Below are positions 1 through 64,000 of a stretch of DNA of 64,000 nucleotides, piece by piece. The position numbers and the translations under genes are program-made. The notes beneath the pieces were generated by a model. It was given only the letters and a program-made list of their open reading frames with translations. It searched no databases and was not told the DNA's origin. The first letter of the stretch is position 1; each line of letters opens with the position of its first letter. The stretch lies in contig NZ_CP156989.1 of the NCBI RefSeq assembly GCF_039880525.1, positions 2,108,001-2,172,000 of the forward strand. The letters run 5' to 3'. Origin of the DNA: Agrococcus sp. ProA11 (GTDB taxonomy: Bacteria > Actinomycetota > Actinomycetes > Actinomycetales > Microbacteriaceae).

Positions 1-898
<898 letters not shown>

Positions 899-1456
899 CT
901 ACGGCGCCGGCGTCTCGGTGACGGGGGCGTGGTCGACGTCCCCGTCGTCGCGCGGCTCCGCGCTCGGTGCCGTGTTGACGGCATCCGGGGCCACCACGAT
1001 CGTGATGGGCGTGCCCGAGAGACGGCCGTCCGACTGCTGCTCCGTGCCCACGCCGAGCTGGACGGCGAGTCCGCGGGCGATCGGAGCGAGCGCCTCGTCG
1101 TCGAACCAGACCACGGTCGTCTCGCTCGTCTCCGTGCTGCCCGCGGTCGCCACGACGTCCCAGCCGGCGTCCGCGAGCGCTTGGCCGACGCCGGCCGCGA
1201 ACGCGGGCTCCCCGGAGCCGTCGAGCACGGTGATGGATGCGTCGAGCGCGGGATCGATGGCGCTCGGATCCGTCACCACCGCGGGCTGCGTCGGCTCGGC
1301 TGTGACCACCTCGCGCGGGCGCAGCGCGTCGAGCGCGAAGAGGCCGATCGCGGCCAGCACGATCGCAGCCGCCAGCGCGCCGAGCAGGATCGCCCAGCGC
1401 GGCCACCGCCTGGTGGCGCTGGAACGATGGGCGCCGACGCGGAGCGTGCGGCTCAT
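899..1456 (-). CDS. Membrane-anchored LytR C-terminal-domain protein
   Basis: 185 residues. Residues about 18-45 form one transmembrane helix ([25 protein letters not shown]), so the rest is outside the membrane. Residues about 70-160 resemble the LytR_C domain ([25 protein letters not shown]... [23 protein letters not shown]), found as a stand-alone anchored domain in actinobacteria; its function is unknown and a cell-wall role is only suspected. Its ATG overlaps the stop of the DUF3263 gene by four bases, so the two are translationally coupled. The same pair near groEL is seen in mycobacteria (Rv0430-Rv0431, then groEL2), which supports the call. Confidence 0.85.
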
Positions 1457-1809
1457 CGCGCCTCGCGCAGCCGCAGCAGCCGGCGCACCAGCATCGGGTC
1501 GTGACGCAGCGCCGTCTCGGTCTCGAGGCATCCGTCGAGCACCTGGTAGTAGCGCGTCGTGCTCCATCCGAACTCGGCGCGGATGGCACGCGCTTTCGCC
1601 CCGCCGTGGTTCACCCAGCCGGCCTCGAAGTCGAGCAGGCGCCGGATGCGCTCCTCGCGCGCCGAGGCGAGGTCGTGAGCCTCGGCATCCGACCCCCGGC
1701 CGTCCGGCTCGGATGTCCGTGACTCGGCGCTCGCGAATGCCAGCGCCGCGGCCTCGTCCGTCGCGGCCTCACGGCGCGAGCGCGCATGCGTTCGCGGGTC
1801 GATGGCCAT
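1453..1809 (-). CDS. DUF3263 domain protein
   Basis: 118 residues with a charged, low-complexity first half and a DUF3263 domain at about 52-115: [40 protein letters not shown], then [12 protein letters not shown]. The domain looks like a helix-turn-helix (STTRYYQVL as the recognition helix), so DNA binding is plausible but unproven. Start at 1809: TAGGAT ends exactly 6 nt upstream, so the message is probably leaderless. Overlaps the following LytR_C gene by four bases. Confidence 0.88.
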
Positions 1810-1881
1810 GCCCCGATCCTACGACCGGGCAACCGTTCCGCCTGGCGCGAAACGCATGCGCGGCGGTCGTACGCTGGAGGC

Positions 1882-2283
1882 ATGAGCGAATCCGTGCAGC
1901 GGTCCGACGCCGAGTGGCGCGCCGCACTCTCCCCCGAAGCCTTCAAGGTCCTGCGCGAGGCAGGCACCGAGCGTCCGTGGACGGGCGCGCTGCTCGACGA
2001 GCAGCGCCAGGGTGTGTACACCTGCGGCGCGTGCGGCAACGAGCTGTTCCGCGACGAGACGAAGTTCGACGCCGGCTGCGGCTGGCCGAGCTTCTACGAG
2101 ACGGTGCGCGAGGATGCCGTCGAGCTGATCGAGGACCGCACCCTCGGCATGGTGCGCACCGAGGTGCGGTGCGCGAACTGCCACAGCCACCTGGGGCACA
2201 TCTTCGACGATGCACCGCAGACGCCCACGGGCGACCGCTACTGCATGAACTCGCTGGCGCTGAACTTCACGCCCGAGGACTGA
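1882..2283 (+). CDS. msrB: Peptide-methionine (R)-S-oxide reductase MsrB
   Basis: Repairs oxidised methionine by reducing the R-sulfoxide, probably in the cytoplasm as no signal peptide is seen. 133 residues, a normal length. Zinc-binding cysteine pairs are visible as CGAC and CANC, followed by [12 protein letters not shown]; the catalytic cysteine lies in [11 protein letters not shown]. An in-frame ATG further upstream (1786) is rejected: the TACGCT hexamer at 1870-1875 ends 6 nt before 1882, which marks a leaderless start. Its last 17 bases overlap the convergent DMT transporter. Confidence 0.96.
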
Positions 2284-3268
2284 CCGCCGCGCGGCCGCGC
2301 GCGGGCCGCCGGATCGACGACACCGCCACCGCCGCGATCGTCAGTGCAGCACCCGCGAGCGACCACACCGTCACCGGCTGCTCGGCCGGGAACAGCAGGT
2401 CGAGCGCGAGCGAGCCGACCACCTGCCCGCAGATGACCGCGAGGCCGAGCGCCAGCACGCCCAGGTGGTGCACGGCGACCGAGCTGAGCGCGACGAAGAT
2501 CACGCCGAGCGCGCCGCCGACGTAGAGCCAGGGCTCCGCGGGCAGCGGCTGCCACCCCTTGCCCGCGAGCGTCTGCACCGCGACGACCAGTCCGAGGGCC
2601 AGGGTGCCGACCGCGAAGTTCTGGGCGGCCTGCGTGATCGCCGAGCGCGTGTGCCGCTGCACCAGACCCGCCATCGCCTGCTGCAGCGCCTGGAGCAGGC
2701 CGGCGGCGAAGGGCAGCACCACCAGCCAGACGCCGTCGAGCTGCCCCGTGCCGACCAGCGCGAGGCCGACCGCCACGAGCGCCAGCATCGCGCCGATGAC
2801 GCGTGGCGCCGTGATCGGCTTGCGCGCCAGGCCACCGAAGGCCATCCGGTCGACCGCGAGTCCGCTGATCGTCTGACCGGCGACGACTCCGACCGTGAAG
2901 AGCGCGACGCCGATCGTGCCGACCACGAGGCCCTGCGTCGCGACCAGGAAGGCGCCGATGAAGCCGGTCGAGAGGTACCACCACGGCAGCGAGCCGTCGC
3001 GCACGCCGCTGATGAGCCTGCGCATGCCGGCGCGGTCGCGCTTCGACAGCGCCAGCACCACTGCGAGCAGGATGCAGCCGACCACGAACGAGATGAACGC
3101 CGCGAGGATGCCGTGCTCGAGCCGCACGCCCAGCTCACCGTTCACCCTGCCCTGCGCGGCGAGCCCGGCACCGGCGAGCACCGCGACCAGCGTCCACGCG
3201 AGCGCGCCGCGGTGGTCGGGCTCGGTCACCGGGGCGGGCGCGGCGGCGGTCGAAGGCTGCTCAGTCAC
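2267..3268 (-). CDS. DMT-family transporter (DUF606/YdcZ type)
   Basis: 333 residues, about ten hydrophobic segments, with two internally similar halves (each about 140 residues, as in the duplicated DUF606/YdcZ proteins). Motifs include [17 protein letters not shown] in the first half and [16 protein letters not shown] in the second, the typical paired GQ..GS/G..D segments. Substrate unknown; the family exports small metabolites. The start is GTG at 3268: TAGGCT ends 6 nt before it, so transcription probably begins at the start codon. Convergent with and overlapping msrB at its 3' end. Confidence 0.85.
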
Positions 3269-3324
3269 CGGTCAAGCCTAGAGCGCCCCGCCGACCGCGC
3301 ATGCGGCCGCACCTCCGACCCACC

Positions 3325-3330
3325 TAGAAT
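3325..3330 (+). promoter_or_regulatory. -10 element of tRNA-Thr
   Basis: TAGAAT, 24 bases before the mature tRNA 5' end. No clear -35 is visible. Confidence 0.6.
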
Positions 3331-3354
3331 GGCTCGGTGCCGCCAGCGCGGCAG

Positions 3355-3426
3355 GCCTCCTTAGCTCAGTGGTAGAGCAACGCTCTTGTAAAGCGTAGGT
3401 CGTCAGTTCAATCCTGACAGGGGGCT
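3355..3426 (+). tRNA. tRNA-Thr (TGT)
   Basis: Full cloverleaf: acceptor GCCTCCT pairs with AGGGGGC, D arm GCTC/GAGC, anticodon stem ACGCT/AGCGT with loop CTTGTAA (anticodon TGT at 3387-3389), T arm GTCAG-TTCAATC-CTGAC. Discriminator T; CCA not encoded. Reads ACA codons, which are rare at this GC content. Confidence 0.95.
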
Positions 3427-3452
3427 CCCCTGCTTCGAGCGCGAGCGCAGCA

Positions 3453-3506
3453 GCGTGTTGGGTTGTTGCAGGCAGCGGCGGCGATCAGTGCAACAACCTG
3501 ACACGC
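3453..3506. repeat. Long stem-loop after tRNA-Thr
   Basis: Arms 3453-3470 and 3489-3506 pair over 18 bp with only two G-U wobbles (19 bp if the next A-T is counted); the loop is 18 bases. It sits between the tRNA and the convergent lipoprotein gene. No U-tract follows, so it may be a bidirectional terminator or a leftover repeat. Confidence 0.6.
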
Positions 3507-3540
3507 TCGCACCGCGGACGCCGTCGCTGGCGCGCGGCAA

Positions 3541-4533
3541 CTAGGGCAGCTGCGCGGGGTCGGCGATGAACGCCTCCAGCGCCGCCGCATCGCTCACATC
3601 GCCCGCGAAGCTGACGCCGTCGACCATCACGGTCGGCACGCCGCGCAGCGGCTCGGTGCCCTGCAGCGGCGCATCGATCGCGCGCACCGTCGCCTGCCGC
3701 ACCCACCAGGCGAACTGCGCCGACTCGACGCATGCGGCGACGTCGGCGCCCTGCTCGGCAGCCAGCGCCGAGACCTCGCTCGCCTCGAAGGCTCGCTCCT
3801 GCAGGTGCGCGAGCAGCGCCGTCTGGAAGGGGCGGTAGACGTCGGGCGACTGATCGGCGACGCAGGCCAGTGCGTTCGCGCCCAGGGTGGACGCGTAGCC
3901 GCTGTCGATCGAGTCGCCGAGCGCGACCGGCAGGTAGGCGACGCGCGCCTGGCCGCTGTCGGCCATCGCGGTCAGCATCGCGCCGCTGGCAGCCAGCAGC
4001 CGGTCGCAGTACTCGCAGTTCGCGTCGATCACCACCAGAACGTCGCGCGCGTCGCCGGCGGTCTCCACGCCCGCGGGCTCACCGTCGGCCGGCACCGGAT
4101 CCGCCGCGACGGCGCCGGCGCCATCGAACGCGATGGCGTCGGCCATGTTGGCCGGGCCGTCGGCGGCGGTGAGTGTGACGATCTGCCCGCCCATGGCCTG
4201 CTGGATGGTCTCCAGCTGCGGATCGCGGATCACCCACCGACCCGACACCAGCACCGTCTGCTCCTGCAGCTGGCGCTGCGTCGCGATGGCCTGCGCCGCA
4301 TCGCCATCGGCGGCGAGGATCAGCTCGGTGTCGGCGCCGCAGCTCGCGACCACCGGCTCGTCGTCCGAAGCGCGGTACTGCTCGACGAGCTCGCCGCACT
4401 CGCCGCCGGCAGCGAGGTAGGCGGCACCGAGCTCACCGATCGTCGTGATCGGCGGTGGAGGCTCCGAGGCGCACCCGACCAGCAGGGCGAACGCGATCAG
4501 CGCGGCCCCGACCGGTCGGGCGGCTCGCAGCAT
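3541..4533 (-). CDS. DsbA-like thioredoxin-fold lipoprotein
   Basis: 330 residues. The N-terminus is a lipoprotein signal with lipobox LVGC (Cys21), so the protein is exported and anchored to the outer membrane face. Residues about 165-330 form a DsbA-type thioredoxin fold with active site C-E-Y-C (Cys173, Cys176), start VLVVIDANCEYCDRLL, and the cis-proline loop GVPTVMVDG. Residues 30-160 match nothing I recognise. It follows another DsbA-like gene with a one-base TGATG stop/start overlap, so both are one operon. Likely role: making or reshuffling disulfides in secreted proteins; partners unknown. Confidence 0.82.
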   Translation of the reverse strand: MLRAARPVGAALIAFALLVGCASEPPPPITTIGELGAAYLAAGGECGELVEQYRASDDEPVVASCGADTELILAADGDAAQAIATQRQLQEQTVLVSGRWVIRDPQLETIQQAMGGQIVTLTAADGPANMADAIAFDGAGAVAADPVPADGEPAGVETAGDARDVLVVIDANCEYCDRLLAASGAMLTAMADSGQARVAYLPVALGDSIDSGYASTLGANALACVADQSPDVYRPFQTALLAHLQERAFEASEVSALAAEQGADVAACVESAQFAWWVRQATVRAIDAPLQGTEPLRGVPTVMVDGVSFAGDVSDAAALEAFIADPAQLP

Positions 4534-5447
4534 CAGCCCTCGTCTGCGGGCTCGGTGTCGGCCGGAGCCTCGGTGGGCTCGGGCGTCTCCGTGGGCTCAC
4601 CCGAGAGCTGGCCGGCGGTCGCGGTGACGAATGCCGAGAAGCCTGCGGCGTCGGATGCGGCACCGGGGTACTGCTGGCCGTTGACGAGCACCGTCGGGGT
4701 GCGGTCGGCGACCACGCCATCGGTGCCCGGCAGCGGCTGCGTGCCGGCGCGCACGGTGGCGTTCTCCGCCCAGCTCATGAAGCGACCCTCGGTGATGCAG
4801 TCGGCGAGCCCGCCGGAGGTGTCGATGCCGGCACCCTCGGCGACGCCCACGATCTCCTCGTTCGACAGGCCCGCGGTGGATTCCGCCGGCTGGTTGTCGT
4901 ACATCGCGCTGTTGAAGTCCCAGAACTGATCGGGCGCGAACTCGGCGACGCAGCCCGCAGCCGAGGCGGAACGGGTGGAGAACTTGGTGCCCAGCGATGC
5001 ACGGTCGAGGATCGCGATGGGATGGATCTCCACGGTCGCGGCACCGGTGGACATGAGCTGCTCGAGCGTCGCGCGGTTGGCCTCATCGAAGGCGCCGCAC
5101 ACCGGGCACATGTAGTCCTGGTAGATCTCGATCTGGATGATGTCCTGGCGCGGCTCGGTCGGCACCGGCTCGGCCTCCGCGGGCACGGCGTCCGTGCGCT
5201 CGGCGACGAAGTCCTGCCCGATGACGATGCCGTTCGACGCCATGTTCTCCGGCCCGGGACCGGCGGGACGGATGCTGTTGACGATCACGATCGCGACGAT
5301 GGCGACGATGGCCACGGCAGCGACGATGATGCCACCGACGGTCAGCCCCTTCTTGAGGCGCTCCCTGCGACGGCGCTCCTCCTGCATCTTCCTGGCCTGG
5401 TCGCGCGCCTGCGCGCGGCGCTCGTTCTTCGTCAGCTTCTCGCTCAT
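4533..5447 (-). CDS. Membrane-anchored DsbA-family oxidoreductase
   Basis: 304 residues: a charged cytoplasmic head (residues 1-35, rich in Arg/Lys/Glu), one transmembrane helix (about 36-60, GGIIVAAVAIVAIVAIVIV), then an extracellular thioredoxin fold. Active site C-P-V-C (Cys114, Cys117) in YQDYMCPVCGAF; cis-proline loop DRTPTVLVNG. The tail is Thr/Pro/Glu repeats. This is the usual actinobacterial DsbA layout (signal-anchor plus DsbA domain). Start at 5447 has AAGGACG upstream. Divergent from ugpC; both promoters may share overlapping -10 elements. Confidence 0.88.
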   Translation of the reverse strand: MSEKLTKNERRAQARDQARKMQEERRRRERLKKGLTVGGIIVAAVAIVAIVAIVIVNSIRPAGPGPENMASNGIVIGQDFVAERTDAVPAEAEPVPTEPRQDIIQIEIYQDYMCPVCGAFDEANRATLEQLMSTGAATVEIHPIAILDRASLGTKFSTRSASAAGCVAEFAPDQFWDFNSAMYDNQPAESTAGLSNEEIVGVAEGAGIDTSGGLADCITEGRFMSWAENATVRAGTQPLPGTDGVVADRTPTVLVNGQQYPGAASDAAGFSAFVTATAGQLSGEPTETPEPTEAPADTEPADEG

Positions 5448-5512
5448 GCGTCCTTGTCCTGCGGTCGGCCGGGAATCCGGCATGCGGCGCGATCGGGTCA
5501 CGCACCGTCCTC

Positions 5513-5519
5513 TAGGGTA
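5513..5519. promoter_or_regulatory. Overlapping divergent -10 elements
   Basis: The bases TAGGGTA read as TAGGGT (5513-5518) toward ugpC and as TACCCT (5519-5514) toward the DsbA gene pair. If both work, the two promoters exclude each other. Inferred from the -10 pattern alone. Confidence 0.4.
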
Positions 5520-5617
5520 CCGGGCACCCGGCGTGCAAAGATGTCCGCACGGGCACCGTCGCCCGTCTTCGCACAACGGATCGTCCGGCACGTACCTGCC
5601 GGTGGGAGGAAACAACA

Positions 5618-6691
<1,074 letters not shown>

Positions 6692-6700
6692 GTCACTCCC

Positions 6701-6732
6701 GCAATGGCCCCGACCTCGGTCGGGGCCATTGC
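6701..6732 (+). terminator. Intrinsic terminator of ugpC
   Basis: Perfect 14-bp stem (6701-6714 with 6719-6732) closed by a CTCG tetraloop, 10 bases after the ugpC stop. No long U-tract, which is common in high-GC actinobacteria. Confidence 0.85.
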
Positions 6733-6766
6733 TGTGCTCGGCGCGGCACGCGCCTACGATTGCGGC

Positions 6767-8071
6767 ATGCCCTCGGATCTGCGCATCACCTCGTCGCTCA
6801 TGGATGCGACGCTGCTCGACCTGCCATGGCACCTCCCGCTCGACGAGTGGACCGAGGACGACGTGGTGCAGCTGCCGAAGGGCATCTCCCGCCACCTCGT
6901 GCGCTTCGCCCGCGTGAGCGGCCGCGTGGTCGCGATCAAGGAGACCACCGCCGAGATGGCCAACCGCGAGTACGCCATGCTGCGCCAGCTGCAGCGCCTC
7001 GAGGTGCCGTGCGTCGAGCCGCTCGCGGTCATCGCCGAGCGCACCAGCGAGGACGGCGAGCCGCTCGCGGCGGTGCTCATCACGCGCCACCTGCGCTTCT
7101 CGCTCCCCTACCGCGCGCTCTACAGCGCGGCGATGCAGGCCGCGACCGCGCAGCGCCTCGTCGATGCGCTCGCCGGACTGCTGGTGCGGCTGCACCTCGT
7201 CGGCTTCTACTGGGGCGACGTGTCGCTGTCGAACACGCTCTTCCGACGGGATGCGGGCTCCTTCGCGGCCTACCTGGTGGACGCCGAGACCGGCACCATC
7301 GAGCCGAACGGGCTCTCCGACGGGCGCCGTGACGACGACCTCGAGGTCGCCCGCGTCAACATCGCCGGCGAGCTGCTCGACCTCGCGGCCGGCGGCCGCC
7401 TCGACGACGCGATCGACCCGGTCGCGGTGGCCGGTTCGATCGTGCAGCAGTACAACTCGCTCTGGCACGAGCTGCACAGCGACCAGGTCGTGCCCGCCTC
7501 CGAGCGCTACCGCATCCGGGACCGCATCGAGCGCCTGAACGCGCTCGGCTTCGACATCGGCGAGCTCGCCATCAGCACCACCGACGGCGGCACGAAGGTC
7601 GCCATCCAGCCGAAGGTCGTCGACCCGGGCCACCACCACCGCCGATTGCAGTCGCTCACGGGCATCGACGCGCAGGAGAACCAGGCTCGGCGGCTGCTGA
7701 ACGACCTCGACGAGTACGTCGCCGTGCAGCACCACCTACGACCGACGGTCGGCGAGGATGCGCTCGCCAACGAATGGTTCGAGCGCGTCTTCTCGCGCGT
7801 GGTCGCGGCCGTGCCGATCGAGCTGCGCGGCAAGCTCGAGGGCCCGCAGGTCTTCCACGAGGTGCTCGAGCACCGTTGGTTCCTCTCGGAGCAGCGGCAG
7901 CGGGAGGTCACGACCCAGGAGGCGACCGAGAGCTACATCGAGACCCAGCTCGCCTTCCGGCGCGACGAGGCCGCCCTGCTCGACGTGCCGGTCACCGTGA
8001 CGATGCCGATCGTCACGCCAGCGGAGCCGGACGACGACGAGGACGAGGCCGATTGGCGCGATCTCGTCTGA
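6767..8071 (+). CDS. DUF4032 protein, kinase-like fold
   Basis: 434 residues. The first about 220 residues look like a small kinase fold related to lipopolysaccharide kinases: ATP-binding Lys in VVAIKETTAEMANREY, catalytic loop HLVGFYWGDVSLSNTLF and a metal-binding segment VDAETGTIE. The C-terminal half is the actinobacterial DUF4032 extension. No substrate is known. The ATG at 6767 is chosen over an upstream ATG at 6704 that lies inside the ugpC terminator; TACGAT ends 6 nt before 6767, so the message is probably leaderless. Ends 3 bases from the convergent rlmB. Confidence 0.85.
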   Translation: MPSDLRITSSLMDATLLDLPWHLPLDEWTEDDVVQLPKGISRHLVRFARVSGRVVAIKETTAEMANREYAMLRQLQRLEVPCVEPLAVIAERTSEDGEPLAAVLITRHLRFSLPYRALYSAAMQAATAQRLVDALAGLLVRLHLVGFYWGDVSLSNTLFRRDAGSFAAYLVDAETGTIEPNGLSDGRRDDDLEVARVNIAGELLDLAAGGRLDDAIDPVAVAGSIVQQYNSLWHELHSDQVVPASERYRIRDRIERLNALGFDIGELAISTTDGGTKVAIQPKVVDPGHHHRRLQSLTGIDAQENQARRLLNDLDEYVAVQHHLRPTVGEDALANEWFERVFSRVVAAVPIELRGKLEGPQVFHEVLEHRWFLSEQRQREVTTQEATESYIETQLAFRRDEAALLDVPVTVTMPIVTPAEPDDDEDEADWRDLV

Positions 8072-8074
8072 GCG

Positions 8075-9049
8075 CTACCGGTGCGAGCGGATCTTCGCGA
8101 CCTCGTAGAGGGTGACGGATGCCGCGATGCCCGCGTTCAGCGACTCGGTCATCGACTCGATCGGGATCGAGACGATCGCGTCGCAGGTCTCGGCCACCAG
8201 GCGCGAGATGCCCTTGCCCTCGCTGCCGACGACCACGATGAGCGGTCCATCGGCGAGCTCGAGCTCGTGCAGCGGCACGTCGCCGTCGCCGTCCAGCCCG
8301 ATCACGAACATCCCCTCGCCCTTGAGCTCCTTGAGCGTGGCGGTGAGGTTCGAGGCCATCGCGACCGGCACGCGCGCGGCGGCGCCGGCGGAGGTCTTCC
8401 AGGCGCTCGCGGTCACGCCGACCGAGCGGCGCTGCGGCACGATCACGCCCTGCGCGCCGAAGGCGGCGGCGGAGCGGATGATCGCACCCAGGTTGCGCGG
8501 GTCGGTGACGCCGTCGAGCGCGATGAACAGCGGGTTCTGGCCGCGGCTGCGCACGGTCTCCAGCAGGTCGGAAGGGTGCGCGTACTTGTAGGGCGGCACC
8601 TTGAGCGCCACGCCCTGGTGCACGCTGTCGTGGCCGGAGATGCGGTCGAGCTCGGGCCGCATGACCTCCATGACCGGCACGCCCCGCTTGTTCGCGAGCG
8701 AGAGGATCTCCTTGACGCGGTCATCCATCTCGAGCCGAGCCGCGAGGATCAGCGCGGTGGCGGGGATCTTCGCCTTCAGCGCCTCGAGCACGGAGTTGCG
8801 GCCGGTGACCAGCTCGGAGTCGTCCTTCGCCGAGGAGGGCTTGCGGTGACGCGGCGGCTCCGGCTTGCGGCCGCTCTTGCCTGCGACGGCCTCGTAGCGC
8901 TCACGCGCCGCCTTCCGCTGGCCGGCTGGATGCCAGGAGCGATCCTCCGCCTTCGGCGTCGGGCCCTTGCCCTCGAGGGACTTGCGGCCGTGACCGCCGG
9001 TGCCCTTCAGCGGGCCCTTCTTGCGCGCGGGACGCTGCGGCTTGCTCAT
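8075..9049 (-). CDS. rlmB: 23S rRNA (guanosine 2'-O)-methyltransferase, RlmB/TrmH family
   Basis: 324 residues. A basic, disordered head (1-80) precedes a SpoU substrate-binding domain (about 85-160, [12 protein letters not shown]) and a SPOUT knot domain with the three motifs [28 protein letters not shown] and [22 protein letters not shown]. Transfers a methyl group from S-adenosylmethionine to a ribose 2'-OH in 23S rRNA. The ATG overlaps the cysS stop by four bases. The order carD-ispD/F-cysS-rlmB is conserved in actinobacteria (mycobacterial Rv3583c to Rv3579c). Confidence 0.94.
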
Positions 9050-10473
9050 GCGATGCTCCAAGTGGTGGTGTCTTTGCCGTCCTCGACGAGGATCCCGGCT
9101 GCCGCGAGCGTGTCGCGGATGCGATCGGAGGCGGCGAAGTCCTTTGCCGCACGAGCCGCGCGGCGCTCTGCCAGCAGCGTCTCGACGAGGTGGTCCAGGG
9201 CGATGGTCTGCGGGGAGGCGCCGGACTCGGCCGACACTCCAGATTGCCACACCGAGTCCGCCGGGTCGAGTCCCAGCACGCGCAGCATCGCGCGCACCTC
9301 GCCGGCGCGAGCGAGCGCGGCCGCCTGATCGCCCGCATCCAGGGCCGCATTCGCGCTGCGCGTGGCGTCATGCAGCACGGCCACTGCCTGCGGTGTGGAG
9401 AGGTCGTCGTCCATGGCCGCAGCGAACGCATCCGGCACCGCGGCATCTGCCAGCTCGCCCACCCGGGCGGCGCGCTCGAGCATCGACTCGATGCGGCCGA
9501 ACGCGGCTTCGGCCTCCGCGAGCGAGCCGCCGGCCAGGCTGCCGTCGGCGGTGCGCAGATCGATCGTCGAGCGGTAGTGCGGGGCGACGAGGAAGTAGCG
9601 GGCGACGATCGGGCGCACCTGGCGCAGCAGGTCGGCGGCGAAGATCGAGTTGCCCAGCGACTTCGACATCTTCTCGCCGTCGACGCTGACGAGCCCGTTG
9701 TGGCTCCACACCTGCGCGAATCCGAGGCCCGCGGCGGCCGACTGCGCCAGCTCGTTCTCGTGGTGCGGGAACCGCAGATCGAGGCCGCCGCCGTGGATGT
9801 CGAAGGCGTCGCCGAGGTATCGGCGCGACATTGCCGAGCACTCGATGTGCCATCCGGGGCGTCCGGGACCCCATGGCGAATCCCACGAGGCCGATGCCGG
9901 CTCGTCATCCTTCCGCGCCTTCCAGAGGGCGAAGTCGCGCGGGTCGCGCTTGCCGCGCGGGTCGGCGTCGGCGGCCGACTCCATCTTGTCGATCGATTGG
10001 CGCGTGAGCGCGCCGTAGGCGGGCCAGGAGCGCACGTCGAAGTAGACGTCGGCGGAGCCGTCGAGCGCCGGATAGGCGTGGCCGCGCTCGATGAGCAGGG
10101 CGATGAGCGCATGCATCTCGGGCACGGATGCGGTGGCGCGCGGCTCGTAGGTGGGCGCGAGCACGCCGACGGCCCGGTAGGCGGCCGTGAACTCGAGCTC
10201 GACGCGGTACGCCAGCGCCCACCACGGCTCGTCGGTGGCGCCCGCGAGCACCTTGTCGTCGATGTCGGTGACGTTGCGCACGAAGGTCACGTCGTGGCCG
10301 CGGTGCGTCAGCCAGCGGCGCCACACGTCGTAGGCGACGGCGCTGCGCACGTGGCCGATGTGCGGCGAGGACTGCACGGTCGGCCCGCAGACGTACATCG
10401 ACACGGCACCGGGTCGCAGAGGACGCAGGGCGACGACGGCCTGCTGCTTCGAGTCGTAGATGCGCACGGTCAC
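9046..10473 (-). CDS. cysS: Cysteinyl-tRNA synthetase
   Basis: 475 residues, class I synthetase charging tRNA-Cys in the cytosol. Zinc-site Cys in [18 protein letters not shown], which also holds the HIGH signature; KMSKS loop in [12 protein letters not shown]; zinc ligands in GWHIECSAM and [11 protein letters not shown]. Start is GTG at 10473, because TAGCCT lies 8 nt upstream and an upstream extension would run through an intergenic repeat array. This is CysS, not the mycothiol ligase MshC: no MshC-type features, and it sits in the carD-ispDF-cysS-rlmB block. Confidence 0.94.
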
Positions 10474-10501
10474 GGCTCCCAAGGCTAGTGGGCCATCCCG
10501 C

Positions 10502-10714
10502 CGCTCGAGGAGGCGCCGCCCCCTCAGCCGCAGGTCGAGCCGGCGGCCCCCCACCGTAGGTCGAGACGGCGGCGGCCCGCAGGGACGCCGCCGTCTCGAG
10601 ACCGGGCAGGCGCGTCGCATCCGGTCTCGTGACGCGGACGGCTCCGCCGCCCGCTCCTCGACCTACGGGGTTGCCCGCGGGCGGCTCCGCCGCCCGCTCC
10701 TGGACCTCGGGCGT
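10502..10714. repeat. Array of a palindromic intergenic repeat, locus A
   Basis: The gap between ispDF and cysS holds a degenerate array of a roughly 48-bp unit beginning CGTAGGTCGAG and ending GTCTCGAGACC. The best forward unit is 10554-10604; an inverted unit is 10623-10670; shorter remnants lie at 10502-10545 and 10678-10714. The forward unit differs at only 2 of 51 bases from the one at 59122-59172, 48 kb away. Confidence 0.85.
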
Positions 10715-10719
10715 GGGGG

Positions 10720-11919
10720 CTACGGGAGGCGGCGGATGAGGGCGGTCGCGACCGCCTGCACGCCCTCGCCGCGGCCGATCGCGCCCAGGCCGTCGGTCGT
10801 GGTGCCGGCGACGCTGACGGGCGCGCCGACCATCGCCGTGAGCACGCGCTGCGCCTCGTCCCGTCGCGGCCCGATGCGCGGCCGGTTGCCGAGTACCTGC
10901 ACCGCCACGTTGACCGGTGCCCAGCCGTGCTCGGCGAGCCGCTCGACGGCGGCGCGCACGAAGACCTCACCGAAGGCCCCGGCATGCTGCGGATCGTCGA
11001 CGCCGACGAGTCCGCCGATGTCGCCGAGCCCCGCCGCGCTCAGCAGCGCATCGACGATCGCGTGACAGACGACATCCCCGTCGGAGTGGCCGGCGAGTCC
11101 CTGCCCCTCCCACGCGAGTCCGGCGAGCCGCAGCGGGCCGTCGCCGCCGAAGCCGTGCACGTCGACGCCGACGCCGGTCCTGATCTCGATCGTGGGCTCG
11201 CTCATGGTCGTCTCCGTCACCGGGCCCTCGTCGGCAGCCAGCAGCAGCTCGGCACGCTGCGCATCGGCCTGCGTCGTGATCTTGAACGCGAGCTCGGAGC
11301 CCTCGACGGGCACGACCGTCTCGCCGAGCGCCTGCACGAGCTGCGCGTCGTCCGTGGAGGTCGCGCGCGCAACGCCGGCCGCGGCATACGCCCGCCGGAG
11401 CAGGGCGGTATCGAATCCCTGCGGCGTCTGCATCGCGCGCAGCCGGGAACGGTCGACGATCCCGCCCAGCTCGCCGTCGCTCGCCTCGCGCACGGTGTCG
11501 ACGACCGGCAGCACCGGCACGACGGCGCGCGCGCCCGCGTGCAAGGCGGCCATGACGCGCTCGACCTGCGTCAGCGGCATGAGCGCGCGAGCTGCGTCGT
11601 GCACCAGCACCCAGCGGGCGTCGCCCGCGGCGGCAAGCCCTGCCGCGACGGAGTCGGCCCTGGTCGCGCCGCCGGCCACCACCGTGGCAGCGGCGCTGGC
11701 ACCCGCGGACACACCCATCCCGGCGCGCTCGGCGATCGCGGCGGCATCCGCCTCCCAGCCCTCGGGCACCACGAGCACGACCGCGGCGTCGAGGCCCGCG
11801 AGGCCGCGCAGGGCGTGCTCGAGGATGGTCGCTCCGGCAACCTCCGCGAAGGCCTTGGGCACGCCGCGACCCAATCGGGTGCCGCTGCCTGCGGCAACGA
11901 CGATCAGCGCGGTGTCCAC
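10720..11919 (-). CDS. ispDF: Bifunctional IspD/IspF of the MEP isoprenoid pathway
   Basis: 399 residues, two enzymes fused. Residues 1-235 are IspD (2-C-methyl-D-erythritol 4-phosphate cytidylyltransferase): nucleotide loop VVAAGSGTRLGRGVPKAF, VLVHDAARAL, and TPQGFDTALLRRAY. Residues 240-399 are IspF (MECDP synthase): metal site GVDVHGF, GHSDGDVVCHAIVDALLSAAGLGDIG, and TTTDGLGAIGRGEGV. No stop separates them, although an ATG (MSEPTIEIRTG) at the junction could also start IspF alone. IspE, the middle step, is not here. Start is GTG at 11919, with TAGGCT 7 nt upstream. Lies downstream of carD. Confidence 0.94.
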   Translation of the reverse strand: MDTALIVVAAGSGTRLGRGVPKAFAEVAGATILEHALRGLAGLDAAVVLVVPEGWEADAAAIAERAGMGVSAGASAAATVVAGGATRADSVAAGLAAAGDARWVLVHDAARALMPLTQVERVMAALHAGARAVVPVLPVVDTVREASDGELGGIVDRSRLRAMQTPQGFDTALLRRAYAAAGVARATSTDDAQLVQALGETVVPVEGSELAFKITTQADAQRAELLLAADEGPVTETTMSEPTIEIRTGVGVDVHGFGGDGPLRLAGLAWEGQGLAGHSDGDVVCHAIVDALLSAAGLGDIGGLVGVDDPQHAGAFGEVFVRAAVERLAEHGWAPVNVAVQVLGNRPRIGPRRDEAQRVLTAMVGAPVSVAGTTTDGLGAIGRGEGVQAVATALIRRLP

Positions 11920-11977
11920 AGCCGACAGCCTAGGGCGGCAGCGGCGGCCGTCCCGCTCGGGACGGGCGGAAACCAGA

Positions 11978-12008
11978 ACGGCACCCGCACACAGGGTGCA
12001 GGTGCCGT
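11978..12008 (-). terminator. Stem-loop between carD and ispDF
   Basis: ACGGCACC pairs with GGTGCCGT over 8 bp around a 15-base loop; an alternative inner stem GCACCC/GGGTGC is also possible. It sits 17 bases after the carD stop and may reduce read-through into ispDF, which has its own promoter. Confidence 0.5.
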
Positions 12009-12024
12009 CGCGGTCAGTCGAGTG

Positions 12025-12513
12025 TCAGCTCGCGGGGGCCAGTGCCGCGTCGAGGCGGGCTGCCGCGGCATCCTCGTCGGTCTTCTCGGCGAGCGCGAGC
12101 TCGGAGACCAGGATCTGGCGCGCCTTCGCCAGCATGCGCTTCTCGCCGGCCGAGAGGCCGCGATCCTGGTCGCGGCGGCTGAGGTCGCGCACGACCTCGC
12201 TCACCTTGATCACATCGCCGGAAGCGAGCTTCTCGACGTTCGCCTTGTAGCGGCGGGCCCAGTTGGTGGGCTCCTCGGTGAAGTCGGCGCGCAGCACCTC
12301 GAACACGCGGTCGAGGCCCTCCTCGCCGATGACATCGCGGACGCCGACCATGTCGACGTTGGCGGCGGGGACCTCGATCGTCAATCCGCCCTGCGCAACG
12401 TTGAGCTTGAGGTACGTCATCTCGATGCCCTTGACCTTGCGGACCTTGACCTCGGTGATCGTCGCAGCGCCGTGGTGGGGGTAGACGACTGTCTCTCCGA
12501 CCTCAAAGTTCAT
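12025..12513 (-). CDS. carD: CarD-family RNA polymerase-binding regulator
   Basis: 162 residues. Residues 1-55 are the Tudor-like RNA polymerase interaction domain ([17 protein letters not shown]... [11 protein letters not shown]), the rest a helical DNA-binding domain with the conserved Trp in [15 protein letters not shown], which wedges open promoter DNA. CarD stabilises open complexes at rRNA and many other promoters and is essential in mycobacteria. Ribosome binding site GAGGAGC. Upstream on the coding strand a TAAAAT element is the likely -10, in an unusually AT-rich patch for this genome. Confidence 0.96.
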
Positions 12514-12620
12514 CGAATGCTCCTCGTCATAGCCAGAACCTTGATTTTATCACAGCGTGTCGCTCGCCAGCGCCTTGCACCAAGTGGTTGGATCACGCCT
12601 CGCGCGCCTACCGTAGAGGC

Positions 12621-13103
12621 ATGCCCCGACCTCAGCGACCGACCCGCAGCTATGCGACCGACCCGCTCACGCGCGCCGTGCGCGTCGTCGCGCTCGTCGG
12701 CGTCGCGAGCATCGCGGTCTGGCTGCTGCTGCTCTATCCCGCGCTCCCGCAGCGCGTGCCGACGCACTTCGACGCCGGCGGCACGGCCGACGCGTGGGGC
12801 GACAAGTCGAACGTGCTGCTGCTCATCGCCGTGTTCGTCGTGATGTCGGGAGCGATCGCCTGGCTCTCGACGAAACCGCACTGGGCCAACTATCCCGCCG
12901 CGGTCACGCCGTCGAACGCGCAGCGGCTCTATCGCGAGGCCGAGCGGATGCTGGCGTGGCTGCTGGTGCCCATCGCGGTGCTGTTCGCGGGCATCGCGCT
13001 GAGCCAGCTGTCCGTGCCCGCTGCGCCGCTGCTGCTGCTCGGCACGGGAGGCTTGCTCGCGGTCACGGCCATTGGGGTCGCGCGCCTGCTGCGCGCGGCT
13101 TGA
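12621..13103 (+). CDS. DUF1648-domain membrane protein
   Basis: 160 residues with four hydrophobic segments (about 23-42, 66-82, 110-130, 135-158). After the first helix comes the DUF1648 signature YPALPQRVPTHFDAGGTADAWGDKSN. DUF1648 forms the first part of SdpI-like immunity and signal proteins; here the SdpI extension is absent, and function is unknown. TACCGT at 12609-12614 ends 6 nt before the ATG: a leaderless start, preferred over the ATG at 12588. Confidence 0.85.
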   Translation: MPRPQRPTRSYATDPLTRAVRVVALVGVASIAVWLLLLYPALPQRVPTHFDAGGTADAWGDKSNVLLLIAVFVVMSGAIAWLSTKPHWANYPAAVTPSNAQRLYREAERMLAWLLVPIAVLFAGIALSQLSVPAAPLLLLGTGGLLAVTAIGVARLLRAA

Positions 13104-13198
13104 GCCCGCCCCGCAGCCGACACGCCACGCACTAGACTGTCTGCATCCGCGCCACCTCCCCCGGGCGGGCGCCAGCATCACCTGTCGAAAGGGTCCCC

Positions 13199-13660
13199 GT
13201 GCAGCCTCGCATCGCCGCCGCAGCAGCCGCAGCCGTCGTCGTCGCCTTCGCCGCGACCGGATGCAACCTCGTCACACCGCAGGCGACGCTGATCGAGTAC
13301 GACCCCTCCGACGGCGTCTCGGGTACCACGGGCACCGTCATGATCCACAACGCGATGCTCATCGGTGAGCCCGGCGGCGACGAACTGAGCCTCGCGGCCA
13401 CGTTCACGAACGATGGCGAGGCGACGTTCGTCGAGGTGCGCTACGAGGACGCGGTCGAGCAGGTGCGCGTGCCGGAGGGCGTCACGACCTACGGCTTCCC
13501 CGAGCAGCAGCTGATCCTCCCCTCGTCGGACGACCTCACCTTCGGCTCGCTGCAGAACGTCGCGTTCACGGCCGACGGCGCCGAGCCGGCCGGCCTGCGC
13601 GTACCCGCGATCTCGACCGAGGTCGTCGGCTACGAGACGCTCGCTCCGGCCGCCGAATAG
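13199..13660 (+). CDS. Small secreted lipoprotein of unknown function
   Basis: 153 residues. Start is GTG at 13199 after a GAAAGGG ribosome binding site. Signal peptide with lipobox ATGC (Cys22). The mature part is a predicted all-beta domain (MIHNAMLIGEPGGDELSLAATFTNDGEATFVEVRYED), like the hypothetical DNA-modification- or copper-related small lipoproteins of actinobacteria, but I cannot assign a family. TAGACT at 13134-13139 is a likely -10, giving a leader of about 50 bases. Ends 3 bases from the convergent response regulator. Confidence 0.78.
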   Translation: MQPRIAAAAAAAVVVAFAATGCNLVTPQATLIEYDPSDGVSGTTGTVMIHNAMLIGEPGGDELSLAATFTNDGEATFVEVRYEDAVEQVRVPEGVTTYGFPEQQLILPSSDDLTFGSLQNVAFTADGAEPAGLRVPAISTEVVGYETLAPAAE

Positions 13661-13663
13661 CGC

Positions 13664-14344
13664 TCAGCGCTCGAAGCGGTAGCCGAGCCCGCGCAGCGTC
13701 GCGACGCGGACCGGGTTGGCGGGATCCTCCTCGATCTTCGCCCGCAGCCGCTTGATGTGCACGTCGAGCGTCTTGGTATCGCCGAAGTAGTCGCTGCCCC
13801 AGACGCGGTCGATCAGCTGCGCCCGCGTCAGCACGCGCCCGGCGTTGCGCATGAGGTACTCGAGCAGCTCGAACTCTCGCAGCGGCATCGCCACGGGCTC
13901 GCCGGCGACGTGCACCGTGTGGCTGTCGGCGTCGAGCCGCACCCGCCCGATCTCCACCACGTCGTCATCGTCGTCCTCCTCGACGGCGCGACGTCGGAGC
14001 ACGGCGCGGATGCGCGCGACCAGCTCGCGCGTCGAGTACGGCTTGGTGACGTAGTCGTCGGCCCCCAGTTCGAGCCCGACCACCGTGTCCACCTCGCTGT
14101 CCTTCGCCGTCACCATGATGATCGGCACCTGCGAGCGCTGGCGCATGAGCTTGCACACCTCGGTGCCGCTGCGGCCGGGGAGCATGAGGTCTAGCAGCAC
14201 CAGATCGGCGCCCTGCTCCTCGAACATGTCCAGCGCGCGGATGCCGTCGGCGGCGTGCGCCGTCTCGTAGCCCTCGAGCTCGAGCAGGTAGGCGAGCGGC
14301 TCGGCGAGCGCGATCTCGTCCTCGACGATCAGGATGCGCGTCAT
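13664..14344 (-). CDS. regX3: Response regulator, RegX3/PhoP-type
   Basis: 226 residues, OmpR family. Receiver domain 1-115 with acidic pocket VEDE, phosphorylation site Asp52 (VLLDLMLPG), Thr79-region MVTAKD and Lys101 (VTKPYS). An acidic linker (EEDDDDDVVE) leads to the winged-helix DNA-binding domain (about 130-226, VWGSDYFGDTKTLDVHIKRLRAKI). Controls phosphate-starvation genes in actinobacteria as RegX3 or PhoP. Its ATG overlaps the stop of the sensor kinase gene by four bases. The nearby gpmA and divergent phoU are the mycobacterial gpm1-senX3-regX3 neighbourhood. Confidence 0.9.
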   Translation of the reverse strand: MTRILIVEDEIALAEPLAYLLELEGYETAHAADGIRALDMFEEQGADLVLLDLMLPGRSGTEVCKLMRQRSQVPIIMVTAKDSEVDTVVGLELGADDYVTKPYSTRELVARIRAVLRRRAVEEDDDDDVVEIGRVRLDADSHTVHVAGEPVAMPLREFELLEYLMRNAGRVLTRAQLIDRVWGSDYFGDTKTLDVHIKRLRAKIEEDPANPVRVATLRGLGYRFER

Positions 14345-15492
14345 GCGTTCTCCTTGCGGGTTGCTGTTGCCGCTGCGACCGGGAGCCGCAGGGTGAAGGT
14401 GGAGCCCTGGCCGGGATGCGACCACAGTCGCACCTCGCCCCCGTGGCTGATGGCGACGTGCTTGACGATGCTGAGGCCGAGGCCGGTGCCGCCCGTGACG
14501 CGGCTGCGCGCCGGGTCGATCCGGTAGAAGCGCTCGAACACGCGCTCGTGGTCCTCCTGCGCGATGCCGACCCCGTTGTCGGTCACCGCGATCTCGACCA
14601 CCTCGTCCACGACGCGGACGCCGACGCCCACGTGGGTCGCGGCGGGCGAGTACTGCACGGCGTTCGCGATCAGGTTCTGCACCGCCATGGTCACGAGCTC
14701 CTCGGAGCCCAGCACCTCGGCCTCGTCGAGCACGCGCGGCAGCACGCGCATGCGCTTCGTCTCCGCGAGCACCGAGTTGCGATCGACCGCCACGTCGACG
14801 ACGTGCGAGATGGAGAAGCGCTCCGCATGCTCGAGCGGATCGTCGGCCTGGATGCGCGAGAGGTCGATGAGCTCCTTGGTCATGCGGCCCAGCCGATCGG
14901 CCTCGACCTGCATCCGCTGCGAGAACGCACGCACCCGAGCGGGATCGTCGGCGGCCGCCTCGATCGCCTCGGAGAGCAGCGACAGCGCACCGATCGGCGT
15001 CTTCAGCTCGTGGCTGATGTTGGCGACGAAGTCGCGTCGCACGCCGGCGAGGCGCAGCTCCTCGGTGCGGTCGGAGACCAGCACCAGCATGAAGCGGTTG
15101 CCGAGCGGCGCGACGCGCGCCCGCAGCTGCAGCTCGGTGCCGACGCCGATGCGGCCGCGCCGGTAGACGATGTCGAGCACCTCGGCCTCGCCCGTCCGCC
15201 AGGTGCGACGCACCGCATCCATGATCTCCCTGGAGCGCAGCTCCCGACCGTCGACCAGGTCGAGCCCATGCGCACCCGGAGAGGCGAGGATCACCTGGTT
15301 GGAGCCGTCGAGGACGATGCCCGCGGACTCCAGCACATCGACCATCGCCGCGATGCCGTCCGGGATGGGCTCGGACGCGATCGCCATTACCTGCCGGCCG
15401 CGCTGCGCGGCGATGCCGAGCAGATACACGGAGCCGGACCCGAGAGCGAAGCCCAGCAAGAGCGCCAGGAGCACATACCAGGACGCATCCAC
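14341..15492 (-). CDS. senX3: Sensor histidine kinase, SenX3/PhoR-type
   Basis: 383 residues. One N-terminal transmembrane segment (WYVLLALLLGFALGSGSVYLL), a PAS domain (about 40-145), HisKA with phospho-accepting His161 in VANISHELKTPIGALS, and a HATPase with N box AVQNLIANAVQYSP, VTDNGVGIA and GGTGLGLSIVKH. There is little outside the membrane, so it probably senses phosphate indirectly, through the Pst transporter and PhoU, as in the SenX3 family. The GTG at 15492 is chosen because TACGAT ends 6 nt before it (leaderless). Confidence 0.9.
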   Translation of the reverse strand: MDASWYVLLALLLGFALGSGSVYLLGIAAQRGRQVMAIASEPIPDGIAAMVDVLESAGIVLDGSNQVILASPGAHGLDLVDGRELRSREIMDAVRRTWRTGEAEVLDIVYRRGRIGVGTELQLRARVAPLGNRFMLVLVSDRTEELRLAGVRRDFVANISHELKTPIGALSLLSEAIEAAADDPARVRAFSQRMQVEADRLGRMTKELIDLSRIQADDPLEHAERFSISHVVDVAVDRNSVLAETKRMRVLPRVLDEAEVLGSEELVTMAVQNLIANAVQYSPAATHVGVGVRVVDEVVEIAVTDNGVGIAQEDHERVFERFYRIDPARSRVTGGTGLGLSIVKHVAISHGGEVRLWSHPGQGSTFTLRLPVAAATATRKENA

Positions 15493-15528
15493 GCTTCGAT
15501 CGTATCCTGGCTGGACGCGGCCCCCGTG

Positions 15529-15561
15529 GTTCAGCCGTCGGACACCCGGCGGTAACCTGGC
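15529..15561 (+). promoter_or_regulatory. PHO-box-like direct repeats before phoU
   Basis: Three consecutive 11-bp units: GTTCAGCCGTC, GGACACCCGGC, GGTAACCTGGC. They resemble the PhoP/RegX3 target pattern of G(G/T)TCAYYYRG repeats every 11 bp. The first unit is the best match; the others are weaker. They sit between senX3 and phoU. Confidence 0.55.
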
Positions 15562-15631
15562 CGCGGAACACTCGGGGTTCGACACGTGCCCGGCCCCGAG
15601 CGGGTCCAGGCACAGCAGAAGGAGCAGCAGC

Positions 15632-16330
15632 ATGCGCGACGTATTCCAGCAGGAGCTCGCCGAGGTGCAGGATCGCCTCGTCGACATCGCCAACCACGTG
15701 GTCGTCTCGATCGAGTCGGCCGTGCGCGCGTTCGGCGACTCCAACGTGCAGCTCGCCGAGCAGGTGATCGCGACCGACCCCGTCATCGACGACAAGGCGG
15801 CGTCGCTCGACGAGCTCGTCATCAACATCATCGCCCGCCAGTCGCCCGTCGCACGCGACCTGCGCATCGTCGTGTCGGCCCTGCGCATCTCGGCGTCGCT
15901 CGAGCGCATGGGCGACCTCGCGCGCCACATCGCGCTGCTGGCCAGGTACCGCTTCCCGATGCAGGTCGTGCCGGAGCCGCTGCAGCCGACCTTCGCCGAG
16001 ATGGGCAGCCAGGACATCGAGATCGCGAAGATGCTGCGCGACCTGCTCGAGACGCAGGACCTCTCGCTCGCGGAGCGCCTGCAGACCGCCGACGACCGCG
16101 TCGATGAGCTGCACCGCGAGGTCTTCTCGCACGTGCTCGGCACCCAGTGGCAGGGCGCAGCCCATTCGACGGTCGACGCCACGCTCGCGAGCCGCTACCA
16201 CGAGCGATTCGCCGACCACGCGGTCGGCATCGCCAAGAAGGTGCAGTACCTCGCCACCGGCGACTGGGTCGGCGCCGACGACGACGGGCCCAGCGATGAC
16301 GCCCTGGAGCCGGTGCAGCCGATCTCCTAG
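15632..16330 (+). CDS. phoU: Phosphate signalling protein PhoU
   Basis: 232 residues, two three-helix bundles, each with the metal-cluster pattern ExxxD (first bundle: DPVIDDKAASLDELVINIIARQSP and ASLERMGDLARHIALLAR; second: RVDELHREVFSHVL and RYHERFADHAVGIAKKV). It links Pst transport to the sensor kinase and dampens phosphate uptake when phosphate is plentiful. AAGGAG ribosome binding site; start 15632. Divergent from senX3, with PHO-box-like repeats in between. Confidence 0.95.
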   Translation: MRDVFQQELAEVQDRLVDIANHVVVSIESAVRAFGDSNVQLAEQVIATDPVIDDKAASLDELVINIIARQSPVARDLRIVVSALRISASLERMGDLARHIALLARYRFPMQVVPEPLQPTFAEMGSQDIEIAKMLRDLLETQDLSLAERLQTADDRVDELHREVFSHVLGTQWQGAAHSTVDATLASRYHERFADHAVGIAKKVQYLATGDWVGADDDGPSDDALEPVQPIS

Positions 16331-16351
16331 GCCGAGCGGCGAGGGCCCGCA

Positions 16352-16387
16352 AGGGCCCGTGCCCTCAGCAGGGCCCGTGCGCTCAGC
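16352..16387. repeat. 18-bp tandem duplication
   Basis: Two adjacent 18-bp units (16352-16369 and 16370-16387) starting AGGGCCCGTGC, differing at one base, in the gap between convergent phoU and gpmA. With GAGGGC at 16341 they can fold a short hairpin that may serve as a terminator. Confidence 0.6.
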
Positions 16388-16396
16388 TCCGGCGGG

Positions 16397-17143
16397 TCAG
16401 TGCTTGCCCTGGCTCGCGACTGCCGCGGCTCCGGCTGCGGCCGCCTCGGGGTCGAGGTACTCCCCCGGCTCCAGCGGCATGTTGTCCTCGCCGAGCTTGT
16501 AGACCAGCGGGATGCCCGTAGGGATGTTGAGCTCGGCGATGTCGTCGTCCGAGATGCCGTCGAGGTGCTTGACGAGCGCGCGCAACGAGTTGCCGTGCGC
16601 GGTGACGAGCACCGTCTTGCCCGCGTCGAGATCCTTCGTGATGGTCGAGTCCCAGTAGGGCAGGAAGCGATCGATGACGTCCTTGAGGCACTCGGTCTTG
16701 GGCAGCTCGCCGTCGATGTCGTCATAGCGCGGGTCGCCGGCCTGCGAGAACTCGTTGTCGTCGGAGATGGGCGGCGGCGGGGTATCGAACGACCGGCGCC
16801 AGGTCATGAACAGCTCCTCGCCGTACTGCTCGAGCGTCTCGGCCTTGTTCTTGCCCTGCAGGTCGCCGTAGTGGCGCTCATTGAGACGCCACGAGCGGTG
16901 CACGGGGATCCAGGAGCGCTCGGCGGCATCGAGCGCGATGTTCGCGGTCTGGATGGCGCGGCGGAGCAACGACGTGTAGAGCACGTCCGGGAGCAGGTCG
17001 CGCTCGCGCAGCAGCTCGCCGCCGCGCTTCGCCTCCGCCTCGCCCTTCGCAGTGAGCCCGACGTCGACCCAACCGGTGAAGAGATTCTTCTCGTTCCAGT
17101 CGGACTGGCCGTGGCGGAGCAGGATCAGGGTGCGCTCAGTCAT
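16397..17143 (-). CDS. gpmA: 2,3-bisphosphoglycerate-dependent phosphoglycerate mutase
   Basis: 248 residues. Glycolysis: interconverts 3- and 2-phosphoglycerate in the cytosol through a phosphohistidine. Catalytic histidine in [10 protein letters not shown], partner residues [11 protein letters not shown] and the second histidine in [12 protein letters not shown]. The last about 15 residues are Ala-rich and probably disordered. TAGGCT ends 6 nt before the ATG at 17143: leaderless. Its place near senX3/regX3 matches mycobacteria. Confidence 0.96.
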
Positions 17144-17191
17144 GCCGCAAGCCTAGTCAACGCCCGTCGCGCGCGGGGATGCGCGGCGCGG

Positions 17192-18268
17192 TCAGGACGC
17201 GGGCGGTGCGGCCGGGCGGCGCACGGCGCCCAGCCGCGGCAGGCGCGGCGGGCGGTTCGCGTGGCCCGCGCTCGGCGGCACGAGCAGCTGCTGGCCGGCC
17301 GCGACATCCAGGCCCTCCGCGGTGCGCACGACAAGATCCTGGTCGGCGGGCGTCGAGCGGCGCACCACCGCGAGCGCGATCGGGCCGAGCTCGTCGTGGA
17401 TCGCGACCGACGTCACTGCACCGGCCGCCTGCTCGCCGGCGAGCACGGCGTCACCCGGCGCGACCTGCGCGTTCTGGCTGCCGTCGAGGTGCAGCAGCAC
17501 GATGCGTCGGGGCGGCGCGCCGAGGTTGTGCACCTTGGCGACCGTCTCTTGGCCGCGGTAGCAGCCCTTGTCGAGGTGCACGGCCGTCGTCAACCAGTCG
17601 AGCTCGTGCGGGATGGTGCGGTCGTCGACCTCGGCGAGCGCAGGTCGGCCGGCGGCGATGCGCAGGGCATCCGCAGCCATGGTGCCGACGAATCGGTCGG
17701 GCGCGATCGCGGCCGCCTGCGCGAGCGTCAGGATCGACTCCGACCAGTGCAGCGGCTCCCCCGTCGGCTCGCCGTAGCGGATGCCGCCCGGCGAGACCTC
17801 CGGCCAGCCGTCCACCCACCGCGGCGCGTCGGCGAGCGCATCCGTCGGCTCGCCCGCAGTGCCAACGACCACGACGTCGGGGCGCTCGATCTCGACCCGC
17901 TTCGCGAAGCGCATCCGCGTCAGCCAGGTCTCGAGCGCGTCGGCGGTGTCGGCGTCGACGATCGCCCAGAGCGCATCCCCCGTCCAGTGCAGGCGCAGCG
18001 CGTGCTCGATGCGGCCGACGGGCGAGAGCACCAGGGTCTCGGTCGAGGCGCCGGGCGCGAGTCGCCCGAGCGCCTGGCTGGTGATCGAGTCGAGCCAGGG
18101 CAGCGTGTCGGGTCCGGTGAGGCGCAGCACCTCGCGAGGCAGCAGCACCAGGCTGCCAGCGCGCAGCCGACGCTGCTCGGCGATCGGATTGCCGACATGC
18201 AGCGGCAGGCGGGTGCGCTCGTCGAGCACGGCGTCCGGAATGCCGGCGGCGATCTCGCGGGCGGTCAC
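17192..18268 (-). CDS. ygfZ: YgfZ/GcvT-like folate-binding protein
   Basis: 358 residues with the GcvT fold and the hallmark KGCYRGQETVAKVHN at about residue 234, which identifies the YgfZ/IBA57 branch rather than the glycine-cleavage enzyme. This family helps repair or load iron-sulfur clusters in a folate-dependent way. The GTG start overlaps the stop of the nitrobindin-like gene by four bases (GTGA), so they are co-translated. The tail (about 330-358) is Pro/Arg-rich. Confidence 0.9.
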   Translation of the reverse strand: MTAREIAAGIPDAVLDERTRLPLHVGNPIAEQRRLRAGSLVLLPREVLRLTGPDTLPWLDSITSQALGRLAPGASTETLVLSPVGRIEHALRLHWTGDALWAIVDADTADALETWLTRMRFAKRVEIERPDVVVVGTAGEPTDALADAPRWVDGWPEVSPGGIRYGEPTGEPLHWSESILTLAQAAAIAPDRFVGTMAADALRIAAGRPALAEVDDRTIPHELDWLTTAVHLDKGCYRGQETVAKVHNLGAPPRRIVLLHLDGSQNAQVAPGDAVLAGEQAAGAVTSVAIHDELGPIALAVVRRSTPADQDLVVRTAEGLDVAAGQQLLVPPSAGHANRPPRLPRLGAVRRPAAPPAS

Positions 18269-18882
18269 TGCTCGCTCGCCTCGCTCGGCGTGCGACGCGC
18301 GAGACGCGCAGAGGCGTGGCTCTCGAGCCCTTGGCCGAGCGCGGCGAGATCCCAGGCCCAGAGGAGGTGGTTCTCGACCAGCCCGTACATGCGGGTGGAG
18401 GCCGTGTGCTCCTTGGCGCTCGCGCCGCGCAGCACCGCGTCCGTCGCCAGGTCGATGCGGGGGCCGGTGATGGTGCCGAGGTAGAGCTCGGCGACTCCCG
18501 TCGGGTGCGAGATGAGCGCCTGGAGGTCGAAGGCGCCGTCGGGCCGGCGCAGCCCCTCGACCGCCTCGGCGTCGGGGTAGGCCGGGTGGCCAGCGGGCGG
18601 CAGCATCCCCGGGCCCGCGTCGGCGTCATTCGCGGGGCGCGCCAAGCGCCAGAAGCCGCTCTCGGCCGCCAGCGGGGTCAACTCATCATCGAGCTGCCAG
18701 GCGTAGGCCTCGTAGACCAGGTATGGATGCCCGTGGTGCGCGAACGAGACGCGCTGACCGAACTCCTGCTCGATCGTGCGCTCGCCCACCGGGAACGACA
18801 GCACACCGGTGCCCTCCCACGTGCCGATCAGCCACTGCAGCGGGCCCAGCTCTGCGGGGAGCGTCGGGTCGAGCTCCAGCAT
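18265..18882 (-). CDS. Nitrobindin-like heme-binding beta-barrel (FABP-family) protein
   Basis: 205 residues. Begins with LGPLQWLIGTWEGTGVLSFP, the G-x-W-x-G-x-G signature of the DUF1794/nitrobindin barrel, followed by YLVYEAYAWQLDDELTPLAAESGFWRL. The conserved late histidine segment that would hold heme falls around STRMYGLVENHLLWAWDLA. Mycobacterial Rv2717c is the usual relative; nitrobindins convert peroxynitrite at a ferric heme. Ends with an overlap into ygfZ; preceded four bases upstream by a 40-residue membrane protein. Confidence 0.88.
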   Translation of the reverse strand: MLELDPTLPAELGPLQWLIGTWEGTGVLSFPVGERTIEQEFGQRVSFAHHGHPYLVYEAYAWQLDDELTPLAAESGFWRLARPANDADAGPGMLPPAGHPAYPDAEAVEGLRRPDGAFDLQALISHPTGVAELYLGTITGPRIDLATDAVLRGASAKEHTASTRMYGLVENHLLWAWDLAALGQGLESHASARLARRTPSEASEQ

Positions 18883-18885
18883 CGG

Positions 18886-19008
18886 CTAGCGCTGCCCCCG
18901 GAAGAGGTTGCGGATCACGACGAACGAGACGCCGGTGATCGCGAGCATCGCGAGGCCGAGCAGACCGAGGTAGAAGATCTCGAGGGCGACGATGGGGATG
19001 GCATCCAT
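18886..19008 (-). CDS. 40-residue single-pass membrane protein
   Basis: Unrecognised. Residues 3-32 form one strongly hydrophobic helix (IPIVALEIFYLGLLGLAML), the end is basic (VVIRNLFRGQR), so the C-terminus is probably cytoplasmic. TAGGAT ends exactly 6 nt before the ATG at 19008, the same leaderless layout as in annotated genes here. The stop lies 3 bases before the start of the nitrobindin-like gene, so they would share a message. Too short for routine gene callers. Confidence 0.7.
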   Translation of the reverse strand: MDAIPIVALEIFYLGLLGLAMLAITGVSFVVIRNLFRGQR

Positions 19009-19067
19009 GCCGCGATCCTATCGCGCGCCGATGGGATGCTGCCGTGCCCGCGACACGTCCGCGCCGC

Positions 19068-19355
19068 TCAGAGCGCGGTGAACGGCACCAGGATCGCGCT
19101 CGCCACCGCGAGCACCACCACGGAGCCGAAGATCGCCGCCGCCAGGCGGTCGACGAGGCCGGGCTCGGTCGGGCCGCCGAGCTGGATCGCGAACGCGACC
19201 AGCGTGCACGCGCCGAGCACGATCGGGAGCCAGACGATGCCGTCCAGCGGCGTGAGCAGACCGACACCGGTCGCGCCGAGCGCCGCCAGCAGCCACACGG
19301 GCCACACGCTGGCCCACTGCCAGGAGCCCGCCTTGCTCGTGCCGCCACCCTCCAT
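19068..19355 (-). CDS. Small integral membrane protein of unknown function
   Basis: 95 residues, three hydrophobic stretches (about 16-30, 38-58, 71-95) and the segment GGPTEPGLVDRLAAAIFGS. No family recognised. Start uncertain: ATG at 19355 or 19364. A CACAAT element lies 7 nt before 19355, the same hexamer that precedes ppk by 6 nt, so 19355 is preferred. Divergent from the GlnR-like regulator. Confidence 0.65.
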   Translation of the reverse strand: MEGGGTSKAGSWQWASVWPVWLLAALGATGVGLLTPLDGIVWLPIVLGACTLVAFAIQLGGPTEPGLVDRLAAAIFGSVVVLAVASAILVPFTAL

Positions 19356-19511
19356 GCCGCCCATTGTGGCGCAGATGTGTCGCCATGTGCTCGGAAGGCC
19401 GCGGGATGCGAGCCGCAAGCGACACTTCTGCGCACCGAGTGGGGGTGGGGCGGGGGCGGGGTGCGGAGAGGCACGCGGGTCGGAATACGATTGGCGCGGC
19501 AGGAGGGCTGG

Positions 19512-20156
19512 ATGGCGCACATCGTGATCTTCACCCGCCGCGACCGGGACGTGCTGGCAAGCTTGCAGCTGCTGGAGCACCGCATCAGCACGGTGCCGGC
19601 GTCGGCGGAGGCCGCCGCGCGCGCACCGGAGGGCGACCTGCTCGTCGTGGATGCGGTGGGTGACCTCCCCGCCGCGAAGACCGTCTGCCGCCTGCTGGCA
19701 GGCGGCGCCGCGCCCGTGCTGCTGGTGCTGAGCGAGGGCGGCTTCGCCGCGGTGACGCCCGAGTGGGGCGCGAACGACATCGTGCTCGACACGGTGGGGC
19801 CTGCGGAGCTGGAGGCGCGCATCCGCCTTGCCCTCGCGGCCGCGCGCGTCGCGGGGCCCATCTCGTCGAGCGGACTGACGATCGACGAGCCCAGCTACCA
19901 GGCGACGCTCGACGGCAAACCGGTCGACCTCACCTTCAAGGAGTTCGAGCTGCTGCGCTTCCTCGCCTCGAACCCCGCGCGCGTCTTCACCCGCGAACAG
20001 CTGCTCAGCGAGGTGTGGGGCTACGACTACTTCGGCGGTGCCCGCACGGTCGATGTGCACGTGCGACGCCTGCGCGCCAAGCTCGGTGACCTCGAGAGCC
20101 TCATCGGCACCGTGCGCGGCGTCGGCTACCGATTCGAACGGGCGGAGCCCTCATGA
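19512..20156 (+). CDS. GlnR-like orphan OmpR-family regulator
   Basis: 214 residues. The receiver-like half (1-115) is degenerate: the N-terminal acidic pair is missing (HIVIFTRRDRD) and only Asp47 (LLVVDAVGDL) falls near the phosphorylation position. The winged-helix half (about 120-214) is intact: FKEFELLRFLASNPARVFTREQLLSEVWGYDYFGGARTVDVHVRRLRAKL. GlnR, the actinobacterial nitrogen regulator, has just this atypical receiver, and mycobacterial glnR (Rv0818) also lies directly before mshD. AGGAGGG ribosome binding site; the stop overlaps mshD by four bases. Identity as GlnR is inference from synteny and receiver type. Confidence 0.75.
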   Translation: MAHIVIFTRRDRDVLASLQLLEHRISTVPASAEAAARAPEGDLLVVDAVGDLPAAKTVCRLLAGGAAPVLLVLSEGGFAAVTPEWGANDIVLDTVGPAELEARIRLALAAARVAGPISSSGLTIDEPSYQATLDGKPVDLTFKEFELLRFLASNPARVFTREQLLSEVWGYDYFGGARTVDVHVRRLRAKLGDLESLIGTVRGVGYRFERAEPS

Positions 20157-20986
20157 GCGCAAGCGCAGCGTTCGAGCGCGTCGAGGCGCTGGGGACGGCC
20201 TGCCTCGCCGCGGACGGCGTGCCGCCGTTCAACGATCAGGCGCTCGTCGAGCTGCGCCGCGGCGAGCGACGCGCGGTCGGCGACGCGGACGCGCTCGCGG
20301 TCGTGAGCGATGCGGAGGGCGAGGTCGAGCTGGCCGTGCATCCGGATCGTCGTGGCCGCGGGCTCGGCACGGCGCTCGTGACCCGGCTGGTCGAGGAGCT
20401 CGGCGGCTTCGATGCCTGGGCGCACGGCGACCTGCCCGCGGCGCGCGCGATCGCCGAGCGCTTCGGCATGCAGCGCGTCCGCACGCTGCTGCAGCTGCGC
20501 GCGCCCGTGCCGCCCGCGAGCACCGATGACGACCGCCTGCCGGACGGCACTCGGCCCTATGCGCCGAGCGACGCATCCGCGCTGCTGGCGCTGAACGCGG
20601 CCGCGTTCGCCGCTCACCCCGAGCAGGGACGGATGTCGCTCACCGATCTGGAGGCGCGCATGGCCGAGCCCTGGCACGACGACGCGAACCTCATCGTGCT
20701 GCCGGGCGAGGCGGGCCTCGACGCCTTCACCTGGGTGAAGCCCGACGGGGATCGCGACGTGGCCGAGCTGTACGTGCTCGGCGTCTCCCCCGCGATCCAG
20801 GGCGCGGGTCTGGGGCGACGGATGCTCGACGCCACCTTCGTGCGGATGCGCGCGCTGGGCGCGACGGCCGCACACCTCTACGTCGAGGGCGACAACGACG
20901 CCGCACTGGCGCTCTACCGGCGCGCGGGCTTCGAGCAGTGGGCGATCGATGTGCGATGGCGGCACGCGCTATCCAGCAGCAGTTGA
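20153..20986 (+). CDS. mshD: Mycothiol synthase MshD
   Basis: 277 residues. Last step of mycothiol synthesis: acetylates Cys-GlcN-Ins with acetyl-CoA in the cytosol. Two GNAT domains: the N-terminal one with VHPDRRGRGLGTALVTRL, the C-terminal active one with YVLGVSPAIQGAGLGRRMLDA and LYVEGDNDAALALYRRAGFE. Coupled by ATGA overlap to the upstream regulator; ppk follows after 12 bases. Mycothiol is the actinobacterial low-molecular-weight thiol, a strong taxonomic marker. Confidence 0.93.
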   Translation: MSASAAFERVEALGTACLAADGVPPFNDQALVELRRGERRAVGDADALAVVSDAEGEVELAVHPDRRGRGLGTALVTRLVEELGGFDAWAHGDLPAARAIAERFGMQRVRTLLQLRAPVPPASTDDDRLPDGTRPYAPSDASALLALNAAAFAAHPEQGRMSLTDLEARMAEPWHDDANLIVLPGEAGLDAFTWVKPDGDRDVAELYVLGVSPAIQGAGLGRRMLDATFVRMRALGATAAHLYVEGDNDAALALYRRAGFEQWAIDVRWRHALSSSS

Positions 20987-20998
20987 CACAATGAGCAC

Positions 20999-23257
20999 AT
21001 GAGCGACGGCACCACGACAGCGCCCGGCACCACCGAGGAGCCGCGCATCGAGCGAGCCCCGAAGACGCTCGAGGAGGAGCACACCTTCCACGACGCCAAC
21101 GAGGCGGACTTCGATCGCGACGACTTCGACGAGGAGCTCGCCTGGTCGGCCGAGATGCAGGGGGTCGCGACCGAGGACGGCCTGCCCGCCGATCGGTTCG
21201 TCGATCGCGAGCTCTCATGGCTGGAGTTCAACCAGCGCGTGCTGGAGATGGCGGAGGATCGCAACACCCCCCTGCTGGAGCGCGCGAGCTTCCTGGCGAT
21301 CTTCGGCTCCAACATGGACGAGTTCTTCATGGTGCGCGTCGCGGGCCTCAAGCGGCGCATCGCCACGGGACTCGCGGTGCCGACCAACGTGGGCACGGCG
21401 GCGCAGCAGCTGCTCGACGAGATCGTGCAGCACGCGCACCAGCTGCAGCTGCGGCACGCGAATGCCGCGCAGACCGACTTCATGCCCGAGCTGCGCGCGG
21501 CCGGCATCCACGTCGAGCGCTGGGAGGATCTGACCGACACCGAGCGCGAGGAGATGTCGCAGCGCTTCGACGACGAGATCTTCCCGGTGCTGATGCCCCT
21601 CGCGGTCGACCCGGCGCATCCGTTCCCCTACATCTCCGGCCTGTCGCTCAACCTCGCGGTGCGCGTGCGCGTGCCGGGCGAGCCCGAGGAGCAGTTCGCC
21701 AGGCTCAAGGTGCCCGCGGTGCTGCCGCGCTTCGTCGAGCTCGAGCGCGTCGGCGGCGCGCAGCGCTTCTTGCCGCTCGAGGACCTGATCGCGAACAACC
21801 TCGACGAGGTGTTCTCCGGCATGGAGGTCGTCGAGCATCACCTGTTCCGCGTCACGCGGAACGAGGATATGACGATCGACGAGGACGACACCGAGAACCT
21901 CATCAAGGCGCTCGAGCACGAGCTCTCGCGGCGCAAGTTCGGGCCGCCGATCCGCCTCGAGGTGTCGGAGGACATCGACGACGACACCCTCGGCCTGCTC
22001 GTCGACGAGCTGGGCATCACGCATAACGAGGTCTACAAGCTGCCGGGCCTGCTCGACCTCACCGGGCTGTTCCAGCTCGGCGACCTCGATCGGCCCGACC
22101 TGCGCTACACGAAGCGCGTGCCGGTCACCGCCGCCGCGTTCCTGCCGACCGAGAAGGATGAGGCGACCGACTTCTTCCAGTCGATCACGCGCAAGGACGT
22201 GCTCGTCCACCACCCCTACGAGTCCTTCGCGACCAGCGTGCAGGCACTGCTCGAGCAGGCCGTCGAGGATCCCGACGTGCTCGCGATCAAGCAGACGCTG
22301 TACCGCACCTCCGGCGATTCGCCGGTGGTGGCGGCGCTGATCCGCGCGGCCGCGGCCGGCAAGCAGGTGCTGGCGCTGGTGGAGATCAAGGCGCGCTTCG
22401 ACGAGCAGGCCAACATCCGCTGGGCGCGGCAGCTGGAGCGGGCCGGCGTGCACGTCGTCTACGGCATGGTCGGGCTCAAGACGCACTGCAAGCTCATGAT
22501 GATCGTGCGGCGCGAGAACGGTCGCCTGCGGCACTACTGCCACATCGGCACCGGCAACTACAACCCGAAGACGAGCCGCATCTATGAGGACTTCGGCCTG
22601 TTCACCGACAACGACCAGGTCGGCCGCGACATCACGCGGCTGTTCAACGAGCTCTCGGGCTACGCGAAGGAGAAGTCGTACCAGCGGCTGCTCGTCGCGC
22701 CCAGGCACCTGCGCAAGGGGCTGCTCTCGCGCATCGACCGCGAGACCCGCACGGCGCTCGCCGGCCGCAAGGCGCGCATCCGTCTGAAGATCAACTCGAT
22801 CGTCGACGAGCAGATCATCGACGCGCTCTACCGCGCCAGCCGCGCGGGCGTCGAGGTGCAGATCTGGGTGCGCGGCATCTGCTCGATCAAGCCGGGCGTG
22901 CCGGGGCTGAGCGAGAACATCACGCTGCGCTCGATCGTCGGTCGCTACCTGGAGCATTCGCGGGTGTTCGCCTTCTGGAACGACGGCGACGAGGAGGTCT
23001 TCATCGGCTCGGCCGACATGATGCACCGCAACCTCGACCGCCGCGTGGAGACGCTCATCCAGCTCTCCTCCTCCGAGCACCGGCTCGACATCTCGCAGCA
23101 CTTCGACAAGGCGATGTCGCCGAAAACGGCCTCCTGGTGGGGCGAGCCCGACGGCACCTGGACGCGCCGCTTCACCGCCGAGGACGGCACACTGCTCGAC
23201 GACCTGCACCGCGACCGCATGATCCAGATCCAGCGCCGGAAGCGGTCGTCGCGGTGA
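20999..23257 (+). CDS. ppk: Polyphosphate kinase 1
   Basis: 752 residues. Makes polyphosphate from ATP (reversible). Domains: N domain with RFVDRELSWLEFNQRVLEMA, head domain, and two PLD-like catalytic domains. Key pieces: HHPYESF, the ATP/Arg loop IKQTLYRTSGDSPVVAAL, first catalytic histidine segment VYGMVGLKTHCKLMMIVR, HIGTGNYNPKTSRIYED and the second in FIGSADMMHRNLDRRVE. The first about 65 residues are acidic and extra. Its stop overlaps the GTG of mutT1, as ppk1-mutT1 are paired in mycobacteria (Rv2984-Rv2985). Supplies stored phosphate beside the pst genes. Confidence 0.97.
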   Translation: MSDGTTTAPGTTEEPRIERAPKTLEEEHTFHDANEADFDRDDFDEELAWSAEMQGVATEDGLPADRFVDRELSWLEFNQRVLEMAEDRNTPLLERASFLAIFGSNMDEFFMVRVAGLKRRIATGLAVPTNVGTAAQQLLDEIVQHAHQLQLRHANAAQTDFMPELRAAGIHVERWEDLTDTEREEMSQRFDDEIFPVLMPLAVDPAHPFPYISGLSLNLAVRVRVPGEPEEQFARLKVPAVLPRFVELERVGGAQRFLPLEDLIANNLDEVFSGMEVVEHHLFRVTRNEDMTIDEDDTENLIKALEHELSRRKFGPPIRLEVSEDIDDDTLGLLVDELGITHNEVYKLPGLLDLTGLFQLGDLDRPDLRYTKRVPVTAAAFLPTEKDEATDFFQSITRKDVLVHHPYESFATSVQALLEQAVEDPDVLAIKQTLYRTSGDSPVVAALIRAAAAGKQVLALVEIKARFDEQANIRWARQLERAGVHVVYGMVGLKTHCKLMMIVRRENGRLRHYCHIGTGNYNPKTSRIYEDFGLFTDNDQVGRDITRLFNELSGYAKEKSYQRLLVAPRHLRKGLLSRIDRETRTALAGRKARIRLKINSIVDEQIIDALYRASRAGVEVQIWVRGICSIKPGVPGLSENITLRSIVGRYLEHSRVFAFWNDGDEEVFIGSADMMHRNLDRRVETLIQLSSSEHRLDISQHFDKAMSPKTASWWGEPDGTWTRRFTAEDGTLLDDLHRDRMIQIQRRKRSSR

Positions 23258-24204
23258 CGCCGACGAACCCGGCCAGACCCGTGCTGGCCGCGGGGGCGCT
23301 CGTGTGGCGCCTCGTCGACGGCGAGCCGCTCGTGCTGCTTGTCGAGCGCACGCAGCACCGCGACTTCTCGCTGCCGAAGGGCAAGCTCGACCCGGGCGAG
23401 ACGCTGCCGGAATGCGCGGTGCGCGAGATCGAGGAGGAGACCGGGCTCGCCATCACGCTGGGCGCGCCCCTGCCGCAGAGCGAGTACCGCCTGCCGGACG
23501 GCCGCGACAAGGTCGTCTACTACTGGCAGGCCCGCGTCTCGGAGCAGACCGTCGCCGACGCGCGCTTCTCCCCCAACGACGAGATCCTGGCGCTCGAGTG
23601 GCTGCCGGTGGCCGAGGCGAAGGCGCGCTGCACCTACCGGCACGACACCGAGGTGATCGAGGTCTTCGAGCAGCGACTCGCCGACGGGCACGCCGAGACC
23701 TTCGCGGTCATCGCGCTGCGGCATGCGAAGGCGGCCAACCCCTTCGACTGGGAGGGAGCGGATGCGGAGCGCACGCTCACGTCCCGCGGCGAGAAGCAGG
23801 CGAAGCTGATCGCGCCGGGCATCGCGGCCTACGGTCCGGAGCGGATCATGACGTCCGATGCGGTGCGCTGCCAGCAGACCGTGGAACCGCTCAGCCGATT
23901 GCTGGGCGTCAAGCCGAAGCCCACGGCGCTCATCAGCCAGGAGTCACCCGAGCATCCGCGCGCCGAGATCGAGCGCCGCGTCGCCAAGGCGGTGCAGCGG
24001 CGCCGCGGCACGGTGCTGTGCAGTCACGCCCCGGTCATCCCCGAGATCGTCACCGCGGTGGTGCATGCGGCGGATGGGCTGGAGTCGGAGCGCACGCATC
24101 GCGCATCGATGCTGCACACGGCCGAGTTCACCGTGCTGCACGTGAGCGCCGGGGACGTCCCCGCGCTCGTGGCGCTCGAGACGCACGGGGCGCGCGAGCT
24201 GTAG
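23254..24204 (+). CDS. mutT1: MutT1-type Nudix hydrolase with histidine phosphatase domain
   Basis: 316 residues, two domains. Residues 1-140: Nudix fold with a complete box from GKLDPGETLPECAV to REIEEETGL (about 43-65). Residues 150-316: histidine phosphatase domain with VIALRHAKA, SDAVRCQQT and VLCSHAPVIPEI. In mycobacteria this pair hydrolyses 8-oxo-(d)GTP and diadenosine polyphosphates, cleaning the nucleotide pool. The start is a GTG overlapping the ppk stop by four bases. Confidence 0.92.
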   Translation: MTPTNPARPVLAAGALVWRLVDGEPLVLLVERTQHRDFSLPKGKLDPGETLPECAVREIEEETGLAITLGAPLPQSEYRLPDGRDKVVYYWQARVSEQTVADARFSPNDEILALEWLPVAEAKARCTYRHDTEVIEVFEQRLADGHAETFAVIALRHAKAANPFDWEGADAERTLTSRGEKQAKLIAPGIAAYGPERIMTSDAVRCQQTVEPLSRLLGVKPKPTALISQESPEHPRAEIERRVAKAVQRRRGTVLCSHAPVIPEIVTAVVHAADGLESERTHRASMLHTAEFTVLHVSAGDVPALVALETHGAREL

Positions 24205-24260
24205 CGGCGGCGGCGTCGCGCGGCTGTGCTCCGAATGGAGGACATGCGCCCGGGAGAGGA

Positions 24261-24302
24261 CGATCCGTCCTCCCCTGGGTGCCGAAGGGCCGATCCGTCC
24301 TC
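24261..24302. repeat. Direct repeats CGATCCGTCCTC between mutT1 and pstB
   Basis: Two copies of CGATCCGTCCTC start at 24261 and 24291, 30 bp apart. The first is also part of a hairpin GAGGACG-ATC-CGTCCTC. They lie in the 148-base space between two convergent operons, so a terminator role is possible; nothing else is seen in this space. Confidence 0.5.
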
Positions 24303-24352
24303 TCGTGGGAACGGGATGGGCGGCCGGCGGCCGCCATCGGGCGCCGGCGGGA

Positions 24353-25132
24353 TCAGCCGAAGCGGCCGGAGACGTAGTCCTCGGTGGCCTGCACGCTCGG
24401 GTTCGAGAAGATCTTGGTCGTCTCGTCGAACTCGATGAGCTTGCCCGGCTTGCCGGTGCCGGCGATGTTGAAGAACGCCGTCTTGTCGCTCACGCGGCTG
24501 GCCTGCTGCATGTTGTGGGTCACGATGACGATCGTGTACTCGGTCTTGAGCTCCTCGATGAGGTCCTCGATCGCGAGCGTCGAGATCGGGTCGAGGGCCG
24601 AGCAGGGCTCGTCCATCAGCAGCACCTCGGGGCTGACGGCGATCGCGCGGGCGATGCAGAGCCGCTGCTGCTGGCCGCCGGAGAGGCCGGAGCCCGGTAC
24701 GCCGAGCCGGTCCTTGACCTCGTTCCAGAGGTTGGCGCCGCGCAGCGAGCGCTCCACCAGGTCGTCCTGGTCGCTCTTCGACATCCGCTTGTTGTTGAGC
24801 AGCACGCCGGCGAGCACGTTCTCGCGGATGGTCATGGTCGGGAACGGGTTCGGGCGCTGGAAGACCATGCCGATCTGGCGACGCACGTTGACCGGGTCGA
24901 CGCCGGGACCGTAGAGGTTGGCGCCGTCGAGCAGCACCTCGCCGTCGACCCACGCGCCCGCGATGACCTCGTGCATGCGGTTGATCGAGCGGAGCACCGT
25001 CGACTTGCCGCAGCCGGACGGGCCGATGAACGCGGTGACGGCGCGGGGCTCGATGTCGACGGAGACGCCCTCGACAGCCTTGAAGGCGCCGTAGTAGATG
25101 TCGAGGTCGTTGATCTCGATGCGCTTGGACAT
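24353..25132 (-). CDS. pstB: Phosphate ABC transporter ATPase PstB
   Basis: 259 residues. Energises high-affinity phosphate import. Walker [14 protein letters not shown]-loop [14 protein letters not shown], signature [14 protein letters not shown], Walker [14 protein letters not shown], switch [14 protein letters not shown]. Last gene of pstSCAB; starts 6 bases after pstA ends. Confidence 0.97.
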
Positions 25133-25138
25133 GCTGCG

Positions 25139-26218
25139 TTACCTTCCAGACTTCGGCGCGAAGAAGTGCGCGATGACGCGCGCGCCGATGTTGAGGATCA
25201 TGACGATGAGGATGAGGACAAGGGCCGCCGACCACGCGCGGTCGAAGTAGGCCTGCTCCTGCACGCCGGGGCTGACGTACTGGTTGTAGGCGAACACCGG
25301 CAGCGTCATCATCCGACCGTCGAAGACGTTGTAGTTCATGTTGGTCGTGAAGCCCGCGATGATGAGCAGCGGGGCGGTCTCGCCGATCACGCGGGCGATC
25401 GCGAGCGTGACGCCCGTCACGATGCCCGCGAGCGCCGTGGGCAGCACGACCTTCGCGATCGTCAGCCACTTCGGCACGCCCAGCGCCAGCGACGCCTCGC
25501 GCAGGTCGTTCGGCACCAGCTTCAGCATCTCCTCTGTGGACCTGACGACGGTGGGGATCATCAGCAGGCTGAGCGCGACCGCGCCGCCGATGCCGCTGCG
25601 CACACCCTCGCCCGCGAACAGCGCGAACAGCGCGTAGGCGAACAGGCCGGCGACGATGGAGGGGATGCCGGTCATGACGTCGACGAAGAAGGTGATCGCC
25701 TTCGCCAGCGCCCCCTTGCCGTACTCGACCAGGTAGATGGCCGTGAAGATGCCGACCGGCACCGAGATGATCGCCGCCCAGAGCGTGACGAGCACGGTGC
25801 CGACGATCGCGTGCACGACGCCGCCGCCCTCACCGACCACGTTGCGCATCGAGTAGGTGAAGAACTGCAGGTCGAAGCGCGCGACGCCGTTGGCGACCAC
25901 GGTGACGATGAGCGAGACGAGCGGGATGAGTGCGAGCAGGAAGGCGCCCACGACGATGCCGGTGACGAGCCGATCGGTGGCACGGCGGCCGCCCTCGATC
26001 AGCTGGCTGACGACGGTGATGGAGACGAGGTAGAGCACGTAGCCGACGAGTGCGACGACCACGATGCTGAACGCGGAGCCGGCGGCGCCGGCGAGCAGCG
26101 CCGCCACCGCGACACCGACCGCGATCGAGGCGCCCAGCAGCGCCCATGGCGCCCAGTTCGAGAGCTGACCGGCGGTGAGCGGGTTCTGCGCCTGGCGCGA
26201 GGGGGTGATGGTGCTCAT
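25139..26218 (-). CDS. pstA: Phosphate ABC transporter permease PstA
   Basis: 359 residues, somewhat long because of an N-terminal extension with two extra helices (residues 20-75). The MetI-like permease core contains the EAA loop VRSTEEMLKLVPNDLREASLALGVPKWLTI that docks with PstB and NMNYNVFDGRMMTLPVFAYNQ typical of PstA. Pairs with PstC in the membrane; starts two bases before pstC ends minus strand-wise (gap of 2). Confidence 0.95.
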   Translation of the reverse strand: MSTITPSRQAQNPLTAGQLSNWAPWALLGASIAVGVAVAALLAGAAGSAFSIVVVALVGYVLYLVSITVVSQLIEGGRRATDRLVTGIVVGAFLLALIPLVSLIVTVVANGVARFDLQFFTYSMRNVVGEGGGVVHAIVGTVLVTLWAAIISVPVGIFTAIYLVEYGKGALAKAITFFVDVMTGIPSIVAGLFAYALFALFAGEGVRSGIGGAVALSLLMIPTVVRSTEEMLKLVPNDLREASLALGVPKWLTIAKVVLPTALAGIVTGVTLAIARVIGETAPLLIIAGFTTNMNYNVFDGRMMTLPVFAYNQYVSPGVQEQAYFDRAWSAALVLILIVMILNIGARVIAHFFAPKSGR

Positions 26219-26220
26219 GC

Positions 26221-27159
26221 TCAGCGACCTCCGTCGACCGTGGTCTTGGCGATGATCACGCGGGAGATGGCGTTCACCAGCAGGGTGATCGCGAACAGCA
26301 CCAGGCCGGAACCGATCAGCATGTTCACGGTGATGCCGTGCGCCTCGGGGAAGCGGAGCGCGATGTTCGCGGCGATCGTCGAGGGGTTCTGCGAACCGAT
26401 CAGCGCGAAGGTGACGGCGCCCGACGAGGCGAGCACCATGGCGACCGCCATCGTCTCGCCCAGCGCGCGCCCGAGGCCCAGGATGGAGGAGGCGATGATG
26501 CCCGAGCGGCCGTGCGGCAGCACCGCCATCGTGATCATCTCCCAGCGCGTCGCGCCGAGCGCCAGCGCGGCCTCCTCGTTCAAGCGCGGCGTCTGCAGGA
26601 AGATCTCGCGGCAGAGGGCGGTGATGATCGGCAGCACCATGACCGCGAGCACGATGGCCGCGGTGAGGATGGTGCGGCCGGTGCCGGAGGCCGGCGGCGA
26701 GAACAGCGGGATCCAGCCGAGGTTCTCGGCCAACCAGGCGAAGCCGGGCTGGAAGAACGGAGCCAGCACGACGATGCCCCAGAGGCCGTAGATGACCGAG
26801 GGGATGGCGGCGAGCAGGTCGATGACGTAGCCGAGGAACTGCGCGAACCTGCGTGGTGCGAAGTGGGTGATGAACAGGGCGATCGCGACTGCGAGCGGCA
26901 CCGCCATGATCATGGCCAGGAACGCGGACCAGAGGGTGCCGAAGGTGATGGGCCAGACCCAGGCCCAGAAGTTGGCGCCCTCCGACTCCGGGATCGGTCC
27001 GATGATCGCGGGCACGGCCTGCGCGACCAGGAAGATCGCGACGCCGCCGAGCGCGATGAGGATCAGCACGCCAGCGGTCGTGGAGATCGCGCGGAAGACG
27101 ATGTCGGCGGGCCGATTGGTGACTGCCGAGCGCGGTGCGGCCGGTGCAGCGGTAGTCAT
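26221..27159 (-). CDS. pstC: Phosphate ABC transporter permease PstC
   Basis: 312 residues, about six transmembrane helices. The PstB-docking loop is LCREIFLQTPRLNEEAALALGATRWEMITMAVLP; the PstC hallmark IPSVIYGLWGIVVLAPF is present. It follows pstS after a 113-base gap that contains a strong stem-loop. AGGGAGCC lies upstream of the ATG. Confidence 0.95.
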   Translation of the reverse strand: MTTAAPAAPRSAVTNRPADIVFRAISTTAGVLILIALGGVAIFLVAQAVPAIIGPIPESEGANFWAWVWPITFGTLWSAFLAMIMAVPLAVAIALFITHFAPRRFAQFLGYVIDLLAAIPSVIYGLWGIVVLAPFFQPGFAWLAENLGWIPLFSPPASGTGRTILTAAIVLAVMVLPIITALCREIFLQTPRLNEEAALALGATRWEMITMAVLPHGRSGIIASSILGLGRALGETMAVAMVLASSGAVTFALIGSQNPSTIAANIALRFPEAHGITVNMLIGSGLVLFAITLLVNAISRVIIAKTTVDGGR

Positions 27160-27195
27160 GAGGCTCCCTGCGAGGTCGGAGTGCCGGACGAATGC

Positions 27196-27230
27196 GCCTG
27201 TCCGGGGCGATGGTCTCGCCCCGGACAGGC
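27196..27230 (-). terminator. Stem-loop between pstS and pstC (partial terminator)
   Basis: Perfect 14-bp stem GCCTGTCCGGGGCG/CGCCCCGGACAGGC with a 7-base loop, 43 bases after the pstS stop. In ABC operons such a hairpin protects the binding-protein message and lets only part of transcription pass on, giving more PstS than PstCAB. Confidence 0.8.
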
Positions 27231-27272
27231 GGTGCAGGCCAGAAGGCGTGCGGGATGCAGATCCAGTATTGC

Positions 27273-28379
27273 CTACTGAATGGTGTCGACGACCGCGAGG
27301 ATCTCGGCGCGCAGGTCGTCAGAGATCGGGGCGTTGCCCGCGTTCTCGGCTCCGGCCTGCTGGCCCTCCTCCGAGGCGATGTAGCTCAGGTAGCCCTTCA
27401 CGAGCTCAGCGGTGTCGGCATCCGTGTACTCGGTGCAGGCGATCGCGTAGGAGATGAGCACGAGCGGGTAGACGCCGGCCTCGGTGGTGGTGCGGTCGAG
27501 CTCGACGGCGAGGTCGCCCTCGTGGCGGCCCTCCACGCGCGGCGACGCGTCGACCGCTGCGGCGGCGGCCTCCGCGGTGAACGGCACGTACTCCTCGCCG
27601 ACCTGCAGCGCGACGGTGCCGAGCCCGCCGGCGCGCGAGGCGTCCGCGTAGCCGATCGTGTTCGTGCCGTTGGTCACAGCGTCGACGACGCCAGAGGTGC
27701 CCTGCGCGCCCTCACCGCCGTAGGTGGACGGCCAGGTCTCGAAGACGCCCTCGCTCCAGTCGGACTCCGCGGTGGCGGCCAGGTACTCGGTGAAGTTCTC
27801 GGTCGTGCCCGAGTCGTCCGAGCGGTGCACGGCGGTGATGGTGGCATCCGGCAGCGTCGCGTCCGGGTTCTGGTCGGCGATCGCCGGGTCGTTCCAGTTG
27901 GTGATCTCGCCGGAGAAGATCTGCGCGATGGTGCTCGCGTCGAGGTTGAGCGTGTCGACGCCCTCGACGTTGAAGATGACGGCGATCGGCGAGATGTAGA
28001 TCGGCAGGTCGACCGGGAGGCTGTCGGGAGCGCAGGCGCCGAAGGTGCCCTCGAGCTCCTCATCCTTCAGGTACGCGTCCGAGCCGGCGAAGCCGACGCC
28101 GCCGGCGATGAACTGCTCGCGGCCGGCGCCGGAGCCTGCGGGGTCGTACGTGATGTTGACGTCCTGGTTCTGGGTCTGGAAGCCAGCGATCCAGGCCTCC
28201 TGCGCGGCGCCCATCGACGAGGCGCCCGCCCCTGCCAGGTTGCCCGACAGCTGCGTCTCGCCCGAGGCACCCTCGCCCTCGGGCGCGGTCTCCGTGCCTT
28301 CGTTGGCGGCGCAGGAGCTGAGCAGCAGCGCACCTGCTGCGGCGACGACCGCAGCGCGGCCAAGCTTCGTGAACTTCAC
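27273..28379 (-). CDS. pstS: Phosphate-binding lipoprotein PstS
   Basis: 368 residues. Captures phosphate outside the membrane. Start is GTG at 28379 behind GGAGGGA; signal peptide with lipobox LSSC (Cys23). Phosphate-contact segments: LAGAGASSMGAAQEAW near the N-terminus, AVHRSDDSGTTENFTEYL in the middle and YADASRAGGLG. First gene of pstSCAB, with a PHO box 108 bases upstream of the start. Confidence 0.96.
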   Translation of the reverse strand: MKFTKLGRAAVVAAAGALLLSSCAANEGTETAPEGEGASGETQLSGNLAGAGASSMGAAQEAWIAGFQTQNQDVNITYDPAGSGAGREQFIAGGVGFAGSDAYLKDEELEGTFGACAPDSLPVDLPIYISPIAVIFNVEGVDTLNLDASTIAQIFSGEITNWNDPAIADQNPDATLPDATITAVHRSDDSGTTENFTEYLAATAESDWSEGVFETWPSTYGGEGAQGTSGVVDAVTNGTNTIGYADASRAGGLGTVALQVGEEYVPFTAEAAAAAVDASPRVEGRHEGDLAVELDRTTTEAGVYPLVLISYAIACTEYTDADTAELVKGYLSYIASEEGQQAGAENAGNAPISDDLRAEILAVVDTIQ

Positions 28380-28453
28380 GGTGTTCCCTCCGGGGTGGTG
28401 TGGTGCAGGGCGCTTCCGCCCTGGATCAGGCACGCATCAGCGCGCCGAGGTAC

Positions 28454-28459
28454 ACGCTA
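28454..28459 (-). promoter_or_regulatory. Candidate -10 of pstS
   Basis: TAGCGT on the minus strand, 27 bases downstream of the PHO box and about 75 before the start codon. The activator box takes the place of a good -35. Confidence 0.45.
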
Positions 28460-28486
28460 GGCACCCCGAGTGGCGCGAAGGGCCCC

Positions 28487-28508
28487 GGCAGGTGAACGGA
28501 CGGTGAAC
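28487..28508 (-). promoter_or_regulatory. PHO box of pstS
   Basis: On the minus strand: GTTCACCGTCC followed directly by GTTCACCTGCC. Two 11-bp direct repeats matching the PhoP/RegX3 consensus core GTTCACC. This is the best PHO box in the window and predicts activation of pstSCAB under phosphate limitation. Confidence 0.88.
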
Positions 28509-28740
28509 AGCGCTGCGTGCGCCGCGAACGCGGTACGCCGCCGCGGGGACCGCTGCCGGCAGGAGAGAGCCGGGCCGCGAACGCCTCTCGGCGGATGGCC
28601 GCTCGCAGCGGCGAATATTGGAGCCCGGGGTTACGCGGCCCGGCTCAGCCAGCGTAGCGAGCCTCGCTCCGACACGCAGGCCGGTTTGCTCACTGCGAAC
28701 ACGGGAACGATCGCCGCTCCAAGCGGCATCGGATTCGCCG
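28509..28740. other. Non-coding space between pstS promoter and a lipoprotein gene
   Basis: About 230 bases with no convincing gene. It holds several short GC-rich inverted segments and an AATATT patch near 28615; nothing that I can name. Confidence 0.4.
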
Positions 28741-29343
28741 TCAGGAGGTGATATTGATCACCACATCCTCGACTTCGGGGTGGCCGTACGTCGACCGCAT
28801 CGTCACGCTCACCGGGTCGACGCCCTCTGGTAGCTGCACCGCCGCGACGGCGCCCGTGAAGGCATCGTCGTCGGCGAAGTAGATGTCGTCCTCGGGCGTG
28901 ATCCCGATCGTGTCCGCGTAGTCGTAGATCTCGCCGTCGGAGCCCTCGACCAGGATGTCGAAGCAATTGGCGAAGCTCACCCCGCCCTCGACGTGCTCGG
29001 CGTCGATGATCACCCCGACCACGTATGTGCCCGGTTCGGGCTCGCCCGAGCTCAACGGCGGATTCGAGACCAGCTCGACGACGTCGAACGACCAGATATC
29101 GCCGAGTCCGTCATCGACCGTGAACGGCAGGTCGCCCGAGGCAGCCGGCTCGCTGCTCGTGGTCGGCTCCTCGGTGGGCTCCGTAGGCTCCCCCGTCGGC
29201 GAAGGCTCGGCGCTCGTGCTGGGCGCAGCAGGCGGCTCGGGGGCGGCCGACGGCAGCGGCGGCGGCGAGAAGCAGCCGGTGAGGGCGAGCGCGCCGACAC
29301 CGAGGATCAGTGCGGCTGCGGCGGGGCGGCGGGCCTTGAGCAT
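28741..29343 (-). CDS. Secreted lipoprotein with Ser/Thr/Pro-rich linker
   Basis: 200 residues. Signal peptide with lipobox LTGC (Cys24), then a flexible linker of Pro/Ala/Ser/Thr/Glu (about 25-75, e.g. PTGEPTEPTEEPTTSSEP) that spans the wall, then a compact beta domain (about 76-200, FDVVELVSNPPLSSGEPEPGTYVVGVIIDAEHVE... GGVSFANCFDI). This resembles DUF4352/telomeric-repeat-like Ig domains in layout only; no family claimed. GGAGAC lies 8 bases before the ATG. Confidence 0.75.
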   Translation of the reverse strand: MLKARRPAAAALILGVGALALTGCFSPPPLPSAAPEPPAAPSTSAEPSPTGEPTEPTEEPTTSSEPAASGDLPFTVDDGLGDIWSFDVVELVSNPPLSSGEPEPGTYVVGVIIDAEHVEGGVSFANCFDILVEGSDGEIYDYADTIGITPEDDIYFADDDAFTGAVAAVQLPEGVDPVSVTMRSTYGHPEVEDVVINITS

Positions 29344-29426
29344 GAGCGTCTCCGATCGATCGGCGACTGCGGGCCGCCACGCTCCGAAGATACGTCTGGA
29401 ACGCTGGGAACTCCAAGCGTCTTCGC

Positions 29427-30056
29427 TCAGGCGAGCGAGTCGGCTCGCCACATGCCAGCGCTGACGCGCAGGTCCTCCGCGATGTCCGTCAGCCGGCCCG
29501 CCATCAGTGTGCGCGCTCGTGCTCGTTCCGGATGCACCGGCTCATCCTCGTGCGCGACGTGGACGGCACCCGCAGCGGTCACGGTGGCGAACGCGGCCGC
29601 GCGGTCGAGCGCCATCGCGAAGTCGCCGGAGAAGACGCCGCGCAGGATCGTCTCTGACAGGGAGCGCAGCTCCGCAGGAGTTGCGGGTGCCGGCACTCCG
29701 GCCACGACCGGCGCTGCTGTCTGCAGCGCATCCGCCCCCGCCTGGTAGAGGTGGGAGGTCTCGTCTGCGCGCTGCGTCACGAGCGCGTGCAGCAGGTGCA
29801 CGCGCCACAGCGTGCCGGGCAGGGTGTGCGGGCGCGCCTGCGACCAGAGCTCGGCCACGATGTCGATGCCATCCTCGCGCGCGACGCGCAGGATGCGCTC
29901 GACCACCTCGGGGTCGGCGCCGGAGCGCACACGGGAGAGCAGTGCGTTCGCCGTCTCGCTGGCGAGCTGCAGCCGCACGACCGGGTCGACATCGCCCTCG
30001 ACTCGTTCGAACCAGTCGTTGGAGAAGCGGGTGGGGCGGTGGAAGTCGTCAGCCAT
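29427..30056 (-). CDS. Conserved actinobacterial protein of unknown function
   Basis: 209 residues, mostly helical, no signal or membrane segment. Motifs: RLQLASETANALLSRVRSGADPEVVERIL, VAELWSQARPHTLPGTLWRVHLLHALV, ETILRGVFSGDFAMALDRAAAFATVTAAG. I recall similar Microbacteriaceae proteins, sometimes wrongly labelled RNA polymerase beta subunit; there is no polymerase motif here. Start ATG at 30056 after GGAGGATCG. Divergent from tRNA-Lys. Confidence 0.75.
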   Translation of the reverse strand: MADDFHRPTRFSNDWFERVEGDVDPVVRLQLASETANALLSRVRSGADPEVVERILRVAREDGIDIVAELWSQARPHTLPGTLWRVHLLHALVTQRADETSHLYQAGADALQTAAPVVAGVPAPATPAELRSLSETILRGVFSGDFAMALDRAAAFATVTAAGAVHVAHEDEPVHPERARARTLMAGRLTDIAEDLRVSAGMWRADSLA

Positions 30057-30112
30057 GGGCTGACGATCCTCCCACGGCTGCCCTGCAGTGCGCGTCCAGC
30101 GAGCGTCGCCCC

Positions 30113-30118
30113 TATTCT
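30113..30118 (+). promoter_or_regulatory. -10 element of tRNA-Lys
   Basis: TATTCT, 8 bases before the mature tRNA 5' end. Confidence 0.55.
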
Positions 30119-30126
30119 GGAGTGAC

Positions 30127-30199
30127 GGGCCTGTAGCTCAGTCGGTAGAGCATCGGACTTTTAATCCGCTGGTCGTGGGTTCGAGCCCCACCGGGCCCA
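30127..30199 (+). tRNA. tRNA-Lys (TTT)
   Basis: 73 bases. Acceptor GGGCCTG with CGGGCCC, D arm GCTC/GAGC, anticodon loop CTTTTAA (anticodon TTT), T arm GTGGG-TTCGAGC-CCCAC, discriminator A. CCA is not encoded. Confidence 0.95.
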
Positions 30200-30222
30200 C
30201 CGGTCGCGCGGGCGACGCCGCC

Positions 30223-30606
30223 TCAGCGCAGCAGCGGGTAGACGCCGTGCTCGTCGTGCACCTCACGACCGGTGACCGGCGGGTTGAAGACGCAGGCGCA
30301 GCGGATGTCGGTCTCCGCCCTGACCGTGTGCTTGTCGTGCTCGTCGAGCAGGTACATGGTGCCGGGGCGCAGCGGGTGCTCCTCGCCCGTCTCGCGGTTC
30401 ACGAGCGTGCCCTCGCCCTGGTAGACGTAGACGCACTCGATGTGGTTGGCGTACCACATCTCGGTCTCGGTGCCCGCGCGCAGCAGGGTGTCGTGGAAGG
30501 AGAAGCCGACTTCGTCGTCGGCGAGCACGAAGCGCCGGCTGCGCCAGGTGCCGTGGTCGACGTCGCGGTCGGTGCTGTCGAGCTGGTCGATGTGGATGAC
30601 CTTCAT
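30223..30606 (-). CDS. ectC: Ectoine synthase EctC
   Basis: 127 residues, small cupin. Cyclises N-gamma-acetyl-diaminobutyrate to ectoine, the compatible solute. Metal and substrate residues lie in [38 protein letters not shown] and [19 protein letters not shown]. The C-terminus is typical in length. Last gene of lysC-ectA-ectB-ectC; unlike its upstream neighbours it is separated, by 83 bases of tandem repeats. No hydroxylase gene (ectD) follows. Confidence 0.96.
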
Positions 30607-30620
30607 GGGTGTCCTCTCGT

Positions 30621-30680
30621 CGTGGTGTCGGGCGTCGCGGTGTCGGGCGCCGTGGTGTCGGGCGCCGTGGTGTCGGGTGC
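30621..30680. repeat. Four 15-bp tandem repeats between ectB and ectC
   Basis: Four units of the type CGTGGTGTCGGGCGC (30621-30635, 30636-30650, 30651-30665, 30666-30680), with one to two differences. They fill nearly the whole ectB-ectC gap. On the coding strand they would read GCGCCCGACACCACG. Confidence 0.85.
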
Positions 30681-30689
30681 GGAGTCAGC

Positions 30690-31991
30690 TCACGCCGTCG
30701 CGGCGCGCACTGCCTCGTGGAGCAGCGCGATGCCTCGCTGCAGCTCCTCATCGGTGATCGTGAGCGGGGGCATGAGCTTCACGACCTCGTCGTTCGATCC
30801 GGAGGTCTCGACCAGCAGCTTGCGGTCGAATGCCGCCGCTGCGACGAGGCCGGCAACGCTGGGGTCCTCGAAGCGGATGCCGCGCAGCATGCCGCGACCG
30901 CGCAGGGTGGCGCCGGAGTCGTCCGCGATCCGCTGCAGCCCGGCGTCGAGCGCCTCGGCCTTGGCGCGGACCGCAGCGGCGAAGTCGCCGTCGGCCCAGA
31001 AGGTCTCGAGCGCGGCCGTCGCGGTCGCGAACGCGGGAGCGAAGCCGCGGAAGGTGCCGTTGTGCTCGCCCGGCTGCCACACGTCGAGCGCGGGCCGCAG
31101 CAGGGTCAGCGCCATCGGCATGCCGTAGCCGGAGAGCGACTTCGACACGCAGATGATGTCGGGCACGATGCCAGCGGCCTCGAAGGAGAAGAACGTGCCG
31201 GTGCGGCCGCATCCGGTCTGCACCTCGTCCACGATGAGCAGCACGCCGAAGCGGGCGCACAGGTCGGCGAGCGCGCGCAGCCACTCGGCGCTCGCGACGC
31301 GGAGACCGCCCTCACCCTGCACCGTCTCGACGATGACGCCCGCCGGCAGGTCGATGCCGGAGCCGCTGTCGGACCACGCGCGCTCGAGCCACGCCACCGC
31401 ATCCATGCCCGGCTCCTCGTACGGCGCGGTGACGCCGAACGGCAGCGGCACGCCGGCGGCAGCGCGCTTCTTGGCGTTGCCCGTGACCGCGAGCGAGCCG
31501 AGCGTCATGCCGTGGAACGCGTTCGTGAACGACACGATGGTCTGCCGCCCGGTGGCCTTGCGCGCGGTCTTCAGCGCCGCCTCGACCGCATTCGTGCCGG
31601 TCGGGCCGGGGAAGAGCACCCGGTGATCGAGGCCGCGCGGCGCGAGGATGTGCTGCTCGAACGCCTCCAGGAACGCGCGCTTCGCGGGCGTGTGGGTGTC
31701 GAGCGAGTGCACGACGGCGCCGCTGGCGAGGTAGTCGATCGCCGCCTGCTGCAGCACGGGGTGGTTGTGACCGTAGTTGAGCGCGCCCGCACCGGCGAAG
31801 AAGTCGAGGTAGGTCTCGCCCTGCTCGGTGATCTGCTCGGCGCCGGCCGCGGCGGCGAACACCGCGGGCCACGAGCGGGCGTAGGAGCGCACCGCGGATT
31901 CGCGGCGCTCGAACACGCTCGTGTCGCTGTCGGCTGCGCCGGTGCTCCGTGCGTCCGGCCGTTCCATCGTGGTGGTCGTGGCGTTGATCAT
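30690..31991 (-). CDS. ectB: Diaminobutyrate-2-oxoglutarate transaminase EctB
   Basis: 433 residues, class III PLP aminotransferase. Converts aspartate semialdehyde to 2,4-diaminobutyrate with glutamate. PLP-contact segments: GPTGTNAVEAALKTARKATGR, FHGMTLGSLA, VDEVQTGCGRTGTFFSFE, and the PLP lysine in CVSKSLSGYGMPM. The first 24 residues are an extra, Thr-rich leader. The ATG overlaps the ectA stop by four bases. Confidence 0.96.
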   Translation of the reverse strand: MINATTTTMERPDARSTGAADSDTSVFERRESAVRSYARSWPAVFAAAAGAEQITEQGETYLDFFAGAGALNYGHNHPVLQQAAIDYLASGAVVHSLDTHTPAKRAFLEAFEQHILAPRGLDHRVLFPGPTGTNAVEAALKTARKATGRQTIVSFTNAFHGMTLGSLAVTGNAKKRAAAGVPLPFGVTAPYEEPGMDAVAWLERAWSDSGSGIDLPAGVIVETVQGEGGLRVASAEWLRALADLCARFGVLLIVDEVQTGCGRTGTFFSFEAAGIVPDIICVSKSLSGYGMPMALTLLRPALDVWQPGEHNGTFRGFAPAFATATAALETFWADGDFAAAVRAKAEALDAGLQRIADDSGATLRGRGMLRGIRFEDPSVAGLVAAAAFDRKLLVETSGSNDEVVKLMPPLTITDEELQRGIALLHEAVRAATA

Positions 31992-32524
31992 CGGATGGCC
32001 TCCTCCATGGCGTTGAGTGCGTCGGTCTCCTCGCGCGGCTCGGCGCGCAGCGGGGCGATGCGGTGCAGCAGCTCGGGCTCCCAGCTGTCGTCGCCCGGGA
32101 AGTGCTCGACGTCGAACAGGCCGGTGACGTCGTGCTCGGCGCCGCGGCGCTCGGCGAACGACGAGAACAGTCGCACCGAGGCCTCGTTGGCGCGCGTGAT
32201 GGTCGTCTCGACCGCTGCCGCACCGGTGCGCTCCGCGAGCGCGTCCAGCATGCGCCCGGCGATCCCGCGACCCCGGTGACGCTCGTCGACGGCGACCTGC
32301 CACACCATCAGCGTCGTGGGGCTGTCGGGGCGCCAGTAGCCGGTGATGAAGCCGACGATCTCGTCGTCGACGTCGGCGACGATCGTGGTCGCGTGGAAGT
32401 CGCGCGCCCACATCATGTAGGCGTACGGCGCGTTCAGATCGAGTCGCTCGCTGTCTCGCGCGAGCGCCCACAGGGCGGCGCCCTCGTCGAGTCGCGGCGA
32501 CCGGAGCGAGATGGTGCCGATCAT
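31988..32524 (-). CDS. ectA: Diaminobutyrate acetyltransferase EctA
   Basis: 178 residues, GNAT fold. Acetylates 2,4-diaminobutyrate at the gamma amino group. Substrate/acetyl-CoA segments: [81 protein letters not shown]. Overlaps the lysC stop by four bases and the ectB start by four. Confidence 0.95.
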
Positions 32525-33822
32525 GCTGCGACTCCCGCGACCGTGGCGATCTCGGCCGCATCGAGGCCGAAGGCCCGGTGCAGCACGCGCGTCGCGTGCT
32601 CGAGCTGCTCGAGCGGCACGACCACCGACAGCCGGATCTCGCTCTGCGCGATGAGGTGCACCGTGACGCCCTCCTCGCTGAGCGCCTCGAACAGCTGCGC
32701 CGACACCTGCGGGCTCGAGCGCATGCCGTTGCCGACGATCGACACCTTGCCGACGTCGTCGGTCAGCGTGAGGGTTGCGAAGCCGAGGCGCTCCTGCTCG
32801 CGCTGCAGCGCCTTGGCCGCGCGCGTCGCGTCGTCGCCGGGCAGCGCGAACGAGAAGTCGATCAGGCCGGTGTCGGCGGCGGTGTGCGTCTGCCCCACCA
32901 TGTCGACGGTGGCGACGGCGCCGGTGATGACGGCGAAGATGGCGGCGGCCGTGCCCGGCACATCCGGCACCCCCACCACGGTCAGCATGGACTGGTCATC
33001 GGTGTGCGTGACTCCACTGACGATGGACTGTTCCACGGAGGCCTCCTCGGGTGTTGCGGTGGTCGGATCTGCGATGAGCTCGGGTGCGATGGGGCGGTCG
33101 ATGACCCAGGTGCCGGCGCCGGCGCCGAAGCTCGAGCGCACGCGCAGCGGCACATCGTGCCGGCGAGCGATCTCCACCGATCGGCGGTGCAGCACCTTGG
33201 CGCCGTGCGCGGTCAGCTCGAGCGCCTCCTCGGTCGTCAGCTGCGGCAGGCGCTGGGCGTGCGGCACCACGCGCGGGTCGGCGGTGAACAGGCCGTCGAC
33301 GTCGGTGCAGATCTCGCAGATGTCGGCGCCGAGCGCCGCCGCGAGCGCGACCGCGGTGGTGTCGGAGCCGCCGCGGCCGAGGGTCGTGACCCCCTGGTCG
33401 GCGGACCCGCCCTGGAAGCCAGCGACGATCGGGATGGTGCCCGCGGCGATGGCGGCTTGGATCCTGCCCGGCTGCACCTCCAGGATGCGGGCGTCGCCGA
33501 ACTCCTCGTCGGTGCGGAGCCCCGCCTGCACGCCCGTGAAGGACGCGGCGTCGTGGCCGAGCTCCTGCAGCGCCATCGCGAGCAGCGACGTCGAGATGCG
33601 CTCGCCGGAGGTGAGCAGCATGTCGAGCTCGCGCGCGACGGGCTTGGAGGAGACGCCGAGCGCCAGCTGCATGAGCTCGTCAGTGGTGTCGCCCATCGCC
33701 GACACCACGACGGCCACGTCGTGGCCGGCGTCGCGGGTGGCGACGATGCGGCGCGCGACCATCTGCAGTCGGTCGGAATCGGCGACGGATGAGCCGCCGT
33801 ACTTCTGGACGATCAGGGACAT
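32521..33822 (-). CDS. lysC: Aspartate kinase, first gene of the ectoine operon
   Basis: 433 residues. Phosphorylates aspartate, the entry to aspartate semialdehyde and hence ectoine, lysine, threonine and methionine. Kinase domain: [91 protein letters not shown]. Two ACT domains follow from about residue 275. It is of the housekeeping actinobacterial LysC type rather than the longer proteobacterial Ask_Ect. In the ACT domains, segments normally conserved in feedback-inhibited LysC differ ([23 protein letters not shown]), so inhibition by Lys/Thr may be altered. Translationally coupled to ectA. Confidence 0.94.
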
Positions 33823-34128
33823 GCATCTCCTCGGTCAGTGAACAGGGGTGCGCCAGTGGCAGTCGCAAGTCGACCGGGCGGCGTGGGCAGCCGGCTTCCG
33901 GGACTCAGCGAACAACGACGCTACCGAGATCTCGATAGATCGCAACCGACTCCGGTCCCGAGCGATATCGAAGGGATCGTGCTACACGCGTCTGCGCGCG
34001 ATGATGGTGAGGTAGCGCAGCACCGAAGATGACGAGTCGGCAACATTTCCGCTGGCAGGCCCGTGTTGGGCGTGTCGCCGAGCGTCCCCCACACCTTCGG
34101 CGCGGGCGACGCGGCGAGAGGAGCGAGC
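33823..34128. other. Regulatory space between lysC-ect operon and GyrI-like gene
   Basis: About 300 bases with no gene. The middle (33915-33985) is less GC-rich and contains the ect promoter candidate and the palindromes CGAGATCTCG and CGATATCG; the rightmost part is the leader of the GyrI-like gene. Confidence 0.5.
33918..33945 (-). promoter_or_regulatory. Candidate promoter of lysC-ectABC with internal palindrome
   Basis: Minus strand: -35 TTGCGA (33945-33940), 16-bp spacer, -10 TAGCGT (33923-33918). The perfect palindrome CGAGATCTCG (33925-33934) sits within the spacer and could hold a repressor. The leader to the lysC start is about 90 bases. Confidence 0.5.
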
Positions 34129-34749
34129 ATGGAGAAGATCGATCTCAAGCGTTCCCTGGACTGCTATCGGGCGAAGCCGGGCGAGTTCCGCGTCGTCGAC
34201 GTGCCACCGCTGCAGTACCTGATGATCGATGGCCGCGGCGACCCGAACACGGCGCCCGCGTTCACGCGCGCTGTCGAGGCCCTCTACCCGCTCGCCTACG
34301 CGCTGAAGTTCGCGAGCAGGCGCGAGCTCGGCCGCGAGTACGTGGTGATGCCGCTCGAGGGGCTGTGGTCGGCGTCACACATGGAGGCGTTCACGACCGC
34401 GCGGGACAAGCGGCAGTGGGAGTGGACGCTGCTGATGCTGGTTCCGGACTGGGTCGACGACGAGCTCGCCGCGCATGCCGCGGAGTCGGTGCGCGCGAAG
34501 GGGGCTCCCGCGCGCCTCGCCGATATCCGGCTCGAGCGGCTCGAGGAGGGCACATGCGTGCAGACCCTGCACGTGGGATCGTTCGACGATGAGGGCCCTG
34601 TGCTCGCCGAGCTCCACGATCGCTACCTCCCAGACCATGGCCTGCGCGAGACCGGCCGACACCACGAGATCTACCTGAGCGACGCCCGACGCGTGGCGCC
34701 TGCGAAGCACCGCACGATCCTGCGACAGCCGGTGGCGCCAGCCGCCTGA
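34129..34749 (+). CDS. GyrI-like domain protein
   Basis: 206 residues, a GyrI/SOUL-like small-molecule-binding fold without a DNA-binding domain: FRVVDVPPLQYLMIDGRGDPN, ALKFASRRELGREYVVMPLEGLW, and HDRYLPDHGLRETGRHHEIYLSDARRV near the end. Stand-alone members hydrolyse or bind small cyclic compounds; no substrate is known here. AGAGGAG ribosome binding site, start at 34129. Divergent from lysC-ectABC. Confidence 0.86.
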   Translation: MEKIDLKRSLDCYRAKPGEFRVVDVPPLQYLMIDGRGDPNTAPAFTRAVEALYPLAYALKFASRRELGREYVVMPLEGLWSASHMEAFTTARDKRQWEWTLLMLVPDWVDDELAAHAAESVRAKGAPARLADIRLERLEEGTCVQTLHVGSFDDEGPVLAELHDRYLPDHGLRETGRHHEIYLSDARRVAPAKHRTILRQPVAPAA

Positions 34750-34782
34750 GGCTTCAGGCGCGGCTGGCAAGCGGCCAGGGCA

Positions 34783-35718
34783 TCAGAATCCGACGGGGTC
34801 GATGCCCCAGTGGCCCGCCCACGTCTCCCCCGGCTCCAGCCACACGAGGCCGGTCCCGGAGTTCAGCGCGTTCGCGGGTGCGCTCATGGGCTCGACCGCC
34901 ACCGCGTGCTTCGCGCCGCCGCCCTGCGCCGGGAAGCTGCGCGGGGTGAAGACCACCGAGAAGGGGAAGGACGAGTCCTGCCAGAGGGCAACTCCCCTGC
35001 CGGTGCTGTCGAGCAGCGTCGCGGTGGCTACGCCACCCACGAACTCGAGCCCGGAGTAGTTGTGGTCGATGTCGAGCTCCGACAGCCGCCTGCCGCCACG
35101 CAGATCCGGCGCCGTCGCATCCATCGCATCCACGAGCGTCTCCTCGGTGGGGATGAGGTCCTCGGCGTTGAAGACGCGGGCGGCAGGCACGGTCAGGGTG
35201 AGCTCGTCGGCAGGGGTCGCACCGACGGCGAGGTACGGATGCGCGCCGCACGCCCACGGCGCGCGCTCCGTGCCGACGTTCGTCGCCTCCTGCTTGACCA
35301 GCAGCCCGTCCTCCGTGAGCTCGTACTCCACCCGGGTGTCGAGCAGGAAGGGGAAGCCCGACTGCGGGTGGATGGTGGCCTGCAGCACGACGGACGTCTC
35401 GGTGTGCTCGAGCACCCGGTAGGGCGAGAAGCGCAGCAGCCCGTGGCTCGCGTTGCCCTTGTCGCGCTCGGTGATCGCGAGGCGCTGCGTGGCGCCCTCG
35501 TGCTGCCAGTCGCCGCCCGCGACGCGGCCGCCCCATGGCGCGAGCACGATGCCCTGCGCCTTCGCGGGCCTCGCGTCCTCGGCGAAGGGCTCGACCAGGT
35601 CGACGCCGTCATAGACGAGCTCACGCAACCCTGCTGCGACCTCGGTGATCGTGGCGCGCAGCGGCTTGCCGTCGACGGTGGTGGAGAGGGAGAACTGCTG
35701 ACCGGTCGGTGGGCGCAT
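34783..35718 (-). CDS. galM: Aldose 1-epimerase (galactose mutarotase-like)
   Basis: 311 residues. Interconverts alpha and beta anomers of hexoses. Catalytic features: NASHGLLR (His), CGAHPYLAVG (His), and the Glu in VAVEPMSAPANALNSGTGLVWLEPG. The actinobacterial branch; it may also act on phosphorylated or other aldoses. TAGGCT ends 6 nt before the ATG at 35718: leaderless. tRNA-Leu lies just upstream on the same strand. Confidence 0.92.
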   Translation of the reverse strand: MRPPTGQQFSLSTTVDGKPLRATITEVAAGLRELVYDGVDLVEPFAEDARPAKAQGIVLAPWGGRVAGGDWQHEGATQRLAITERDKGNASHGLLRFSPYRVLEHTETSVVLQATIHPQSGFPFLLDTRVEYELTEDGLLVKQEATNVGTERAPWACGAHPYLAVGATPADELTLTVPAARVFNAEDLIPTEETLVDAMDATAPDLRGGRRLSELDIDHNYSGLEFVGGVATATLLDSTGRGVALWQDSSFPFSVVFTPRSFPAQGGGAKHAVAVEPMSAPANALNSGTGLVWLEPGETWAGHWGIDPVGF

Positions 35719-35751
35719 GCGCCGAGCCTACTGACGCGTGCGCGCCCGCGG

Positions 35752-35825
35752 TGCCCCCGCTGGGACTCGAACCCAGACTGCGCGGATTTTAAGTCCGCCG
35801 CCTCTGCCGATTGGGCTACGGGGGC
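35752..35825 (-). tRNA. tRNA-Leu (TAA) with a short variable region
   Basis: 74 bases. Acceptor GCCCCCG/CGGGGGC, anticodon stem GCGGA/TCCGC with loop CTTAAAA (anticodon TAA), T arm CTGGG-TTCGAGT-CCCAG, discriminator A. The variable region is only GCAGT, while tRNA-Leu normally has a long arm; the D stem has the three pairs usual for Leu. Reads the rare UUA codon. Confidence 0.88.
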
Positions 35826-36047
35826 CGGGCGATCGCCCGCCCCTACGCTACGCCGAGCGCGCCACGACCGCGTGCCGATCCGGTCGCGGCGAGAGCCGCA
35901 GCTCCGGTCGCGGGTCGCGCCTGAGCGCCTGCCCAGGGTTGGCTCAGGCGGCCGAAACGATAGACCTGTCGACGCTCACACCGCGTACCGTCAGTACGAC
36001 GGGCTGCACACATCCACCCGCGCCGAGCCGAGATGGAGCCCCGCCGA

Positions 36048-36887
36048 ATGACCGACGCACCCGCGCTGGCGATCACGGGCGCCACGGGCGCGATCGGTCG
36101 GCTCACCGCTGAGGAGCTCGCTCGCGGCGGGTTGCCGCTGCGCCTGCTGGTGCGGTCGCTGGATCGTGCGCCGCAGCTCTCCGGCGGGGTCGTTGTGCAG
36201 ACCGCCTACGACGACCCTCACGCGCGCGCCGCGCTCGAGGGCGTGACGACGCTGCTGATGGTCTCCGCCGGCGATGTCGGCGGGTGGCTGCAGCGGCAGC
36301 TCGCGTTCGTCGCCGCTGCCGCCGACGCCGGTGTCGAGCACATCGTCTACACCTCGTTCCAGGGCGCGTCGCCCGACATGACCTTCAGCTACGGGCGCCA
36401 GCACTTCGCCACCGAGGAGGCGATCCGCGCGTCCGGCATGGCGTGGACGATGCTGCGCGACAACTTCTACCTGGACTTCCTGGCGCTGCTGCCGGATGCC
36501 GACGGTGTGATCCGCGGTCCCGGCGGCGACGGCCGGATCGCGGCGGTCGCGAAGCTCGACGTCGCGCGCTGCGCGGCCGCCGTGCTGCGGGACCCTGCCG
36601 CGCATGCCGGCCGCGCGTACGAGATCACGGGCCCCGAGGCGCTCTCCTTCGCAGACGTCGCCGCAACGCTCAGCAAGGCCACCGGCTTCGACATCCGATA
36701 CGTGGACGAGCCGATCGAGGAGGCGCGCCGCTCGCGGGCGCACTTCGGCGCCCCCGAGTGGCAGCTCGAGGGGTGGATCACCACCTTCACCGCGATCGCT
36801 CGTGGTGAGCACGCGCACGTCAGCCAGGACGTCGAGCTGCTCACCGGCCGCGCGCCCCTCAGCCTGCGCGACCTCGTGAGCCACTAG
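36048..36887 (+). CDS. NmrA-like NAD(P)-binding reductase
   Basis: 279 residues, Rossmann fold of the atypical SDR5 (NmrA/quinone oxidoreductase 2) type. Dinucleotide loop ITGATGAIGRLTAEEL; LLVRSLDRAP follows the second strand; TLLMVSAGDVGGWLQRQ and VEHIVYTSFQGASPDMTFSYGRQHFATEEAIRASG replace the YxxxK active site; YEITGPEALSFADVAATLS is the family's late motif. Similar to QorB-like quinone reductases or redox sensors; substrate not known. GGAG lies 9 bases before the ATG at 36048. Confidence 0.88.
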   Translation: MTDAPALAITGATGAIGRLTAEELARGGLPLRLLVRSLDRAPQLSGGVVVQTAYDDPHARAALEGVTTLLMVSAGDVGGWLQRQLAFVAAAADAGVEHIVYTSFQGASPDMTFSYGRQHFATEEAIRASGMAWTMLRDNFYLDFLALLPDADGVIRGPGGDGRIAAVAKLDVARCAAAVLRDPAAHAGRAYEITGPEALSFADVAATLSKATGFDIRYVDEPIEEARRSRAHFGAPEWQLEGWITTFTAIARGEHAHVSQDVELLTGRAPLSLRDLVSH

Positions 36888-36923
36888 CGCCGCGCTGCGG
36901 CCGTCACGGCGCTCGCTGCCGGG

Positions 36924-37301
36924 CTAGGAGTCGCCGAGCGCGGCTGCGAAGCGCGCGGGCAGCGCCACGTTCGCGCTCGCGCCGCGGAATGCGGGAGCCA
37001 CGTCGGTCGGCGTGAACCCGGCGATGCCGCATCCGATCTCGGTGACCAGGAACTCGAGCTCGGGATGCGCGGCCGCGAAGGCGAGGAAGGCAGCGGCCTC
37101 GCGCTGCAGCACGGTCAGCCCGCTCATCGTGTCGATGGCGTACGACTGCCCCTGCAGTCCGCTCCCCTGCCCCCACGTCGCGCCGAATCGCTCGGAGGCG
37201 AATCGCGCGGCGCCCGCGCCGTGCGACCCCCGCGCGTTGGAGCCGAAGACGAAGACCTGATGCGGCTCGAGCGATTCGATCCGGGCTGGCGAGATCCTCA
37301 T
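36924..37301 (-). CDS. A1S_2505-family (phage non-structural protein-like) macro-domain-like protein
   Basis: 125 residues. Motifs VFVFGSNARGSHGAGAARFA, FGATWGQGSGLQGQSYAIDTM and FLVTEIGCGIAGFTPTDVAPAF match a small family spread through phages and bacteria and annotated as A1S_2505-type; the glycine-rich loops resemble those of ADP-ribose-binding macro domains. Function unknown. The start at 37301 is backed by TACCCT ending 6 nt upstream. No other phage-like gene is near. Confidence 0.78.
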   Translation of the reverse strand: MRISPARIESLEPHQVFVFGSNARGSHGAGAARFASERFGATWGQGSGLQGQSYAIDTMSGLTVLQREAAAFLAFAAAHPELEFLVTEIGCGIAGFTPTDVAPAFRGASANVALPARFAAALGDS

Positions 37302-37414
37302 GCCGGGAGGGTACTTCACAGGTGGCGGGCCTACCGCCGGGGTACACGGCTTGCTAGCGTCCGGCGCACAGGCCCGCGCATCCTGCCGGGCTGCATGTCG
37401 AGAGGGGATGAGCC

Positions 37415-38779
37415 ATGCGATCACGAGTGGGCGCCGCAGCAGCGGCCGCGGCTGCGCTGCTGCTGACCGGGTGCGGAGGGGGCGGCGCCGCGGTCGCCGA
37501 CGACGTCGACTTCGACGCCGCACCGACAGGCACCATGGCGGGCTGGGGCTTCGAGAACACGGACGATGTCGGCCAGGCACGGCTGGACCATGCCGCAGCG
37601 GCCCTGGGGGACGTCACGGTCGACCTCGACCAGACGGCCTTCGACGCGCAGAAGTTCACGACGCTCGCGGCCGCGGGCGACCTGCCCGATGTGGTGCAGA
37701 TGGATCGACAGTTCGTGCCCACCTACGCCGCGCAAGGTCTGCTGATGCCGCTCGACGCGTGCTTCGAGGCGCACGCCATCGATCCGACGCAGCACTGGTA
37801 TCCGCACGTCGCGGCCGACGTGACCTGGGACGACCAGATGTGGGCGGTGCCGCAGTTCTACCAGCCGCCGGTGATCCTGACGAACGCTCGGGTGATGGAC
37901 GAGGCGGGCGTGAGCGCCGAGGATCTCGACGCCAGCGACCCCGACGCCATGGTCGCCGCGGCCGAGGCGATGACCGTGATGGACGGCTCGAGCGTGAGCC
38001 GCGTGGGCTTCGACCCGCAGGGCGTCTCGAAGGCAGCGCAGTGGATGCTGGCGTTCGGCGGCGGAATCGTGGATGAATCCGGCATGCCGACGCTGGATCG
38101 CGCAGAGAACGTCGACGCGGTCGAGTTCCTGCAGCGGCTCTACGAGGCGCAGGGCGGCTTCGCGGAGGTGAGTGGGTTCATCGACTCGATCGACATCTTC
38201 GGCGACGGCAATGGCTACGCCAACGACCTCGTCGGGGCTGCGGTGTTCGACCAGTGGTACGTCAACGTGCTGACCCCCTATGCCGACCAGGTCGAGATCG
38301 GTGCCGTGCCGATGCGAGACCGCGACGGCGAGCCGTTCACGGCTGCCGGCGGGTCGTCCTTCGTCGTGCCCGCCACGGCGCAGAATCCCGGCGCGGCATG
38401 CGCCTGGGCCATCGAGCTCACGAAGGCGGATGCGTGGCGTGCGGCCGCCGAGGCGCGCGCAACGACCACGGAACAGGAGAGTGACCGGAACGGCATCAAT
38501 GCCGGCCTGTTCACCGGCACGCCGGAGAGCGACGAGGTGATCCGTGAGGAGTACGCCTCGGCGGAGGGCTACCCCGGCTTCGAGGAGGCGATCGGCACTT
38601 ACTACGACGCCGCGGCGGTCGGCACCTCGCTCGGCGCCTCACCCGCAGGCCAGCAGATCCAGTCCGAGCTGCAGAACGCCATGTCCTCGGCCCTGGTCGG
38701 CGAGAGCTCGCCTGCCGATGCGCTCGCTCAGGCTCAGCAGGCCGCCATGCGCGCGTACGACCAGGTCAGCGGAGGCTGA
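37415..38779 (+). CDS. Sugar ABC transporter substrate-binding lipoprotein
   Basis: 454 residues. Signal peptide with lipobox LTGC (Cys20) followed by a Gly stretch. Cluster B (family 1) solute-binding fold: DQTAFDAQKFTTLAAAGDLPDVVQMDRQFVPTYAAQGLLMPLD, PQFYQPPVILTNARVMDEAGV, GGSSFVVPATAQNPGAACAWAIELT. The ligand is probably an oligosaccharide. GAGAGGGG ribosome binding site. It is convergent with its likely permease genes, which is unusual, since the binding protein normally leads the same operon. Confidence 0.9.
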   Translation: MRSRVGAAAAAAAALLLTGCGGGGAAVADDVDFDAAPTGTMAGWGFENTDDVGQARLDHAAAALGDVTVDLDQTAFDAQKFTTLAAAGDLPDVVQMDRQFVPTYAAQGLLMPLDACFEAHAIDPTQHWYPHVAADVTWDDQMWAVPQFYQPPVILTNARVMDEAGVSAEDLDASDPDAMVAAAEAMTVMDGSSVSRVGFDPQGVSKAAQWMLAFGGGIVDESGMPTLDRAENVDAVEFLQRLYEAQGGFAEVSGFIDSIDIFGDGNGYANDLVGAAVFDQWYVNVLTPYADQVEIGAVPMRDRDGEPFTAAGGSSFVVPATAQNPGAACAWAIELTKADAWRAAAEARATTTEQESDRNGINAGLFTGTPESDEVIREEYASAEGYPGFEEAIGTYYDAAAVGTSLGASPAGQQIQSELQNAMSSALVGESSPADALAQAQQAAMRAYDQVSGG

Positions 38780-38798
38780 CGCCGCGGGCGGCGCTCGT

Positions 38799-39740
38799 TC
38801 ATCCTGTCCTGCCCGACGTGGCGATGCCCTGGATGAACGAGCGCTGCCCGAACGCGAACAGGATCAGCATGGGGAGCGTCACGATCAGCGCCGCCACCAT
38901 CACGTACTGGTAGTCGCCGTGACCGCCCGACTCGGGGCTGTACTTCGTCATCGCGCTCGCGATCCCGAGCGGCACGGTGTAGCCGTCGGCGGAGGCGGTG
39001 TTGAGGTAGATGAGCGCACCCTGCAGGTTGTTCCAGCTGGCCTGGAACTCGAACAGGAAGACGATCACGAAGGAGGGCACCGAGAGTGGGAAGGCGATGC
39101 GCCAGAACTGCCCCCACGCACTCAGCCCATCGATGCGCGCCGCCTCGAAGAGCTCGCGCGGCAGCCCGAGGAAGAACTGGCGCAGCAGGAAGATGTAGAA
39201 CGCCGAGCCGAACAGGTTCGCGCCCCAGAGCGGAACGTGGGTCCCGACGAAGCCGAGCTGATTCCAGATCAGGTACTGCGGCACGAGCGTCACCGCCCCC
39301 GGCAGCATCATGGTGGCGAGCACGATGCCGAACAGCACGTTCCTGCCGGGGAAGCGGAAGTAGGCGAAGCCGAAGGCCACGAGCGCGCTCGAGACGGTCA
39401 CGAAGCCCGCGGCCAGCACGGCGATCAGCACGCTGTTCCCCAGCCAGCTCAGCAGCGGCAGCTGCGAGAAGACCTCGACGTAGTTCTCCGGCTGCCAGGT
39501 TCGGGGGATGAGGCGGTTGTCGAAGACCTCGCCGCGTGGCTTCAGGCTCGCAGCGAGCAGCCAGGCGATCGGGTAGAGGAAGAGTGCGGTGCAGGCCAGC
39601 AGCAGGATCCACCGCACCGCCTGCCCCAGCCAGTTCCACACCGAGAGCTCTCGCTCGCGCGCTCGCGTCGGGCGCGCCGCCGCATCCGCGAGCGCAGCGG
39701 AGCTCATCGGGCCCTTGGCCGAGTCTGCCGGGGCGCTCAT
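38799..39740 (-). CDS. Carbohydrate ABC transporter permease, MalG-like
   Basis: 313 residues, six transmembrane helices. The MalG-type loop for ATPase docking is FFLGLPRELFEAARIDGLSAWGQFWRIAFPLSVPS. N-terminal about 35 residues are a cytoplasmic extension. Overlaps the upstream permease by four bases (ATGA). No ATPase gene follows; UgpC at 5.6 kb is a candidate. Confidence 0.93.
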   Translation of the reverse strand: MSAPADSAKGPMSSAALADAAARPTRARERELSVWNWLGQAVRWILLLACTALFLYPIAWLLAASLKPRGEVFDNRLIPRTWQPENYVEVFSQLPLLSWLGNSVLIAVLAAGFVTVSSALVAFGFAYFRFPGRNVLFGIVLATMMLPGAVTLVPQYLIWNQLGFVGTHVPLWGANLFGSAFYIFLLRQFFLGLPRELFEAARIDGLSAWGQFWRIAFPLSVPSFVIVFLFEFQASWNNLQGALIYLNTASADGYTVPLGIASAMTKYSPESGGHGDYQYVMVAALIVTLPMLILFAFGQRSFIQGIATSGRTG

Positions 39741-40699
39741 CGCTCGCCTCCCTCGTAGTAGACGAATCGGTTGCCCACCCGGATCTGGATCAGCGAGATC
39801 GCCAGGATGATGAGGAACAGCAGCCACGCCATCGCGGCCGCGAAGCCGAAGTTGAACTGCCGGAACGCCTGCTCGAACAGGTAGATGGCGTAGAAGAGCG
39901 ACGCATCCGATGAACCCGCCGCGGTCGTGCGATGGAAGAGCAGGAACGCCTGATCGAAGATCTGGAAGGCGGCGATCGTCAGCACCAGCACGTTGAAGAG
40001 CACGGCGGGAGAGATGAGCGGCAGCGTCACGTTCCAGAACCGCCGCCACGCTCCGGCGCCGTCGATCGATGCCGCCTCGTAAAGCTCCTTCGGCACGTTC
40101 TGCAGCGCGGCGAGGAAGATCACCATCGTGCCGGCCACGCCCCACAGCGTCATGAGCACGATCGACGGCTTCACCCAGGCCGGATCGATGAGCCAGTTGG
40201 GGCCGTCGATGCCGATCGCCGCGAGCCCGCGGTTGATGGCGCCGGAGCTGCCGTTGAGCAGCAGCAGGAACACCGACGCGGTGGCGACCGTCGGCGTCAT
40301 CTTCGGCAGGTAGAAGATCGTGCGGAAGATGCCGGCGCCCCGCCGCACGCTGGCGAGCAGCAGGGCGAGCGCGAGCGCTAGCGCGACTTCGAGCGGCACG
40401 GCAAGCACGGCGAAGAAGAGCGTGTTGCCGAGCGCCGTCGCGATCTTCGGATCCTCGATGAGCGCCTGATAGTTCGCGATCCCGGCCGGTCGTGCGGTGT
40501 CGGTGGCGAGCTGGTAGTGACTGAAGGAGATCACCAGGCTGTAGATCATGGCGCCGAAGGTGAACACCAGGAAGCCGACGATCCACGGCGAGAGGAACAG
40601 GTAGCCCGCGATCGCCTCGCGCCGGCGCATCGGGCTCATCCGCTGCCGCGGCGCAGCAGGCCTGATCCGGCGCCGAATGCCCGTTGCCGCAGTCGTCAT
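39737..40699 (-). CDS. Carbohydrate ABC transporter permease, MalF/UgpA-like
   Basis: 320 residues, six transmembrane helices, beginning AGYLFLSPWIVGFLVFTFG. Docking loop LQNVPKELYEAASIDGAGAWRRFWNVTLPLISP. Start ATG at 40699 behind GAGGAGG. Forms a pair with the MalG-like permease; the binding protein is encoded opposite and convergent. Confidence 0.93.
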   Translation of the reverse strand: MTTAATGIRRRIRPAAPRQRMSPMRRREAIAGYLFLSPWIVGFLVFTFGAMIYSLVISFSHYQLATDTARPAGIANYQALIEDPKIATALGNTLFFAVLAVPLEVALALALALLLASVRRGAGIFRTIFYLPKMTPTVATASVFLLLLNGSSGAINRGLAAIGIDGPNWLIDPAWVKPSIVLMTLWGVAGTMVIFLAALQNVPKELYEAASIDGAGAWRRFWNVTLPLISPAVLFNVLVLTIAAFQIFDQAFLLFHRTTAAGSSDASLFYAIYLFEQAFRQFNFGFAAAMAWLLFLIILAISLIQIRVGNRFVYYEGGER

Positions 40700-40851
40700 C
40701 CCTGGACCTCCTCGCCTCGAGTCGGTCCGCGAGCGAACCGGTGCTCCAGGTGTAGCCCACTTCTCCGAGAACCGCATCCAGCCCCGGTCGACGTGCTGAA
40801 CGCGGCGCAGCAGCCCGTGCTGCGTAGCGCTCCTCGGCGTACGCTGGCCCC

Positions 40852-41388
40852 ATGACCGTCCACGAGCGCGCCACGATCATCCCGTTGCCCGACCGGGTGC
40901 CGCACCTGCCGAAGTCGGCACTCGTCATGCCCGGCGCCGTCATCACAGGCGCCGTCTCGCTCGGCGAGCGCGTCGGGATCTGGCCGGGCGCCTCCCTGCG
41001 CGCAGAAGAGGAGCCGATCCGGATCGGCGAGGACTCGAACGTGCAGGACTCCTGCTCGCTGCATGTCGACCACGGCTACCCGCTGCGCATCGGCGCGCGC
41101 GTCTCGATCGGGCACAACGCCGTCGTGCACGGCTGCACGGTGGAGGACGACGTGCTCATCGGCATGCACGCGACGGTCATGAACGGCGCCGTCATCGGTG
41201 CGGGGTCGATCATCGCCGCCGGTGCGCTCGTCACCGAGGGCACCGTGATCCCCGAAGGGTCGCTCGTCGCAGGCGTGCCGGGCAAGGTGCGCCGCGAGAC
41301 CACCGACGACGAGCGGCACGGCATCGCCCGGAACGCCGAGAGCTACGCGCAGCGCATCCAGCTGTACGTCGACGCGCTCGGCCGCTGA
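40852..41388 (+). CDS. Gamma-class carbonic anhydrase-like protein
   Basis: 178 residues, left-handed beta-helix built from hexapeptide repeats (VITGAVSLGERVGIWPGASLRAEEEPIRIGEDSNVQDSCSLH). Zinc-ligand histidines: LHVDHGYPLRIG, IGHNAVVHGCTV, IGMHATVMNGAVI. The YrdA/PaaY branch; carbonic anhydrase activity is possible but not assured. The C-terminal helix ends in YAQRIQLYVDALGR. TACGCT ends 6 nt before the ATG: leaderless. Confidence 0.9.
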   Translation: MTVHERATIIPLPDRVPHLPKSALVMPGAVITGAVSLGERVGIWPGASLRAEEEPIRIGEDSNVQDSCSLHVDHGYPLRIGARVSIGHNAVVHGCTVEDDVLIGMHATVMNGAVIGAGSIIAAGALVTEGTVIPEGSLVAGVPGKVRRETTDDERHGIARNAESYAQRIQLYVDALGR

Positions 41389-41459
41389 CCCGGCGTGCGC
41401 GCCCCTGGCGGGGCACGGCGACGCATGCGTAGGCTCGGCACCACCGAGAGGAGCACGCA

Positions 41460-41954
41460 ATGACAATCCAGCGGACCGGCACCGTCACCGAGCACGGCGA
41501 GATGTGCGAGCTCACGCTCGAGCGTGCGGTGGGCGCCGACGCCATCGCGGTCTGGCCGTTCTTCTCTGAATCGCGCGAGCTCGGGATGTGGTTCGGCACG
41601 TATGTGGGCGACCCCGACTCCGGTGAGGTGGTGCTGGCGATGAACGCCGAGGAGGGCGATGCCACGAGTGCCGTCGAGATCCTCGACTGCTCAGCGCCCG
41701 AGCACCTGGTCGTGCAGACGACGAACGAGGCGGGCAGCTGGAGCCTGGAGGTCGAGCTGGAGGACGGCGGGCACGAGCCCGGATCCGGCACCCTGATCCG
41801 CTTCACGCAGCATGAGCTGCCGCTGGTGATGCTTCCCGATGTCGCCGCCGGCTGGGAGTGGTACCTCGACCGGCTGGTCGCCGCGATCACGGGCGATGCG
41901 ATGCCCGACTGGGACGACTACTACCCCGCCCTGCGCGACGCCTACGCGAACTGA
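41460..41954 (+). CDS. SRPBCC/START-like ligand-binding protein
   Basis: 164 residues, helix-grip fold of the AHSA1 type: CELTLERAVGADAIAVWPFFSESRELGMWFGTYVGDP, then GTLIRFTQHELP and WEWYLDRLVAAITGDAMPDWDDYYP at the end. Ligand unknown. GAGAGGAG ribosome binding site; start at 41460. Convergent with folD. Confidence 0.85.
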   Translation: MTIQRTGTVTEHGEMCELTLERAVGADAIAVWPFFSESRELGMWFGTYVGDPDSGEVVLAMNAEEGDATSAVEILDCSAPEHLVVQTTNEAGSWSLEVELEDGGHEPGSGTLIRFTQHELPLVMLPDVAAGWEWYLDRLVAAITGDAMPDWDDYYPALRDAYAN

Positions 41955-41976
41955 CCTCGTAGGCGAAAGGCACCGA

Positions 41977-42864
41977 CTAGCGCGAGCGCGTCGCCTTCTC
42001 CGACATCTGCACGACGTTGTCGAGCAGCATCACGCGGGTCATCGGGCCGACGCCGCCGGGCACGGGCGAGACCCACGCCGCGACATCCATCACGCCGGGA
42101 TCGACGTCCCCGAGCAGCTTCACCTTGCCGGTCTCGGCCGAGAGGCCGCGGGTGATGCCGACGTCGAGCACTGCGGCACCCGGCTTCACCCACTCGGGCT
42201 TGATGAGCCCCGGCACACCGACCGCCGCGACGACGATGTCTGCCTCGCGCACGTGCGCCGCCAGATCCGGCGTGCGCGAGTGGCACAGCGCCACGGTCGC
42301 GTCGATGCCCTTGCGGGTCAGCAGCAGGCCGAGCGGGCGGCCCACCGTCAGGCCACGGCCGACGATCGCGACGCTGGCGCCGGCGATCTCGATGTCGTGC
42401 CGGCGCAGCATCTGCACGATCCCGGCGGGCGTGCACGGCAGCGGGGAGTCGATCGGGCCGTCGACGCCGAGCACCAGGCGGCCGAGGTTCGTCGGGTGCA
42501 GCCCGTCGGCATCCTTGTCCGGATCCATCAGCTCGAGCATCGCGTGCTCGTCGTGGCCGGGCGGCAGCGGCAACTGGATGATGTAGCCGGTGACCTCGCG
42601 TGCCGAGTTGAGATCCTCGACGGCCGCTCGCACGTCGGCGGTCGAGGCGCTCGACGGCAGGTCGACGCGGATCGACTCGATGCCGACCTCTGCGCAATCG
42701 CGGTGCTTGCCCTTGACGTAGGAGTGGCTCGCCGGGTCGTCGCCGACCATCAGCGTGCCGAGCCCGGGCGTGACGCCCTTGGCCTGCAGCGCGTCGACGC
42801 GCTCCTTCAGTTCCGCCTTGATGGCCGCCGCGGTGGCGTTGCCATCGAGCAGCTGCGCCGTCAT
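41977..42864 (-). CDS. folD: Methylene-THF dehydrogenase/cyclohydrolase FolD
   Basis: 295 residues. Interconverts 5,10-methylene-, methenyl- and 10-formyl-tetrahydrofolate with NADP. Substrate lysine motif [54 protein letters not shown] loop [16 protein letters not shown], and [17 protein letters not shown]. Overlaps the glyA stop by four bases, so both depend on the ZTP riboswitch. Confidence 0.97.
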
Positions 42865-44192
42865 CGGTCGACGCTCGAGCCGAGCTCGTGCACTGCCTCC
42901 GGCTGGCCAGAGGGCCCGACGCCCGGGTAGAGCGGGAATGCGTCGGCGAGCTTCGCGACGCGAGCGCGCAGGCTGTCGAGGTCGGCATCCGGCAGCAGCG
43001 CGAGGGCGATCACGTCGGCGACCTCGGTGAACTCCTCGTCGCCGAAGCCGCGGGTCGCGAGCGCCGGCGTGCCGATGCGGAGGCCGGAGGTGACCATCGG
43101 CGGGCGCGGGTCGTTCGGCACCGCGTTGCGGTTGACGGTGATGCGGATCTCGTGGAGCAGATCCTCCGCCTGCTTGCCGTCGATCGCGGCGTCGCGCAGG
43201 TCGACCAGCACCAGGTGCACGTCGGTGCCGCCGGAGCGCACCGAGATGCCCGCATCCTGGACGTCCTGCTGCATGAGGCGCTCGGCGAGGATGTGCGCGC
43301 CGCGCAGCGTGCGCTCCTGGCGCTCCTTGAACTCCTCCGAGGCAGCGAGCTTGAAGGCGGTGGCCTTGGCCGCGATCACGTGCATGAGCGGGCCGCCCTG
43401 CTGGCCCGGGAAGACGCCCGAGTTGATCTTCTTCGCGATGTCGGCGTCGTTCGTCAGGATGAAGCCCGAGCGGGGGCCACCGATGGTCTTGTGCACGGTC
43501 GACGAGACGACGTGCGCGTGCGGCACCGGGTTCGGGTGCAGGCCCGCGGCGACGAGGCCCGCGAAGTGCGCCATGTCGACCCACAGGAGCGCGCCGACCT
43601 CGTCGGCGATCGCGCGGAACTCGGCGAAGTCGAGCTGCCGCGGGTAGGCCGACCAGCCGGCGACGATCACCTTGGGCTTGTGCTCGATCGCGAGGCGACG
43701 CACCTCGTCCATGTCGACGCGGCTCGTCTCGGCGTCGACGCCGTACGCGACGATGTCGTAGAGGCGGCCCGAGAAGTTGATTTTCATGCCGTGCGTGAGG
43801 TGACCGCCGTGGTCGAGCGACAGGCCGAGCACGGTGTCACCCGGGCGCGCGATGGCGTGGAGGACGGCGGCGTTCGCGGTGGCACCCGAGTGCGGCTGCA
43901 CGTTGGCGAACTCGGCGCCGAACAGCGACTTGGCGCGCTCGATCGCGAGGCTCTCGGCGACATCCACGTACTCGCAGCCGCCGTAGTAGCGGCGCCCCGG
44001 GTAGCCCTCGGCGTACTTGTTCGTCAGCACGCTGCCGGCGGATTCCAGCACGGCGACGGGCACGAAGTTCTCGCTCGCGATCATCTCGAGGAAGTCGCGC
44101 TGGCGGTTCAGCTCCTGGTGCAGCACCTCGGCGATCTCGGGATCGACCTCGGCGAGGGGCGAGTTGAACGTGCTGGGCAGGCGGTCGGTCAC
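42861..44192 (-). CDS. glyA: Serine hydroxymethyltransferase
   Basis: 443 residues. Moves the hydroxymethyl group of serine to tetrahydrofolate, giving glycine and methylene-THF, with PLP. Segments: [50 protein letters not shown], and the PLP lysine in [16 protein letters not shown]. Start is GTG at 44192 (GAAGGAGC 6 bases upstream). An upstream extension to 44309 would read through the riboswitch and is rejected. Confidence 0.96.
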
Positions 44193-44234
44193 GGGTGCTC
44201 CTTCGCTGTGCGCTGGCGCGCGTCGCTGGCTGAT

Positions 44235-44301
44235 TGCCCAGGCGCGCGGCTCGAGATCGGCCGCTCCCCGGTGGTGATCCACCCATGCGCCAGTCACGGC
44301 C
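44235..44301 (-). promoter_or_regulatory. ZTP (pfl) riboswitch before glyA-folD
   Basis: On the minus strand the leader reads GGCCGTGACTGGCG, then GGGTGG-ATCA-CCACC hairpin, GGGGAGCGGCC, and later the conserved 3' block GCGCGCCTGGGCA. The GTGACTGGCG / hairpin / GGGAGC / CGCCTGGGC order is that of the ZTP riboswitch, which senses the purine intermediate ZMP/ZTP that builds up when formyl-folate is low, and turns on one-carbon genes. Downstream GC-rich segments (GCGCGC, CTGG/CCAG) can form alternative stems before the ribosome binding site. Confidence 0.92.
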
Positions 44302-44307
44302 TCTCCC

Positions 44308-44313
44308 ATGGTA
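44308..44313 (-). promoter_or_regulatory. -10 element of glyA-folD
   Basis: TACCAT on the minus strand, 7 bases before the first conserved base of the riboswitch, so the transcript would begin at the aptamer. Confidence 0.6.
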
Positions 44314-44407
44314 GCCCGCGGCGCGGTGCGGGTGGCAGAGCGCCCTAGACACGGCGCGGAGTCGGTGACACCGTGCGGTGAGGAGTCACACCGTTCGAAG
44401 GAGAACC

Positions 44408-45178
44408 ATGAGCGTCATCGATCTGACCGGCAAGGTCGCCGTCGTCACCGGGGGCGGCAGCGGCATCGGCCGCTCCACCTGCGAGCTCTTCGCGAGCCTC
44501 GGCGCCACGGTCGTCGTCAGCGACATCGCCGAGACCGCGCACGAGACCGTCTCGGCCATCGAGGCCGCAGGCGGAACCGCATCCGCCGTGGTCGGCGACA
44601 TCAGCGATCCCACGGTGGCGGATGCTGTTATCGCCGCGGCCGTCGAGCGCCACGGAAGGCTCGATGTGCTGGTCAACAACGCGGGGGTCATGGATCACTT
44701 CGCGGGCGCGGCGAACGTCAGCGACGAGGTGTGGGAGCGCATCCTGCGGATCAACCTCAACGGCCCGTTCTTCCTCACGCGCGCTGCACTCAAGGTGATG
44801 GTGCCCGCGGGCGGCGGCTCGATCATCAACGTGGCGAGCGAGGCGGGGATGCGCGGGGCGGCCGCAGGCGCCGCGTACACGACGTCGAAGCACGGCCTGA
44901 TCGGCCTCACGCGCAACACCGCGTACACCTACGCCAAGCAGGGCATCCGCGCGAACGCGGTGTCACCGGGCGGAGTCGAGACCAACGTCATGACGGCTGA
45001 TGTGCAGCAGCACATCGATCAGGAGGGCCTCGCCGCGATCACGCCCGTGCATCAGTCGGCGCTGGCCACCGCACAGCCGATCCAGCAGGCGAACCTCATC
45101 GCCTTCCTCGCCTCGGATGCCGCGAGCAACGTCAGCGGCGCGATCATCCCGAACGACGGGGGCTGGTTCGCGGGCTGA
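44408..45178 (+). CDS. Short-chain dehydrogenase/reductase (classical SDR)
   Basis: 256 residues. Cofactor loop [11 protein letters not shown], acidic residue after the second strand (VVSDIAETA; Asp suggests NAD), [10 protein letters not shown], catalytic Ser in INVASEAG, catalytic YTTSK, and [14 protein letters not shown]. Substrate unknown. GAAGGAG ribosome binding site; start at 44408. Divergent from glyA. Confidence 0.93.
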
Positions 45179-45216
45179 GCGGCCGGAACGGCCCGTCGCC
45201 ATCCGCCGCGATGTGC

Positions 45217-45356
45217 TCCGGTACCGAACTGCCGCGTCCAGGGCGCTCAGGCGACGATTCGGTACCGCTGGGAGCGCTGCCGATGCGCTCGGCGGCGAGT
45301 TCCGGTACCGATGCGTCGCGTGCGGGGCACTGCGGCGACGGTTTGGTAGCGCTGGG
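45217..45356. repeat. Two 56-bp direct repeats with GGTACC ends
   Basis: Units 45217-45272 and 45301-45356 start with TCCGGTACCG and end with GCTGGG; they match at about 43 of 56 bases with an 84-bp period. Each unit has a CGGTACCG-like palindrome near both ends (the last is degraded to TGGTAGCG). They occupy the 255-base gap before the DinB-like gene; no gene is seen there. Confidence 0.75.
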
Positions 45357-45433
45357 CCGGCGGCGTGGGGCACGCGTGCGAGGGGCGAGTGGCAGGCGGA
45401 CGCGCTCGCGGCGGCGCGTGCTTGGATCGGCGC

Positions 45434-45949
45434 ATGGTTCAGGACGACCGCACTCGCTCGCTGCTGCTCGGCGCGCTCAACGCGCAGCGCAGCCACATCC
45501 TCGCCGCGATCGAGGGGCTCACCGACGCGCAGCTGCGCACGCCGACACTGCCATCGGGATGGTCGCCGATCGGCCTCGTGCGGCACGTGACGCTCGGCGG
45601 CGAGCGCTTCTGGTTCCACACCGTCGTGGCGGGCGAGCCGCTCGACTACTGGCCAGACGACGATCCCGCGCTCGACGGCGGCAGGCCCGCCGACTGGCGC
45701 GTGGCGCCCGACGAGTCGACGGATGCGGTGGTGCGCGAGTACCGCGACGCGATCGCGCGCTCCGACGCGATCATCGCCGCGCTGCCGCTCGATGCACGCC
45801 CGCGCCGACCCGAGCCCGACTGGCCCGTGGATGCGTTCCCCGATCTCGCCGCCGTGCTCATGCACGTGATCATCGATGAGTCGACGCACGCAGGCCACCT
45901 GGATGCGGCGCGCGAGCTCATCGACGGCCGCCAGCACCTCGTGCTCTGA
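45434..45949 (+). CDS. DinB/DUF664-family protein
   Basis: 171 residues, four-helix DinB fold with the metal-ligand histidines in IGLVRHVTLGGERFWFHTVV and the late DESTHAGHLDAARELIDGR. Stand-alone members are thiol-dependent enzymes or remain unassigned; mycothiol is a known partner for relatives. A TTGGAT element ends 6 nt before the ATG at 45434, similar to the leaderless promoters elsewhere. Confidence 0.87.
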   Translation: MVQDDRTRSLLLGALNAQRSHILAAIEGLTDAQLRTPTLPSGWSPIGLVRHVTLGGERFWFHTVVAGEPLDYWPDDDPALDGGRPADWRVAPDESTDAVVREYRDAIARSDAIIAALPLDARPRRPEPDWPVDAFPDLAAVLMHVIIDESTHAGHLDAARELIDGRQHLVL

Positions 45950-46022
45950 CCCGCGGGACGCGCCACGCCCCGCCCCGCCCCGCACCTCGCGCCCAGCCCT
46001 GCGGGCGCGGCCGACGCGAACG

Positions 46023-46080
46023 GGACCCCTCCCACCATCCGCGACCTGGCGCACCAGGTCGGCGGGGGCGGAAGGGGTCC
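46023..46080. terminator. Nested hairpins between dinB-like gene and putA
   Basis: Outer stem GGACCCCT (46023-46030) with AGGGGTCC (46073-46080); inner stem CGACCTGG/CCAGGTCG (46042-46049 with 46054-46061) closed by CGCA. Lies between convergent genes and can serve both. Confidence 0.75.
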
Positions 46081-46129
46081 TCGGTCATCGCACGCCGAGC
46101 GCCGCCGCGGTGTCGCGGGGCGCCGCGCC

Positions 46130-49100
46130 TCAGATGAGGTGGTCGGTGAGGTGGTTCGGCGTGCCGAAGCGGTGCGCGGTGATCGCGATCGCCTGCTCGC
46201 GCAGGAACGGCAGCATCTCGACGCGGCCGGCCTCCGTCACCGGGTGCGCCACGATCGCCAGGTCGGGGCGCCCGCCGACGGCCTCCGCGAGCGCACGCAC
46301 GCCGTCTGCGACATCCTCGTCGGCGGCCAGGAAGCGGATGCGGCCCTGACCGAGCGCTGCGGCAGCACGCCGGAACGCGGCGTCGTCCTGCGCCTCGACC
46401 GGCACGTTCGCCGCAGCGAGCGCCGCGCGCATGGCCGGCGCGAGCTCGATCGCGGTCGACACCCGCACCTCGGCGCCGGCGCGCAGCGCGGCGACGACCG
46501 CGCGAGCGAGCTGCGCGACGCGGCCACCCTCCGCGAGCCGGATCACGACGCCGGGCATCGGCAGGTGGCGCAGGATGTCGCGCTCGGCGAGCAGCTGCTG
46601 CACATCGCGCGCGACGCCCAGCTCGGTCGCCCACACGTGCTGGTCAGAGCCCGCCGCGCGCCGCAGCGCCGCCGCCTCGTCGGCGGTGACCGAGGCATCC
46701 GACGACTTCGCCAGCGCCTCGACCGCGTCGACGATCGTCTGCACCGACAGCAGCTCGACGGGTGCGAGCTCGCGCGCCTGCGCGGTGCGCCAGTCGACGA
46801 GCGGCATGAGGTAACTGGGACCGCCCGCCTTCGTGGTCGGGCCGACGACCGAGCGCTTCCAGCCGCCGAACGGCTGCCGCTGCACGATGGCGCCGGTGAT
46901 GCCGCGGTTGACGTAGAGGTTGCCTGCCTCGATGGTCTCGAGCCAGGTGCCGATCTCGGCGGGATCCAGCGAGTGGATGCCCGAGGTGAGGCCGTAGTCG
47001 ACGTCGTTGACGAGCGCGATCGCCTCCTCGAGCGTGTCGACCCGCATGATGCCGAGGATCGGGCCGAAGTACTCCGTGAGGTGGTACTCGCTGCCGCGCT
47101 GCACCCCGGCGCGCACGCCCGGCGACCACAGCTTGCCCTCGTCATCGAGCTGCTTCGGCTCGATCACCCAGCTCTCGCCCTCGCCGAGCCGCGTGAGCCC
47201 GTCGAGCAGCTTGCCCTCTGCGGGCGCGACGATCGGGCCCATCTGGCTGGTGGCATCCCACGGGTAGCCGGTCTCGAGCGAGCGCACGCCGTCGACGATC
47301 TGGTTGTGCAGGCGCTTCGAGCGGCCCGCCTGCCCGACCAGGATGGCGAGCGACGCGGCCGAGCACTTCTGGCCGGCGTGCCCGAACGCGCTCGTGACGA
47401 TGTCCTTCGCGGCGAGGTCGTAGTCGGCCGAGGGCATCACGATGATGGCGTTCTTGCCGCTCGTCTCGGCGAGCAGGTTGAGGTCGGGGCGGATGCGGCG
47501 GAACGCCTCCGCGGTCTCGAAGCCGCCGGTGAGGATCACGCGGTCGACCCGCTCGTCGCCGAGCAGCTGGTCGCCCAGCGAGCGGTCGCCGAGCTGCACG
47601 AGCTGCAGCACATCCTTCGGCACGCCGGCGGCCCACAGCGCCTCGACCATGGTCGCGCCGGTGCGAGCGGTGGCGCGGGCGGGCTTGATGATGACGGATG
47701 CGCCGGACGCGAGCGCCGCGAGCGTCGAGCCCGCGGGGATGGCGATCGGAAAGTTCCACGGCGGTGTCACGACGATGAGGCGCGAGGGCACGGCGGTGGC
47801 ACCGTCGACGTGGTCGAGCTCGCGAGCGCGCTCTGCGTAGTAGTGCGCGAAGTCGATCGCCTCGGAGACCTCCGGGTCGGACTGGTCGAGGGTCTTGCCG
47901 CCCTCGCTCGCCGCGACCTCCATCAGCTCGGCGCGACGCGCCTCCATCTCGACACCTGCGCGGTGCAGGATCTCGGCGCGCTCGGCGCCCGAGAGCGCAC
48001 GCCACGATGCGTTGGCAGTGACGCCCGTCTCGATGACGGCCTCGAGCGCATCGGCGTCCCGCAGCATCGCGGCCTCGACGGCGTCGACGCCCAGCGTCGA
48101 CGTCCTGGACCGCTCGCGGATGCCCGCTGCCCACGACTGGTTGGCCGGCAGCGAGGGGTCGCTGTCGGGCGCGTTGCGGAACCCGGAGGTCTCCGCCGGC
48201 TCGGGCGCGGCCGTGCGGTCCTGCACGCGGTGGGTGGCCGGTGCCTCCGCCGCGAGCGCGTCCAGCGAGGCGAGGAAGCGGTCACGCTCGCGCTCGAACA
48301 GCGGCTCGGAGGTCGCCAGCTCGAACACGGCCGACATGAAGTTCTCGCGGCTCGCGCCCTCCTCGAGGCGGCGGATCAGGTAGGCGATCGCCACGTCGAA
48401 CTCGGACGGGTGCACGACCGGCGTGTAGAGCAGCAGGCCGCCGACGTCGCGGCGCACCACCTCCGCCTGCCCCTGCGCCATGCCCAGCAGCATCTCGAAC
48501 TCGACACCTGCGGTGACGCCGCGCTGCTTGCCCAGCAGCCAGGCGAAGGCGACGTCGAAGAGGTTGTGACCGGCCACGCCCAGCTCGACGTTCGCGATGC
48601 GCTCGGGCGTGAGCGCCCAGGCGAGCACGCGCTTGTAGTGCGTGTCGCTGTTCTGCTTGGTGTGCCAGGTGGCGAGCGGCCAGTCGTGGATCGACGCCTC
48701 GACGCGCTCCATCGGCAGGTTGGCGCCCTTGACCAGGCGCACCTTGACCGAGCCGCCGCCGCCGGCGACGCGCTCCGCCGCCCACTCCTGCAGTCGCTGC
48801 ATGGCCGGCAGCGCGTCGGGCAGGTAGGCCTGCAGCACGATGCCGCCGCGGTACTGCTCGAGCCCGGGCTCGCTCAGGATCCGCATGAAGACCGCCATGG
48901 TCATCTCGAGATCCTTGTACTCCTCCATGTCGAGGTTGATGAAGGTGCCGGTCTCGGCGGCACGGCGGTAGATCGGCAGCAGTCGCTCGACGACGTGCTC
49001 GACGTGGGCGTCGAAGGCCCACGGCTGGTGCGGTGCGGTCGTCGCCGAGACCTTGATCGAGACGTAGTCGACGTCGTCACGCTCGATGAGCGCCAGCGTG

Positions 49101-49720
49101 CCGTCGATGCGGCGCTCGGCCTCCCGCGCGCCCAGCACGTACTCGCCCAGCAGATTGACGTTCAGGCGGGCGCCGGTGGCGCGGATGCGCTTGATCGCGG
49201 CTCCGAGGCGCGCGTCGGTCGCGTCGATGATGAGGTGGCCGACCATCTCGCGCAGCACGCGGCGCGCGATCGGCACGACGATCTGCGGCGCGAGCGGCGC
49301 GACGCCGCCGCCGAGCTTGAGCGCCTGCCGCATCGGCCAGGGCAAGAAGGAGGGCGCGTCACCGGCGATGGCGCGCAGCGTGCGTGCCGCGACGTGCACA
49401 TCCTCGGGGCGCACGACGCCGTCGACGAAGGCGACCGCGAAGTCGAGCCCCTTGGGGTCGCGCAGCACACCGGCGAGCTGCTCGGCGCTCGCGTCGGCGG
49501 GGATCTGCTCCGCCTGCTCGAGCCAGGTGCGCACCTGCGCGACGATCTGCGGCGCCAGCGTCTGCAGCTGCTCGAGCTCGGTCGCCTGCGCCGAAGCCTC
49601 TGGCGTCGAAGCCTCGAGGGTCGAGTCCTCGACGGTCGACTCCGCAGCGTCCGTCGACTCGGCGTGCGCCGACTCCGCGTGCATCGACTCGGTGTGCTTC
49701 CCCGTGGTGGCTGCGCCCAT
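46130..49720 (-). CDS. putA: Bifunctional proline dehydrogenase / glutamate semialdehyde dehydrogenase PutA
   Basis: 1196 residues. Oxidises proline to glutamate in two steps (FAD, then NAD). The head (1-50) is low complexity (HAESAHAESTDAAESTVEDS). Proline dehydrogenase barrel about 95-480: VRLVKGANLPMERVE and YLIRRLEEGASRENF. Aldehyde dehydrogenase about 570-1000: VTPPWNFPIAIPAG, catalytic Glu in LLAETSGKNAIIVMPS, catalytic Cys in GHAGQKCSAASLA. A C-terminal ALDH-like domain closes the tunnel. No ribbon-helix-helix DNA-binding domain is present, so it is not the autorepressor type; a LysR gene is divergent. AGGAGGGG precedes the ATG at 49720. Confidence 0.96.
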   Translation of the reverse strand: MGAATTGKHTESMHAESAHAESTDAAESTVEDSTLEASTPEASAQATELEQLQTLAPQIVAQVRTWLEQAEQIPADASAEQLAGVLRDPKGLDFAVAFVDGVVRPEDVHVAARTLRAIAGDAPSFLPWPMRQALKLGGGVAPLAPQIVVPIARRVLREMVGHLIIDATDARLGAAIKRIRATGARLNVNLLGEYVLGAREAERRIDGTLALIERDDVDYVSIKVSATTAPHQPWAFDAHVEHVVERLLPIYRRAAETGTFINLDMEEYKDLEMTMAVFMRILSEPGLEQYRGGIVLQAYLPDALPAMQRLQEWAAERVAGGGGSVKVRLVKGANLPMERVEASIHDWPLATWHTKQNSDTHYKRVLAWALTPERIANVELGVAGHNLFDVAFAWLLGKQRGVTAGVEFEMLLGMAQGQAEVVRRDVGGLLLYTPVVHPSEFDVAIAYLIRRLEEGASRENFMSAVFELATSEPLFERERDRFLASLDALAAEAPATHRVQDRTAAPEPAETSGFRNAPDSDPSLPANQSWAAGIRERSRTSTLGVDAVEAAMLRDADALEAVIETGVTANASWRALSGAERAEILHRAGVEMEARRAELMEVAASEGGKTLDQSDPEVSEAIDFAHYYAERARELDHVDGATAVPSRLIVVTPPWNFPIAIPAGSTLAALASGASVIIKPARATARTGATMVEALWAAGVPKDVLQLVQLGDRSLGDQLLGDERVDRVILTGGFETAEAFRRIRPDLNLLAETSGKNAIIVMPSADYDLAAKDIVTSAFGHAGQKCSAASLAILVGQAGRSKRLHNQIVDGVRSLETGYPWDATSQMGPIVAPAEGKLLDGLTRLGEGESWVIEPKQLDDEGKLWSPGVRAGVQRGSEYHLTEYFGPILGIMRVDTLEEAIALVNDVDYGLTSGIHSLDPAEIGTWLETIEAGNLYVNRGITGAIVQRQPFGGWKRSVVGPTTKAGGPSYLMPLVDWRTAQARELAPVELLSVQTIVDAVEALAKSSDASVTADEAAALRRAAGSDQHVWATELGVARDVQQLLAERDILRHLPMPGVVIRLAEGGRVAQLARAVVAALRAGAEVRVSTAIELAPAMRAALAAANVPVEAQDDAAFRRAAAALGQGRIRFLAADEDVADGVRALAEAVGGRPDLAIVAHPVTEAGRVEMLPFLREQAIAITAHRFGTPNHLTDHLI

Positions 49721-49798
49721 GCTGCGGCCCCTCCTGCGATCGTGGTCGTGCGCACGACGGTGCGCGCAGCGCCAGTCTGCACCCGCAGACCATTCAGG

Positions 49799-49804
49799 TA
49801 CAGT
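49799..49804 (+). promoter_or_regulatory. Candidate -10 for the LysR gene
   Basis: TACAGT, 8 bases before the 18-bp palindrome and 55 before the start codon. Confidence 0.4.
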
Positions 49805-49812
49805 GACGGATG

Positions 49813-49830
49813 GCGATGGATATCCATCGC
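49813..49830. promoter_or_regulatory. Perfect 18-bp palindrome between putA and lysR gene
   Basis: GCGATGGATATCCATCGC, with dyad symmetry over all 18 bases, at the likely transcription start of the LysR gene. A fitting place for autoregulation and for control of putA. Confidence 0.65.
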
Positions 49831-49859
49831 ATTCACTGATGCTTCTGCGAGGCCCGTCC

Positions 49860-50756
49860 ATGCTCGACGTCCGACGCCTTCGACTGCTGCGCGAGCTGCG
49901 CCTGCGCGGCACCATCGCGGCCGTCGCGACCGCCCTCGCCTACGCTCCGAGCGCCGTCTCGCAGCAGCTCTCCGCCCTCGAGCGCGAGGTGGGCGTGCCG
50001 CTCACCCGCAAGCAGGGCCGTCGCCTCGCCCTCACTCCGCAGGGCGAGGTGCTCGCGCAGCACGCCGAGGGCATCCTCGCCCAGCTCGAGACCGCCGAGC
50101 GCGCCGTGGCCGCCTCGCTCGACCGCCCCATCGGCACGGTGCGCATCGCGGTGTTCCAGTCGGCAGCGCTCTCGCTCGTGCCGAGCATGCTGCACCTGCT
50201 GCGCGAGTCAGCGCCGGAGGTGCGGGTCGAGATGGTGCAGCGCGAGCCCGAGACGGCGCTCTACGACACCCACGTGGGCGACTTCGACCTGGTCGTCGCC
50301 GAGCAGTATCCGGGGCACGCGGCTCCGCAGCACCAGGGACTCGACCGCGAGGTGCTCATGACGGATGCGCTGCGGCTCGCGGTGCCGCCGGGCAGCGACA
50401 TCCGCTCGTTGACCGATGCCGCAGCCCACCCGTGGGTGATGGAACCGGTCGGCGCAGCCTCCCGGCACTTCGGCGAGCAGCAGTGCCGGGTTGCGGGCTT
50501 CGAGCCCGACGTGCGCTTCGCGACCGCCGACCTGCAGGCGCAGATGCGCCTCATCGAGACCGGTCACGCGGTGGGCATCATGAACGATCTGACCTGGGTC
50601 GGCACCGAGGTGCGCTTCCGTGCACTGCCGCTGCCCGCTGCCCCGCGGCGCGAGATCTTCACAGCCGCCCGCGCCGCCTCCAGCGACTCCCCCGCTATCG
50701 CCGCGGTGCGCGAGGCGCTGCGCGGAGCGGTGCCGGCCGCAGTGGCGAGCGGCTGA
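49860..50756 (+). CDS. LysR-family regulator, probably of putA
   Basis: 298 residues. N-terminal winged helix (LRLLRELRLRGTIAAVATALAYAPSAVSQQLSALEREVGVPLTRKQGRRLALTPQGEVLA), then a periplasmic-binding-like effector domain (about 90-295, GTVRIAVFQSAALSLVPSMLHLLRE). Divergent from putA over about 140 bases; such layout suggests it activates proline catabolism, effector perhaps proline. The start ATG at 49860 has GCGAGG 8 bases upstream; another ATG lies 21 bases earlier. Confidence 0.88.
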   Translation: MLDVRRLRLLRELRLRGTIAAVATALAYAPSAVSQQLSALEREVGVPLTRKQGRRLALTPQGEVLAQHAEGILAQLETAERAVAASLDRPIGTVRIAVFQSAALSLVPSMLHLLRESAPEVRVEMVQREPETALYDTHVGDFDLVVAEQYPGHAAPQHQGLDREVLMTDALRLAVPPGSDIRSLTDAAAHPWVMEPVGAASRHFGEQQCRVAGFEPDVRFATADLQAQMRLIETGHAVGIMNDLTWVGTEVRFRALPLPAAPRREIFTAARAASSDSPAIAAVREALRGAVPAAVASG

Positions 50757-50826
50757 CGCCCGCGCGCGGCGCCCCGGCGCTCGGCCGGCGCTCGCTACGC
50801 TCGGAAGACGCATCCGAGGGGGAATC

Positions 50827-51960
50827 GTGGGACTGTTCACACCGAAGCGACCGCAGCCGGTCGCGCAGCGGCCCGTCCGCGCGCCCTGGTCGCTCTGGGC
50901 CGACTCGTTCGGTCGACTCGCGACGCGTGCGCTCCAGATCATCCTCGTGCTCATCGTCGTCACCGGCGTGATCTACGCGATGGTGCAGCTCACGCTCGTG
51001 ATCATCCCGGTGATGCTCGCGCTGATCATCGCCGCGGCCTTCGCGCCCGTCATGAGCTGGATGCGCCGCCGCGGCGTGCCGTCGGCGCTCGCGACCGCCG
51101 CCGCGCTGCTCGCGATCGTCGTCGTGCTCGGCAGCGTCATCTGGCTCATCGTCAACGCGGTGCGCGACCAGCTCGACGAGCTCGTCAGCCAGGCCGAGCA
51201 GGGCTTCGACCAGGTGCTCGAGTGGGTCACGACACTGCCGTTCGCGCCCACGAACGAGCAGATCGGCGAGGCGCGGACCGCCGTCGTCGACTTCCTCACG
51301 AGCGCGCAGTTCGGCTCTGGCGCACTAGCGGGCGTGAGCGCCGCCGCGAACTTCCTCACCGGGTTCGTGCTGATGATCGTCATGCTCTTCTTCTTCCTCA
51401 AGGACGGCCCGCGCATCTGGGAGTTCCTGCTGCGCCCCTTCGAGGGCGACTCCTACGCGCGCGGCAAGCGCATCGGCGGCAAGACGGTCGAGACGCTCGG
51501 CGGCTACGTGCGCGGCACCGCCACCGTGGCGTTCGTCGACGCGGTCGCCATCGGCATCGTGCTCTGGGTCGTGCAGGTGCCACTGGCACTGCCGCTGGCC
51601 GTGCTGGTCTTCCTGCTCGCCTTCATCCCCCTCGTCGGTGCCACGCTCGCCGGCGCGCTCGCGACGCTCGTCGCGCTGGTCGCCAACGACCTGGTGACGG
51701 CGCTGATCGTGCTGGTCGCCGTCATCCTCGTGAACCAGCTGGAAGGCAACTTCCTGCAGCCGGTGGTCATGGGCCGCTCGCTCGAGCTGCACGCGCTCGT
51801 CATCCTCATCGCCCTGACGATCGGCACCGTGCTCGGCGGCATCGTCGGCGCCGTGCTCGCCGTGCCGATCACCGCGGTCGCCTGGGGCATCACGCAGGTG
51901 TGGGAGGGCGACGACCGGCCCGCCCGGATGTTCCGGCAGAAGCGACCAGAGACGGTCTAG
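50827..51960 (+). CDS. AI-2E-family (PerM-like) permease
   Basis: 377 residues, about eight transmembrane helices. Conserved segments: MLFFFLKDGPRIWEFLLRPFEGD, GGYVRGTATVAFVDAVAIGIVLWV, LLAFIPLVGATLAGALATLVALV, NQLEGNFLQPVVMGRSLELHALVILIAL. The family name reflects an old autoinducer-2 claim; members also carry ions or lipids. Substrate unknown. Start is GTG at 50827 after GAGGGGGA. Confidence 0.9.
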   Translation: MGLFTPKRPQPVAQRPVRAPWSLWADSFGRLATRALQIILVLIVVTGVIYAMVQLTLVIIPVMLALIIAAAFAPVMSWMRRRGVPSALATAAALLAIVVVLGSVIWLIVNAVRDQLDELVSQAEQGFDQVLEWVTTLPFAPTNEQIGEARTAVVDFLTSAQFGSGALAGVSAAANFLTGFVLMIVMLFFFLKDGPRIWEFLLRPFEGDSYARGKRIGGKTVETLGGYVRGTATVAFVDAVAIGIVLWVVQVPLALPLAVLVFLLAFIPLVGATLAGALATLVALVANDLVTALIVLVAVILVNQLEGNFLQPVVMGRSLELHALVILIALTIGTVLGGIVGAVLAVPITAVAWGITQVWEGDDRPARMFRQKRPETV

Positions 51961-51996
51961 CCGCCGGTCCGCGGCCGCCCCGCAGGTACTGACTGC

Positions 51997-53211
51997 TCAG
52001 GCAGCGGCAGGGCGACGGATGCGGCTGAAGCCGACCAGCGCGAGGCTGATCGCGATGCCGGTGAACAGCACCCACGGGAGCGAGCCCGGCCCCCAGGTAT
52101 CGAACGCGATCGCGCCCAGCAGCGCACCGCCACCGATCCCGACGTTGAAGCCCGTCGTGTACCAGGCCATCGCCGGCTGCAGCAGGCGCTCGGGCGCCGC
52201 CTCGAGCAGTCTCGTCTGCAGCAGCGGCGGCAGCGCACCCATGGCGAGGCCCCAGACCAGCACGGCCGCGATCGTCAGCGGCAGCACGGTCGAGAGCGCG
52301 AGCACGACCATCGTCAGCAGCATCACGATCATGCACGCGACGACCCCGGCCAGCGGCCTGCCCCCGAGCCAGATCGTGAGCGCGAGCACCGCGATCGCAC
52401 CCATCACGCCGTAGGCGAGCAGCGCCGGGCTCAGCCACTCCTCCGGCAGCTGCGCATGCTGCACGAGAAACGGTGCGATGAACGTGTAGAAGGCGTACTG
52501 CCCGGTCATCGCGAGGGTGGTCGAGATGACGGCCACGACCATGCCGCTCATCGAGACCCTCGGGTGATCGACCGGCAGCGCGATCGAGCCCGTCTCCGTG
52601 GTGGCCGCATCCTTCATGTGGTCGACCGCCGGCAGCGCCTTCCACACCGCGAGCGCCGCGAGCAGGCTCGCGACGCCGAAGACGGCGAACGCCCAGCGCC
52701 ATCCCACCGCCTGGCCGAGCAGCGTCGACAGCGGCAGACCCAGCACGAACGCGAGCGATCCGCCCGCGCTCGTGATCGCGACCGCGCGCCCGAGCAGCTC
52801 TGGCGGCACCAAGTAGGCGGCGTAGGCTCCCACGACGGTCCAGAAGACGCCGTGCGCCAGCCCGCCGAGGATGCGCATCGCCACGATCCACTCGTAGGTG
52901 GGCACGACCGCCGTCGCGAGGCAGGAGGCGGTGAAGACGAGCAGCACGACGACCACCAGCGCGTGGCGCGGCACCCGGCGGGTGAGGCGGATGAGCGTGG
53001 TCGACGAGACCACCACCGTGAAGGCGAACACCGACACGAGCAGGCCGATTCCGCTCTCGGAGACGGCGAGGTCGCGGCTCATCGGCAGCACCAACCCCAT
53101 CGGCAGCATCTCGATGGAGATGTTGACGAAGATCGCGAGCGCGAGCACGAGCAGGGCCGCCATCGGGAAAGGCGTCGCGGACCGCTGGCCCGTCGCTGTC
53201 TGCTCGCTCAC
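51997..53211 (-). CDS. MFS transporter (AraJ/NepI-like drug or sugar efflux)
   Basis: 404 residues, twelve transmembrane helices. MFS motif A-like loop LIRLTRRVPRHALVVV, and EMLPMGLVLPMSRDLAVSESGIGLLVSVFAFTVVVSSTTL, the start typical of the AraJ/PbuE/NepI (DHA1) group. Exports small polar compounds in relatives. Start is GTG at 53211; TAGGCT lies 8 nt upstream. Divergent from the DivIVA-like gene over 54 bases. Confidence 0.88.
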   Translation of the reverse strand: MSEQTATGQRSATPFPMAALLVLALAIFVNISIEMLPMGLVLPMSRDLAVSESGIGLLVSVFAFTVVVSSTTLIRLTRRVPRHALVVVVLLVFTASCLATAVVPTYEWIVAMRILGGLAHGVFWTVVGAYAAYLVPPELLGRAVAITSAGGSLAFVLGLPLSTLLGQAVGWRWAFAVFGVASLLAALAVWKALPAVDHMKDAATTETGSIALPVDHPRVSMSGMVVAVISTTLAMTGQYAFYTFIAPFLVQHAQLPEEWLSPALLAYGVMGAIAVLALTIWLGGRPLAGVVACMIVMLLTMVVLALSTVLPLTIAAVLVWGLAMGALPPLLQTRLLEAAPERLLQPAMAWYTTGFNVGIGGGALLGAIAFDTWGPGSLPWVLFTGIAISLALVGFSRIRRPAAA

Positions 53212-53265
53212 GAGCGTCGAGCCTACGCGGATCCCACGATCAGGCAGGCGGGCTACGGTCGCCAT

Positions 53266-53541
53266 GTGCTCACTGCAGACGAGGTGCTGAACGCCCGGTT
53301 CACCACCGGCGGCACGCTCTACGCGGGGTACGACGCCCATCAGGTCGACGACTGGCTCGATCGGGTGATCAGCACGCTGCGGGCGCACGAGGGGGAGGCG
53401 GACGGCGACGTGCAGCTGCTGGCCGAGGATGCGCAGCAGGTGCGCTTCCGCATGCTCCGCGGTGCGGGCGCCTACGACACCGTCCAGGTGGACGACGTCA
53501 TCGATCGCATCGCGTCGGCGCTCGTCGAGCACGAGGCGTAG
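53266..53541 (+). CDS. Small DivIVA-domain-like protein
   Basis: 91 residues. Two copies of the DivIVA core motif, F/Y-x-G-Y-D-x-x-x-V-D-D-x-x-D-R: FTTGGTLYAGYDAHQVDDWLDRVI (first half) and MLRGAGAYDTVQVDDVIDRIA (second). No coiled-coil tail, unlike full DivIVA/Wag31. Short two-motif proteins are common in Microbacteriaceae but unexplained. GTG start at 53266: TACGGT ends 6 nt upstream, a leaderless promoter; it is distinct from the overlapping ATG at 53264. Confidence 0.8.
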   Translation: MLTADEVLNARFTTGGTLYAGYDAHQVDDWLDRVISTLRAHEGEADGDVQLLAEDAQQVRFRMLRGAGAYDTVQVDDVIDRIASALVEHEA

Positions 53542-53600
53542 CCCGTCGCCGCTGCCCGCACGGCACGGCTCCTGCGTGCCGTCGCGCATAGACTCGTCCG

Positions 53601-54449
53601 GTGAGCAACCACTGGATCCTGTCGTTCATCTGCGAAGACCGGCCCGGCATCGTGCACGCAATCTCCGGCGCGATCGTCGACTGCGGCGGCAACATCACCG
53701 AGTCGCAGCAGTTCTCCTCCGGCGACACCGACCGATTCTTCATGCGCCTGCAGGTCGAGGCGACCGCCGAGCGCGCCGCATTCGAGGCGCAGCTCGCTCC
53801 CGTGATCGAGCGCTACGACATGCAGTGGCACCTCGACGACGTGGGGCGCCCGCTCAAGACCCTCGTGCTGGTGTCGAAGGCCGCGCACTGCCTGGGCGAC
53901 ATGCTCTTCCGCCAGCGTGCCGGTCAGCTCTCGGTCGACATCCCTCTGGTGATGTCGAACCACCCGGATCTGGGCTCGCTCGCCGCCTTCTACAACGTGC
54001 CCTTCGAGCACGCGCCGGTCGTGGACGCCGACTCGAAGGCCGCGTTCGAGCGGCGCATCCTCGAGGTCGTCGAGGCGGAGGGCATCGAGCTGGTGGTGCT
54101 CGCCCGCTACATGCAGATCCTGTCGCCGGAGCTCTGCGCGGCGCTCGAGGGCAGGCTCATCAACATCCACCACTCGTTCCTGCCCGGCTTCAAGGGCGCG
54201 AATCCCTACCGGCAGGCGCACGCCCGCGGGGTGAAACTGATCGGAGCCACCGCCCACTTCGTCACGAGCGACCTCGATGAGGGCCCGATCATCGAGCAGA
54301 ACGTGGTGCGCGTCGACCACGCCCACTCGCCCGCGCAGCTCGTCGCGATCGGCCAGGACGAGGAGTCGCGCACGCTCTCGCGGGCGGTGCAGTGGTTCGC
54401 GGAGGATCGCGTGCTGCTCGACGGCCAGCGCACCATCATCTTCCGCTGA
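53601..54449 (+). CDS. purU: Formyltetrahydrofolate deformylase PurU
   Basis: 282 residues. Hydrolyses 10-formyl-THF to THF and formate, balancing the folate pool. N-terminal ACT domain (LSFICEDRPGIVHAISGAIVDCGGNITESQQF), then a formyltransferase-like hydrolase domain: NHPDL, LARYMQILSPEL, catalytic NIHHSFLPGFKGANPY with the Asn-His pair and VTSDLDEGPIIEQ (Asp). GTG start at 53601; TAGACT ends 6 nt upstream (leaderless). Functionally linked with glyA-folD. Confidence 0.96.
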   Translation: MSNHWILSFICEDRPGIVHAISGAIVDCGGNITESQQFSSGDTDRFFMRLQVEATAERAAFEAQLAPVIERYDMQWHLDDVGRPLKTLVLVSKAAHCLGDMLFRQRAGQLSVDIPLVMSNHPDLGSLAAFYNVPFEHAPVVDADSKAAFERRILEVVEAEGIELVVLARYMQILSPELCAALEGRLINIHHSFLPGFKGANPYRQAHARGVKLIGATAHFVTSDLDEGPIIEQNVVRVDHAHSPAQLVAIGQDEESRTLSRAVQWFAEDRVLLDGQRTIIFR

Positions 54450-54468
54450 GCCCGTCGGCGCGACGAAG

Positions 54469-54490
54469 ATTCATCGCGCATTCACTCGAA
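54469..54490 (+). promoter_or_regulatory. PHO-box-like repeat before the extracellular nuclease
   Basis: ATTCATCGCGC followed directly by ATTCACTCGAA: two 11-bp units with the TTCA core. The -10 candidate TAGGTT (54518-54523) is 27 bases downstream, the same distance as at pstS. Confidence 0.55.
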
Positions 54491-54517
54491 CCCCTCGCAA
54501 ACGTCAGTGGACCGGGT

Positions 54518-54523
54518 TAGGTT
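54518..54523 (+). promoter_or_regulatory. Candidate -10 of the nuclease gene
   Basis: TAGGTT, 33 bases before the start codon. Confidence 0.45.
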
Positions 54524-54556
54524 GAGGCCACCCCTTGTCCCCGATGGAGTGGATTC

Positions 54557-57500
54557 ATGCGCGCACGCACCCTGCTCGGCACTGGAACAGTCGCCGCGCT
54601 CGCCCTGACGGGCATCGTCGCTACCCCGGCAGTCGCCGCGGAGCATCCCGTGATCAACGAGTTCTCGGCCAACGTCACGAGCACCGATGGCGGCTTCGAG
54701 TTCATCGAGGTCTACGCCGCCCCCGGCACCGATCTCTCCGGTCATTCGCTGCTGGTCGTCAAGGGCGACTCCAACGCGATCGGCGAGGTGCTGCAGTCGA
54801 ACCCCGTGCCTGCCGTCGACACCGACGGCTTCGGGCTGCTGGAGTACCCCGCGAACGGCATCCAGAACGGCTCGATCACGCTGCTGCTCGTCGAGGGCAC
54901 GGCGGCAGTCGGATCCACCATCGACGCGGATGCCGACGGGACGATCGACGAGAGCGTCGACTTCACGGTCGTGGACGCGGTTGCGACCATGGACGGCGAC
55001 AGCGGCGACCTGAGCTGGGGCGTGGAGCTCACGCGCGGCTACGACGGCAACAGCAACGCCGTCGGCGGCGCCAGCCGCATCCCCGACGGCACCGACACGG
55101 ATGCCGCCGCGGACTGGGTGCGCAACGACTTCAACAAGGCCGGCTTCGACGGCTTCGACGGGCCGCCCGCTGACGGCGTGGCATGGAACACGCCGGGCGC
55201 CGCGAATGAGGTGTACGAGGTCGAGGAGCCTCCGACCGACGGCACCTGCGGCTCGGATGCCGTGATCGCCATCGGCGAGGTGCAGGGCGACGGCGACGCG
55301 ACCCCGCTCAGCGGCCAGACCGTGACGGTCGAGGGCGTGGTCGTGGGCGATTGGCAGTCCGGCGGCTTCGACGGCTTCACGCTGCAGGACGCGGGTGACG
55401 CCGATGACGCGACGAGCGACGGCATCTTCATCTACGCACCGGGCACCGACGGCTTCGCCGAGGGCGACCTCGTGCAGGTGACCGGCACCGCCGGCGAGAA
55501 CTTCGGCATGACGCAGATCTCGAACGCGAACCTGCTCGACTGCGGCGAAGGAACGATGCCCGCCGCCACCGAGCTCGAGCTGCCGATCGCCGACCACGAG
55601 GCGACCGAGAGCATGCTGGTGACGCTGCCGCAGACGCTCTCGATCCTCGAGTACTTCAACTACGGCCGCTTCGGCCAGGTCGTCGTCGGCACCGAGCGTC
55701 AGATGCAGCCGACCGCGGTCGCCGCTCCGGGTTCGGACGAGGCTGCGGCCATCGCCGCGGCGAACGCCGCCAACCGCATCACGATCGACGACGGCCGTTC
55801 GTCGCAGAACCCCGACCCGGCCATCCACCCCGCCAATCTCGAGGAGTTCACGCTCGAGAACCGGTTCCGCGGCGGCGACACGATCACCGGCATCACCGGG
55901 GTGCTCGACTGGCGATTCAGCACCTGGGCGGTGCAGCCCACGGAGGCCGGCACCTACAGTGCAGTGAACCAGCGCACCCCGGCACCCGAGATCGAGGGCG
56001 CATCGCTCGAGATCGCGTCGTTCAACGTGCTGAACTACTTCACCACCCTGGACAGCCGCGGCGCGGAGACCGCTGCGGAGTTCGACCGCCAGGAGGCGAA
56101 GATCGTCGCGGCGATCAACGACCTCGGCTCGGCGGTCGTCGGGCTGCTCGAGATCGAGAACAATGACGGCGTCGCACTCGACACGCTCGTCGAGGCGCTG
56201 AACGGCGACGCCGGCAGCGAGCTGTGGGCCGGGATCGACACCGGCACGCTCGGCACCGACGCCATCACGACGGCGCTCATCTACCAGCCGGCGCTCGTGA
56301 TGCCGGAGGGCGACTTCGCGGTGCTCGACTCCTCCGTCGACGCGCGGTTCGACGACGACAAGAACCGACCGGCGCTCGCGCAGTCGTTCCGCGACGTCGC
56401 GACCGACCGCATCCTCACGGTCGCGGTCAACCACCTGAAGTCGAAGGGCTCCGCGTGCGAGGGCGACGTCGGCTCCCCCGAGCAGGGCAACTGCAACGAC
56501 GTGCGCACCGCGGCCGCGGCCGCGCTCGCCGACTGGATGGCGGGTGAGCCGACCGGCGTCGACGCCGACGGCTCGCTGATCATCGGCGACCTGAACGCCT
56601 ATGACCACGAGGATCCGATCACGACGCTCGAGGGCGCCGGCTGGGAGGATCTGCTGGAGACGTTCCAGGGCGAGAACGCCTACACCTACGTCTTCGACGG
56701 CCAGCTAGGCTACCTCGACTACGGGCTCGCCGATGACGCGATGCTGCCGTTCGTCGTCGGCGCCCAGGCGTGGCACGCGAACGCTGACGAGCCGAGCATC
56801 ATCGACTACTCGATGGCGTTCAAGCAGGATGCGCAGGACGCGCTGTTCGCTCCCGATCCCTTCAGGGCAAGCGACCACGACGCCGTCGTGATCGGTCTCG
56901 ACTGGGAGGCGGCAGTGCCGCCGGAGACGATGGTCGAGACCTACGCCGGCGTCAACCGCTACGAGACGAACGCCGACACGTCCGCCGCGACCTTCGAGCC
57001 CGGCACCGACGTGCTCCTGGCGTCCGGCGACCTGTTCCCGGATGCGCTTGCAGCCGGACCCGCCGCGGCCAGCGTGGACGCGAGCCTGCTGCTGACGCGA
57101 CCCGACACGCTGCCGTCCTTCACGGCGGAGGAGCTCGAGCGGCTGCAGCCGGAGTCGGTCACGATCATCGGCGGCACGCCGTCGGTCTCGGCCGCGGTCG
57201 TCGTGCAGGTGCTCGAGATCGTGCCCGGTGCCAGGGTCGAGCGCATCGCCGGCGCGAATCGCTACGAGACGGCGGCGATGATCGCCGAGCGCTACTTCAG
57301 CGATGCGTCGGAGGCGTTCATCGCGAGCGGCCAGGTCTTCGCTGACGCGGTCTCGGCGAGCGGCACCGCTTCGGCGCTCGGCGACATGCCGGTGCTGCTG
57401 ACGCCTCAGGCGCGCGCGGACGACGCGACGGTTGCGGCGCTCTCGACGCTCGGCGTGGAGACGGCGACGGTGCTCGGTGGCCAGCCCTCGGTCTCCGACG

Positions 57501-57826
57501 CAGCGCTGCGCGCCTACCGCGACACCGGGGTCACGGTGACGCGTCTGGCCGGCTCCGACCGCTACGCCACGAACGCGATGCTCGTCGAGCGGTTCATCAC
57601 GCCGAGCGACGACCAGGCGATCGCGATCGCGTCGGGGCTCAACTTCCCCGATGCCCTGTCCGCCTCCATGGTCGCCGGTGCCCACAGCGCCCCGGTGCTG
57701 CTGGCCGTGCGCTCCTGCGTGCGGCTCGCGGTGGAGGAGCAGATCGCTGACCTCGCACCGGCGACGGTCTACAACGTCGGCGGTCTGCCGGCGCTGTCGC
57801 CGGACGCGTGGCGCACCAGCTGCTGA
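54557..57826 (+). CDS. Wall-attached extracellular nuclease (ExeM/NucH-like) with CWB2 repeats
   Basis: 1089 residues. Signal peptide 1-28 (cleavage after AVAA). Lamin-tail-like domain about 30-195 (VINEFSANVTSTDGGFEFIEVYA). An OB-fold-like region about 235-350. Endonuclease/exonuclease/phosphatase domain about 484-780: ASFNVLNYF, GLLEIENND, NHLKSKGSACEG, IIGDLNAYD and the catalytic SDHDAVVIG. Then three cell-wall-binding (CWB2) repeats at about 793-890, 891-990, 991-1089, each with AGxxRYETN/A and IGG or VLGG motifs. It probably degrades DNA outside the cell while held on the wall; phosphate scavenging fits the upstream PHO box. GGAG ribosome binding site; start at 54557. Confidence 0.92.
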   Translation: MRARTLLGTGTVAALALTGIVATPAVAAEHPVINEFSANVTSTDGGFEFIEVYAAPGTDLSGHSLLVVKGDSNAIGEVLQSNPVPAVDTDGFGLLEYPANGIQNGSITLLLVEGTAAVGSTIDADADGTIDESVDFTVVDAVATMDGDSGDLSWGVELTRGYDGNSNAVGGASRIPDGTDTDAAADWVRNDFNKAGFDGFDGPPADGVAWNTPGAANEVYEVEEPPTDGTCGSDAVIAIGEVQGDGDATPLSGQTVTVEGVVVGDWQSGGFDGFTLQDAGDADDATSDGIFIYAPGTDGFAEGDLVQVTGTAGENFGMTQISNANLLDCGEGTMPAATELELPIADHEATESMLVTLPQTLSILEYFNYGRFGQVVVGTERQMQPTAVAAPGSDEAAAIAAANAANRITIDDGRSSQNPDPAIHPANLEEFTLENRFRGGDTITGITGVLDWRFSTWAVQPTEAGTYSAVNQRTPAPEIEGASLEIASFNVLNYFTTLDSRGAETAAEFDRQEAKIVAAINDLGSAVVGLLEIENNDGVALDTLVEALNGDAGSELWAGIDTGTLGTDAITTALIYQPALVMPEGDFAVLDSSVDARFDDDKNRPALAQSFRDVATDRILTVAVNHLKSKGSACEGDVGSPEQGNCNDVRTAAAAALADWMAGEPTGVDADGSLIIGDLNAYDHEDPITTLEGAGWEDLLETFQGENAYTYVFDGQLGYLDYGLADDAMLPFVVGAQAWHANADEPSIIDYSMAFKQDAQDALFAPDPFRASDHDAVVIGLDWEAAVPPETMVETYAGVNRYETNADTSAATFEPGTDVLLASGDLFPDALAAGPAAASVDASLLLTRPDTLPSFTAEELERLQPESVTIIGGTPSVSAAVVVQVLEIVPGARVERIAGANRYETAAMIAERYFSDASEAFIASGQVFADAVSASGTASALGDMPVLLTPQARADDATVAALSTLGVETATVLGGQPSVSDAALRAYRDTGVTVTRLAGSDRYATNAMLVERFITPSDDQAIAIASGLNFPDALSASMVAGAHSAPVLLAVRSCVRLAVEEQIADLAPATVYNVGGLPALSPDAWRTSC

Positions 57827-57834
57827 GCTGACGC

Positions 57835-57867
57835 GAGGGCCCGCACCCGATCGGGGCGCGGGCCCTC
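57835..57867 (+). terminator. Terminator of the nuclease gene
   Basis: Stem GAGGGCCCGC/GCGGGCCCTC, with an inner CCCGA/TCGGG helix, 9 bases after the stop. Confidence 0.85.
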
Positions 57868-57895
57868 TGCGTGCGGCCGGCCGTAGGCTGGTCGT

Positions 57896-59044
57896 GTGAC
57901 CGAGTCGAGCCTGCTCCTGACGACCGACCGTGCGCTCATCGACGGGCGATTCGTGACGGATGCCTGGCTGGAGTCCGCGCGCGGCGTGATCACGGCGATC
58001 GGTCAGGGCGCGCCGCCGCGTGCGCCGGATCTCACGCTGACGGGCACGCTGGTGCCGGGATTCGTCGACATCCACTGCCACGGGGGGCTCGGCTCCGCCT
58101 TCGACGATGCCGCGCCGGAGTGGGAGCGGGTCGCGGCATTCCGGACGAGCCACGGATCGACGCGCCAGGCCGTGTCGCTCGTGACGGCGCCGCTCGACCT
58201 GCTGCTGCCGCGTCTCGAGGCGGCGGCGGCACGATGCGCGGTGGATGACGCGCTGCTCGGCGTGCACCTCGAGGGGCCGTTCCTCGCCGACAGCCACCGT
58301 GGCGCGCATGACCCGCGCGCGCTGCAGGCGCCGACGCCGGACGCGGTGGAGCGGCTGCTCGACGCCGGCGACGGCAGGATCCTGCAGATCACCATGGCGC
58401 CGGAGCTGCCGGGGGCGATCGATGCCATCGGCCGCTTCGTCGCGGCGGGTGTGCGCGTCGCAGTCGGGCACACCGGCGCCGATGCGGCCACCGCGCGCGC
58501 AGCATTCGACGCGGGCGCAACCCTGCTCACCCACGCCTGCAACGGCATGCCGCCGATGCATCACCGCTCCCCCGGCCCGCTGGCGACGGCGCTGCTGGAC
58601 GAGCGGATCACGCTCGAGGCGATCGCCGACGGTGAGCACGTCGCTGCGGAGATGCTGGCGCTGCTCGTGCAGTCTGCGCCCGGGCGCGTGGCGCTGGTCA
58701 CCGACGCGATGGCTGCGGCCGGGATGCCGGATGGCGACTACCGGATCGGCTCGCTCGACGTGCGGGTCGAGCAGGGACTGCCGCGGCTCGCCGAGGGCGG
58801 CTCGATCGCGGGCTCCACCCTCAGCCTCGACCGCGCGCTGCGTGTGCTGACCGACGCCGGCGTGCCGCTGATCGCCGCCATCGAGGCTGCGACGCGCGTG
58901 CCGGCCGACGCGGTGGGCCGCGCCGACCTCGGTCGCTTGGCCGTGGGTGCGCGCGCCGACCTGGTGTCGCTCGACGACGAGCTCGCGGTGCGCGGCGTCT
59001 GGCGTGACGGGGTCGCGGTCTCGGGGCACGTTCCGGTCTCGTGA
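57896..59044 (+). CDS. nagA: N-acetylglucosamine-6-phosphate deacetylase
   Basis: 382 residues, amidohydrolase fold. Removes acetate from GlcNAc-6-phosphate in wall recycling and chitin-sugar use. Metal/active-site motifs: VDIHCHGG, LGVHLEGPFL (Glu), VAVGHTGADA, THACNGMPPMHHR, and catalytic Asp in LVTDAMAAAG. GTG start at 57896 with TAGGCT ending 6 nt upstream (leaderless). The last codons and the stop lie inside an intergenic repeat unit. Confidence 0.95.
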   Translation: MTESSLLLTTDRALIDGRFVTDAWLESARGVITAIGQGAPPRAPDLTLTGTLVPGFVDIHCHGGLGSAFDDAAPEWERVAAFRTSHGSTRQAVSLVTAPLDLLLPRLEAAAARCAVDDALLGVHLEGPFLADSHRGAHDPRALQAPTPDAVERLLDAGDGRILQITMAPELPGAIDAIGRFVAAGVRVAVGHTGADAATARAAFDAGATLLTHACNGMPPMHHRSPGPLATALLDERITLEAIADGEHVAAEMLALLVQSAPGRVALVTDAMAAAGMPDGDYRIGSLDVRVEQGLPRLAEGGSIAGSTLSLDRALRVLTDAGVPLIAAIEAATRVPADAVGRADLGRLAVGARADLVSLDDELAVRGVWRDGVAVSGHVPVS

Positions 59045-59172
59045 CGCGTGCGGCTGCGCCGCCCGCTCCTCGACCTACGAGGTCACCCCCGCCGCTGGTC
59101 GAGGAGGCGACGGCCCGCACTCCGTAGGTCGAGGAGGCGGCGGCCCGCAGGGACGCCGCCGTCTCGAGACCG
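59035..59172. repeat. Palindromic intergenic repeat, locus B
   Basis: Inverted unit 59035-59082 (44 of 48 bases equal to 10623-10670) and forward unit 59122-59172 (49 of 51 equal to 10554-10604), with a fragment between. The order is reversed compared with locus A. The first unit overlaps the nagA 3' end. Confidence 0.88.
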
Positions 59173-59199
59173 AAGGCACCCACGATCCGTTCCGCCGGG

Positions 59200-62100
59200 C
59201 TACTGGAAGTCGCGGGAGCGGGGGCTCGGCACGTCGAAGCGGTCGAGCCGGTCGGCCAGCAGCGCGATCACGCCCTCGGGCGTGCGCTGCAGCATCCCCC
59301 GCACGATCAGGGCCGGCGCATGCCTCGCCACCTGCCGCGCATGCGCCCACAGCCCCTTCGAGATGATGACGTTGAGCATCCCCGTCTCATCCTCCAGGTT
59401 CATGAACGTCACCCCCTGCGCCGTGCTGGGTCGCTGCCGGTGCGTCACGATGCCTGCCGCCTGCACCCGGCGCCCCTCCTCCGCCTGCGCCAGAGCGGCG
59501 ATCGGCAGCACGCCGCGCCCATCGAGCATGCCTCTCGCGTAGCGCACCGGGTGGTCGCCGGGGGTCACGCCAGTCGCCCAGACGTCGAGCGCCACCTGCT
59601 CCTCGGCGCTCAGGATCGGTAGCAGCGGCGGCTGCAGGCTCACCTGCGAGCCCTCGAGCTGGTCCTCGCGCTCGGTCGAGGCGGGGCCGGCGAGCCACAG
59701 CCCTTCACGGCGGGTCACCCCCAGCCCTTCGAGCGCGCCGGCGGTCGCGAGCGCCTCGAGCTCGCCGCGGTCGAGGTCGGCCCGCCGGGCCAGATCATGG
59801 ATGTCGCGCAGCGGCGCCGCCTCCCGCGCCGCGACGATGCGGTTGGCGGCCGCCGCGCCCACGCCCGTGACGCTCGACAGGCCCATCCGCACCGAGAAGG
59901 CCCCATCGCGGCGGTGCCGGTTGCGCATCGCGAGGGTCTCGGAAGCCACGGGCGGCACGGGCGGCTGTTCGCGCGCCAGGCAGGCGTCGTCGCCGCCGGC
60001 CGCGCACCCGTTCGGTTCGAGCCCGGCGTCGATCGCGGAGCGCACCACGTCGGGCCGCAGCGTCTCGACCCCGTGCCGCAGCGCATCCGCCGTCAGCGTC
60101 TGCGGCGACCAGAACCCCATCGGCTGGCTGCGCAGCAATCCGGCAAGGAACGCCGCCGGGTAGTGCAGTCGCATCCACGACGACGCATAGACGAGCTTCC
60201 CGAACGCGAGCGAGTGGGACTCGGCGAACCCGAAGCCGGCGAACGCCTCGATCTTGCGGTAGATCGACTCGGCGACATCCGGCTCGACGCCGTTGGCCGC
60301 CATGCCGGCGAACAGCTTCGCCTTCAGCGCCGCGATCCGATCGAGTGAGCGCTTCGAGCCGATCGCGCGGCGCAGCTGGTCGGCCTCAGCGGCGTCGAAG
60401 CCGCCCACCGCGACCGACATCTGCATCAGCTGCTCCTGGAACAGCGGCACGCCGAGCGTGCGCTCGAGCACAGGGATCAGGAGCGGATGCGGGTAGGTGA
60501 TCGGCTCTGCTCCCGTGCGGCGGCGGATGTAGGGGTGCACCGCGCCACCCTGGATCGGCCCGGGTCGGATGAGCGCGATCTCGACCACCAGGTCGTAGAA
60601 GCAGCGCGGCTTCAGGCGCGGCAGCGTCGCCATCTGCGCCCGTGACTCCACCTGGAAGATGCCGACGGCATCCCCCTCGCAGAGCATGTCGAAGACGCCG
60701 GCTTCCTCGACGGGGATCGACGCGAGCGTCCACGACTCGCCCAGCTGCTCGGCTGCGAGCGCCATCGTGTGCGACAGCGCGCTGAGCATGCCGAGGCCCA
60801 GCAGGTCGAACTTCACGAGCCCCATCCACTCGCAGTCGTCCTTGTCCCACTGCAGCACCGTGCGGCCGGGCATGCGGGCGGGCTCGATCGGGCAGACCGA
60901 GCCCACCGGCTCCTCGGTGAGCACCATGCCACCGGAGTGGATGCCCAGGTGGCGGGGCGCGTGCAGGAACTCGCCAGCGAGCTCGACGACGGCGTCGGGG
61001 ATGCCGGGGGCTTCGGCCTGCGAGCGCGACTCGACCGACTTCGACCAGGCGTTCTGCTGGCCGACCGCGTAGCCGAGCGCCTTCGCGGCGTCGCGCACCG
61101 CCGACTTCGGTCGGTAGGTGATGACGTTGGCGACCTGGGCGGCGTTGCGTCTGCCGTACTGCTCGTAGACGTGCTGGATGACCTCCTCGCGGCGGCCGGC
61201 GTCGAAGTCGATGTCGATGTCGGGCTCCTCCTCGCGCATCATCGAGATGAAGCGCTCGAACGGCAGCCGGTAGCGGATCGGGTCGACGGCGGTGATGCCG
61301 AGGATGAAGCAGACGGCGCTCGCGACGGCGCTGCCGCGGCCCTGGCAGAGGATGCCTCGATCGTGCGCGAACTCGGCGATCTCGAACACGATCAGGAAGT
61401 AGCCCGCGAAGCCCTTCTCGTCGATGAGGCCGAGCTCGTGCTCGAGCCGGGCGGCGACCTCGGGGCTCGGACGGCCGTCGACGGCGTCGTAGACGCGGGG
61501 CAGCCGCTCGGCGACGAGCGCTCGCAGCCAGCTCATGGGCGTGTGCCCCTCCGGCACCTCGACGTTCGGCAGCCGAGGGGATGCGGCGCGCAGGTCGAAG
61601 GCGAGCTCGCGGCCGAGCGCCGCAGCCGTGTCGATCGCACCGGGAAACGCGCGGAAGCGACGGGCCATCACGGTGCCGCTGCGCAGCGAGGGGACGCCGC
61701 CGGCCGGCAGCCAGGCGTCGAGCTCGTCGATGGAGCGGCGGGCGCGCACCGCGGCGACCGCATCGCCGAGCCGCTGCCGGGTGGGCGAGGCGATGTGCGC
61801 ATTCGTGGTGGCGATCACCGGCAGCCCCCGGCGCTCCGCGAGCTCGGCGAGCACCCGGTTGCGCTCGAAGTCGCGCGGGTCGCCGATGTCGCTGAGCTCC
61901 ACCACGACGCGGTCGCGGCCGAACAGCGACGCGAGCCGATCGAGCTCCGTGCCCGCCGCATCCGCGCCTGCCGCCGCCGAGCCGAGCCGCTCGAACGCCT
62001 GCCGCACGCTGCCCTTGCGACAGCCCGAGAGCACCATCCACTCCCCGTTCGCCGTCTCGGCGAGCTGCTCGAGCTCGAACACCGGCCTGCCCTTCTCGCC

Positions 62101-62595
62101 CGGGCCGTGCATGTCGGAGGTCAGGTAGCCGTCGGTGAGCGCGGTGGCGAGCGCCGTGTAGCCGGCCGGGCCGGTCGCGAGCGCCACGAGGTGACTGCCG
62201 TCGGGGTCGGGGATGCCGTGCTGAGGCGCCTCGAGGCCGAGCGTGAACTCGGTGCCGAACACGGTCGGCAGCTCGGCCTCTGCGGCGGCCTCGGCAAAGC
62301 GCACGGCGCCGTAGAGCCCATCGTGGTCGACGAGCGCGAGCGCCTCGAGCCCGAGCCTGCGCGCCTCGTTGACGAGCTCTGCCGGGCTGGAGGCACCGTC
62401 GAGGAAGGAGTAGTGCGAGTGCGCGTGCAGCTCGGCATAGGGGGTCGTCGCCCCTGGCGCGGGCACGCGGATGCGCGGCCGGCGCGCCTCCTCGAGCTCG
62501 GCCGCGACGGCGGTCTTGCCCGCGCTGACGTCGCGGTCGCTGAGGATGCCCTCGAGCTCGCGCCAGGGCATCGACGGGTTGTTCCAGCCAGCCAT
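59200..62595 (-). CDS. dnaE2: Error-prone DNA polymerase DnaE2
   Basis: 1131 residues, C-family polymerase for damage tolerance and mutagenesis. PHP domain from about residue 52 (AELHAHSHYSFLDGAS, LVDHDGLYGAVRFA). Palm catalytic acids in EEPDIDIDFDAGRREEVIQHVYEQYG; fingers and the DnaE2-typical GFGFAESHSLAFGKLVYASSWMRLHYPAAFLAGLL; HhH SVTGVGAAAANRIV; OB fold AAGIVTHRQRPSTAQGVTFMNLEDETGMLNVI. Lacks the long C-terminal clamp-binding tail of DnaE1. Partner of ImuB, encoded directly upstream. GGGGGAG precedes the ATG at 62595. Confidence 0.95.
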   Translation of the reverse strand: MAGWNNPSMPWRELEGILSDRDVSAGKTAVAAELEEARRPRIRVPAPGATTPYAELHAHSHYSFLDGASSPAELVNEARRLGLEALALVDHDGLYGAVRFAEAAAEAELPTVFGTEFTLGLEAPQHGIPDPDGSHLVALATGPAGYTALATALTDGYLTSDMHGPGEKGRPVFELEQLAETANGEWMVLSGCRKGSVRQAFERLGSAAAGADAAGTELDRLASLFGRDRVVVELSDIGDPRDFERNRVLAELAERRGLPVIATTNAHIASPTRQRLGDAVAAVRARRSIDELDAWLPAGGVPSLRSGTVMARRFRAFPGAIDTAAALGRELAFDLRAASPRLPNVEVPEGHTPMSWLRALVAERLPRVYDAVDGRPSPEVAARLEHELGLIDEKGFAGYFLIVFEIAEFAHDRGILCQGRGSAVASAVCFILGITAVDPIRYRLPFERFISMMREEEPDIDIDFDAGRREEVIQHVYEQYGRRNAAQVANVITYRPKSAVRDAAKALGYAVGQQNAWSKSVESRSQAEAPGIPDAVVELAGEFLHAPRHLGIHSGGMVLTEEPVGSVCPIEPARMPGRTVLQWDKDDCEWMGLVKFDLLGLGMLSALSHTMALAAEQLGESWTLASIPVEEAGVFDMLCEGDAVGIFQVESRAQMATLPRLKPRCFYDLVVEIALIRPGPIQGGAVHPYIRRRTGAEPITYPHPLLIPVLERTLGVPLFQEQLMQMSVAVGGFDAAEADQLRRAIGSKRSLDRIAALKAKLFAGMAANGVEPDVAESIYRKIEAFAGFGFAESHSLAFGKLVYASSWMRLHYPAAFLAGLLRSQPMGFWSPQTLTADALRHGVETLRPDVVRSAIDAGLEPNGCAAGGDDACLAREQPPVPPVASETLAMRNRHRRDGAFSVRMGLSSVTGVGAAAANRIVAAREAAPLRDIHDLARRADLDRGELEALATAGALEGLGVTRREGLWLAGPASTEREDQLEGSQVSLQPPLLPILSAEEQVALDVWATGVTPGDHPVRYARGMLDGRGVLPIAALAQAEEGRRVQAAGIVTHRQRPSTAQGVTFMNLEDETGMLNVIISKGLWAHARQVARHAPALIVRGMLQRTPEGVIALLADRLDRFDVPSPRSRDFQ

Positions 62596-62607
62596 CCGCT
62601 CCCCCTC

Positions 62608-62680
62608 CGTCCGTCAACCGGTCCAGTGGTCGCGCAGCCGAAATATCGGTCCGCCAGACCACAGGACCGGTTGACGGACG
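62608..62680. repeat. 24-bp inverted repeat upstream of dnaE2
   Basis: Arms 62608-62631 and 62657-62680 match at 23 of 24 bases, 25-base loop with an AAATAT centre and an inner CCGA/TCGG helix. It fills most of the 121-base gap between imuB and dnaE2, starting 12 bases before the dnaE2 start codon. No LexA box is seen beside it. Confidence 0.88.
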
Positions 62681-62716
62681 AGAGTCGGGTGGCAGGCGGC
62701 AGTGCGGCGTCGATCG

Positions 62717-64000
62717 TCAGGCATAGCGGCCCTCCGCGAGCCATGCGCCATCGACGTGCAGCAGCACCCACGCCTCGCCCTCGCCGTCGAGCAGCTGCAC
62801 GCGGTGCACCGTGTCGCCCAGCTCGCGGCGCCGGATCGGCCACGGCCCCGCCCACGCCACGACTCGGCGGCGAGGCGCCGCGGGTGGTGAGAACACGGCG
62901 GGGGATGCATCGCGCACGTCGAGCGCACCGGGCTCGACCGAGCGCCCCTCCGCGTCGGTGAGCAGCACCGGCAGCGGCGGCCGGAAGACGACGCTCGGGC
63001 GCGGGGCCGGCAGCGCGCCCGGCCATGGCCCGGCGGACTGCACCGGTGCCGCATCCCCCCAAGGCGTGAGCACACCCCGCTCGGCCAGCAGCCGGCCACC
63101 ACCGGTGGCGGCGGTCAGCACCGCCTCGCGGCCGAGCATGCGCTGCAGCCGTTCGAGCGCGTGCTTGGTGCGGTCGTCGATGTCGCCGCCGCCCCACAGC
63201 CCCGGCATGTGCTCGGCGTCGGCGTCGAGGCGCTCGGGGCTCGCCTGCACCTCCACGAGCGCCGAGCCGAGCTCGCTCTCGGTGAGCTGCCACCGCATCC
63301 GATCGACGATGTCGCCCGCGCGCAGGAAGCCGGGTTGGCGCCAGAGCCGCTCGCTCACGCGCCCCTCCTCGCCGCGCAGCAGGATGCGGATCTCGCTGCA
63401 CACCAGCCGCTGCTCCGCCAGCTGCCGCACGAAGCGGTCGACCGGCTCGCGCACCGCGAGCGCCAGTTCGGCGACGCCCTCGATGCCCGGTTCGAAGACG
63501 AGCCGCAGGGCCCGCTCCTCGCCCAGCCCCGCCTCATCGATGCGTCGATCGTCGAGCCCGCGGGCGCGGGCGAGCGCGACGAGGCCGGCGGGGCCGAAGC
63601 GGTCGCGCACGCTGTCGTCGGGCAGCTGCCCGAAGCCGCCGAGCGTGTGCACCCCGAGGCGATGGAGCATGCTCGGCAGCTCGTCGTCGCCAAGCACGCT
63701 CACCGGCAGCGAGCTCAGGAACTCGCGGCTGCGCCCGTCGGGCACGATCGTCTCGCTGCCCGCGCCCACCGCGAGCTCCGCCGTGAAGCGGTCGTCGGCA
63801 ACGCCGAAGGCCGCAGTCAGCCCGAGTGGCGCGAGCGCAGCGCGCACCGCCTCGAGCGCGCGCGGCTCGGAGCCGTAGAACCTGCTCGCCCCGCGCATCC
63901 GGAAGGCCAGCGCACCATCGCCGATGGGCTGCGCCGCCGGCACCACCGCGAGCACCGCGCGCACGACGCGCTCGAAGGCGAGCGCCTCCCCCACCGGATC
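62717..64000 (-). CDS. imuB: ImuB-like Y-family polymerase homologue, partial
   Basis: 428 residues visible; the N-terminus lies beyond the window end. Y-family palm/thumb pieces: GALAFRMRGASRFYGSEPRALEAVRAAL, TAAFGVADDRFTAELAVG, LHRLGVHTLGGFGQLPDDSVRDRFG, then EERALRLVFEPGIEGVAELALAVREPVDRFVRQLAEQ and a long C-terminal region rich in Pro and Arg ending VLLHVDGAWLAEGRYA. ImuB lacks catalytic carboxylates and acts as an adaptor between DnaE2, the clamp and ImuA'. The order imuB-dnaE2 supports this. Confidence 0.9.
   Translation of the reverse strand, partial: DPVGEALAFERVVRAVLAVVPAAQPIGDGALAFRMRGASRFYGSEPRALEAVRAALAPLGLTAAFGVADDRFTAELAVGAGSETIVPDGRSREFLSSLPVSVLGDDELPSMLHRLGVHTLGGFGQLPDDSVRDRFGPAGLVALARARGLDDRRIDEAGLGEERALRLVFEPGIEGVAELALAVREPVDRFVRQLAEQRLVCSEIRILLRGEEGRVSERLWRQPGFLRAGDIVDRMRWQLTESELGSALVEVQASPERLDADAEHMPGLWGGGDIDDRTKHALERLQRMLGREAVLTAATGGGRLLAERGVLTPWGDAAPVQSAGPWPGALPAPRPSVVFRPPLPVLLTDAEGRSVEPGALDVRDASPAVFSPPAAPRRRVVAWAGPWPIRRRELGDTVHRVQLLDGEGEAWVLLHVDGAWLAEGRYA

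Follow-up and report, generated by a model that had tools for sequence, protein, structure and literature searches.

A dispersed, fixed-length intergenic palindrome of Agrococcus, present at the imuB-dnaE2 junction and on both sides of a DUF559 nuclease gene

The window analyzed here, a stretch of 64,000 nucleotides from Agrococcus sp. ProA11, contains dnaE2, encoding an error-prone DNA polymerase (59200-62595, minus strand), and its upstream neighbor imuB (62717-64000, minus strand), which runs off the window; the name dnaE2 follows the initial annotation and the sequence, and the name imuB follows the initial annotation. Between the two genes lies an inverted repeat whose reported geometry we confirmed: two 24-nt arms, at 62608-62631 and 62657-62680 on the plus strand, are complementary at 23 of 24 positions and separated by 25 nt, with 12 nt between the nearer arm and the dnaE2 start codon (ORF start at 62595, minus strand). 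The 25-nt "loop" can also pair with itself over much of its length (28 of the 36 mirrored positions pair in the 73-mer), and the feature, in the form found in this genome, is a 73-bp near-palindrome without strand (62608-62680, centered on 62644). Within it sits a 61-bp core, likewise without strand (62614-62674), that is common to the family described below. This core consists of a left conserved box, TCAACCGG (62614-62621, plus strand), 45 bp of interior, and a right conserved box, CCGGTTGA (62667-62674, plus strand), which is the inverted copy of the left; 42 bp separate the core from the imuB stop codon.

The inverted repeat is far from chance. A 121-nt region around it folds as RNA at -86.1 kcal/mol on the minus strand and -80.6 on the plus strand, compared to shuffle means of -49.1 and -42.9 (z-scores of -9.35 and -10.55), and none of 200 shuffles folded as well as the real sequence on either strand. 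An Rfam scan of the region returned nine matches, none of which reached the gathering score; since sub-threshold matches of this kind (eight microRNA models and VA RNA) are expected for any long hairpin, we rejected a known RNA family.

The initial annotation had proposed searching the genome for other copies and had counted the lack of a second one against its reading. We found many. The genome of the window (G000) is a single contig of 2,665,899 bp, numbered from dnaA (base 1), and a 121-bp query against it gave 32 matches; these reduce to 17 places, since a palindromic element is hit on either strand. A pattern search added a copy at 270899, and one more lies 275 bp behind a gene for a DUF559 nuclease, bringing the family to at least 19 members including the dnaE2 copy. 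The ends, TCRACCGG...CCGGTYGA, are nearly invariant and lie 61 bp apart end to end, or 73 bp when the longer arms of this genome are included. When we searched for TCRACCGG-N(31 to 61)-CCGGTYGA in the same genome, 15 of 15 among the matches listed had exactly 45 inner bases, which corresponds to 61 bp. In addition, 31 copies from this genome and its relatives, cut by their end boxes, aligned without gaps over 73 columns at a mean pairwise identity of 62%. These copies, nearly all of them intergenic, and the candidate enzyme described below lend support to the second suggestion of the initial annotation, a small non-autonomous element with terminal repeats. The same chromosome also carries two similar 57-bp palindromes, CGACCGGTACCAA...GTACCGGTCG (G000:C1:2337575-2337631 and 2337758-2337814), which lie 183 bp apart and are unlike the described family.

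Searching the genome contigs of 84,980 species for the boxes together with an inner TGG/CCA yielded 29 DNA stretches, all of them from Agrococcus (A. terreus, A. sp. HG114, and A. sp. Marseille-P2731). The 61-bp pattern had no match in the viral contigs searched, and spread by viruses was dropped as an explanation. Other Agrococcus species carry the same boxes around quite different self-complementary interiors, and several carry further families. TCAACGT...ACGTTGA gave 68 matches, spread over five of eight genomes. Of these, 65 have the exact 61-bp length (14 in G001, 15 in G011, 16 in G010, and 20 in G018); the genome of the window has none. The family TCAGACGG...CCGTCTGA occurs four times in G010 and four times in G018, always at exactly 62 bp (8/8), and is absent from the remaining five of the seven genomes searched. 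For the TCAACGTG family, with 35 ungapped copies from G011 and G018, the observed percentage of paired positions and covariation score were reached by none of 500 shuffles, and slid controls fell far below both values.

In three genomes (G011, G018, and G016), a single gene of approximately 289 codons lies between two elements that are spaced about 1 kb. A DUF559 profile scan of the enclosed-gene products scored 39.1 and 37.4 bits for two members, above the curated cut-off of 20.6, and the member in the genome of the window scored 34.9 bits. Across the 24 Agrococcus genomes searched, the close group comprises 17 genes in 16 genomes, with separate, weaker paralogues besides. One close-group gene, in G010 (L188, L198; G010:C6:150477-151339), is split between two frames, and the elements that persist on either side of it are degenerate.

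The DUF559 and MTES_1575 profiles matched 16 of 16 close-group proteins, as did the PADLOC homing endonuclease model, and no transposase model was listed. One PADLOC AbiEi model matched 11 of 16, the match in the protein from the genome of the window lying ahead of the nuclease domain and being weak (E 0.029). Eight residues are invariant in 16 of 16 aligned proteins (D215, E225, D227, W231, H232, D241, R244, and D245), of which we take D215, E225, D227, H232, and D241 to be the catalytic residues of a DUF559/Vsr-like nuclease. Profile matches in the PDB were led by 3r3p, a "Mobile intron protein" (1.9e-8), and 3hrl, an "Endonuclease-Like Protein" (1.3e-6), and a predicted structure of the partner protein, made from a two-sequence alignment, had a mean pLDDT of 48.6, too low for the model to be used. 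As judged from these profiles, the partner is a protein of about 290 residues with a predicted C-terminal DUF559 nuclease domain of the Vsr-like PD-(D/E)XK, homing-endonuclease-like type. Relatives of the protein occur in at least 106 of 150 sampled Microbacteriaceae genomes.

Of the 17 close-group loci, 14 have elements on both sides of the gene, two on one side, and one on neither; this is a visual judgement based on the best mirrored 61-bp segment, with degenerate copies counted. The one-sided loci are the second G018 gene and the G017 gene, and the G004 nuclease has no recognizable flanking element; several of the 14, including those in G006, G003, and G010, have a degenerate copy on one side. 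The typical distances are 62-108 bp from the upstream element to the nuclease start and 3-58 bp from the stop to the downstream element. In the genome of the window, one element lies 108 bp ahead of the start of the nuclease gene (415542-416399, minus strand) and another 275 bp beyond the end of the match. When we tabulated close-group nucleases and elements over the 24 genomes, 16 had both, none had the nuclease only, two had elements only, and six had neither (Fisher test p 2e-4, ignoring kinship); presence in this table was assigned by hand, partly from the matches listed, and the entry for G004 rests on two exact-length matches. Elements without a close-group nuclease were found in G013 (about ten) and G014 (few), in each case among the matches listed.

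Boxes read beside three nuclease genes, in G001, G005, and G021, predicted genome-wide families before those families were searched for. In G001 and G005, the boxes first met beside the nuclease genes were TCAACGGAGC and TCAACGGC, and the pattern predicted from these flanks, TCAACGG...CCGTTGA, has 15 copies in G001, eight in G005, and eight in the partial genome G009, all 61 bp long. Over 24 genomes, 38 of 44 matches to it were exactly 61 bp, and none came from the genome of the window. G021 has no close-group gene, and there two matching palindromes flank a distant DUF559 paralogue; the box read from them, GCAGGCGATC...GATCGCCTGC, occurs in 21 copies in that genome, all 21 at 57 bp, and 48 times in the genus, of which 38 are at 57 bp. 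The single copies of this box in G001 and G011 likewise adjoin DUF559 paralogues. Separately, G023 carries both 55-bp and 57-bp versions of GCAGGCGATC-box palindromes, and at G023:C1:2727581-2727773 and 2812048-2812208 such palindromes are paired, about 100-140 bp start to start.

On a tree of the nucleases, a box is common to the members of five of six two-member clades, the exception being G005/G017, where two different boxes occur. The two nucleases of G018 belong to different clades and each lies beside its own family, and the second of them, which has TCAGACGG as its neighbor, falls inside a clade of TCAACCGG. Since TCAACCGG appears in three separate clades with differing interiors, the agreement between box and clade is broad and not one to one.

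For 20 distant Agrococcus DUF559 paralogues, we compared the 5' and 3' flanks of each gene and found that six exceeded the 99th percentile of similarity, compared to 3 of 233 controls (Mann-Whitney p 1.3e-7). This count refers to controls matched to the 400-nt 5' flank of the paralogues, and a control at 320 nt gives 11 of 20. For 28 loci in other Microbacteriaceae genera, all scored with 320-nt flanks, five exceeded the 99th percentile compared to 4 of 306 controls (Mann-Whitney p 6.5e-5), and three of the 28 did so against a second control set. Palindrome scores alone were not raised over controls at these 28 loci, and the flank signal is weaker outside Agrococcus. Individual loci with palindromes on both sides were also seen. 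L208 and L224, DUF559 genes of other Microbacteriaceae genera, have long matching palindromes on both sides (84 and 91 + 75 bp), and the G015 paralogues L189 and L201 have their own: the palindromes of one pair end in GCGCTGAA...TTCAGCGC, and in the other pair the two copies are identical.

To place the elements relative to genes, we used calls from a codon-model gene finder that was checked on the window only. Among 80 copies from five genomes, 79 are intergenic and one was called inside a gene; 45 lie between tandem genes, 21 between convergent genes, and 13 between divergent genes, at a median distance of 12 nt from a neighboring 3' end and 47 nt from a 5' end. The same copies lie at a mean of 0.347 of the half-chromosome from dnaA (KS p 7.7e-7). 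Taken genome by genome, the p values for this bias range from 4e-5 in G000 and 0.005 in G018 to 0.08 in G001, 0.20 in G016, and 0.37 in G011, so that placement on the origin side is a bias and no rule; a reading of the elements as organizers of the chromosome was set aside because origin-side placement varies between genomes. In G000, the 18 placed copies lie mostly on the origin side, and the interval from 416.6 kb to 1811.7 kb is free of them. We examined both flanks of 149 distinct copies, 298 in all; none contains four T in a row, and a search for terminator-like sites near the window copy gave nothing. The terminator reading was rejected because the flanks are without T runs.

We compared 260 nt upstream of dnaE2 at 21 loci from 20 genomes. 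As judged from this upstream sequence, imuB precedes dnaE2 in 14 of 20 genomes, and 11 of these 14 junctions hold an exact-length element, the families differing from one to another: TCRACCGG at 61 bp in seven genomes, TCAACGT at 61 bp in two, and TCAGACGG at 62 bp in two. Read by eye, the remaining junctions show a degenerate relative in G004, an unrelated GC-rich hairpin in G005, and no element in G017. Either the junction copy is old, or several families have occupied the site in turn. In the six genomes where dnaE2 has no imuB upstream within 260 nt (G014, G016, G022, G008, G021, and G023; L076, L080, L081, L084, L085, and L086), dnaE2 is instead preceded by an SOS-like palindrome containing TACGTTCGA, and the inspected sequence holds no element.

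The frequent occupation of this junction by several families speaks for a regulatory RNA hairpin in the imuB-dnaE2 transcript, which could mask the dnaE2 ribosome site, stabilize the 3' end of imuB, or terminate transcription and thereby uncouple the two genes. The very stable fold, the closeness of the elements to gene 3' ends (median 12 nt), and a covariation score above all 500 shuffles are consistent with such a role. However, at the seven TCRACCGG junctions the end of the 61-bp core lies 18, 86, 31, 84, 28, 43, and 34 nt from the dnaE2 start. Since this distance varies from 18 to 86 nt, the hairpin usually does not adjoin the ribosome site and masking is not conserved. The same elements also follow stop codons and lie between convergent and divergent genes, so masking of the ribosome site, which the initial annotation had put forward, is unsupported as the purpose of the element. 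The 13 of 80 copies between divergent genes lie where neither neighbor's transcript would end with the element, and the lack of four-T runs, of a terminator-like site near the window copy, and of any Rfam match above threshold argues in the same direction. The RNA reading further leaves both the flanking of nuclease genes and the fixed length unexplained. We consider it decidedly unlikely as a general account, while a local effect of the hairpin on dnaE2 translation in its own species is possible.

Between G018 and its close relative G010, elements occupy identical positions. In seven such pairs the flanks are 87-97% identical and the elements 77%-100% identical, and at two further sites the two genomes hold elements of different families (boxes read by eye). 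Persistence of the site with turnover of its sequence is thus seen at some sites. Other sites were observed to hold different families and to be empty in other species (L234 vs L144; L021 vs L133, L160, and L049), and in their empty counterparts the neighboring genes appear to abut or overlap. Of nine double-sided changes within the orthologous pairs, two keep the pairing in both species; a further 28 changes affect one side. Since the changes are mostly one-sided, upkeep of the inner stem is not strict, and we make no claim of strong selection on it even though covariation exceeds that of the shuffles.

Template-switch (quasipalindrome) correction can yield compensatory-looking changes without selection. 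The elements might accordingly be old repeats kept symmetrical in this way, with their proximity to DUF559 genes reflecting a shared insertion hot spot, and the interior does diverge faster than the flanks at some orthologous sites. Such correction would explain neither a length that is fixed across families nor the way in which boxes read beside nuclease genes predicted genome-wide families, and we give this account very little credence.

Sites that persist while the box family changes would also suit operators. The DUF559 protein would in that case be mainly a regulator, binding through its AbiEi-like front part to the palindromes by its own gene and at about twenty intergenic sites. The AbiEi matches in 11 of 16 proteins, weak as the one from the genome of the window is (E 0.029), point this way, as do the invariant outer boxes, which lie 53 bp apart center to center, near five helical turns. 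On the other hand, many copies immediately follow stop codons or separate convergent genes, positions ill suited to an operator, and flanking of the nuclease gene on both sides would be unusual for one. The presumed nuclease residues, moreover, are invariant. We therefore regard the operator reading as unlikely.

Comparisons with element-less relatives bear on how the elements arrive. The missing stretch exceeds the element, and precise insertion was not seen in any filled/empty comparison; ten such comparisons showed no target duplication, only one pair among them having flank identity above 95%. In this cleanest pair, G016/G014, the flanks are about 96.6% identical and the difference is about 90 bp. 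An ordinary miniature inverted-repeat transposable element (MITE), moved by a conventional transposase and with the nuclease gene as a passenger, would be dispersed, intergenic, and non-coding, with inverted ends and species-specific families, all of which is observed here. The Agrococcus elements depart from this picture in being palindromic over their whole length, in their fixed length, and in empty sites without target duplication, and the same kind of gene adjoins each family across species and clades. A MITE of this ordinary sort is very unlikely.

The enzyme-palindrome partnership itself is apparent from the gene between two copies, the box linked to the enzyme, the fixed length, and the intergenic dispersal. 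The reading that we favor, and that is probably correct, is that the repeat in front of dnaE2 is a dispersed, non-autonomous, intergenic palindrome of fixed length that is recognized and spread by a DUF559 nuclease encoded between two of its copies. We infer the cleavage and mobility of the elements from their arrangement. Several observations count against this reading: the lack of a precise insertion in the filled/empty comparisons, the elements of G013 and G014 that have no close-group partner, the G004 nuclease with its bare flanks, the imperfect agreement between box and clade, the weaker flank signal outside Agrococcus, and the loosely kept inner stem. The nuclease would recognize the box, the hairpin, or both, most easily as single-stranded DNA or as a cruciform extruded during replication, and would then cut or nick the element, after which repair may copy or replace it. 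Cutting followed by repair would explain both the spread to new intergenic sites and the replacement of one family by another at a single site. Homing endonucleases and TnpA-REP, each in its own way, spread elements by a cut or nick followed by repair. The box spacing given above is an arithmetical one, and a fixed length would fit a protein or dimer that gauges the distance between two boxes. The imuB-dnaE2 copy would be a long-lived passenger at a tolerated site, and any effect on dnaE2 expression would be secondary.

The closest known parallel is REP/RAYT, in which short extragenic palindromes are dispersed as species-specific families and the enzyme gene is flanked by copies of the repeat, as is the case for the Agrococcus elements. 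One study describes REPs as lying mostly downstream of genes, with the enzyme gene flanked by copies, and CGTC repeats as lacking a dedicated transposase (PMC3733652); its main text mentions neither "Actinobacteria" nor "Vsr" nor "DUF559". The REP/RAYT enzyme is a Y1 (HUH) tyrosine transposase, whereas the gene flanked in Agrococcus encodes an unrelated DUF559 nuclease. REP units, moreover, are 20-40 bp long and carry an unpaired GTAG or CGTC tag, while the Agrococcus cores are 57-62 bp long, paired to their ends, and untagged. With two defining features shared and two different (enzyme class and unit anatomy), we regard the elements as working like REP/RAYT and do not file them as a member.

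By sequence profile, the best structural relative of the nuclease domain is 3r3p, presumably I-Bth0305I, which places the domain close to the Vsr-like (EDxHD-type) homing endonucleases. The known enzymes of this kind, whether intron-encoded or free-standing, home into one site, unlike the Agrococcus nuclease genes, which lie between palindromes present at many sites. VsrA of Caulobacter is similar in its Vsr-like DUF559 domain, and it is reported to cause an SOS response in a subset of cells that lack the methylase ScmA (PMC12907096); the main text of that paper does not contain "Palindrom", "inverted repeat", or "hairpin". Bacterial MITEs resemble the Agrococcus elements in being non-coding, intergenically dispersed, and bounded by inverted ends, and differ from them in that the Agrococcus elements are fully palindromic and of fixed length, with no target duplication seen. 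Integron attC sites are imperfect palindromes that are recognized by fold and not by sequence. They form cassette arrays, while the Agrococcus elements are dispersed singly. Within open-licence PubMed Central, covered by titles and the openings of abstracts, we found no paper that pairs DUF559 with palindromic repeats, and the partnership looks like one that is undescribed in the literature searched.

If the favored reading is true, REP/RAYT would be joined in bacteria by a second partnership of repeat and enzyme, one based on an unrelated nuclease. The question of what moves repeats without a transposase, such as the CGTC repeats, would also gain a candidate kind of answer. Lengths of exactly 57, 61, and 62 bp place a sharp constraint on the mechanism. 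DUF559 is still listed in Pfam as a "protein of unknown function" family, and it would gain a testable job if each of its relatives carries its own palindromes. More tentatively, the DUF559 nucleases of Microbacteriaceae may form a new class of bacterial selfish DNA, in which each lineage owns a palindrome family with a box and a fixed length of its own, lives between two of the copies, drives their spread through intergenic space, and ousts rival families from shared sites. If so, the many actinobacterial DUF559 genes would represent a large population of enzyme-palindrome pairs.
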